From: Verrucomicrobiia bacterium
GTDB taxonomy: Bacteria; Verrucomicrobiota; Verrucomicrobiia; Limisphaerales; JAOAIM01
Assembly (NCBI GenBank): GCA_026414705.1
Contig: JAOAIM010000004.1
Span: 6,417-39,909, forward strand
DNA: 33,493 nt
Direction: 5' to 3'
Of the stretch, positions 1 to 33,493 are shown in pieces. Made by a program: the position numbers and the translations under genes. Under the pieces are notes generated by a model. That model saw nothing but the letters and a program-made list of their open reading frames with translations, had not been told where the DNA came from and did not search any database. Numbering within the stretch: position 1 is the first letter of the stretch; the number at the start of each line of letters is the position of its first letter.

Positions 1-891
1 ACAAATCGCGCGAGCTTCGGTCGCCGCACGGCGGGTCTCGCGTTGCTGGTTTCATCTTTGACCCAGCTCCCGTTCGGCTCTCTGGACGCGGCGACCAGCA
101 TCACGGCCACCAACCACTTCGCCTACGGCGCGAACCTCGGTTGGATCAACGCCCGCGGCGACGTCGCCAACGGCGCCGTCATCGGCGAATACGTCTGCTC
201 GGGTTACCTCTGGGCGGCCAATGTGGGCTGGATCAGCCTCGGCGGCGGTGCGCCCGCCAACGGCATCCGCTATCAGAACAACTCCGCGACCGACTGGGGC
301 GTCAACCACGACGGCCTGGGCAACCTGCGCGGCTACGCCTGGGGCGCGAACATCGGCTGGATCGCCTTCGAGTCCAACGGCGCGCCCCGCGTGGACCTCT
401 TCACCGGCAAACTCAGCGGTCACGTCTGGAGCGCCAACTGCGGCTGGATTTCCCTCAGCAACGCCCAGGCGCACGTCCAAACCGCCTACCTCGCGCCCGG
501 CGCGGACACCGACGGCGACGGCATCGCCGACGCCTGGGAGCGCACCTACACCAACACGCTTGCGGCCTTCACCGCCACCACTGACACCGACCGCGACGGC
601 GCAACCGACCGGCAGGAGTATCTGGCCGATACGAACCCGCTGGACGCCGCCGACCGGTTGCGCATCACGAGTTTTCGGCGCGGCCTGCCTGGAAACCCCA
701 CCCGCTGCGAGATGACCTGGACGAGCAAACCCACGCGCATGTATGGGGTGGACCACCGCCTCGCTTTTGACACCAACGTCTGGATTGAGTTGGTGGTCTT
801 CCCCTGGCCGGGCGTGAACAACGCCGCCTGGGACGACTTCAGCGGCCAGCGATTCTATCGCATCAAGGCTTTCCGTCCGCTCCCGCCCTGA
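1..891 (+). CDS. Secreted repeat protein with GWI-type repeats and a calcium-binding-like linker (5' end outside window)
   Basis: The reading frame is open from base 1 to the TGA at 889-891, so the true start lies left of the window. The first residues read as an arginine pair and a hydrophobic stretch ending near Ala-Ala, which looks like the end of a signal peptide. Four copies of a short motif follow (GANLGWI, AANVGWI, GANIGWI, SANCGWI), spaced about 30-45 residues apart. Next come two Asp-rich segments (DTDGDGIADAWE, DTDRDGATDRQE) of the thrombospondin type 3/EF-hand-like kind that often bind calcium. The last ~70 residues are probably a small beta domain. This suggests an exported, surface or periplasmic protein. 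No enzyme domain is visible and the function is unknown. It is the only gene on this strand before a 388-bp gap. Confidence 0.7.
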   Translation, partial: TNRASFGRRTAGLALLVSSLTQLPFGSLDAATSITATNHFAYGANLGWINARGDVANGAVIGEYVCSGYLWAANVGWISLGGGAPANGIRYQNNSATDWGVNHDGLGNLRGYAWGANIGWIAFESNGAPRVDLFTGKLSGHVWSANCGWISLSNAQAHVQTAYLAPGADTDGDGIADAWERTYTNTLAAFTATTDTDRDGATDRQEYLADTNPLDAADRLRITSFRRGLPGNPTRCEMTWTSKPTRMYGVDHRLAFDTNVWIELVVFPWPGVNNAAWDDFSGQRFYRIKAFRPLPP

Positions 892-1279
892 CTCGAAGAT
901 TTGAGCCGGTGGAAAGTCAGCTCGCGCGCAGCCGGCTCGAAGCTCGCGTTTCAAACCCGCGAACCGGTCCTGCGAGGCTCTGCAAAGCGGAACAGCGCGG
1001 GCGCAACTCCGCGACGGCCCGAAATGGCCGCAGAGCGGAAGCGAGCGGGCCAATCGCCAGGTTCCGGTCAAACGGCTGCAACCCGGGCAAAGGCGACCCG
1101 CGCCGCGCCGGTTGGCCCGCCTTGACCCGACGGCTGCCCGCACCCAGACTCGCGCCCATGCCACAAGCCCGTTGCATGGAAGGCGCGCGCCGCGTTGGTC
1201 CGCCGACATTCCCGGCGCAGCCGTGTGCGGAAGCGACCTGGCCGGTCGGATGCCGTTGGTCCGGGCACGCGCAACCCGC
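892..1279. other. Intergenic region, 388 bp, no gene seen
   Basis: Long frames cross this stretch on both strands, but their translations are Arg/Ala/Pro-rich shadow sequence. A possible 7-bp hairpin (GAGCCGG at 903-909 with CCGGCTC at 932-938, 22-nt loop) lies just after the preceding stop, without a T-run, so it is only a weak terminator candidate. I see no convincing promoter for the downstream transporter. Confidence 0.4.
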
Positions 1280-2572
1280 ATGAAACGGCCCTCAGTGCTG
1301 GTGATTTTCCTGACGGTCTTCATTGACCTGATCGGGTTTGGAATCGTGGTGCCCCTGGTGCCGTTGTTCAGTCGCCAGTTCGGCGCGCACGGTTTCACCA
1401 TCGGCGTCATCATCGCCGCGTTTTCGGCGATGCAATTCATCTTTGCGCCAATCTGGGGGCGGCTCTCCGACCGGGTTGGCCGCCGTCCGGTGCTGTTGCT
1501 CAGCACGCTGGGGGCGGGGTTGTCCTACGTGCTGTTTGCGCTCAGTTGCGGGCTGGCCTCGCCGTCCGCCGCGCTGGGTTTGATGCTGCTCTCGCGCGTG
1601 CTGGCGGGCATTTGCGGCGGCAACATCACCGTCGCCCAGGCCTACATCGCGGACATCACGCCGCCGTCGGAGCGCTCGCGGCGCATGGGCCTCATCGGCA
1701 TGGCGTTCGGGCTGGGCTTCATTTTCGGCCCGATTCTGGGCGGCTTGAGCCTGAAACATTTCGGGGTCAGCGGACCGGGCTGGACGGCGGCGGCCTTGTG
1801 CGCCGCGAATTTCCTGCTGGCGCTGGCGATTCTGGCCGAGAGCCGTCGTTCGGCGGCGACGGTCATCCCGCGTCCGCACCTGGAGCAATGGCTGCACACG
1901 CTGCGCACCCCGCGCGTGGGACTGCTGGTGGTGGTGTTTTTCCTCGCGACGTTTTGCTTCAGTTGCTTTGAAAGCACCCTGCCGTTGCTGGTCAGCGACA
2001 ATTTCCGGCTGGACCTGCGCAACGACAGCGCGTCGGCGGCGACGGTCGTGTGGTTGTTCGCCTACTGCGGCGTCATCGGCGCGGTGATCCAGGGCGGAGC
2101 GATCGGCCGGCTGGTGAAACGCTTCGGCGAATCGCGCCTGATCACGGCGAGCCTGGTGCTGACGGCGGCGAGCTTCCTCGCGCTGCCGTTCATCAAGGGC
2201 CCGCCGCAGTTGACATTGCGCGGTCTGGTTCAACCGGAGGGCGCGCCGTGGTTGGTGATGCTGTTGGCGCTGGGTCTGCTGGCGGTCGGGTCGAGCCTCA
2301 CGCGTCCGCCCCTGTTCGGGTTGCTCTCGAATCTGACGCACGAGCATGAGCAGGGCGCGAACATCGGCGTGGCGCAGGGCGCGGGCAGCCTGGCGCGCAT
2401 TCTCGGCCCGGTCTTCGCGACCACCACGCTGCATTATCTGCCCCCGCTGCCGTATCTGACCTGCGCGGTCCTGCTGGGCGGCACGGCGCTTGTGTTCGCG
2501 CGCAAAATGCGCGACCTGCCGGCCAACGCGACCGCCGCGGCGACGCCGGGCGAACCGGTTGCGGGCAAATGA
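1280..2572 (+). CDS. MFS transporter, TetA-like drug:H+ antiporter family (DHA1)
   Basis: This 430-residue protein is predicted to have 12 transmembrane helices. It starts with the hydrophobic first helix typical of TetA-type exporters ([16 protein letters not shown]). The MFS motif A between helices 2 and 3 is clear ([10 protein letters not shown], residues 60-69). A motif-C-like glycine-rich stretch ([12 protein letters not shown]) follows in the fifth helix. Length matches DHA1 exporters. The frame is open farther upstream, but ATG 1280 is chosen because the protein there begins directly with the family's conserved first helix and the upstream translation is low complexity. Proton-driven efflux of a small molecule is the family role; the substrate cannot be read from sequence. 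The ynfA-type gene follows 91 bp downstream on the same strand. Confidence 0.88.
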
Positions 2573-2646
2573 CGCGACCAGCCGACCGCGCTGTCCTCCG
2601 CAACCGCCGGGGCGCACCGGTTCGGCGGCAGCCGCGCGCCCGGCGC

Positions 2647-2651
2647 GGAGG
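2647..2651 (+). promoter_or_regulatory. Probable ribosome binding site of ynfA
   Basis: GGAGG lies 12 nt before ATG 2664, a slightly long spacing. It supports this start over the upstream in-frame codons. Confidence 0.45.
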
Positions 2652-2663
2652 TCCGAAACGATC

Positions 2664-2990
2664 ATGATCCGAGCGTTCATCTTGTTTGGTGTCACGGCCG
2701 TGGCCGAAATTTTCGGCTGCTACGCGGTTTACCTGTGGTTGCGCCTGCATCGCTCCGCCTGGTGGCTGTTGCCGGGCGCGCTGGCACTGGCATTGTTCGC
2801 GTGGTTGCTCACGCTCCATCCTCAGATGGGCGCGGGGCGCGTCTATGCGGCCTATGGCGGCGTTTACATCGCCGCGTCGCTCCTCTGGCTCTGGGCGGTC
2901 GAAAATCTGCGACCTGACCACTGGGACCTGCTCGGCGCGACGCTCTGCCTGGTGGGCACGGCGGTGATCCTGTTCGGACCGCGCAGTTGA
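2664..2990 (+). CDS. ynfA: YnfA/UPF0060 family small membrane protein
   Basis: The protein has 108 residues, the same length as E. coli YnfA, and four hydrophobic helices separated by short loops. Family signatures are visible: an N-terminal AEIFGCY segment in helix 1, the [15 protein letters not shown] segment in helix 3, and a final WDLLGA helix ending in FGPR. ATG 2664 gives exactly the family length; the frame extends upstream, but that part is Arg/Pro-rich and non-coding in character. YnfA proteins are SMR-like inner-membrane proteins, and some reports link them to drug efflux. The position after an MFS exporter fits that loosely, but the role here is inference. Confidence 0.9.
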
Positions 2991-3048
2991 AGGGCCGGCC
3001 TGACCGGATTTTCCCGCTCGCGTCCGGGCCGCGTGCTACACTGCCGCC

Positions 3049-3948
3049 GTGACGGTGCTCGAGGTGATTCAGAAAAGCGCCGAGTTCCTCGCCGGTCGGG
3101 GCGTGGACTCGCCCCGGCTCAACGCCGAACTGCTCCTGGCTCATGTGCTGGGCCTGCCCCGCATGAAGCTCTACCTCAACTTCGAGCGCGCGCTCGCGCC
3201 CGCCGAACTCGACCGGATGCGCGAACTGGTGCGCCGCCGCGCGCGCCGCGAACCGCTCCAATACATTCTGGGCAGCGCCTCCTTCTGCGGCCTGGAGCTG
3301 GCCGTCAACCCGAACGTGCTCGTGCCCCGACCGGAGACCGAACTGCTTGCCGAGGCCGGCTGGCAATTTCTCCAAACACGCCCCGGCGTGCCAACCGCGC
3401 TGGACTTCGGCACCGGCAGCGGATGCCTGGCGATTGCGCTGGCGGTGCATTGTTCAACCGCGCGCATCACGGCGCTGGACGTTTCGGCCGACGCGCTGGC
3501 GCTGGCGCGCGCCAACGCCGAACGACACGGCGTCGCGCCGCGCATCCACTTCATCCACGGCAACGATTTGGCCGCGCTGCCGGCGGGGGCGCGATTCGAT
3601 CTGATCGTGAGCAATCCGCCCTACATTCCGAGCGCGCAAATCGCGACGCTGCCGCCGGAGGTGCGGGATTTTGAGCCGCGCGTGGCGCTGGACGGCGGGC
3701 CGGACGGGCTGGCGCTTCACCGCAAGCTGGCCGCGCAGGCCGGCGCATTTCTCAAAGCCGACGGACGCCTGATGGTCGAACTGGCTGACGACCAGGCCGA
3801 CATGGCGCGCGCGCTTTACACCGAGCACAACTGGATTGTGGACGCGCTCCGGCCGGATTACACTCAGCGGCTGAGGATCCTGATCGCGCGCCCGAGGGCG
3901 GGCGGGTGGCCGTCAGGTCGGGCGGCGAGCGCAAGCGGGTCGGCGTAA
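3049..3948 (+). CDS. prmC: Release factor glutamine methyltransferase PrmC (HemK)
   Basis: PrmC methylates the glutamine of the GGQ motif in peptide chain release factors, using S-adenosylmethionine. The 299-residue protein has the helical N-terminal substrate-binding domain (about 1-85). The methyltransferase fold follows, with the PRPETE segment (93-98), the SAM-binding GTGSG loop (121-125) and the catalytic NPPY motif (189-192). The C-terminal ~20 residues are a Gly/Ala/Ser/Arg-rich tail, probably dispensable. GTG 3049 is the start that gives the usual N-terminal domain length. murA begins 17 bp after the stop, so the two are probably cotranscribed. A prfA gene is often a neighbour of prmC but is not present upstream here. 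Confidence 0.95.
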   Translation: MTVLEVIQKSAEFLAGRGVDSPRLNAELLLAHVLGLPRMKLYLNFERALAPAELDRMRELVRRRARREPLQYILGSASFCGLELAVNPNVLVPRPETELLAEAGWQFLQTRPGVPTALDFGTGSGCLAIALAVHCSTARITALDVSADALALARANAERHGVAPRIHFIHGNDLAALPAGARFDLIVSNPPYIPSAQIATLPPEVRDFEPRVALDGGPDGLALHRKLAAQAGAFLKADGRLMVELADDQADMARALYTEHNWIVDALRPDYTQRLRILIARPRAGGWPSGRAASASGSA

Positions 3949-3965
3949 CGGGTCATTGAGGTCTC

Positions 3966-5228
3966 ATGGAAAGTTTGCTCATCAAAGGCGGCGTGCCCCT
4001 GGAGGGCGAGGTGTGGATCAGCGGGGCCAAAAACGCGGCGTTGCCGATCATGGCGGCGGCGTTGCTCACGCCCGAACCGTGCATCATTCACCGCGTCCCC
4101 AACCTGAGCGACGTGCGTTTCATGGCCCAAATTCTCAACTGGCTCGGCGCGTCGGTCACCTTCAAGGACGGCACGCTGCGCATCGAGGCGCGCAAGATCA
4201 AGGGCTACGGCGATTACGATCTGGTGCGCAAAATGCGCGGCTCGATCTGCATCATGGGCCCGTTGCTGGGCCGGCTCAAACGCGCGCGGGTTTCGTTGCC
4301 CGGCGGCTGCGTCATCGGCGCGCGCCCGATCAACCTCCACCTCAAGGGCTTCGAGGCGCTGGGCGCCAAAATCACCATCGAGGGCGGCTACGTGCAGGCC
4401 AGCGCGCGACGGCTGGTCGGGTCGGCGATGTTTCTGGGCGGGCGGGCCGGCTCGACCGTGCTGGGCACGGCCAACGTGATGATGGCCGCCACGCTGGCCG
4501 AGGGCGTCACCGTCATCGAAAGCGCCGCGTGCGAGCCGGAGATTGTGGACCTGGCGAAATTCCTCAACGCGATGGGCGCGAAAATCACCGGCGCCGGCAG
4601 CCCCACCATCACCATCACCGGCGTCAAGGAACTCCACGGCGCCGAACACGAATTGATCCCCGACCGCATCGAGGCCGCCACGTATGCCATCGCCGCCGCC
4701 GCCACCGACGGCGAGGTCACCATCAAGGGCGCGCGCGCCGACCACATGCACGCGGTGCTCGACAAGCTCGAAGAAGCGGGCGTGTCGGTCGTGCGGCGCG
4801 GGCCGGATTTGATCGTCTCGCGCAAGGGCCGGTTGCGTCCGGTGGACGTCACGACGCTGCCGTATGCGGGCTTTCCAACCGACGTGCAGGCGCAAATGAT
4901 GGCGCTCATGACCCTGGCGCCCGGTATCAGCATCATCACCGAGCGCATCTTTGAATCGCGCTTCATGCACGTCAGCGAGCTGGCGCGCCTGGGCGCGGAC
5001 ATTGAGATCGAAGGGCCCAGCGCCATCGTCAAGGGCGGTCGCCCGCTGAGCGGCGCGCCGGTGATGGCGAGCGATTTGCGCGCGTCGGCCGCGCTGGTGA
5101 TCGCGGGCCTGGCCGCGCGCGGCACCACGCAGGTCAACCGCGTCTATCACATTGACCGCGGCTACGAGAACATTGACGGCAAGCTGCGGCAGTTGGGCGC
5201 GCGCATTCAACGCATCGAGGACACATGA
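3966..5228 (+). CDS. murA: UDP-N-acetylglucosamine 1-carboxyvinyltransferase MurA
   Basis: MurA transfers enolpyruvate from PEP to UDP-GlcNAc, the first committed step of peptidoglycan precursor synthesis in the cytoplasm. The 420 residues match the family length of about 420. The substrate-binding SGAKNAALP segment places Lys22 and Asn23 at their usual positions. The active-site loop reads SLPGGCVIGARP with Cys at residue 115, the classical catalytic and fosfomycin-target cysteine. An Asp at this site, as in naturally fosfomycin-resistant MurA proteins, is therefore not present. The stop codon overlaps the next gene's ATG (ATGA), implying translational coupling. Confidence 0.97.
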   Translation: MESLLIKGGVPLEGEVWISGAKNAALPIMAAALLTPEPCIIHRVPNLSDVRFMAQILNWLGASVTFKDGTLRIEARKIKGYGDYDLVRKMRGSICIMGPLLGRLKRARVSLPGGCVIGARPINLHLKGFEALGAKITIEGGYVQASARRLVGSAMFLGGRAGSTVLGTANVMMAATLAEGVTVIESAACEPEIVDLAKFLNAMGAKITGAGSPTITITGVKELHGAEHELIPDRIEAATYAIAAAATDGEVTIKGARADHMHAVLDKLEEAGVSVVRRGPDLIVSRKGRLRPVDVTTLPYAGFPTDVQAQMMALMTLAPGISIITERIFESRFMHVSELARLGADIEIEGPSAIVKGGRPLSGAPVMASDLRASAALVIAGLAARGTTQVNRVYHIDRGYENIDGKLRQLGARIQRIEDT

Positions 5229-5617
5229 CCCGGCTCATCGCGGCGCTCCTCATCGTGGTGGTGTGCTTCTGCGCGTATCACCTTTTCCGTTACTGGCAAA
5301 CCTTCGAGGACGAAAAAACGCAGCGCGCCGCTGCCGCCGTTCAGGCCGAATCGCTGCCCGGCGTGCCGCCGCACCTGGAAGAAAGCCTGCGCGCCGCCCA
5401 GGCGCGCGGCCCGGCGGCGCTCAAACAGTGGCTCGACACGCACGGCCCGCTGCTCCGCGACCCCCGCAAGGCGTGGATTGAACTGGATTACTGCCGCGAC
5501 GTGTTCCGCACCGACCCGAACGAGGCGCGCCGGGTGTTTCAAGCGGTCAAGGAGCGCACGCCGACCGATTCGCCCGTCTGGCCGCGCGTTCAGCAGATGC
5601 AGAAAACCTTTGAGTGA
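5225..5617 (+). CDS. Small membrane-anchored protein coupled to murA, function unknown
   Basis: The 130-residue protein begins with a single hydrophobic helix (about residues 3-20), followed by a soluble, charged, mainly helical domain. This suggests an anchored protein with most of its mass on one side of the membrane. The C-terminal half (KAWIELDYCRDVF, RRVFQAVKERTP) resembles a short helical-repeat fold, but no family is recognised. Its ATG overlaps the murA stop, so it is probably expressed with murA and may act in envelope biogenesis; that link is inference from position only. Confidence 0.72.
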   Translation: MTRLIAALLIVVVCFCAYHLFRYWQTFEDEKTQRAAAAVQAESLPGVPPHLEESLRAAQARGPAALKQWLDTHGPLLRDPRKAWIELDYCRDVFRTDPNEARRVFQAVKERTPTDSPVWPRVQQMQKTFE

Positions 5618-5650
5618 TCCGGGCCGGGAAACGCCCTGACCCCGCGCCGC

Positions 5651-6064
5651 TCAACGCCGCGCCGGGGCGCTCGCCGGCGCGGGATTGGTCGAGGGCAACG
5701 GGTTGGCCGCGCCCGCCGGCGCGGCAGGGGTCGCCGCCGACACGCCCCCGGCCGGCGGGTTCCATTGAATCCCGAATTCCCGAACGATTTGCGCCGCCGT
5801 CGCGTTGGTCTGCGACATGTGAAGCAGATCGAGCGAGAGGTTTTGCAGGCGGGTTTCGACCTCGCCCAACGACTGAAGCAACGGGCGGAGTCGCCCGATT
5901 TCCTGTTGCTGTTGGAGGGTGAGCGCGTCGAGTTGTTTGCGCTGGCGGGCGGAGGCGACCAGTCGGAAGGCGGTGTCCGCCGCCAGCAGCGCAAACACCA
6001 GCAGACAGGCCCAAAACGGGTTGTAGCGCGCGGCGGTCTCGGAAGTTTTGCCCGGAGTGTTCAC
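5651..6064 (-). CDS. Small single-TM coiled-coil protein, second of a tandem pair
   Basis: The 137-residue protein has a short N-terminal cytoplasmic segment and one hydrophobic helix (about 16-35). A Gln/Leu-rich coiled coil (about 38-85) and an Ala/Pro-rich tail (about 100-137) follow. It starts with a GTG whose bases overlap the stop of the upstream gene by 4 bp (GTGA), so the two are translationally coupled. Its segment LQNL...TNATAAQIVREFGIQWN resembles LQNL...TERALAQLLERHELRVN of the upstream protein, which suggests an ancient tandem duplication. Topology is FtsL/DivIC-like, but I see no evidence beyond topology for a division role. Confidence 0.65.
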   Translation of the reverse strand: MNTPGKTSETAARYNPFWACLLVFALLAADTAFRLVASARQRKQLDALTLQQQQEIGRLRPLLQSLGEVETRLQNLSLDLLHMSQTNATAAQIVREFGIQWNPPAGGVSAATPAAPAGAANPLPSTNPAPASAPARR

Positions 6065-6348
6065 CGTCGGGTCGTTGCAGGCGGGTTGGTGTCGCCCAGG
6101 TTCACGCGCAGTTCATGCCGTTCCAACAGTTGCGCCAGCGCCCGCTCGGTGCGCCCGGCCTGAGCGACACGCGTGGCGAGATTTTGCAGGGCGTTTTGAA
6201 TTTGCTGGGCGCGGGCGAGTTGATTCTGCGTGAGCATGAGGTCCTGACTTGAACGCTCGTTGAGCCGGCTCAGAAACAGGTTGAGCAGGAGCAACACGGC
6301 GCACAACGCGGCGACCGTGTTCAGAACCCAGAACTGAACTTTGCTCAT
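6061..6348 (-). CDS. Small single-TM coiled-coil protein, first of a tandem pair
   Basis: The 95-residue protein starts at ATG 6348; the frame continues upstream but reads as Arg/Pro-rich noise. One hydrophobic helix (about 8-27) is followed by a coiled coil rich in Gln, Leu and Ala (about 30-80) and a short polar tail. It is the first gene of a two-gene minus-strand unit, 141 bp from the divergently transcribed transporter. Bitopic topology with an extracytoplasmic coiled coil is typical of structural envelope or divisome proteins, but no named family is recognised. Confidence 0.65.
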   Translation of the reverse strand: MSKVQFWVLNTVAALCAVLLLLNLFLSRLNERSSQDLMLTQNQLARAQQIQNALQNLATRVAQAGRTERALAQLLERHELRVNLGDTNPPATTRR

Positions 6349-6489
6349 GCGAAGCGTGCGCAGCCTGTGGGCCGGGCGGCGGGATGTCAAGCGCGCCGAC
6401 GCTGTGCCCGCTTCGGGCGGGCGTTGATGCGGCCGACTCGCCGCTTGCGCGCGCCGCTGCCGGGGCCTAAGCTCGCGCGCCAACGTGTT

Positions 6490-7821
6490 ATGAATGGTTC
6501 AGCCCGCTTCAAGCTCTTCCTGATGATGGTGCTGGAGTTTTTCATCTGGGGCGCGTGGTTGCCGCTGATTTTCGGTTACCTGCCCAGCCTCGGATTCACC
6601 CCGGCCCAACAGTCCGCGATCCTCAACACGTTTCCCATCGCCGCCATTGTCGGCATGTTTTTCAGCAATCAGTTCGCCGACCGGCATTTCGCGGCGGAGC
6701 GGTTTCTGGCGTTCAGCCATTTTGTTGGCGGGCTGGCGATGCTGGGGCTGGCGTTCACGCGCGCGTTCTGGCCGTTCTTCGGGTTGATGCTCGTGCATTG
6801 CCTGCTGTATGTGCCGACGATTTCGATCACCAACTCGATCGCCTTCGCGCACATGCGCGATCCGCAGCGCGAGTTTGGGATCGTGCGCATGGGCGGCACG
6901 CTGGGTTGGATTCTGGCGGCCTGGCCCTTCACGTTCATCCTGGTGGACTGGGACAAGGTGCACGCGGCCAATCCGCAGGGCCTTGTCGAGTGGCTCGGCA
7001 CGGTGCTGGCCTCCGGCCTGACCGGCGACGCGCTCAAGGCCGCCACGCGCTGGACCTACATCGTCGCGGGCATCGCCTCCCTGGTGCTGGCCGCCTACAG
7101 CTTCCTGCTGCCGCACACACCGCCGAAAAAAGCGGGCGAGGCGGGTGTGGAAAAACTCGCGTGGTTGGAGGCGATGAAACTGCTCAAGCATCCCTACGTG
7201 CTGGTGCTCTGGCTGGTCACGCTGGTGGACGCGGCCGTGCACAACAGCTACTTCAACTGGACGGGCGTGTTCCTGGGCACGGCACGCGAGGCCGGCGGCG
7301 TGGGCATTCCGGGCAACTGGATCATGCCGGTGATGAGCGTCGGCCAGATCGCGGAGATTTTCACGATGCTGATTCTGGGCGTGACGCTCAAGCGGCTCGG
7401 CTGGCGCGCGACAATGATCCTGGGGATTCTCGGTCACGCGGCGCGGTTTGCCGTGTATGCCTTCTTCCCGCAGCACCAGGCGCTGATCATCCTGGTGCAG
7501 ATTCTCCACGGCATCTGCTACGCCTTCTTCTTCGCCACCGTTTACATTTTTGTGGACACGTATTTCCCGAAGGACGCCCGCGCCAGCGCGCAGGGTCTTT
7601 TTAACATGATGATCCTGGGCATTGGCGCGCTGGTCGCCAACTCCGTCTGCCCCTATCTCATCCAGAAGGTGTTCACGCAGAATGGCGTGACGGATTTTCG
7701 CGGCCTGTTTTTGGTGCCGCTGATCGCCGCGCTGGCCGCCGCCGTGGCACTGGCGCTGTTCTTCCATCCGCCGAAAATCGAGCGGCCACAACCTCGCGGC
7801 GCCGCCGCACCGGCGCATTGA
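6490..7821 (+). CDS. MFS nucleoside:H+ symporter, NupG/XapB-like
   Basis: The 443-residue protein has about 12 hydrophobic helices. Its first helix (LEFFIWGAWLPLIFGYL) and the following SNQFADRHFAAERFL loop match the nucleoside permease (NupG/XapB/YegT) branch of the MFS rather than drug exporters. The ITNSIAFAHM stretch and the FGIVRMGGTLGWI segment after helix 4 are also typical of this branch. ATG 6490 is chosen because the conserved first helix begins a few residues later. In this family proton symport brings nucleosides into the cell; the exact substrate is inferred, not seen. folK ends 12 bp after its stop on the opposite strand. Confidence 0.83.
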   Translation: MNGSARFKLFLMMVLEFFIWGAWLPLIFGYLPSLGFTPAQQSAILNTFPIAAIVGMFFSNQFADRHFAAERFLAFSHFVGGLAMLGLAFTRAFWPFFGLMLVHCLLYVPTISITNSIAFAHMRDPQREFGIVRMGGTLGWILAAWPFTFILVDWDKVHAANPQGLVEWLGTVLASGLTGDALKAATRWTYIVAGIASLVLAAYSFLLPHTPPKKAGEAGVEKLAWLEAMKLLKHPYVLVLWLVTLVDAAVHNSYFNWTGVFLGTAREAGGVGIPGNWIMPVMSVGQIAEIFTMLILGVTLKRLGWRATMILGILGHAARFAVYAFFPQHQALIILVQILHGICYAFFFATVYIFVDTYFPKDARASAQGLFNMMILGIGALVANSVCPYLIQKVFTQNGVTDFRGLFLVPLIAALAAAVALALFFHPPKIERPQPRGAAAPAH

Positions 7822-7833
7822 CGAGAGCCCGGC

Positions 7834-8364
7834 TCAGGTGAGGCGCTCGAGCCTTTCGGTCGTCCCCAACGCGGCCAGCAGCTCGGCCACCGTGCGGGTC
7901 TGGCCGGGCAACACCAGGTCGGGCGCGATTTCGCTCAGGGGCTGAAGCACGAAACGCCGCAGGTGCGCGCGGGGATGGGGCAGCGTCAATGCCGCCGTGC
8001 AGCGCGTTTCGTCGCCGAACGCAATGAGGTCCAAATCCAGCGGACGCGGCGCGTTTCGCGCGCCGGTGCGGACGCGACCGAATTCGCATTCCAAAGCCTG
8101 CAGTTTGAGGAGCAGGGATTCGGGGGTTTCGCCGGGACGGGGCGTGAGCGCGACGAGCGCGTTCACGAACGGCGGCGAGCCGGGCGGACAATCCACCGGC
8201 GCGGTGCGCCAGAGCGAGGAAACCCGCACCGGCGCGGCCGAGAGTTCGGCGAGTCGTTGGATGGCCGCGCGGACGTTTTGAACGGCGTCACCGAGGTTTG
8301 AACCCAGAGCCACGAAGGCAAGGCTCTCAACGCTGGAGTTCGCACTGCGGGCTTCGGCCTTCAT
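7834..8364 (-). CDS. folK: 2-amino-4-hydroxy-6-hydroxymethyldihydropteridine pyrophosphokinase FolK
   Basis: FolK (HPPK) transfers pyrophosphate from ATP to the pterin precursor in folate synthesis. The 176-residue protein has the N-terminal GSNLGD signature (21-26). The family motif RPLDLDLI (107-114), carrying the Mg-binding aspartates, and PHPRAHLRRFVLQPL (129-143) are also present. ATG 8364 overlaps the dapB stop (ATGA), which decides the start over upstream in-frame codons. It is the last gene of the long minus-strand lysine unit and ends 12 bp from the convergent transporter. Confidence 0.95.
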   Translation of the reverse strand: MKAEARSANSSVESLAFVALGSNLGDAVQNVRAAIQRLAELSAAPVRVSSLWRTAPVDCPPGSPPFVNALVALTPRPGETPESLLLKLQALECEFGRVRTGARNAPRPLDLDLIAFGDETRCTAALTLPHPRAHLRRFVLQPLSEIAPDLVLPGQTRTVAELLAALGTTERLERLT

Positions 8365-9095
8365 TTCAGCCCCAGCACGTCCTGCATGTCGTAAAGGCCG
8401 GGGGGTTGTTTGACGACCCATTCGGCGGCGCGCAGGGCGCCGTGGGCAAAGGTCTCGCGGCTGGAAGCGCGGTGCGTGAGTTCAATGCGCTCGCCGGTGG
8501 TGGCAAAGATCACCGTGTGATCGCCCACCACGTCGCCGCCGCGCACCGAGTGGATGCCGATTTCGTTGGGCTTGCGCTCGCCGGTGATGCCGTGGCGTCC
8601 GTGGCGCGCGGCCTCGTTCAGATGCAGACTGCGCACGTGCGCGAGAATTTCGGCGAGGGTTTTGGCCGTGCCGCTGGGCGCGTCGCGCTTGTGACGATGG
8701 TGCATCTCGACGATTTCCAGGTCGTAATCCGGGCCGAGGATTTCCGCGGCCCGGCGCGCGAGCCAGAAGAGCGTGTTGACGCCGGTGGAGAAGTTGGACG
8801 ACCACACGATGGGGATGTGCGCGCGGGCCTTCTTGATCTCGAAGGTCTCGGTGTCGTTGTGGCCGGTGGTGCCGATGACCAGCGCCTTGCGGCGCTGCGC
8901 GCACAGCGACGCAATCTGCGGCGTGGCGGCGTGGGAACTGAAATCCACCACCACGTCGGCGCGGTCTATCACCCCGGCGAGGTCATCGCCCTGGTCAATT
9001 TCGCCGACGATTTGAATGCCGCGATGTTGGGGCGCGCAGGCAACCAGCGCGCGGCCCATCCGGCCCTTCGCTCCGGTGATGATGACTTTGGTCAT
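8361..9095 (-). CDS. dapB: 4-hydroxy-tetrahydrodipicolinate reductase DapB
   Basis: DapB reduces the product of DapA to tetrahydrodipicolinate with NAD(P)H in diaminopimelate and lysine synthesis. The 244-residue protein has the N-terminal nucleotide-binding GAKGRMG loop (8-14) and GTTG (75-78). The active-site motif is EMHHRHKRDAPSGTA, with the catalytic His and Lys at about 132 and 136. The length is slightly below the E. coli enzyme (273) but within the family. Both ends overlap neighbours by 4 bp (ATGA): the unknown 85-residue gene upstream and folK downstream. Confidence 0.97.
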   Translation of the reverse strand: MTKVIITGAKGRMGRALVACAPQHRGIQIVGEIDQGDDLAGVIDRADVVVDFSSHAATPQIASLCAQRRKALVIGTTGHNDTETFEIKKARAHIPIVWSSNFSTGVNTLFWLARRAAEILGPDYDLEIVEMHHRHKRDAPSGTAKTLAEILAHVRSLHLNEAARHGRHGITGERKPNEIGIHSVRGGDVVGDHTVIFATTGERIELTHRASSRETFAHGALRAAEWVVKQPPGLYDMQDVLGLK

Positions 9096-9349
9096 GGACG
9101 GCTCTTTTTGAGGTAAATTCGGCAGAGCGTTTTCAAGCGGCAGTAGAAAACAGGAAACGGCAGATTGGGATAACGGGGCAACACGCGCTCCTCAAAGATT
9201 TGGACGACCCGGCTCTGGAACTCGGACTCTGCTTCTTTCGCCGCCGTGGAGCGCGGGTCGAAGGCAAACTCGAACCGGTCAAACAGTTCGGCCAGCCGGG
9301 CTACATCCTCTCTGGAAACAATCCCTTCGGGATCTCCAGTGTCTGACAT
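9092..9349 (-). CDS. Unknown 85-residue protein inside the lysine operon
   Basis: No family is recognised. The protein is acidic in its first half (SREDVARLAELFDRFEF) and basic at the C-terminus (FYCRLKTLCRIYLKKSRP), with two cysteines, and is predicted to be mostly helical without membrane segments. Its stop overlaps the dapB ATG by 4 bp. Its own ATG lies 49 bp inside the preceding gene, an unusually long overlap; I see no later in-frame ATG or GTG close to the end of that overlap. Base composition looks less GC-rich than neighbouring dap genes. Position suggests coexpression with lysine synthesis; function cannot be inferred. Confidence 0.6.
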   Translation of the reverse strand: MSDTGDPEGIVSREDVARLAELFDRFEFAFDPRSTAAKEAESEFQSRVVQIFEERVLPRYPNLPFPVFYCRLKTLCRIYLKKSRP

Positions 9350-9729
9350 GCGATTTCCTCCTGGACCCCGCGGTAACGCTGGTCAGCGGCGAGTTTGTAA
9401 TCGAGAACCAGGTCGTAAAGTTCGGCTGTGCCGCAGCGAGGGAATTTTTCCCGCAAGCCCGCCAAAACTTCCAGGGCGCTCTGACAGAATGCGCTCATCT
9501 TGCGCCAGACCTCGGCGACTTCATTCAGATTGTCGGCCTTGCGGGCCAGCGCGGCAGCCAGGCCATAGGTTTGCACCACGATGCCCTCGACCAGTCGGAC
9601 CTGCCGGCCAAACGTCTCACACGCCGCCGCCGATTCGCTGTCAGTCAACTGATTGGCAATCCGCGCCATCTCGCGGATGGGCGGCTGGTTGATTTCCAGA
9701 ATGTCGTTGAAGCTCAAACAGGTGTTCAT
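9301..9729 (-). CDS. Unknown 142-residue helical protein inside the lysine operon
   Basis: No family is recognised. The sequence is hydrophilic and predicted all-helical, with a central stretch (RQVRLVEGIVVQTYGLAAA) and a later DLVLDYKLAADQRYRG segment that look like packed amphipathic helices. It has four cysteines and no signal peptide or membrane helix. The ATG overlaps the dapA stop (ATGA). Its 3' end overlaps the next gene by 49 bp in another frame. A small helical adaptor or regulator is one possibility, but nothing in the sequence shows it. Confidence 0.65.
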   Translation of the reverse strand: MNTCLSFNDILEINQPPIREMARIANQLTDSESAAACETFGRQVRLVEGIVVQTYGLAAALARKADNLNEVAEVWRKMSAFCQSALEVLAGLREKFPRCGTAELYDLVLDYKLAADQRYRGVQEEIACQTLEIPKGLFPERM

Positions 9730-10661
9730 CGCTTCGCCGGATTATAGCCCGCTCGCGCCGAAGCGCGCAAACGTGCAGTCTCTTCTTTCAAAATCCCGCA
9801 CGCCTTCATCGTCTGCCGCAGTTTCTCGCGGTTGGCGGGGGACATCGGCACCAGCGGCAGCCGGTATTCCTCGGCAATCCAGCCGAGCATCGCCATCGCG
9901 GCCTTCACCGGAATGGGATTGGTCTCGATGAACAGGTCCTTGAAGAGCGGGTAAAACTTCGCGTGCAGCTTCATCGCCGTGGCCACGTCGCCGGACGCAA
10001 AAGCGCGCACCATGCGGGCGACCTCGCGCGGGATGACGTTGGAGGCGACGCTGATGACGCCCTGCGCGCCCACCGCCATGAAGGGGAGCGTGAGCGAATC
10101 GTCACCGCTCAGGATCGTGAACTTCGGCCCGAGCGCCGCGCGGAGTTGAGAGACGCGGTCGGCGCTGCCGCCGGCTTCCTTGATGCCGATGATGTTCCGG
10201 CATTCGCGCGCCAAGCGCACCACGGTGTCCACGGCGATTTCCACGCCGCAGCGGCCGGGGATGTTGTAGAGGATGATCGGCAGTTTCGTGGCGCGGGCGA
10301 CGGCGGCAAAGTGTTGAAACAAACCCTCCTGGGTGGGCCGGTTGTAGTAGGGCGCGACCTGGAGTGAGGCGTCGGCGCCGGCCTTTTCGGCTTCTTGGGT
10401 GAGGTAAATCGCCTCTTTGGTGGCATTGCCGCCGGTGCCGGCGATGACCTTGATTTTGCGGGCGGCGAACTTCACCGAGAGCGCCACCACGCGGACGTGC
10501 TCCTCGAAATCCACCGTGGGCGATTCGCCGGTCGTGCCCACCGGCACAATGCCGTCCACCCCGGCGCCAATCTGCATTTGGATGAGGCGGCGCAGCGCGG
10601 TCTCGTCAATTTTCCCGTCCCGGAACGGTGTGACAATGGCGGTGTAAGTGCCCGTGAACAT
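9726..10661 (-). CDS. dapA: 4-hydroxy-tetrahydrodipicolinate synthase DapA
   Basis: DapA condenses pyruvate with aspartate semialdehyde, the first step specific to lysine/diaminopimelate synthesis. The 311-residue TIM-barrel protein has the GTTGES loop (42-47), the PYYN segment with the triad-type Tyr at about 106, and YNIPGR with Tyr132. The Schiff-base lysine is Lys161 in GIKEAGG. These positions match the E. coli enzyme almost residue for residue. The last ~15 residues are a basic tail. dapF ends 57 bp upstream on the same strand and the next gene overlaps the stop by 4 bp. Confidence 0.97.
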   Translation of the reverse strand: MFTGTYTAIVTPFRDGKIDETALRRLIQMQIGAGVDGIVPVGTTGESPTVDFEEHVRVVALSVKFAARKIKVIAGTGGNATKEAIYLTQEAEKAGADASLQVAPYYNRPTQEGLFQHFAAVARATKLPIILYNIPGRCGVEIAVDTVVRLARECRNIIGIKEAGGSADRVSQLRAALGPKFTILSGDDSLTLPFMAVGAQGVISVASNVIPREVARMVRAFASGDVATAMKLHAKFYPLFKDLFIETNPIPVKAAMAMLGWIAEEYRLPLVPMSPANREKLRQTMKACGILKEETARLRASARAGYNPAKR

Positions 10662-10718
10662 AACATTCGGCGCCGAAAATCCGAAACGCGCGGCGCGTTG
10701 GCGAGTCTGTTTTTCCCG

Positions 10719-11600
10719 TCAATCCGAAACGCGCACCTCGAAGGCTTCGTCGGCGATCTGGCCCTCGACAACCTTGAGGACCGGCCCGGTCATGCGGATG
10801 GCGAAGTCGTCGGCGATCTCGATTTGCAGCACGCCACCGGGCATGTGCACGGAGACGCGGCGGTCGCACCAGCCCAGCCGGTGGGCGACGGCGGCGGCGG
10901 CGCTGCTGCTGCTGCCGCTGGCGAGGGTGTAACCGGCGCCGCGCTCCCAGATTTCGATCCGAATGTTCGCGCGGTCGAGCACGTTGAGAAACTGCACATT
11001 CGTGCGCCGCGGGAACATTGGATGATTCTCCAGGTGCGGACCGAGCCGGCGGGCGAGCGCGGCGCTGACCGGTTCAAGCGGGCGCAGGCCCCCGGGCGCG
11101 GGTCGGCCCACGACAACGCAATGTGGATTGCCGATGGTGGCGGCGCAAATGACCAGCTCCTCCCCGCCGGCGCTCACGCGCTCGTTGAGGACTTCACGCC
11201 TCGGACCGGTGGCGGGAATTTCATCGCTCCAGAAACGCACCCGGCCCATGTCCACGCGCACGTTGCGGCCGCCGTCGAACACGGTGGCGCGCACGATGCC
11301 CCCGGCGGTTTCCACGGCGAACTCGTCCGTGCCAACGAGTTTTTGATCCCACAGGTAACGGCAGAAAATGCGCAGGCCGTTGCCGCTTTTTTCCGCCTCG
11401 CTGCCATCGGGATTGAAAATGCGCAGCGCAAAGCGCGCGGCCTGCGAGGGCAGCGGACCGAGCAGGATGCCGTCCGAGCCGGCGCCGTAGTTGCGGTGGC
11501 AGATGAGGCGGATTTGATCGGTCGTGAGCGGGTCGGCCAGATCGGCGGGGTTGATGACGATGTAGTCGTTGCCGAGGCCGTGATACTTGCAAAACTTCAT
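10719..11600 (-). CDS. dapF: Diaminopimelate epimerase-like protein (DapF family) with Ser in place of both catalytic Cys
   Basis: DapF interconverts LL- and meso-diaminopimelate by a two-base mechanism that uses two cysteines. The 293-residue protein has many family hallmarks: HGLGNDYIV at the N-terminus, GSDGILL (41-47), NPDGSEAE, GNGLR, IGNPHCV (157-163), RRTNVQFL and ERGAGYT. However, the residue before GNG is Ser72 where the H. influenzae enzyme has Cys73. The second site reads LASGS with Ser228 where LACGT with Cys217 is expected. Both codons are AGC. ATG 11600 begins exactly with the conserved N-terminus. Genomic context (rpoN, then dapA-dapB) supports a lysine role, but activity as an epimerase is uncertain. 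Confidence 0.85.
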   Translation of the reverse strand: MKFCKYHGLGNDYIVINPADLADPLTTDQIRLICHRNYGAGSDGILLGPLPSQAARFALRIFNPDGSEAEKSGNGLRIFCRYLWDQKLVGTDEFAVETAGGIVRATVFDGGRNVRVDMGRVRFWSDEIPATGPRREVLNERVSAGGEELVICAATIGNPHCVVVGRPAPGGLRPLEPVSAALARRLGPHLENHPMFPRRTNVQFLNVLDRANIRIEIWERGAGYTLASGSSSSAAAAVAHRLGWCDRRVSVHMPGGVLQIEIADDFAIRMTGPVLKVVEGQIADEAFEVRVSD

Positions 11601-11677
11601 GGCGCTGGAAGTTAGGAACGGGCGACCGGCAAGTCGAGCGCCTGGCCCCGGAGGGCCGCCTGATCCGAGGCGCGGAT

Positions 11678-13282
11678 TCAAGCCGCCGGTGGCGGTGGCG
11701 GGGCCGGCGGTTGAACGGGTGCAGGTGCCGCGGGCGGTGCCGGCGCGGGCGCCGGGGCGGGGGCGGACGGCGCTGCGGGTGCCGAGGCGGCTGCGGGCAC
11801 GTAAACCTTGCGCATGTTGGAGGGCAAAATGCCCAGTTCGGCGCGGTATTTGGCGATGGTGCGGCGGGCGATGTGGATGCCCTTTTGCTGGAGCATTTTG
11901 GCGACCTGATCGTCGGAGAGCGGGTGCGCCGGGTCTTCGGACTTGAAGATGTCGGCGATCATGTCCTTGACGCTGGTGTTGGAAATCTGGTCACCGGTCT
12001 CGGTCTGGAGGCCCGCGGTGAAGAAATACTTCATCTCAAAAATGCCCTGCGGGGTGGCCATGTATTTGCCGGAGACGGCGCGGCTGACGGTGGTTTCGTG
12101 CACGCCCACGACCTCGGCGACCTGGCTCATGGTGAGCGGTTTGAGGTAGGCGACGCCCTTTTCCATGAACTCGCGTTGTCGGCGGACGATTTCCCGGGCG
12201 ATGTTCAGGATCGTCGTCTGGCGTTGGTGCAGACTTTTGATGAGGAATTTGCCGGCGCGGATTTTCTCGCGGATGTAGTTCTTGACCTCGGGCGAGTTGT
12301 CGTTGCTCGACATGAGGTCCTTGTAAAGATTGCTGATCCGCAGGTGCGGGATGTGTTCGTTGTTGATGGTGACGACGAAATCGTCACCCTCGCGCCGTAC
12401 GAACACTTCGGGCACGACGTAGAGGTCGTTGTCGGGCAGGAACGCGCGGCCCGGACGCGGTTCGAGCCGGGCGATGCGGGCCAGGGCGTCCTGGACCTCC
12501 TGAACGGAGTGGCCCGTGCCGCGGGCGATTTCCGGCACGCGGCGTTTGCCCAGCGCCTCCATGAAATCGCGCACGATGCGGTATTCGAGCGTGTGCTGTT
12601 TGCCGTCGCGTTCGAGCTGGATCAGGAGGCACTCGCGCAGGTCGCGCGCGGCCACGCCGGGCGGGTCAAACGTCTGCACCACCCGCAGCACGGCCTCGAC
12701 CTTCGCGGGTTCGACCCCGGCCATGCCGGCGATTTCTTCCACGGTCGCCTTGAGGTAGCCGTAGTCGTCAATGTTGCCGATGATCAGTTCGGCGATGGGG
12801 ATTTCGTCGGGCTTGAGCTCTGACTCACGCACCTGTTCGAGGAGGAACTCGGCCAGGGTCGTGCCCGCCGTGATGGAATCGAACATGAACTGGCGGCGTT
12901 CCTCGTCTTCCTCCGAACGGCGGAGGGGGAGATTGGTCTGGGCGAAATGGTCGCGCCATTCCTGGTCGAGTTGAACGAGCCGGTCGAATTCGGCCTGAAA
13001 ATCGTCCACAGGCTCGGCCTCCTCCTCGCCGGGTTCGGGCCGGGCGATGTCGGCGGTTTCGTCGGACTCCTCGGGCGATTCGACTCCGGCCTCGGCGGTT
13101 TCGGGCGATTCGGCCTCGGCGGGGGTGACTTCTTCCAGGACGGGATTCTGCTGCAGTTCCTGTTCGACCAACGCCTTGAGTTCGAGCGTGGGCGCCTGCA
13201 GCAGTGCAAGCGATTGCTGCAACTGGGGCGCGAGCACCAGCGACTGCGTCAACCGCTGCGAAAGATGAAGTCCGTGAGCCAT
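11678..13282 (-). CDS. rpoN: RNA polymerase sigma-54 factor RpoN
   Basis: Sigma-54 directs RNA polymerase to -24/-12 promoters and needs ATP-driven activators. The 534-residue protein has the Gln/Leu-rich region I (1-50), an acidic low-complexity region II (about 53-105), and the core-binding domain. The helix-turn-helix follows (MSQVAEVVGVHETTVSRAVS) and then the RpoN box ARRTIAKYR (472-480). After the box, where most family members end within ~20 residues, a tail of nearly 40 residues made almost only of Ala and Pro runs to the stop. dapF starts 77 bp downstream. No bacterial enhancer-binding protein gene is in the window. Confidence 0.97.
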   Translation of the reverse strand: MAHGLHLSQRLTQSLVLAPQLQQSLALLQAPTLELKALVEQELQQNPVLEEVTPAEAESPETAEAGVESPEESDETADIARPEPGEEEAEPVDDFQAEFDRLVQLDQEWRDHFAQTNLPLRRSEEDEERRQFMFDSITAGTTLAEFLLEQVRESELKPDEIPIAELIIGNIDDYGYLKATVEEIAGMAGVEPAKVEAVLRVVQTFDPPGVAARDLRECLLIQLERDGKQHTLEYRIVRDFMEALGKRRVPEIARGTGHSVQEVQDALARIARLEPRPGRAFLPDNDLYVVPEVFVRREGDDFVVTINNEHIPHLRISNLYKDLMSSNDNSPEVKNYIREKIRAGKFLIKSLHQRQTTILNIAREIVRRQREFMEKGVAYLKPLTMSQVAEVVGVHETTVSRAVSGKYMATPQGIFEMKYFFTAGLQTETGDQISNTSVKDMIADIFKSEDPAHPLSDDQVAKMLQQKGIHIARRTIAKYRAELGILPSNMRKVYVPAAASAPAAPSAPAPAPAPAPPAAPAPVQPPAPPPPPAA

Positions 13283-13454
13283 TCGCTACTGGTGCCCGAA
13301 TTTTAGGCCGGAATCAGCCAGTCTCAAGCAAAAGCTGGCCCGGCCTGCGCGGGGCGGGCCGGTCAACGGGTCGGGCAAGCGACGTTCGGTGCGCCGCAGC
13401 GGCCCGAAACAACTTTCCGTTGTCAGGGCCGGGCGCGGGCCTTAGCGTGGCGAC

Positions 13455-14237
13455 GTGGCGGTGCAACTGACGATTCTGGGCAGCGGTTCAGCGGGCAACT
13501 GCGCCTATGTGGAGACCGACGAGGTGCGCCTGCTGGTGGACGCCGGTTTCGGCCCGCGCCAACTCCGGCAACGGCTCGCCGCGATCGGGCGAACGCCGGA
13601 AAACCTCGACGCCATTCTCATCAGCCACGAGCACACCGATCACATCCGCGGCCTGGTCGGTCTGGCCGACAAGCTCCACATCCCGGTCTATTGCAATCGG
13701 GATACGTGCGACGAAATCCGGCGGCTGCTCGACCTGAGAGCGGAGTTTGAGCTGTTTGAGACCGGCCACGCCTTTGAGATCGGCGACGTGACGGTGGAAA
13801 CGTTTCCGGTGCCGCACGACGCGCTCGACCCGGTGGGATTTCTGTTACGGACTCCGGCGGGCAACATCGGCTTCGTCACCGACCTGGGCCATGTCACGCG
13901 GCTGGTTGGTGAACGCACGCGCCACGCGCAGGTGCTGGTGCTCGAATCGAATCACGACCTGAAGATGCTCTGGGACTGCCCGACGCGGCCGGCGAGTTTG
14001 AAGCAGCGCATCGCCAGTCGCCACGGTCATTTGTCCAACGACGCGTGCGCCGACGCGGTCGAAGCGATCATGAACGGCGGGCTGCGGCGGCTTTACCTGG
14101 CGCACCTGAGCCGCGATTGCAATCGCCCGGAGCTGGCGCAGCGCGTGGTGTCGGATCGGCTGACGCGCATTGGCGCGACGCACGTGCATCTGGAGTTGAC
14201 CTGGCAGGACCGGCTCAGTCCGACGCTGACCTTGTAG
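13455..14237 (+). CDS. Metallo-beta-lactamase-fold hydrolase, WalJ/YycJ-like
   Basis: The 260-residue protein begins with the strand and loop typical of the YycJ/WalJ branch (ILGSGSAGNCAYVE). The metal-binding motif HEHTDH lies at 58-63. Further likely ligands are the His in VPHDA, the Asp in VTDLGH and the late His in LAHLSRDCN. Start codon is GTG 13455. YycJ-type proteins are two-metal hydrolases linked to DNA repair or to cell-wall control in Firmicutes; the substrate here is unknown. The gene is divergent from rpoN (172 bp apart) and convergent with the P-type ATPase gene, 30 bp away. Confidence 0.88.
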   Translation: MAVQLTILGSGSAGNCAYVETDEVRLLVDAGFGPRQLRQRLAAIGRTPENLDAILISHEHTDHIRGLVGLADKLHIPVYCNRDTCDEIRRLLDLRAEFELFETGHAFEIGDVTVETFPVPHDALDPVGFLLRTPAGNIGFVTDLGHVTRLVGERTRHAQVLVLESNHDLKMLWDCPTRPASLKQRIASRHGHLSNDACADAVEAIMNGGLRRLYLAHLSRDCNRPELAQRVVSDRLTRIGATHVHLELTWQDRLSPTLTL

Positions 14238-14267
14238 CGGTCTGGGAACGTCGCGTTGTGGCGCGGC

Positions 14268-16277
14268 TCAGGCCGGGCGCGGCGCAAGCTGGCCCAGGGC
14301 GGCGTGACGCGAACCGGTTGGTGGCTCACCGGAGGCGGGCGCGGGTTCGTAATGTTCGAGTTCCTCGCCTTTGCGGACCAGGCGCGCGCTGTTGAAGATG
14401 ACGATGAACGAGCCGGTCAGGTGCAGGATGGCGGCCCAGATCGGATTCACCAGCGGACCGAAGGAGAACAACGCCCAGCCGCCCAGGATGAAAAACACGC
14501 CGAAGAGGAAGTTCTGGTTGATCACCGCGCGCGTGCTCCGGGAGAGCTGGACCAAAAACGGCAGCCGCTTGAGGTCGTTGTTCATGAGCGCAATCGTCGC
14601 GCTGTGAATGGCGACCTCGCTGCCGGCGGCGCCCATCGCGATGCCGATGTCGCCCGCTGCCAGCGCCGGCGCATCGTTGACGCCGTCGCCCACTACCGCC
14701 ACGCGGTAGCCGCGTCCCCGCATGCTGCGGACGAATTCGACCTTGTCCTGGGGGAAGCACTCGCCACGGAATTCCTCGCAGCCGATCTCGGCGGCCACGC
14801 GCCGCGCAACGGGCTGGCGATCGCCCGAAACCATCGCCAGACGCCGCACGCCGGCCTGTTTGAGGCCCGCGAGGGCCTCCCTGGCTTCGGGCCGGGTCTG
14901 ATCCTGAAGGCCGATCCAGCCGATGCACCGGCCGTTGCGCGCCACGAAGATGAGACTCCAGCCCTCGGCTTCGTTGAGGTCCACCGATTTCTCAAATTCG
15001 CTGTCCACGCCGTTGTCCTTGAGCCACTGCGCGCGGCCGACGAGGATTTTGTCGCCGTTGACCTCGGCGACGACGCCGCGCCCGGCGGCTTCGGTGAAAT
15101 TCTGCGGTTCGAGCAGCGGCACGCCGACTTCCCTGGCGAGTTGCGCGAGGGCCTTGGCGGTGGGGTGATTGCTGTATTTTTCGGCGGAGGCGGCGATGCG
15201 GAGCAGTTCGGCGGGTTTGACGCCGCCCAAGGGGGCGAGTCGGCTCACGGCCAGTTCGCCGGTGGTGAGCGTGCCGGTTTTGTCGAAGACGAAGGCGTTG
15301 ATTTTGGCCGCCAGTTCGATGTCGGCGACGTTTTTGATGAGGATGCCCAGGCGCGCGGCGGCCGAGAGGGCGGCGACCATGGCGGTGGGCGTGGCCAGGA
15401 TGAACGCGCAGGGGCAGGAGATGACGATGATCGAGATGACGCGGTTGAGGTCGTGCGTGAAGGCCCAAACCAGTGCGCCGATGACCAGCACCAGCGGCGT
15501 GTAAAAGCCCATATACTGGTCCACGATCTTCATGATCGGCAGCTTGGTTTTCTCGGCGGCCATGATCAGTTCGCGCACGCGGCCCAAGGTGGTGTCCTGA
15601 CCCGCACGGGTGACGCGGATTTCGAGCACGCCGGTGAGGTTTTGCGTACCGGCGAAGACTTCGTCGCCGGGCTTTTTGTCGGCGGGGAGCGATTCGCCGG
15701 TGATGGTAGCCTGGTTGAACGAGCCCTGGCCGCTCAAGATCACGCCGTCGGCGGGCACGTTGTCGCCCGGCCGGATGCGGATGACGTCGCCCACGGCCAG
15801 TTGGCTGGCGGGGATTTCCTCTTCGGTGCCGTCGGGCTTGATGCGACGGGCCTTGGTGGGAGTGAGTTTGATGAGCGATTCGATGGAGGCACGCGCGCCC
15901 TCGGCGGTGCGGGTTTCGACGATTTCGCCCATGAGCATGAAGAAGGCGACCACGCCGGCGGTTTTGTAGTCGCCGGAGGCACAGGCGGCGAGCACGGCGA
16001 TGGCGACCAGTTCGTTCATGCTCAGCACCCCGGCGCGCAGGTCGCGGAGGGCGGTCATGACAATCGGGTAGCCGAGGATGATCGTGCCGATGAGCGCGCT
16101 GGCGCTGGCGATGGCGTGGCTGGCCGGAAAGGCCCAGTCCACGATGAACCCGTTGAGCACGAAGACCAGGCCGACGAGCGTCTGCCAGAGGCGCACGGGG
16201 GCGTGTTCGTGCTCGTGGCCGCAGGGCGCGCAACCCGGTTCGTGTTCGTGTCGGCTCAAGAGCGAGGTCACTTGCAT
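14268..16277 (-). CDS. Heavy-metal-translocating P1B-type ATPase
   Basis: The 669-residue protein has the P-type ATPase order: actuator TGES (193-196), membrane metal site CPC (288-290), phosphorylation motif DKTGTLT with Asp332, nucleotide-domain SNHPTA (His371-Pro372) and hinge GDGVNDAP (530-537). About eight hydrophobic helices are visible, as in P1B pumps. There is no HMA domain. Instead residues 10-25 form a short His/Cys-rich segment (H10, H12, C16, C19, H21, H23, H25) that could bind metal. The last helix carries HLTGS near residues 619-623, close to the zinc/cadmium/cobalt pumps, but the acidic residue of ZntA is not evident, so the metal is unresolved. It starts 34 bp after the hflK-like stop and is probably cotranscribed with the SPFH genes. 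Confidence 0.93.
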   Translation of the reverse strand: MQVTSLLSRHEHEPGCAPCGHEHEHAPVRLWQTLVGLVFVLNGFIVDWAFPASHAIASASALIGTIILGYPIVMTALRDLRAGVLSMNELVAIAVLAACASGDYKTAGVVAFFMLMGEIVETRTAEGARASIESLIKLTPTKARRIKPDGTEEEIPASQLAVGDVIRIRPGDNVPADGVILSGQGSFNQATITGESLPADKKPGDEVFAGTQNLTGVLEIRVTRAGQDTTLGRVRELIMAAEKTKLPIMKIVDQYMGFYTPLVLVIGALVWAFTHDLNRVISIIVISCPCAFILATPTAMVAALSAAARLGILIKNVADIELAAKINAFVFDKTGTLTTGELAVSRLAPLGGVKPAELLRIAASAEKYSNHPTAKALAQLAREVGVPLLEPQNFTEAAGRGVVAEVNGDKILVGRAQWLKDNGVDSEFEKSVDLNEAEGWSLIFVARNGRCIGWIGLQDQTRPEAREALAGLKQAGVRRLAMVSGDRQPVARRVAAEIGCEEFRGECFPQDKVEFVRSMRGRGYRVAVVGDGVNDAPALAAGDIGIAMGAAGSEVAIHSATIALMNNDLKRLPFLVQLSRSTRAVINQNFLFGVFFILGGWALFSFGPLVNPIWAAILHLTGSFIVIFNSARLVRKGEELEHYEPAPASGEPPTGSRHAALGQLAPRPA

Positions 16278-16311
16278 GGCATCAGCGTGTGGGCGGAGGC
16301 GCGGGATTCAT

Positions 16312-17394
16312 TCAGCGCGTGGTCTCGGTTTTGGGTTTGGGCAACTCCCGGTTCAGGAGCAACCGCAATTCGCGGGTGTGGCCATCGTCGCGGGCGGAGA
16401 GGAGGATTTTTTCCTGCACGTGGGGCAGGGCACGGTTCATGGTTTCGACGAGCCATTGCTGGGTGAAAAGCGCGGGGTTGGCCTCAAAGAGCGGGCGCAG
16501 GCGCTGGAAGGTTTCGGCGTCGGAACGCACCGAGGCGATGAGGCGGCTGCGTTCGGCGCGGGCGGTTTCGAGCCGGCCGGCGGCGTCGGCTTCGGCGCGA
16601 CTGAGGGTCTGGCTGGCCTCGCTACGCGCCTCGTTGAGCAGGCGGTCGCGGTTTTGGCCGGCGGCGATGACGTTTTGAAAGGCCTGGGTGACCTGCCGGG
16701 GCGGGCGTGAGACGACGGAGCATTGTTCGACGACGATGCCGAGGTCGTGCGCGGCGATGAGTTGTTCGACGCGGCGGCGGACGGCTTCCTGAAATCCGAG
16801 CCGGTCGCGCGTGAGCAGATCGTCCACGGTGAAGCGCGCGGCGGTGGAGAGCAGCGCGTTGTCGAGGGCGCTTTGAATGGCGTTGGACGCGTTGAGAAAT
16901 CCGAACACGTAGCGGATGGGGTCCTGGATGCGGTAGCTGAGGGTGGCGCGGACGTGGACGATGTTGCCGTCGGCGGTCAGGGCGTAACTGTCCACGGCGG
17001 GGTTGAGCGAGGGCCCGGCGGGCGGTTCCTGGCCGAGGGCCTCCTGTTCGGGCGTTTGGGCGAACCAACCGACGCTCGAACGCACCTGTTGCAATTCGGT
17101 AATCGGCACGCGCACCACTTCATCAATCGGATACGGGAACGCCCAGTGGGCGCCGGCGCCAAGGAGGGCTTTTTCGCCCTCGCCCACCGGCCGACCGAAA
17201 CGCAGGAGGATGGCTTTTTCCTGCGGGCCGACGGTGAAGAAACCCGACAAAAGAAACACCGCGACCAGCACGACCATGACGATTTTGATGATCGCGAAGC
17301 TGCTGCGCAGGGCCTCGGCCAGCGCCTGCGAGCCGGCGTCCAGGCCGTCGGGGCGGCGCGGCGGCGGCGGTGCGATGAGGGTTTGCTGGCTCAT
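16312..17394 (-). CDS. hflK: SPFH/band 7 membrane protein, HflK-like
   Basis: HflK and HflC form a membrane ring that encloses and modulates the FtsH protease. This 360-residue protein has a Pro-rich N-terminal cytoplasmic segment, one membrane helix (about 34-53) and the SPFH start (VGPQEKAILLRFGRPV). A long Ala/Glu/Arg-rich helical stretch (RAEADAAGRLETARAERSR region) follows. ATG 17394 lies 4 bp after the hflC-like stop, so the two are coupled. The gene order hflC then hflK is the reverse of the usual hflKC. No ftsH gene is in the window, so assignment as HflK rests on sequence type and pairing. Confidence 0.82.
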   Translation of the reverse strand: MSQQTLIAPPPPRRPDGLDAGSQALAEALRSSFAIIKIVMVVLVAVFLLSGFFTVGPQEKAILLRFGRPVGEGEKALLGAGAHWAFPYPIDEVVRVPITELQQVRSSVGWFAQTPEQEALGQEPPAGPSLNPAVDSYALTADGNIVHVRATLSYRIQDPIRYVFGFLNASNAIQSALDNALLSTAARFTVDDLLTRDRLGFQEAVRRRVEQLIAAHDLGIVVEQCSVVSRPPRQVTQAFQNVIAAGQNRDRLLNEARSEASQTLSRAEADAAGRLETARAERSRLIASVRSDAETFQRLRPLFEANPALFTQQWLVETMNRALPHVQEKILLSARDDGHTRELRLLLNRELPKPKTETTR

Positions 17395-17398
17395 GGCT

Positions 17399-18304
17399 TC
17401 AGCGTCCGGGCGCGTTGGTCCAGAGGTTCTGGAACAGGTCAAACGGCGGGGTGCGCTGGTCGAAGATCAACGTGGTGCGTTCCTTGAGGGCGGCTTCGAG
17501 GGTTTCGAGGCGCAGGAGGAAATTGGCCAGTTCGGGATTTTGCTGGAACACGGCGAGCGTCTGAGCGGCGACGGCCTCGCCCTCGCCCCGGATGCGGCGC
17601 GCTTCGGCCTCGGCGGCGGAGAGCAACTCGGCGGCGGCGCGCTCGGCGGCGGAGCGAATGCGCGCCGCCTCGGCCTGGCCCTCGGATTCGAGCTGGTCGG
17701 CGAGCACCTTGCGTTCGGAGGTCATGCGCTCGAAGACGGTCTGCGTGACGCTTTCGGGCAGGCCGAGTTTTTTGATGCCGAGGAATTCGATGCTCAGACC
17801 GCAGTCGTTGGTTTGAAGTTGCGCGCGCACCTGGGCGAGGATTTCAGCCTCGATCTGATCAAATTTGAGCGCCGCCGGGTCGGCATTGACGAAGTCGCCG
17901 AGCGGATGGCGTCCGACGACGGCGCTTTTGGCACTGCGAAGGATGTTTTCGAGCATGCGCTCGGCAGCGGGCACCGAGCCGCCGGCGAATTTGGGAAAGA
18001 AGGTCTGCGGGTCGGTGATGCGCCAGCCGACGTAAACCATCGTGAGCAGCGGGTTGTTGTCGGCGGTGAGGTCTTCGGTGAACTTGTCCTCGAAGTTCTG
18101 GATGCGGCGGTCGAACTTGTAAACCTTTTGAATCGGCCAGGGCCATTTGAGGTAGAGGTTCGGCTCCAGAATCTGGCGGGTGGGCCGTCCGAAGGTGGTG
18201 ACGACGGCGATTTCGGTCTGGCGCACCTGGAAGGTGAAGAGCAGGAGCGCGAAGATCAGGATCAGCAACGCGCCAATCAGAACGGTGAGGACGTTTCGTT
18301 TCAT
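17399..18304 (-). CDS. hflC: SPFH/band 7 membrane protein, HflC-like
   Basis: The 301-residue protein has a single N-terminal membrane helix (about 5-25), then an SPFH domain beginning with the family pattern TEIAVVTTFGRPTR and LYLKWPWPIQKVYKFDRR. A coiled-coil stretch rich in Ala, Glu and Arg (about 205-255) follows. The IEFLGIKKLGLPESVTQ segment is typical of HflC proteins. Its ATG overlaps the stop of the large SPFH gene by 4 bp and its stop lies 4 bp before the hflK-like start, so three SPFH genes are translated in series. The role is inferred as part of a membrane ring of SPFH subunits. Confidence 0.85.
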   Translation of the reverse strand: MKRNVLTVLIGALLILIFALLLFTFQVRQTEIAVVTTFGRPTRQILEPNLYLKWPWPIQKVYKFDRRIQNFEDKFTEDLTADNNPLLTMVYVGWRITDPQTFFPKFAGGSVPAAERMLENILRSAKSAVVGRHPLGDFVNADPAALKFDQIEAEILAQVRAQLQTNDCGLSIEFLGIKKLGLPESVTQTVFERMTSERKVLADQLESEGQAEAARIRSAAERAAAELLSAAEAEARRIRGEGEAVAAQTLAVFQQNPELANFLLRLETLEAALKERTTLIFDQRTPPFDLFQNLWTNAPGR

Positions 18305-20193
18305 GGCTTGGTGGGCGGCTTCACGGCCGCGGAGATGCGTTGGAAATATTCCTCGTCGAGCCGCTGTTGGAGGTCGTAGGTGATGACGTCCTGGGTGTTG
18401 GTGGTGAGCAGGATGTATTTGCGGGCCGGGGCCGTGGCGGCGGCAAACATCTGCGCGTAGGCCCGCTGCTGATACACCGAGGGGGCGGCGCGGAAGGCCG
18501 GCAGTTGATTGGTGAAGGCGGCGGCGCGGGCCAGCGCGGTTTGCTCCAACTGCAACCGGTCGGCCTCGGCGCGATTGGTCAGCGCGAAACTCTGCGCGGC
18601 GGCGAGCGTGTTGGTGCGGATTTCATGGGCGCGGGCTTCGAGGATTTTGGCCTCCTTTTTGTGCCGGGCGCCGACGACCTTTTCGTATTCGGGCGCGACC
18701 TTGACCGGCGGATGGATGCCCTGCAGACCGACGAAGAGGATTTCGACGCCGAGTTGGAACTGGTCGGCGGCGCGCTGGATGCGCTGGCGCAACGCCCGGG
18801 CCGCCTCCAGCCGCGCGCGCGACATGATCTCGTTGAGGTCGGCGCTGACCAGGTAACGAACGATCTCGCGCGTGGCCACCTGCTGAAGCAGCGCGTTGGC
18901 GTCCTCGTGGCGATAGGCCCAGTCGCGCAGAGAACGGATGCGATATTGAACGGGGATGTTGACGGTGACGAGGCTCACGGGGGGCACTTTGCGCCCGGTC
19001 GGCTCGGGGGTCTCGGCGCGGGGCGTCTCGCGGTTGGCGACGATGAAGTTGTCCTCTTTGCCGTGCGGGATGGTCCAGACGACCGTGCGTTCCTCGGCGT
19101 GTTCCTTGTGCTCCTCCGGCTCGAAACCGATGTGCAGGGTGTGGATTTCAGCGGTGCGGACGCGGTGCACGCGGTCCAACGGCCAGGGCCATTTGAGGTG
19201 CAGGCCCGGTTCGAGCACCTCGCGTCCCGGCACGGGCCGACCGAAGCGTTCGAGCAACGCCTGTTCGCCCGGTTCAATGACGACGAAGCAGGTCGCGAGC
19301 AGCAGCACCCCCAGTTGCAGGAGCAGCAACCAGCCGAGCGCGCGCTCGAAGAAGCGGTAAAACCAGGTTTCCGAAACCTTGAAGCCGAACTGGTAATCGA
19401 GCGCCTGGGCGGCGGTGGTCACGAGCGTTTCGGGTTGCGCGAGCACGCCCACGACGCGGTTTTCATAGAGCGGGCGGGCGACCTGACCCTTGACGCGCGG
19501 GCGGTAGATTTCCAGCACCAGATTCAGGAGCGTCTCGAGCGCCAGCAGCCCCAACAACACGCACAGGCCGCGCGCCAGATACAGATCGGCGCGCGGAAAT
19601 TCCGTACGCACAGCGGCGATCCCCAGCGCCGTCAGCAAACACAAATACGCGCCCAGCAGCAGCCAGTTCGCGCCCGGGCGCAACAGGCGATGGTCTTCCA
19701 GCCGGGCGAGCGTGGCCGAGAAGCGGCCCAACAGGAACAGCACCAGGGCGAACAGGCCAAAGAGCGAAAGCGCCAGCAGTTCCTGGCGCATCGGCGGTGG
19801 GGCGGGCAGCCCGGCCAGCTCGCGCCAGGCCAGCACCGCGCCGCCACCCTGGAGCACCAACAGCAGGATCGAGAAAATCGGCACGAACCACTTTTCAAAC
19901 TGCTGTCGCGCGCGGGCGGCGGGGAACAGTTCCACCTCGGTGGTCTCGAACAAGGCGGCGCTGCCCTTGGCCCGGGCCATTTCCTCGAGTTCGATGCGCT
20001 CGAGTCGTTCGTTGGTTTCGAGTCGCATCTGAAACCAGCTCACCAGGGCCACCAGCGTGCCCACGCCCAAGAACAGCGCGGTGACCTGTCCGGCCAGCGA
20101 GCCGTCGTGGCGCGCCACGGCGAAACCCGCCGCCGCCACCGCCAGCAGCGCCAGCAGGTTCAGCAGCCCGGTGCGTTGGATGTTGCGGTCCAT
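18301..20193 (-). CDS. Large SPFH protein with a multi-helix N-terminal membrane domain
   Basis: The 630-residue protein is about twice the length of HflK or HflC. Six hydrophobic helices (about 8-27, 36-53, 103-123, 137-157, 174-195, 206-228) precede a seventh (about 286-305) that leads into the SPFH domain (PGEQALLERFGRPV, then LHLKWPWPLDRVHRV). A charged His/Glu insertion (EPEEHKEHAEE, about 358-368) sits in the SPFH region, and a coiled coil (about 530-570) precedes the C-terminus. Thus a polytopic domain of unknown kind is fused to an HflK-like module. Start ATG 20193; the stop overlaps the hflC-like ATG. Function probably involves membrane organisation or protease control with its two SPFH neighbours. 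Confidence 0.82.
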   Translation of the reverse strand: MDRNIQRTGLLNLLALLAVAAAGFAVARHDGSLAGQVTALFLGVGTLVALVSWFQMRLETNERLERIELEEMARAKGSAALFETTEVELFPAARARQQFEKWFVPIFSILLLVLQGGGAVLAWRELAGLPAPPPMRQELLALSLFGLFALVLFLLGRFSATLARLEDHRLLRPGANWLLLGAYLCLLTALGIAAVRTEFPRADLYLARGLCVLLGLLALETLLNLVLEIYRPRVKGQVARPLYENRVVGVLAQPETLVTTAAQALDYQFGFKVSETWFYRFFERALGWLLLLQLGVLLLATCFVVIEPGEQALLERFGRPVPGREVLEPGLHLKWPWPLDRVHRVRTAEIHTLHIGFEPEEHKEHAEERTVVWTIPHGKEDNFIVANRETPRAETPEPTGRKVPPVSLVTVNIPVQYRIRSLRDWAYRHEDANALLQQVATREIVRYLVSADLNEIMSRARLEAARALRQRIQRAADQFQLGVEILFVGLQGIHPPVKVAPEYEKVVGARHKKEAKILEARAHEIRTNTLAAAQSFALTNRAEADRLQLEQTALARAAAFTNQLPAFRAAPSVYQQRAYAQMFAAATAPARKYILLTTNTQDVITYDLQQRLDEEYFQRISAAVKPPTKP

Positions 20194-20197
20194 GGTT

Positions 20198-20242
20198 CGG
20201 GATCAGACTGATCCGACGGATCAGGCCAGTTCGCCTGATTCC
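20198..20242. repeat. Palindromic short repeat between permease and SPFH gene
   Basis: The 49-bp spacer holds two adjacent inverted repeats: GGATCAG (20200-20206)/CTGATCC (20208-20214) with a 1-nt centre, and ATCAGGC (20220-20226)/GCCTGAT (20233-20239) with a 6-nt loop. The core TCAGACTGATC (20203-20213) recurs at 22445-22455 at another gene's end. It could be an mRNA hairpin that tunes expression between the two genes, or a member of a dispersed repeat family. Confidence 0.6.
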
Positions 20243-21217
20243 TCAACTCAACTCCCGTTCCTCAAACAGTGCCACGGCCACGGCCAGTGCCGCGCCCACG
20301 TAAGCGACCACGTAGGCAAACGCCCTGGCCACATAGGTCCAGTGGAACACGCTCCGACCGGTCTCCAGGGCGTCGGCCAGCCAGAAGTTTTGCCAGTTGG
20401 GAATCAGCGTGTAAAGCACCCGCGCCCAAATCGGCCCGCCGCCATCGAGCGTGCCGCCGAACCGCGAATAGAGGTAATCGGAAATCAGCCCGATCAGAAA
20501 AAACGCCGAGCAAATTGCCAGCGTCGCAATCATGTCAAAGCGCGTGGAGCAGGCCAGCGCCAGCGCCGCCAAAATCCACACTGCAAACAATATCAACACG
20601 GCCGCCGGCACCAACCGCCAGTCCACCTCGGCCATTTGGCCAACGGTCTGTTTTTGCTCCGTGAACTGAAAAATGATCGCCGCCGCCAGCGTGACGGTGA
20701 TCGCCAGACCGAACACCGTGTCGCTCACAAACGGACGCCGCAGAAAGAAGTTGCTGAACCCGCCCAGCGCGTAAGCCGTCGCCACGCCCGCGGTGAAGAT
20801 CCCGATGGCTGCCAGGTCGGTTTCGCCGTAGGCGTCAAACGTCATCCGGCTGGCGATGAGCGCCGCCACCAGGTTCACGTAGGTCAGCAGCGTCAGCGCC
20901 GCGATCAGGCCGGTGTATTTGGCCAGCAGAAAACGCGCGCGCCCGACCGGCTTGGACAACGCGGCCAGCGCCGTGCCGCTGCGGAGTTCGCGCGCCAGGG
21001 AAGCCGACGAACTCAACACCGCCCCGAGCAACCCCGCCAGGAGCATCACCGCCAGCACGCTGTTTTTCACCAGCTTCGGCTCGTCGCCGAACGCGAAGTA
21101 ATAGGGTGTGGCCAGGAAAATCTCGAAGCTCGCCGAGGCGGTCATGAGCAACAGGAAAACCGGCTGGCGCACCAGTTCCATGAAGGCGTTGGCTGCGATG
21201 GTGATGAACTGTCGCAT
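20243..21217 (-). CDS. ABC-2-type transporter permease
   Basis: The 324-residue protein has an N-terminal segment ending in one helix (FMELVRQPVFLLLMTAS), a soluble loop, and about five further hydrophobic helices. The sequence ALSKPVGRARFLLAKYTGL after the second helix is characteristic of ABC-2-type permeases of the kind that work with a separate ATPase. No ATP-binding subunit lies next to it: the upstream neighbour is the divergent DUF72 gene and the downstream ones are SPFH genes. ATG 21217 is chosen because the conserved N-terminus begins there. It is the first gene of the five-gene minus-strand array ending with the P-type ATPase. Confidence 0.78.
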   Translation of the reverse strand: MRQFITIAANAFMELVRQPVFLLLMTASASFEIFLATPYYFAFGDEPKLVKNSVLAVMLLAGLLGAVLSSSASLARELRSGTALAALSKPVGRARFLLAKYTGLIAALTLLTYVNLVAALIASRMTFDAYGETDLAAIGIFTAGVATAYALGGFSNFFLRRPFVSDTVFGLAITVTLAAAIIFQFTEQKQTVGQMAEVDWRLVPAAVLILFAVWILAALALACSTRFDMIATLAICSAFFLIGLISDYLYSRFGGTLDGGGPIWARVLYTLIPNWQNFWLADALETGRSVFHWTYVARAFAYVVAYVGAALAVAVALFEERELS

Positions 21218-21408
21218 GACCGCTCGCTGTATTCTGCCCGAAGGGTAAGCGCTGGGTCGGCGGTTGCAATCGGTTTCGCCGCCCCGACCCGATGCCGCGC
21301 CGTCAAGCACGCCCCGAGGCACCGCCGGGCCGGGCGCTCCAGTCGCCGCGGTCGGACGCCGTCGGGTGCGGCGTTGACGCGAACGCGGCCGCGGCGCAGC
21401 TTCGCCGC

Positions 21409-22410
21409 GTGCCGTTTGATCGGGAACGCCTCCGGCAACACGCCGCGGCGCTGGCCGCGCGCGGGGTGTTTTTGGGCACGTCGAGCTGGAAATACGAAGG
21501 CTGGCTGGGCCAGCTTTACACGCCCGAACGCTACGCCTGGCGCGGGCGCGTGGCCACCAGCCGTTTTCAGCGCGAGTGCCTGCGCGAATACGCCGAGGTT
21601 TTCAAAACCGTGTGCGTGGACGCCGCCTACTACGACTTCCCGCGCGCCGAGTCGCTCCAACGGCTCGCCGACGCCGTGCCGGAGGACTTTCAGTTCGGGT
21701 TCAAGGTGACCGATGCCATCACGATTAAAAAGTTTCCCAACCTCGACCGCTTCGGCGACCGCGCGGGCAAACCGAATCCGGATTTTCTCAATGCCGACCT
21801 GTTTGCGACGGCGTTTCTGCACCCGTGCGAGACGATCCGGCCCAGGGTGGGCGTGTTGATTTTTGAATTCTCGCGGTTCTGGCCGTCCGACTACGCGCAG
21901 GGTCGTGAGTTTGTGGCGGAGTTGGAATCGTTTCTGGCGAAGCTGCCCGCCGGCTGGCCGTATGCGGTGGAATTGCGCAATCGCCACTGGTTGCGGCCCG
22001 AATACTTCGCCTGCCTGGCGCGGCATCGCGTCGCGCACGTGTTCAACTCCTGGGAAGCGATGCCGCCGGTGAGCGAGCAGATGGCGTTGCCGGGCAGTCG
22101 CACGCATCCGGAGCTGGTGGTGGCGCGATTTCTCCTGCGGCCCGGACGACGCTACGAGGAGGCGGTGAAGATGTTCGAGCCTTACGCGAGCGTGAAAGAC
22201 CCGAACCCGGAGGCGCGCGCGGCGGGGGCGGCACTGATTGCCGAAGGGCTGGCCGCCAACGCGGGCGCGGATCAGAGCGGCGGCGCGCGACGGCGCACGT
22301 TCATCTTCGTGAACAACCGCATGGAGGGCAACGCGCTGGAGACGATCGAGGCGATGATCGCGGCGGTGGACCCGGAGCGGCTGGCGAGCGGGGTTCAGGC
22401 GCGATGGTGA
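21409..22410 (+). CDS. DUF72 (YecE-like) family protein
   Basis: The protein (333 residues from GTG 21409) has a TIM-barrel-like DUF72 signature: GTSSWKYEGW near the N-terminus (23-32), the FQFGFKVTDAITI segment, the PYAVELRNRHW motif and a C-terminal FIFVNNRMEGNA motif. The frame is open back to ATG 21292, but that extra 39 residues is low-complexity and runs toward the divergent permease gene, so the later GTG is preferred. DUF72 proteins are widespread and their reaction is not established. Convergent with the downstream membrane-protein gene, 43 bp away. Confidence 0.83.
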   Translation: MPFDRERLRQHAAALAARGVFLGTSSWKYEGWLGQLYTPERYAWRGRVATSRFQRECLREYAEVFKTVCVDAAYYDFPRAESLQRLADAVPEDFQFGFKVTDAITIKKFPNLDRFGDRAGKPNPDFLNADLFATAFLHPCETIRPRVGVLIFEFSRFWPSDYAQGREFVAELESFLAKLPAGWPYAVELRNRHWLRPEYFACLARHRVAHVFNSWEAMPPVSEQMALPGSRTHPELVVARFLLRPGRRYEEAVKMFEPYASVKDPNPEARAAGAALIAEGLAANAGADQSGGARRRTFIFVNNRMEGNALETIEAMIAAVDPERLASGVQARW

Positions 22411-22444
22411 GCGCCGAGGCCTGCGGCGCGGCGCGCGCGCCGGG

Positions 22445-22455
22445 TCAGACTGATC
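22445..22455. repeat. Second copy of the TCAGACTGATC core repeat
   Basis: The 11-mer is identical to 20203-20213. Here it spans the stop codon of the minus-strand gene ending at 22454, in the short spacer between two convergent genes, and is followed by more hexamer-like sequence (CAGTTC, TCCGAT, CGGTCG). Confidence 0.45.
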
Positions 22456-23167
22456 AGTTCGCTCCGTCCGATCGGTCGGGCGGCGCCGGCGGTTTCGGCG
22501 CGCGAGTTGCAGCGGCCAGCCAGAGCACCGGAGCGGCCATGAGCAGCCACGCCAGCAGAAACAGCGGCCAGGGAAATCGCTGCGGCAGCACCGCGCGCAC
22601 GGCGTCCAGACCCTGATGCGCCACGCGGAGCGTGTCGGCCATGAAAACATAAAGCGCCAGCGCCACGCCCGCGGCGCACGCGGCCCACGGCAGCCAGCCC
22701 GGCAGCGGCAGCGGGCGCGTCGGCTCGCGTTGCGTGGCAAGCGTACCCCAGAGAATCATCAGCAGGGCGATGAGCATCGGCGCGAGCACCGGCCCCCACC
22801 ACGGCAACGGGATCAAGAACAGCACGTCCCAGTCGAGCAGGGATCGTGGCCAGCCGGTGATAACCTTCAGCGAGGCGTAATACGCGATGTCCCAGACGCC
22901 AAATGCCACCAGGGTGTAACCCCAGCGCGTGCGCGCATTGCATCCGGCCAGCGCGCCCACGGTCAGCAACATGACCAGCGTGGCCAGTTCACGCGCCAGT
23001 TCCACCTGCGGGATCAAACCCACGATGGGCAACGGGTCGGGTTGCCAGGGTTCAAGCCGGCCCACCAACGTGCGCAGGTAATAGACCACGGCGGCCTCCA
23101 GCCACGCCATCGCCAGCGCAAACGCCACCACGATCCACCAACGTCGCCAGGAGTTGCCCGGTTTCAT
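22454..23167 (-). CDS. Unknown 6-TM membrane protein
   Basis: The 237-residue protein has about six hydrophobic helices (9-30, 59-76, 83-100, 112-140, 158-178, 199-220). Aromatic-rich stretches WDIAYYASLKVITGWP and LIPLPWWGPVLAP are probably a conserved family core, but I cannot name a function. ATG 23167 begins 13 bp after the stop of the oxidoreductase gene, so the two are likely cotranscribed. The frame continues upstream, but that part overlaps the oxidoreductase coding region and is a shadow. Confidence 0.72.
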   Translation of the reverse strand: MKPGNSWRRWWIVVAFALAMAWLEAAVVYYLRTLVGRLEPWQPDPLPIVGLIPQVELARELATLVMLLTVGALAGCNARTRWGYTLVAFGVWDIAYYASLKVITGWPRSLLDWDVLFLIPLPWWGPVLAPMLIALLMILWGTLATQREPTRPLPLPGWLPWAACAAGVALALYVFMADTLRVAHQGLDAVRAVLPQRFPWPLFLLAWLLMAAPVLWLAAATRAPKPPAPPDRSDGAN

Positions 23168-23180
23168 GCGCAGGAGCCGT

Positions 23181-24233
23181 TCAATCCGATTCCGCCACCG
23201 GCTCGAACGGTCGGATGAGGATTTTGCCCAGCGCCTGACGCCCGCGCAATCGGGCGAAGGCTTCCGGCGCGCGCTCCAGCGGAAAGACCGAGTCCACGAC
23301 CGGCTTGAGCCGGCCACTGGCCGCCCATGCCAGCGTGGCTTCAAAATCCGCGCGACTGCGCCCGTAACTGCCAACAAGGCGGTGCTCCCGGACAAAGAGC
23401 GACCAGACGTTCAAGCGAATCTCGCGTCCGGCGGTGGCGCCGCAGGTGACAATTGTGCCCCCGCGCGCCAGGCACTCGAAACATTTCAACAGCGTCTCGC
23501 CACCGACGTGTTCGATCACCAGGTCCACGCCGCGGCGACCGGTGAGTTGCCGCACCTGCCGCGGCCAGTCCGGGTCATTGGCATCCAGCGCCTGTTCGGC
23601 GCCAAGTTCCCGGGCCAGCGCGCGTTTGGCCTCGGTCGAGCCGGTGCTCAGCACCCGCGCGCCGAGCTGTCGGGCGATTTGGATCGCGGCCGAGCCGACG
23701 CCGCTGGCGCCGGCGATGACCAGCACCCAGTCACCGGGCCGGACGCTGGCGCGTCGGGTGAGCATGTGCATGGCGGTGCTGCCGGCGAGGGTGAGCGCCG
23801 CGCTGGTCTCAAAGTCCACCCCTTTGGGCAGGCGCGCCAGGGCGCGCGCGGGCGCCGCGACCAGTTCGGCAAAGCCGCCGTCGCGCGTGACGCCGAACAA
23901 CTCGCCCTGAAGACAGAGCGATTCATCGCCGCGCCGGCAGAATTCGCATTCGCCGCAAAAGAGGTTGGACTGCACGGCCACCGCGTCACCCACGCGCCAG
24001 TCGCGCACGTCCGGGCCGAGGGCGGCAATGACACCGGCAATTTCGCTGCCGGGGATGCGCGGCAGGGCAATGGGCACGGGCAGCCCGCCGGACTCGACCC
24101 AAAGGTCGAGGTGGTTGAGGCCGCAGGCTTGCACGCGCACGAGCACCTCGCCCGGACCGGGCTTTGGGTCGGGCACGTCCCGCAGTTCAAATCGTCCGGG
24201 CGCGCCGTGGGCGAGCAGTTGGAGCGCTTTCAT
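23181..24233 (-). CDS. Zinc-containing MDR family NAD(P)-dependent alcohol dehydrogenase/quinone reductase
   Basis: The 350-residue protein has the GroES-like N-terminal domain and a Rossmann domain with GASGVGSAA (175-183). Four cysteines in CGECEFCRRGDESLC (C93, C96, C99, C107) form the structural zinc lobe. The catalytic zinc ligands of classical alcohol dehydrogenases appear absent: the Cys position reads Asn in GLNHLDLW, and the GHE motif reads GSE at 62-64. This points to a quinone-reductase-like or other non-classical MDR reductase. Substrate unknown. ATG 24233 begins with the usual MKALQLL strand; upstream is repeat-rich DNA. Confidence 0.87.
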   Translation of the reverse strand: MKALQLLAHGAPGRFELRDVPDPKPGPGEVLVRVQACGLNHLDLWVESGGLPVPIALPRIPGSEIAGVIAALGPDVRDWRVGDAVAVQSNLFCGECEFCRRGDESLCLQGELFGVTRDGGFAELVAAPARALARLPKGVDFETSAALTLAGSTAMHMLTRRASVRPGDWVLVIAGASGVGSAAIQIARQLGARVLSTGSTEAKRALARELGAEQALDANDPDWPRQVRQLTGRRGVDLVIEHVGGETLLKCFECLARGGTIVTCGATAGREIRLNVWSLFVREHRLVGSYGRSRADFEATLAWAASGRLKPVVDSVFPLERAPEAFARLRGRQALGKILIRPFEPVAESD

Positions 24234-24310
24234 GCGGTGAAGGTAGCGATGCGCCCGGCTTTGGCGGAGCCAAATCGCGGCAGGGCAACGGGCGTGGAGC
24301 GCTCGGGCAT

Positions 24311-24370
24311 GGAGCGTCAGAGCGTGGAGCGTGGGCGCGTGGCGCCGATTGGCAATCTTGCTGAGCCGCC
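24311..24370 (+). repeat. Dispersed repeat module C, copy 1
   Basis: This 60-nt segment, with core GGCGCCGATTGGCAAT, matches the reverse complement of 28859-28917 at about 52 of 60 positions by eye. It follows a stretch of short direct repeats built on GCGTGGAGCG (about 24291-24330). It lies upstream of the oxidoreductase gene in non-coding DNA. Confidence 0.7.
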
Positions 24371-24412
24371 GACTGGCAGTCGGCAAAGCCCAAGCGGTGA
24401 TACCATCGCACC

Positions 24413-24454
24413 GAACTTTGAACCTCGAACCTCGAACTTTGAACTTGGAACAGC
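24413..24454 (+). repeat. Heptamer tandem array, six units (module A)
   Basis: Six consecutive 7-nt units of the form GAACNNN (GAACTTT, GAACCTC, GAACCTC, GAACTTT, GAACTTG, GAACAGC) run without interruption. The related arrays at 24642, 28688 and 29702 use the unit GAACATC or its reverse complement. Confidence 0.85.
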
Positions 24455-24505
24455 AGCGTGCGTGAGCGCTGCGGCCTCATGCACGCAACCGGCGGCTTGG
24501 CCAAC

Positions 24506-24620
24506 GCCCTCTCCCTCGAGGGAGAGGGCCGGGGTGAGGGTGAGGCACCGCAAACATTTGAATACCCTTTTGTCCACGCCGCGTTCTCCCTCACCCCAAC
24601 CCTCTCCCGCTGGGAGAGGG
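24506..24620. mobile_element. MITE-like inverted-repeat element (module B)
   Basis: The left end is a perfect 24-nt palindrome (24506-24529) centred on CTCGAG. The right end is a 9-bp hairpin, CCCTCTCCC/GGGAGAGGG, with a GCT loop (24600-24620). The inner arms 24520-24543 and 24585-24608 are inverted repeats of each other at about 21 of 24 positions and flank ~40 bp of less GC-rich DNA. No coding frame fits it. Similar CCCTCACCC-type hairpins are familiar from many GC-rich Gram-negative genomes as non-autonomous repeats; mobility here is inferred from shape only. It lies within the 557-bp gap 24234-24790, which contains no gene. Confidence 0.7.
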
Positions 24621-24641
24621 AGGGCGGGCGTGCGTCCCGCA

Positions 24642-24676
24642 GAACATCGAACACCGAACACTGAACATCGAACATC
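24642..24676 (+). repeat. Heptamer tandem array, five units (module A)
   Basis: Units GAACATC, GAACACC, GAACACT, GAACATC, GAACATC run in perfect 7-nt phase. The array follows the MITE-like element by 21 bp and precedes the fucosidase gene by 114 bp. Confidence 0.85.
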
Positions 24677-24790
24677 GAAGGAGGAAGGGGAGCGCACGCA
24701 TCGCGCGATACATCGAACATCCAGTCCGCACGGAACTCCGCGGCCTTGAGTCGCGTGCGGCCTTGGGCCATGCTCGCCGCTGCTCGTGCC

Positions 24791-25945
24791 ATGAATGCCC
24801 GAACTCGACGCGAATTTCTCCGCACCAGCGCCGTGGCTGGTGCTGCCGTAGCGCTGGGCGGTGGTTGTGCCTTGCGGTGCGGTTCGGTGCGCCAGCACGG
24901 TGCTGCCGCGCCCGGTCTCGACAGCGTGCCGAGTTACCTTGCAGCCTACGCAACGGTTTACGCGCAGAACCCGCGCGTCGCCGCGTTGCAGTGGTTTCGT
25001 GAGGCAAAGTTCGGCTTGTTCCTCCACTACGGCCTTTACTCGCTGCTCAAAGACCACGAATGGGTGCAGTATCGCCGTCGCATTCCCGTGGCCGAATACG
25101 CCAAACTCAAGGACCAGTTCACTGCCGAGAAGTTCGACGCGGATTTCATCACCGACCTGGCGTTGGCCGCCGGGATGCGATACGTGAACATCACCACGCG
25201 CCACCACGACAGCTTTTGCCTCTTCACCACGAAGCAAACCGACTTCAACAGCCTCAACAGCCCGGCCCGACGCGATTTGGTCGGCGAACTCGCCGTCGCC
25301 TGCCGCCAGAAAGGTCTCGGCCTGTGCCTCTACTACTCGCACGGACGGGACTGGCGACATCCGCACGCGCCCAACAACGACTCATGGGGCGGCAGCGCGC
25401 GCCCCCGCTATGATCCGCCCGAACCGGCGTATGCCTACGGCCGGGAGCACGACCTGCAGAAGTATCTGGATTTCATGAGCGCGCAGATCACCGAACTGCT
25501 CACGCAATACGGCCCGGTGGCTGCCATCTGGCTCGACGGCATCGCGGTGCCGAAGTCCGGCGATCCCGCAAAGTTCAAGTGCCGGGAGCTTTACGATCTG
25601 ATCCGTCGGTTGCAGCCGCAGGTGCTCATTTCCTACAAGCAGGGCTTGCTCGGCACGGAAGATTTCGTCGCGCCGGAGCACCGGGCGATTCCGCGCGCCG
25701 GCGACAAGCCGATGGAAATCTGCTCCACGCTTCAGGAAGGCAGTTGGGGCTACAGCGAGAAGGCGCGCCACCTGACGGCCGACGAAGCCTGGGCCAAGCT
25801 CGTCGCCGCGCGCGCCGCCGGCGCCAATCTGCTGCTGAACACCGGCCCGTTGCCCGACGGTTCGATTCATCCGGCGCACGTGGCGGTGTTGCGGGAGATG
25901 GGACGGCGCATCCGGACGGAGGGCTGGCCGCCCGGACACGCATAG
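24791..25945 (+). CDS. Alpha-L-fucosidase (GH29), Tat-exported
   Basis: GH29 enzymes release alpha-L-fucose by a retaining mechanism. The 384-residue protein opens with a twin-arginine signal (RRREF-type: TRREFLRT, residues 5-12), an Ala/Gly-rich hydrophobic stretch, and GGGC at 23-26 that could be a lipoprotein cysteine. The catalytic domain shows WFREAKFGLFLHYGLYS, TTRHHDSF (138-140 HHD), YYSHGRDW (181-188), the nucleophile-type IWLDG with Asp249, and LLLNTGPLPDG near the C-terminus. The acid/base residue cannot be placed by eye. ATG 24791 is chosen because the Tat motif follows at once; earlier in-frame codons only add repeat-derived sequence. It is a single gene among repeats, probably for degrading fucosylated polysaccharide. 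Confidence 0.9.
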   Translation: MNARTRREFLRTSAVAGAAVALGGGCALRCGSVRQHGAAAPGLDSVPSYLAAYATVYAQNPRVAALQWFREAKFGLFLHYGLYSLLKDHEWVQYRRRIPVAEYAKLKDQFTAEKFDADFITDLALAAGMRYVNITTRHHDSFCLFTTKQTDFNSLNSPARRDLVGELAVACRQKGLGLCLYYSHGRDWRHPHAPNNDSWGGSARPRYDPPEPAYAYGREHDLQKYLDFMSAQITELLTQYGPVAAIWLDGIAVPKSGDPAKFKCRELYDLIRRLQPQVLISYKQGLLGTEDFVAPEHRAIPRAGDKPMEICSTLQEGSWGYSEKARHLTADEAWAKLVAARAAGANLLLNTGPLPDGSIHPAHVAVLREMGRRIRTEGWPPGHA

Positions 25946-25964
25946 CGGCGCATCCAGCGCGGGA

Positions 25965-25983
25965 TTGCGCGCGTTGCGCGCAA
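25965..25983. terminator. Perfect 8-bp hairpin after the fucosidase gene
   Basis: TTGCGCGC (25965-25972) and GCGCGCAA (25976-25983) form a perfect stem with a GTT loop, 19 nt after the stop. There is no immediate T-run, so it is a possible terminator rather than a clear one, and it overlaps the promoter candidate for panD. Confidence 0.45.
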
Positions 25984-25994
25984 ATCGGTATATT
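25965..25994 (+). promoter_or_regulatory. Possible sigma-70-type promoter for panD
   Basis: TTGCGC (25965-25970) and TATATT (25989-25994) are separated by 18 bp, about 48 bp before the panD ATG. The A/T-rich -10-like box stands out in this GC-rich sequence. The -35 box is a poor match and lies inside a hairpin. Confidence 0.4.
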
Positions 25995-26041
25995 TTCCCG
26001 GCTTCCGGAACGCGAGTTTTGCCGTTCCCGAAGCGCCGTTC

Positions 26042-26407
26042 ATGCACGTTTATTTGCTCAAATCCAAGATTCACCGGGCGCGGGTCACGGGCGCGCGGCT
26101 GGAGTATGAGGGCAGCCTGACGATTGCCGAAGACCTGATGGAGGCTGCGGGACTGCTGCCGTATGAGCGCATCCTGTGCAGCAACATGGCCAACGGCGCG
26201 CGCTTTGAAACCTACGTCATCAAGGGCCCGCGCGGCTCGGGCATCATCGAACTCAACGGCCCGGCGGCGCGCCTGGGCAAGCCCGGCCATGAGCTCACCA
26301 TCATGGCATTCATCGAAGTCCCCGCCGCCAAGGCGCGCTCCTGGAAACCCAAAATCCTCGTCCTGAACAAGGACAACAAAATCGAAGCGCCGCGGCGGCG
26401 GCGCTGA
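26042..26407 (+). CDS. panD: Aspartate 1-decarboxylase PanD precursor
   Basis: PanD decarboxylates aspartate to beta-alanine for pantothenate synthesis. It self-cleaves between Gly24 and Ser25 to form a pyruvoyl group. The 121-residue protein has Gly24-Ser25 in the YEGSLTIAEDLM context. The catalytic-region motif NGARFETYVI places Thr57 and Tyr58 at their usual positions. The RGSGIIELNGPAARL stretch follows, with Pro at the second position of the usual NGAAAR. The C-terminus carries an extra ~20-residue basic tail ending in four arginines. ATG 26042 gives the exact family numbering. It stands alone, with no panB/panC next to it. Confidence 0.95.
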   Translation: MHVYLLKSKIHRARVTGARLEYEGSLTIAEDLMEAAGLLPYERILCSNMANGARFETYVIKGPRGSGIIELNGPAARLGKPGHELTIMAFIEVPAAKARSWKPKILVLNKDNKIEAPRRRR

Positions 26408-26606
26408 CCCGGGGAAACGGGCGTCGCGTCAAAGCCTCCGCCGCCGGACCCCTGAATTGGGTAACCGCTCGCCCTTGCGCCCGGAAGCCTTTGCGTCGCG
26501 CGCGAGGTGTGACAGCGCGCGGAAACGGCCCCGTTGCACCGGCGGTGTCGGGGTTGAAGCCGCGGTGCGGCGTGGCCGTGGGCGATTTGGCCCGGAGCGC
26601 GAGCGC

Positions 26607-26882
26607 CTAGAACCCTTCGTAACAGCGGAAGAGCCGTTCGTTCAGGAAAACGCGGCAACGCTGGCCGAAAAGCGGTTTGCGCTCTTTTTCGATGCGCACC
26701 GTCCAGCGCTCGTTGCGGCCGACCTGCACGACGTGGGTTTCCAGCACCGGCTCGTTGAAAAGCCGGACCTGTCGCTTGACCTCCTGGCGATTGACCCGGA
26801 TGTGCAACTGACCCAGCAACTGGTTGAATTCGAACTCAAGGAGGTGACGCTCCGTTTCTCCAACTTCGAGGCAGAATTTCAT
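26607..26882 (-). CDS. Unknown 91-residue protein
   Basis: No named family is recognised. From ATG 26882 the protein begins MKFCLEVGETERHLLEFEFNQ, followed by alternating strands (QLHIRVN, RQVRLFN, ETHVVQVG, RWTVRIEKER), so it is probably a small beta-sandwich. There is no signal peptide or membrane helix. I recall similar short proteins in other Verrucomicrobiota but cannot check it. It is convergent with panD across a 199-bp gap in which I see no feature. The next gene diverges from it. Confidence 0.6.
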   Translation of the reverse strand: MKFCLEVGETERHLLEFEFNQLLGQLHIRVNRQEVKRQVRLFNEPVLETHVVQVGRNERWTVRIEKERKPLFGQRCRVFLNERLFRCYEGF

Positions 26883-27248
26883 ACCCGTCCTTGAACAACG
26901 TTTCAGCAAATGCGTTGCCAGCGCGGCAAACCGTATGGCGCGGCGGCCCGTACCCGCCCCCGGCGGCGGCCTGCGCCTGCATCTCGAGCGAATTTCTCCA
27001 ACGCCTCAAACGCTCGGCGTCTGAAACTGTCGGGTGCCCTGACCCGCAACCACAGGCCGTGTCCCGTTCGTGTGCAAAGGGGGACAGACGTGCCGGGCCG
27101 GCCGGCACGGTCGGTCGCGTGTCGTCGCGCGGGTCCGGCGGCGTTGTGGGCCAGCCGCCGTACTCCCGTCGAGACTCGTCCGACCGGTGCGCAAGGCATG
27201 GCCGCTTTGCGGCTTGAACGCGTTCCGCATGATTCCTATGGTCGGCCC
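26883..27248. other. Divergent intergenic region, 366 bp
   Basis: No coding frame here looks real. A perfect 7-bp hairpin, GTGCCGG (27090-27096)/CCGGCAC (27102-27108) with a GCCGG loop, lies near the middle and might mark a regulatory or repeat sequence. I see no clear promoter. Confidence 0.4.
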
Positions 27249-27833
27249 ATGAGCAGAAAATGGTTCGCAGTGGTTATGGGCGCATTTTTTCTGGTCCGGC
27301 CCTTGGCGCCCGCGCAGGACGCTGCCATTGAAGAACGGCTCAACAAGTTGAGCGCGCACATTGAGGATCTGCTCGCCGCCCAGGCCGAACAACAAAAACG
27401 CCTCGCCGCGCTCTCGCGCGAAATCGAATCGCTCCGCGAACAGATGAACCGGCCCGCCGCCGACTACGCCACGGCCGAGGACCTGCGCAAGCTCGCCGAG
27501 AAACTCCAGGAAATTGACCAGAAGCGCGTCGCCGACAACGAGAAGATCGTCAGGGAACTCGAACGGCTGGCCCGGCTGGGGGCGGGCGCGCGCCCGGAAC
27601 CGCGCGAGGTCAAGCCCGTTGAGCCGCGAAGCACCTCCGGCGGCACGACGAGCACCGAGAAAGGCTACGAATACGTGATTCAAAGCGGCGACACGCTTTC
27701 GGGCATTGTCGCCGCGTGCCGCGAGAAAGGGATCAAGGTGACCGTGGACCAGATTCTCAAAGCCAATCCCGGTCTGAAGGAGCGCAGTCTGCGTCCGGGC
27801 CAGAAGATTTTCATCCCCGCCCCCGCCCCCTGA
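27249..27833 (+). CDS. Exported LysM-domain protein with a coiled coil
   Basis: The 194-residue protein has an N-terminal signal-like segment (hydrophobic to about residue 20, then PAQD). A coiled coil (about 25-110) and a Gly/Ser/Thr-rich linker (128-137) come next. The C-terminal LysM domain (about 140-190) shows YVIQSGDTLSGI, the ILKANPGL turn and LRPGQKIFIP, typical of peptidoglycan-binding LysM. A role in the cell wall is inferred: the coiled coil could oligomerise while LysM binds glycan. ATG 27249 is preferred because the frame upstream is Arg/Pro-rich. Convergent with rsmD. Confidence 0.85.
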   Translation: MSRKWFAVVMGAFFLVRPLAPAQDAAIEERLNKLSAHIEDLLAAQAEQQKRLAALSREIESLREQMNRPAADYATAEDLRKLAEKLQEIDQKRVADNEKIVRELERLARLGAGARPEPREVKPVEPRSTSGGTTSTEKGYEYVIQSGDTLSGIVAACREKGIKVTVDQILKANPGLKERSLRPGQKIFIPAPAP

Positions 27834-27862
27834 GCCAACCCGCCGTGCCAACTGATACGACC

Positions 27863-27886
27863 TCGAAGGCGATTGGAAGCCTTCGA
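27863..27886. terminator. Hairpin between two convergent genes
   Basis: TCGAAGGC (27863-27870) and GCCTTCGA (27879-27886) form a perfect 8-bp stem with an 8-nt loop, 30 bp after the LysM stop and 71 bp from the rsmD stop. There is no T-run, so it may serve as a weak bidirectional terminator. Confidence 0.45.
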
Positions 27887-27957
27887 TGGTTCACGCGGAT
27901 GATGGCGTCGCGGCTCGTGGTCGAGCAACGCTGCGTAATGCGGCTTCTCGAGCCCCG

Positions 27958-28530
27958 TCAACGCTCCAAAAATCGCATCACGCTGTCCCCGTGACGAAGC
28001 ACGCGCACCTCGCGCCAGGGCGGTGGGACTTCGAGCGCGTCGCGCCGCGCGTGACCGAGCACGAAACGCCCGCCTGCTGCCAGCAGTTGCGGCAGCCCCG
28101 GCGCATCCAACAACTGCTGCGCATACGAGGTGGAACGCCGGCCAACGTTTTTCTCGCCGTAGGGCGGGTCGGCCAGGATCAAATCAAACTGCCGTCCTTC
28201 CGCCACCAACTGATGCAGGGCGGTAAAGACGTCCTGCACGCGAACCTCCAGAACGCCGCGTCCGCATCCGATCAATTCCGCGTTGCGTCGAATGAACTCC
28301 GCGTGCCGCGCCGAGCGCTCCACGCACACCGCCGCGCTGGCGCCGCGACTCAGACACTCCAGGCTCAGTGCGCCCGTGCCCGCGAACAACTCCAGCACGC
28401 GCGCTCCGACCACGCGCGCGCCCAGACTGTTGAACACCGCCTGCTTGACCAGGTCCGGCGTGGGCCGCACCCCAAACCCCTTGGGCGATTTCAAAATGCG
28501 CCGCCCCGCGCGTCCGCCGATGATCCGCAT
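27958..28530 (-). CDS. rsmD: 16S rRNA (guanine(966)-N(2))-methyltransferase RsmD
   Basis: RsmD methylates the N2 of G966 in 16S rRNA. The 190-residue protein has the family start MRIIGGRAGRRIL, the PTPDLVKQAVFNSLG segment and the SAM-binding ELFAGTGALSLECLSRGA motif. It also has the catalytic ADPPYGEKN motif. Length fits the usual 180-200 residues. ATG 28530 is the only start that yields the conserved N-terminus; the upstream frame crosses repeat DNA. The gene is alone and faces the LysM gene. Confidence 0.93.
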   Translation of the reverse strand: MRIIGGRAGRRILKSPKGFGVRPTPDLVKQAVFNSLGARVVGARVLELFAGTGALSLECLSRGASAAVCVERSARHAEFIRRNAELIGCGRGVLEVRVQDVFTALHQLVAEGRQFDLILADPPYGEKNVGRRSTSYAQQLLDAPGLPQLLAAGGRFVLGHARRDALEVPPPWREVRVLRHGDSVMRFLER

Positions 28531-28687
28531 CCACCGCAAGATAGGCGATGGAGCCGGCGCCGACCAGCTTCCGGCGATCGCCGCGGCGGTTTCAACATCC
28601 GACCTCCTCCCGTGCTCCTGGCCCGTTGGAACCCAATTGATTGTCCAAAGTTTCCCGACGTGCCGCCACGCTCCCCGTCCCTCATTC

Positions 28688-28722
28688 GATGTTCGATGCT
28701 CCAAGTTCGTTGCCCGATGTTC
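28688..28722 (-). repeat. Heptamer tandem array, five units (module A, inverted)
   Basis: Units GATGTTC, GATGCTC, CAAGTTC, GTTGCCC, GATGTTC run in 7-nt phase, the reverse complement of the GAACATC unit at 24642. Confidence 0.8.
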
Positions 28723-28794
28723 ACCGCTGTGCGGTCTCTCGCCCTCACGTTGGACCTCTGCCGCGAGGGGGAGGGGATGCCCACGGCGGACGCC

Positions 28795-28816
28795 GCGAGC
28801 ACGCGAGCGTTTTGGA
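28795..28816 (+). repeat. Dispersed repeat module D, copy 1
   Basis: The 22-nt segment, ending in GCGTTTTGGA, differs from 29803-29824 at one position. In both loci it begins about 65-75 bp after the end of a heptamer array. Confidence 0.7.
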
Positions 28817-28858
28817 CGGCAAGGCTTGCCCCCGCTTTCGGTTCGCCGACCACCATTT

Positions 28859-28917
28859 GGCGGCGCAGCAAATTGCCAACCGGCGCCACGCTCCCCCGCG
28901 CCACCCTCTGACGCGCC
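28859..28917 (-). repeat. Dispersed repeat module C, copy 2 (inverted)
   Basis: Reverse complement of this segment aligns with 24311-24370 at about 52 of 60 positions, including the core TTGGCAAT and GGCGCC. Confidence 0.7.
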
Positions 28918-29146
28918 AAAGCGCGCTCAAATCGGTTGCGCCCTTCGGGGCCTGCGAAGGTTTGGGGACGGGCAATCCGGGCCGTTGCCCTGGGTTGGCG
29001 TTGTGGCGGTGCCCTGGTCGTTCACCGCGGTGGCCGAGGCGATGTTTTCGGCCGGACGCCGAAAACGGCACGGGCGCGGCGCGGGGTACACTTTGGATTT
29101 GCTCTTGGTTGCGCGTTGTCCCCAGAATCCCGCGCCAGGTGAGACG

Positions 29147-29593
29147 ATGATGTTGACCGATGCCCAACGGGAAAAAGTCGCCGCGTGGATTTCCGAAGGA
29201 TTGAAACTTTCCGAAATCCAGGAGCGACTGGCCTCGGAGTTTGGTCTGCGGCTGACGTATTTGGAAGTGCGTCTGTTGGTGGACGATTTGAAGCTTGTGC
29301 CCAAGGACAATGAATCGTCAGCCAATGCGGCGAATGCCGCAGCCCGGGCCGCCAACGCGACCGCCCCGCAATCGGTCGGGCGTGTGACCGTCACCGTCGC
29401 CGAGATCGCGCGCCCCGGCGCCCTCGTCAGCGGTCAGGTCACCTTCAGCGACGGCCAGCAGGCCGAGTGGTATCTCGACCAGGCCGGGCGTTTGGGCGTG
29501 ATCCCCAAGCAGGCGGGTTACAAGCCTTCGCCCAGCGACATTCAAGAGTTTCAGATCGCTTTGGACCGCGAGATGGCCAGGCTGGGCTTTTGA
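29147..29593 (+). CDS. Unknown protein with HTH-like N-terminus and C-terminal beta domain
   Basis: The 148-residue protein starts at ATG 29147 (a second ATG follows directly), with AGGTGAG just upstream as a likely ribosome binding site. Residues 5-52 form helices with an SEIQERLASEFGLRLTYLEVR pattern, similar to a helix-turn-helix or a helical hairpin. A linker of Ala and Asn (57-76) leads to a predicted beta domain (78-148) with GVIPKQAGYKPSPSDIQ. No family is recognised. A DNA-binding regulator is possible but not shown. Repeat-rich DNA lies on both sides. Confidence 0.68.
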   Translation: MMLTDAQREKVAAWISEGLKLSEIQERLASEFGLRLTYLEVRLLVDDLKLVPKDNESSANAANAAARAANATAPQSVGRVTVTVAEIARPGALVSGQVTFSDGQQAEWYLDQAGRLGVIPKQAGYKPSPSDIQEFQIALDREMARLGF

Positions 29594-29701
29594 GCCGGCG
29601 CCGCCGCGCTTGCGCGGTTCCCCCCAACGCACCGAGTCTCCACACCCTTCGGCGCTCAAGGTGCACCGGAGCGCGCCGGCCGCGCTCCATCCTGCTCATT
29701 C

Positions 29702-29736
29702 GCTGTTCGATGTTCAGTGTTCGTTGTTCGATGTTG
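29702..29736 (-). repeat. Heptamer tandem array, five units (module A, inverted)
   Basis: Units GCTGTTC, GATGTTC, AGTGTTC, GTTGTTC, GATGTTG run in 7-nt phase, reverse complement of the GAACATC unit. Confidence 0.82.
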
Positions 29737-29746
29737 CGCGCAGCGT

Positions 29747-29783
29747 TCACCCTCACCCTGGCCTCTCCCTCGAGGGCAGTGGA
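29747..29783 (+). repeat. Partial module B element
   Basis: CACCCTCACCCTGGCCTCTC and the following CTCGAGGG resemble one end of the MITE-like element at 24506-24620, including the CTCGAG centre, but the right half is degenerate. Confidence 0.55.
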
Positions 29784-29802
29784 ATTGCCCAAACCGCCTG
29801 AT

Positions 29803-29824
29803 GCGAGCACGCGGGCGTTTTGGA
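29803..29824 (+). repeat. Dispersed repeat module D, copy 2
   Basis: The segment matches 28795-28816 at 21 of 22 positions and sits at nearly the same distance from its heptamer array. Confidence 0.7.
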
Positions 29825-29918
29825 GTGCGGTGATCCTGTCGGGCCGCTTCAGGGCTTGAGAGGGTTTGGCGTCGTTGCGCCTCTGGCTCCGGGAGCGGTT
29901 CGACTCCGATGAGTTGCG

Positions 29919-32900
29919 CTATTTAAGCAGGGTAATGTGCCCCTTGAACTCCTTCGGTTTGGTGGTGGTGGGTTTCGGGGGCGGTTTCGGCGGGTTGTTG
30001 TTCTGGCGCAGGAGCAGGCCGAAGTTGTCGCCGGCTTCGCCTTCATCCAGGAGCCTCCCGCCGCCGGACATCCGCATGGGGGTGACGAGCATTTGCTTCA
30101 AGTGACTGATAACATTGTGCGCGGTGCGCCCTCGAACGCTGTCGGAGGGAGGGGCGTTGTCGGGTTGTTGAAGCCCAAGGATCACCCGCCCGCCAAACGT
30201 CGCGCCCGAGGTTTGCCGGCCGGCGCTGACGTTCATCATGATGCGGTTGGGCATGCCGCCCTCAATCTTCATTCCGGTCAGCGGCGCGGCGTTCAACGGA
30301 TCGAAATCCTCCGGGAGGTCGCAGTCGCCGACGGCCACAGCTTCGTGGAGGCCGAGGGTGGCGTTCCAATACGCGCCGCGATAGAGCCAGTCCAGGCCGG
30401 CGGGCGAGGCGCTGACCGGCTGGCCACCGCCGTCCAGGAGCGGATTGCCGTTGGGGTCAAGGAAGCGCGGCTGGCCGGAGTCGTCGTAGTCGTAGCGCTC
30501 GATGACGTTGCCGGCGGCGTCGGTGAGGGCCAAGGCGTTGCCGAGTTCGTCGCAGAGGACGTGACGGACCTGGCCGGACGCGGAAACCTCGGCCCTGACG
30601 GCGACAGGGAGGGTCTTTCTGATTTCCCTGCCTCTGCCGACGACATGAGTGCGATGGAGCGCGCCGTCGCGCCATTCCTCGACCACGGTGTGGTCATCGG
30701 GGTGGTAGATGTAGGTGGTGGTCTGGGGCGCCAGCGGCGTGGGGGGATGGAAGGTGCGGCTGAGGCGGCGGCCGAGGGCGTCGTAGGTGTAGGTGAAGAG
30801 GGTTTCGGGCACGCCGCCGGTGAGGCGTTCAACCTGCACGAGGCGATCGGCATAGTCGTAAGTGAAGAGGAAATCGCCCTGTGCGATTTGCGCGGCGTTG
30901 CGGTTGCCGTTGGGGTCGTAGAGGTATTCGCCGAAGGGCGAGGTGGTGTACTGGTTCATTTGGAAGTCGGCGGGTTCGGGCAGGGTCGGGTCGAGGGTGT
31001 ACGGTTGCGCCACGCCGTTTTCGGTGACGATCTGGCGGTTGCCGTTGGGGTCGAGTTGATAGGTGCGGGTGGTTTCCCAAACGTTGCCGCGGAACGTGTC
31101 GCTCTGCACGAGGCGATCCAACGCGTCGGCAACCCAGAGGTTGGTTTGCAACGGGCCGCCCGGGGTGAAGGGCGCGACCTGGGCGCGGCGGGTTTTGTTC
31201 TGGCTGCGGTCGTAGGCGTAGGCGCGCTGGTCAATGATGGTGCCGCCGCCGGCGAACTGGTGGTTGACGCGGACGACCTGTTGCCAGCCAAAGTCGCCGG
31301 GTGCATTGGGCGGGGTGAGCGTGCCGTTCCAATGGAGGCGCGTGTGGATGCCGTTGGGCCGGGCGATGCGGCCCAGGCGGTCGGGACCTTCGTAGGCGAG
31401 GGTGGCGAGGGTGGTCGGCGCGCCGCCGGCCTGGAAGGTGAGCGCGGTGGGCCGGTCCAGGGCGTCGTAGCTGGCGCCCAACACGCGGCCGGAGGGCAGC
31501 GTCAGCGAGAGCGAATTGCCCAGGGAATCGGACAGCTGGCTGAGGGCGAAACCGTCCTGTGTGGCGGCGCGGCAGTTGCCGAGCGAGTCCCAGGTGAAGG
31601 TGCAACGGGAGAGGTTGTTGCTGGCGCGCATCAGGAAGCTGCGCCCGTCCCAGACGAAGGTTTCGAAGGTGGTGGTGGGCGCGACGGTCGGGCCGGGGAA
31701 GATGTCGCGGCGAATGACGCGGTTGAGGGCGTCCACGGTGTTGGAGACGACCGTGCCGTTGGCGTCACGCACCCACCGGAGCGCGCCCGAGCCGTCGAAG
31801 AAGACGGTGTGAACGGTCAAGTCGGCGTTGGTGACGGCGACGCAGCGATCGAGCGAGTCGTAGGCGTAGCGGGTGACGTTGCTGTTGCCGTCGGTGAAGG
31901 CGACGAGGCGGGTGTCCTGGTAATCGCACCGAGCGGAGGCGATGAGCGTGCCGCCGCAGGGGCCGGCGAAGTGGCGCGCGGTCAGCAGCCGGCTCAGGCC
32001 GTCGTATTCGTAGCAGGAATCGTTGCCGCGCGGGTCGGTGACGCGGACGACGTTGTCGAGGGAGTCGTAGGCGAATTGCAGCGCGTTGCCAAGGTTGTCG
32101 GTTTCACTGATGAGCCGGTCGCACGGGTCGTAGGAGGCGTTGAGCAGGAAGACCTGCTCCGGCCCGCCGAGGTCGGAGCGGTCCACCTGACGGACCTGGG
32201 TGACGTTGCCGTTAGCGTCGTAGCTGAATTCGATTCGGTTGGTGGCGGGGTCGGTGATGGCGGTCAGCCGCCCGGCAGTGTCGTAGGTGTAGCGGATGGT
32301 GCGCCCCAGATCGTCAGTTTCGCTGATGAGCTGGCCGTTGGGCGCGTAAGTGAAGGTGTGCGTGGATTCGCCGTCGCTGATGGGCAGGCCGGTGAAGATG
32401 TCGAAGAAGCTATCGCGCTGTCGGACGCAGCGGTTGAGGGCGTCGTATTCCCAGCGGGTTTCGGCGAGGCGGATGTTGTTGGCGCTGCCGGGCACGTCGT
32501 TGGTTTCGCCGAAGAAACGGGCGCGGATGAGGTTGTCGTTGCGATCGTAGGTGAAGAACCAGACGCTGCCCATGAAGTTGGTATGGGAGGCGGGCAATTG
32601 GCGGTGCCTGTTGGAAATGTTTTCCACTTCGACCTTGCCGTTTTCGATGCGCAGGATTTTGCCGCGCTTTTTGTCGTAGGCGAAAGTGTTGGTGCAGCCG
32701 ACGCTGGTGCCCGGGGCTTCAACGAGGGTGTGGAGCAGACCGCGCTCGTCGTAGGTGAGGAGGGTTTGTTGATTTGGGTCTTCGCCGCTGACGGCGCGCG
32801 GGCCTTCGATGCGGGCGAGGTTGTCATTGGCATCCCAGGAGAGGCGGTTGGTCAGGAAAGTGGTGCCCGAGAAGGTGGAGTGGGCGATTTCATCGCATAT

Positions 32901-33493
32901 TAGAACGGGCCGGTCGAGGGCATCGAACGTGGCGAAGCTCGTCCACCACGGATTGGTGGGGTGGAGCGCGCCGGTGGCGTCGCGATTTTCGCGGTCCACC
33001 TGAACGAGGTTGTCGTTGGCGTCGTAAAAGAGTCGTGTGGTGATGCGCTGGCCGCCGCCGGCGGGCGGGGATTGCGCCTGAACCAACTGATCGAGCGCGT
33101 TGTAGGTCCAGAGGATGTCATGGCCGCGCGGGGTGATGCAGCGGGTGAGGTTGCCGCGGGCGTCGTATTCGAAGGTGGAGGTGAGGTTGAGACCGCCGTT
33201 GTCGTAACGCGCGGTGGCGAGGTAACCGGCCATCGGGCCGTTGGTGTAATAGCTGAAGGCGTCCTGACGGCGGCGGCCCTCGGCGTCGGCGGGCTGGATG
33301 CAGCGGATGAGACGACCGCGGCTGTCGTAATCGCAATCGAACTGGGTGATGCCGCTGGTGGGATCGGCGCAGCGGACCTGGGTGAGGTTGCCGCGCGCGT
33401 CGTAGGTGGCGGCGGTGACGATGCCGCGCGGGTCGGTGACCCGAGTGACGCGGAAACCGCCTTCGGGGTTCTTGGTCTTGATGGCGTGGTCGG
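29919..33493 (-). CDS. RHS/YD-repeat protein (N-terminal part outside window)
   Basis: The frame is open from the right edge to the TAG at 29919-29921, giving about 1190 residues; the first ATG inside (33233) is only internal. Dozens of YD repeats of the form YDxxGNLxxV form a beta-shell typical of RHS and teneurin-like proteins. Near the C-terminus the RHS-core end is recognisable but divergent: GLDWLYRGAYWNATLGLHEAV replaces the usual YRGRYYDPxTGLY pattern, followed by DPLNAAPLTGMKIEGG. A tail of about 120 residues then ends in a Pro/Lys/Thr-rich stretch. No toxin family is recognised in the tail and no downstream immunity gene is seen. It is likely a large secreted or surface protein. Confidence 0.9.
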   Translation of the reverse strand, partial: DHAIKTKNPEGGFRVTRVTDPRGIVTAATYDARGNLTQVRCADPTSGITQFDCDYDSRGRLIRCIQPADAEGRRRQDAFSYYTNGPMAGYLATARYDNGGLNLTSTFEYDARGNLTRCITPRGHDILWTYNALDQLVQAQSPPAGGGQRITTRLFYDANDNLVQVDRENRDATGALHPTNPWWTSFATFDALDRPVLICDEIAHSTFSGTTFLTNRLSWDANDNLARIEGPRAVSGEDPNQQTLLTYDERGLLHTLVEAPGTSVGCTNTFAYDKKRGKILRIENGKVEVENISNRHRQLPASHTNFMGSVWFFTYDRNDNLIRARFFGETNDVPGSANNIRLAETRWEYDALNRCVRQRDSFFDIFTGLPISDGESTHTFTYAPNGQLISETDDLGRTIRYTYDTAGRLTAITDPATNRIEFSYDANGNVTQVRQVDRSDLGGPEQVFLLNASYDPCDRLISETDNLGNALQFAYDSLDNVVRVTDPRGNDSCYEYDGLSRLLTARHFAGPCGGTLIASARCDYQDTRLVAFTDGNSNVTRYAYDSLDRCVAVTNADLTVHTVFFDGSGALRWVRDANGTVVSNTVDALNRVIRRDIFPGPTVAPTTTFETFVWDGRSFLMRASNNLSRCTFTWDSLGNCRAATQDGFALSQLSDSLGNSLSLTLPSGRVLGASYDALDRPTALTFQAGGAPTTLATLAYEGPDRLGRIARPNGIHTRLHWNGTLTPPNAPGDFGWQQVVRVNHQFAGGGTIIDQRAYAYDRSQNKTRRAQVAPFTPGGPLQTNLWVADALDRLVQSDTFRGNVWETTRTYQLDPNGNRQIVTENGVAQPYTLDPTLPEPADFQMNQYTTSPFGEYLYDPNGNRNAAQIAQGDFLFTYDYADRLVQVERLTGGVPETLFTYTYDALGRRLSRTFHPPTPLAPQTTTYIYHPDDHTVVEEWRDGALHRTHVVGRGREIRKTLPVAVRAEVSASGQVRHVLCDELGNALALTDAAGNVIERYDYDDSGQPRFLDPNGNPLLDGGGQPVSASPAGLDWLYRGAYWNATLGLHEAVAVGDCDLPEDFDPLNAAPLTGMKIEGGMPNRIMMNVSAGRQTSGATFGGRVILGLQQPDNAPPSDSVRGRTAHNVISHLKQMLVTPMRMSGGGRLLDEGEAGDNFGLLLRQNNNPPKPPPKPTTTKPKEFKGHITLLK

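Follow-up and report, generated by a model that had tools for sequence, protein, structure and literature searches.

Does a member of the DapF family that carries serine in place of both catalytic cysteines still interconvert the stereoisomers of DAP, or has it taken up another role? The question is raised by a gene in the window, i.e., the whole stretch of 33,493 nucleotides analysed here, whose predicted product reads NPDGSEAEKS72GNGLR and ERGAGYTLAS228GSSSSAAAA where solved relatives read CGNG and LACGT. An earlier note on this DNA had pointed to serine at both catalytic positions, each encoded by AGC, and the sequence and the alignment agree on both points (Table 1).

Table 1. Positions in the window of the dapF gene, its key codons and the neighbouring genes; residue counts refer to distinct alignment rows with serine (Ser/Ser) or cysteine (Cys/Cys) at both catalytic positions.
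Feature	Positions	Strand	Evidence or remark
dapF, Ser/Ser type, 293 aa	10719..11600	-	ORF call, Pfam/NCBIfam profiles, model, structural alignment; start codon ATG at 11600, stop codon at 10719-10721
Lys71 codon	11388..11390	-	invariant in Ser/Ser type (118/118); Met in 60/61 Cys/Cys rows
Ser72 codon, AGC	11385..11387	-	replaces N-terminal catalytic Cys (Cys73 of H. influenzae DapF)
Tyr224 codon	10929..10931	-	invariant in Ser/Ser type (118/118); Glu/Ile/Val/Asn in Cys/Cys rows
Ser228 codon, AGC	10917..10919	-	replaces C-terminal catalytic Cys (Cys217 of H. influenzae DapF)
dapA	9726..10661	-	TIGR00674, 375.8 bits; next gene downstream of dapF
142-aa ORF between dapA and dapB	9301..9729	-	ORF list, profile searches; no Pfam/NCBIfam family
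85-aa ORF between dapA and dapB	9092..9349	-	ORF list, profile searches; no Pfam/NCBIfam family
dapB	8361..9095	-	TIGR00036, 254.8 bits
folK	7834..8421	-	TIGR01498; end of the run

By profile, fold and substrate site, the window protein is a full-length member of the DapF family. It scores 232.2 bits against the NCBIfam DapF profile TIGR00652 (cut-off 114.65, E 7.3e-69, residues 1-283) and 189.7 bits against PF01678 (cut-off 34.7, E 2e-56), which was the sole Pfam family returned at the 0.001 limit; the cut-off of NF038284, describing the bifunctional DapF/glutamate racemase, was missed (68 vs 350). An AlphaFold2 model built from a 73-sequence input (mean pLDDT 96.4) matches solved DapF over the whole length with a best Z of 36.2, and Z lies between 33 and 36 for most solved DapF structures, the C73S and C217S mutants among them, at roughly 30-40% identity (nearest about 40%). 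Proline racemase, hydroxyproline epimerase and t3LHypD share the fold at Z of about 23-27 and 11-18% identity. Within the model, helices 73-85 and 229-241 begin right behind Ser72 and Ser228, and in Anabaena DapF the catalytic cysteines are described at helix N-termini (PMC12039745, available text). What the protein misses is the Cys-Cys feature that defines the chemistry of the family: the PROSITE signature PDOC01029, in the form printed in PMC8225329 and compared by eye, fails in the window protein at the Cys only.

The Ser/Ser type was found to be a large, strictly conserved branch and not a local oddity. The GTDB species set was searched with a profile made from 15 related sequences, the window protein among them; 557 matches were confirmed, and the 80 top-ranking ones that were kept all carry serine at both positions; these 80 belong mostly to Verrucomicrobiota but also to Planctomycetota, Cyanobacteriota, Desulfobacterota, "Deltaproteobacteria", Armatimonadota and others, with the reservation that many of the sources are metagenome bins whose phylum labels may be wrong. 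After identical sequences had been removed and the remainder typed by alignment column, a first set held 93 Ser/Ser and 46 Cys/Cys rows. The addition of 40 picked phylum regions brought this to 179 distinct rows, comprising 118 Ser/Ser rows that reach down to 49% identity and 61 Cys/Cys rows, the latter not being a full sample of DapF since they come mainly from the order of JAOAIM01, its phylum and the same cyanobacteria. No row was mixed in either set, and thus no Ser/Cys intermediate was found among the 179. In trees of 139 and of 179 rows, built by a quick method with no bootstrap, the Ser/Ser rows form one side of a single branch (support 100). Among the matches listed for Verrucomicrobiota, a hand count placed the Ser/Ser type in 56 of 288 genomes, at an identity of at least 53% with a gap below that down to 41%. 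No plasmid-borne relative of this type was found, all 117 plasmid records falling under 60% identity.

The earlier note had argued against a single-base misread at one site, and the occurrence of serine at both sites in all 118 distinct aligned rows of this type speaks against chance as well as sequencing error. Codon usage adds to this: at codon 72, AGY is used by 84 of these rows and TCN by 34, whereas the split at codon 228 is 36 AGY to 82 TCN. Because both codon families are used, and a switch between AGY and TCN needs two base changes, serine itself appears to be selected.

The two serines belong to a wider set of residues particular to the branch. In addition to Lys71 and Tyr224, Ser231, Pro64 and Ile78 are each shared by all 118 Ser/Ser rows, and Glu216 by 117 of them; at positions 71, 224, 231, 64, 78 and 216, the usual residues of the 61 canonical rows sampled are Met, Glu, Gly, Ser/Ala, Cys and Arg, with position 231 being Gly. 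The substrate site was kept alongside these changes. The residues that bind DAP in H. influenzae DapF are given as N11, N64, G74/N75, N157, N190, E208, R209, G218 and S/T219 (PMC8225329, available text), and their counterparts N11, N63, G73, N74, N158, N201, E219, R220 and G229 are present in all 118 Ser/Ser rows, with S/T at 230. Gln44, which was left out of this comparison, is reported to vary already among canonical DapF (PMC12039745). A relocated catalytic cysteine was considered and rejected: Cys34, Cys152 and Cys161 are more than 90% conserved in the Ser/Ser rows but lie off the catalytic positions, and Cys34 usually, and Cys161 in a minority, also occur in the Cys/Cys rows, where position 152 is mostly His or Thr.

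The genome from which the window originates (3.94 Mb, 390 contigs, 89.95% complete) holds the window dapF as its only PF01678 gene, together with DapL and a LysA above the curated cut-off. The canonical Cys-Cys DapF whose presence elsewhere in this genome the earlier note had named as counter-evidence was searched for and was not found. Neither a second DapF nor a DAP dehydrogenase was found in the source genome, about 10% of which is missing from the assembly, or in the other 16 Ser/Ser genomes of its order, although these searches were homology-based and a non-homologous epimerase would escape them. The earlier proposal that lysine synthesis must rely on a second epimerase or on a bypass was therefore not borne out here. 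Across 58 genomes of the order, 17 carry the Ser/Ser type, 36 a distant type and 5 none, and no genome carries both; 34 of the 36 distant-type genes, read over their whole length, are Cys/Cys, the two partial ones having Cys where they could be read. Two of these 17 Ser/Ser genomes (G026 and G054, each about 80% complete) have no LysA above the curated cut-off, and the same holds for 4 of the 11 genomes of a second test. No clear link was seen with DapL, which within the order is above its cut-off in 12 of 17 Ser/Ser vs 4 of 7 Cys/Cys genomes, or with MurE loss (MurE above cut-off in 7 of 17 vs 4 of 7). MurE above cut-off is absent from the source genome, from 9 of the 16 remaining Ser/Ser genomes and from 3 of the 7 Cys/Cys genomes, so that its loss is not tied to the Ser/Ser type. 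The cell-division and cell-wall cluster of the source genome (L253; G000:C278, 8262-15371) begins with an rsmH/penicillin-binding-protein region and continues to murF and mraY, no murE being seen between them, and the cluster of a second genome (L254; G041:C55, 8552-15451) has the same layout, with no murE seen before murF and mraY.

Ten near-finished genomes of one or two contigs, including Lacunisphaera limnophila IG16b and Opitutus terrae PB90-1, each have a single PF01678 gene, which is of the Ser/Ser type. DAP dehydrogenase above cut-off is absent from 8 of these ten, L. limnophila included. It was detected in O. terrae (G187) and in G106, i.e., in 2 of the 13 genomes of that test and 2 of the 44 Ser/Ser genomes tested overall, and a bypass is therefore real elsewhere. 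In PMC5303756, the L. limnophila DapF is listed as an ordinary DapF, and GC/MS detected DAP in L. limnophila IG16b and O. terrae. By TLC, the same study detected no DL-DAP in its Lacunisphaera strains, a negative that its authors ascribe to the sensitivity of the test (PMC5303756), and the isomer is accordingly unproven.

Second copies do occur, with a canonical DapF standing beside the Ser/Ser gene in 7 of 7 cyanobacteria (Nostoc, Westiellopsis and relatives; L053, L064, L066, L067, L084, L085 and L091) and in 4 of 24 other genomes examined. A shared cyanobacterial neighbourhood that would name another substrate was sought and not found; Uma2, methyltransferase, MnhB, LeuA and lytic transglycosylase genes vary around these loci. 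Further DapF-like genes accompany the Ser/Ser type in 4 of 20 genomes, and the two that were read (L237 and L242) are Cys/Cys. Divergent DapF-like genes scoring about 55-60 bits per half were noted in genomes of the phylum that also carry the Ser/Ser type (G200:C156, G303:C169, G332:C271 and G363:C342).

In the window, the gene heads a minus-strand run in the order dapF-dapA-orf-orf-dapB-folK, with rpoN upstream. A relative of the 142-aa ORF (65% identity) occupies the same place in locus L005. Adjacency of dapF and dapA was seen in 11 of 96 Ser/Ser loci, one of which (L107) has a different gene order; in the remaining 85, many with short flanks, dapA and dapB were not seen beside the Ser/Ser gene, which counts against a role in DAP epimerisation. 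One "Deltaproteobacteria" bin (L071:4883-5965) has a Ser/Ser dapF directly behind a gene resembling Glu/Trp dehydrogenases. Elsewhere on the minus strand, the window contains three Band_7/SPFH-domain genes in a row (16312-20193) and an RHS-repeat protein of 1104 aa (29919-33233).

A working epimerase is favoured by four features combined: the location of Ser72 and Ser228 in the sequence slot of the cysteines before the two helices, the kept pocket, the linkage to dapA and dapB, and the status of the gene as sole DapF in genomes with LysA. The Ser/Ser protein is therefore read as a DAP epimerase (LL-DAP to meso-DAP) belonging to a separate, thiol-free branch of DapF, with a probability of about 0.7. 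It is also reasonably probable that the branch represents a widespread natural class of cofactor-independent epimerases without a catalytic thiol, working through serine hydroxyls and/or a new Lys/Tyr pair, and that many Verrucomicrobiota, along with some bacteria of other phyla, have it as a one-for-one substitute for classical DapF. Of the two proposals in the earlier note, another mechanism or another role, the mechanism is favoured by the dap operon linkage, the retained DAP-binding residues and the position of the gene as sole DapF where one is needed; that Ser/Ser is a whole clade lay beyond the reach of that note.

We infer the serine chemistry of the branch as follows. The hydroxyls of Ser72 and Ser228, at the helix N-termini, would flank the alpha carbon, one on each face, and serve as acid and base. 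Two invariant residues, Tyr224 and Lys71, the latter adjacent to Ser72 in the substrate-curving loop, would lower the cost of deprotonation or may themselves act as bases, so that the proton may be taken by Ser, Lys or Tyr. Single Cys-to-Ser mutants of the fold are described as nearly inactive: PddB keeps less than 0.1% activity, a loss also reported for the DapF of M. tuberculosis (PMC8225329), and the activity of HisR was greatly reduced (PMC11602996). Since such engineered enzymes are nearly inactive, and the natural variants described in PMC8142540 replace one Cys only, the Ser/Ser branch, if an epimerase, must compensate for the missing thiols. Its invariant Lys71 and Tyr224 are the obvious candidates. 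No description of a natural Ser/Ser DapF was found in the openly licensed literature, which does not prove that none exists, and no assay of one was found there.

A variant of this scheme, somewhat unlikely in our estimate, makes Lys71 and Tyr224 the two catalytic bases for the same job, with the serines only helping to hold the substrate. As a sub-case of the thiol-free epimerase, it shares part of the confidence placed in that reading. Lys71 and Tyr224 are invariant in the 118 Ser/Ser rows and absent from the 61 Cys/Cys rows, the position of Lys71 falls in the substrate-curving loop of Anabaena DapF, an enzyme with no basic residue near its cysteines (PMC12039745), and alanine racemase uses a Lys-39/Tyr-265 pair (PMC8142540). 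However, both serines are equally invariant, and in Anabaena DapF the Met that takes the place of Lys71 is not directly hydrogen-bonded to the inhibitor (PMC12039745).

The main rival to a DAP epimerase, judged unlikely, is a changed reaction or substrate (e.g., elimination), with DAP being epimerised by an unrelated enzyme. Cys-to-Thr turns the human trans-3-hydroxyproline enzyme into a dehydratase (PMC8142540), and the canonical copy kept by the cyanobacteria, where the surroundings of the Ser/Ser gene are varied, leaves room for another role in those genomes. This sits poorly with the DAP-binding residues kept throughout the Ser/Ser rows, with dapA and dapB adjoining the gene in the window and in some relatives, and with the one-for-one swap with canonical DapF within the order. 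A pseudoenzyme with a non-catalytic role, for example a partner role such as that of E. coli DapF with RppH, would show the loss of both thiols expected of a dead enzyme, and RppH-DapF complexes (6d13 and 6vck) are among the structural matches. The strong constraint on the pocket residues and on the new invariant set round the active site, along with the many genomes that have no other DapF, makes this very improbable. Equally improbable is a pathway that dispenses with the epimerase, in which LL-DAP is used directly by LysA and by the ligase of the cell wall and the protein does something else or little: the TLC result and the missing MurE would suit it, but LysA, which ordinarily acts on meso-DAP, is above the curated cut-off in the source genome and most Ser/Ser genomes tested, and MurE is missing from Cys/Cys genomes as well.

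A thiolate-thiol pair is the textbook route by which a cofactor-free protein deprotonates a carbon whose pKa is near 29. A natural, cross-phylum branch in which the substrate site is retained but both thiols are gone therefore offers a direct way to ask if thiols are required and which groups could substitute for them. The branch would also matter for annotation, because TIGR00652 labels these proteins DapF without warning, and for DapF as a drug target, because the known aziridine inhibitors attack the cysteines.

Compared with canonical DapF (TIGR00652, PF01678; H. influenzae, E. coli, Anabaena and Arabidopsis), the Ser/Ser branch shows whole-length homology, the same two-domain fold, the same DAP-binding residues and dap neighbours, and differs in having Ser for both catalytic Cys, its own invariant set and a separate branch of the tree. 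Serine at a catalytic Cys in the same fold is known from the engineered C73S and C217S DapF (2q9h and 2q9j), C67S/C209S HisR, C72S CntK and C101S/C233S PddB; these mutants alter one Cys at a time in a thiol-built scaffold, with little activity left in PddB and HisR (PMC8225329, PMC11602996), whereas the window protein is a natural Ser/Ser form with co-changed residues. A hydroxyl residue in place of a catalytic Cys is likewise found in the aspartate/glutamate racemases EcL-DER and MMP0739 (Cys/Thr) and in human trans-3-hydroxyproline dehydratase (Cys/Thr), but in the available account these Cys/Thr variants change one position only and lead to a one-way reaction or an elimination (PMC8142540), while the window protein changes both. 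O-ureidoserine racemase (7vdy), a close structural match with a Z of 35.9, acts on another substrate and is described with cysteine bases (PMC8142540). Finally, the Chlamydia bifunctional DapF/glutamate racemase (NF038284) is likewise a PVC-superphylum DapF, one with extra duties, and unlike the window protein it keeps both cysteines (PMC5885031).
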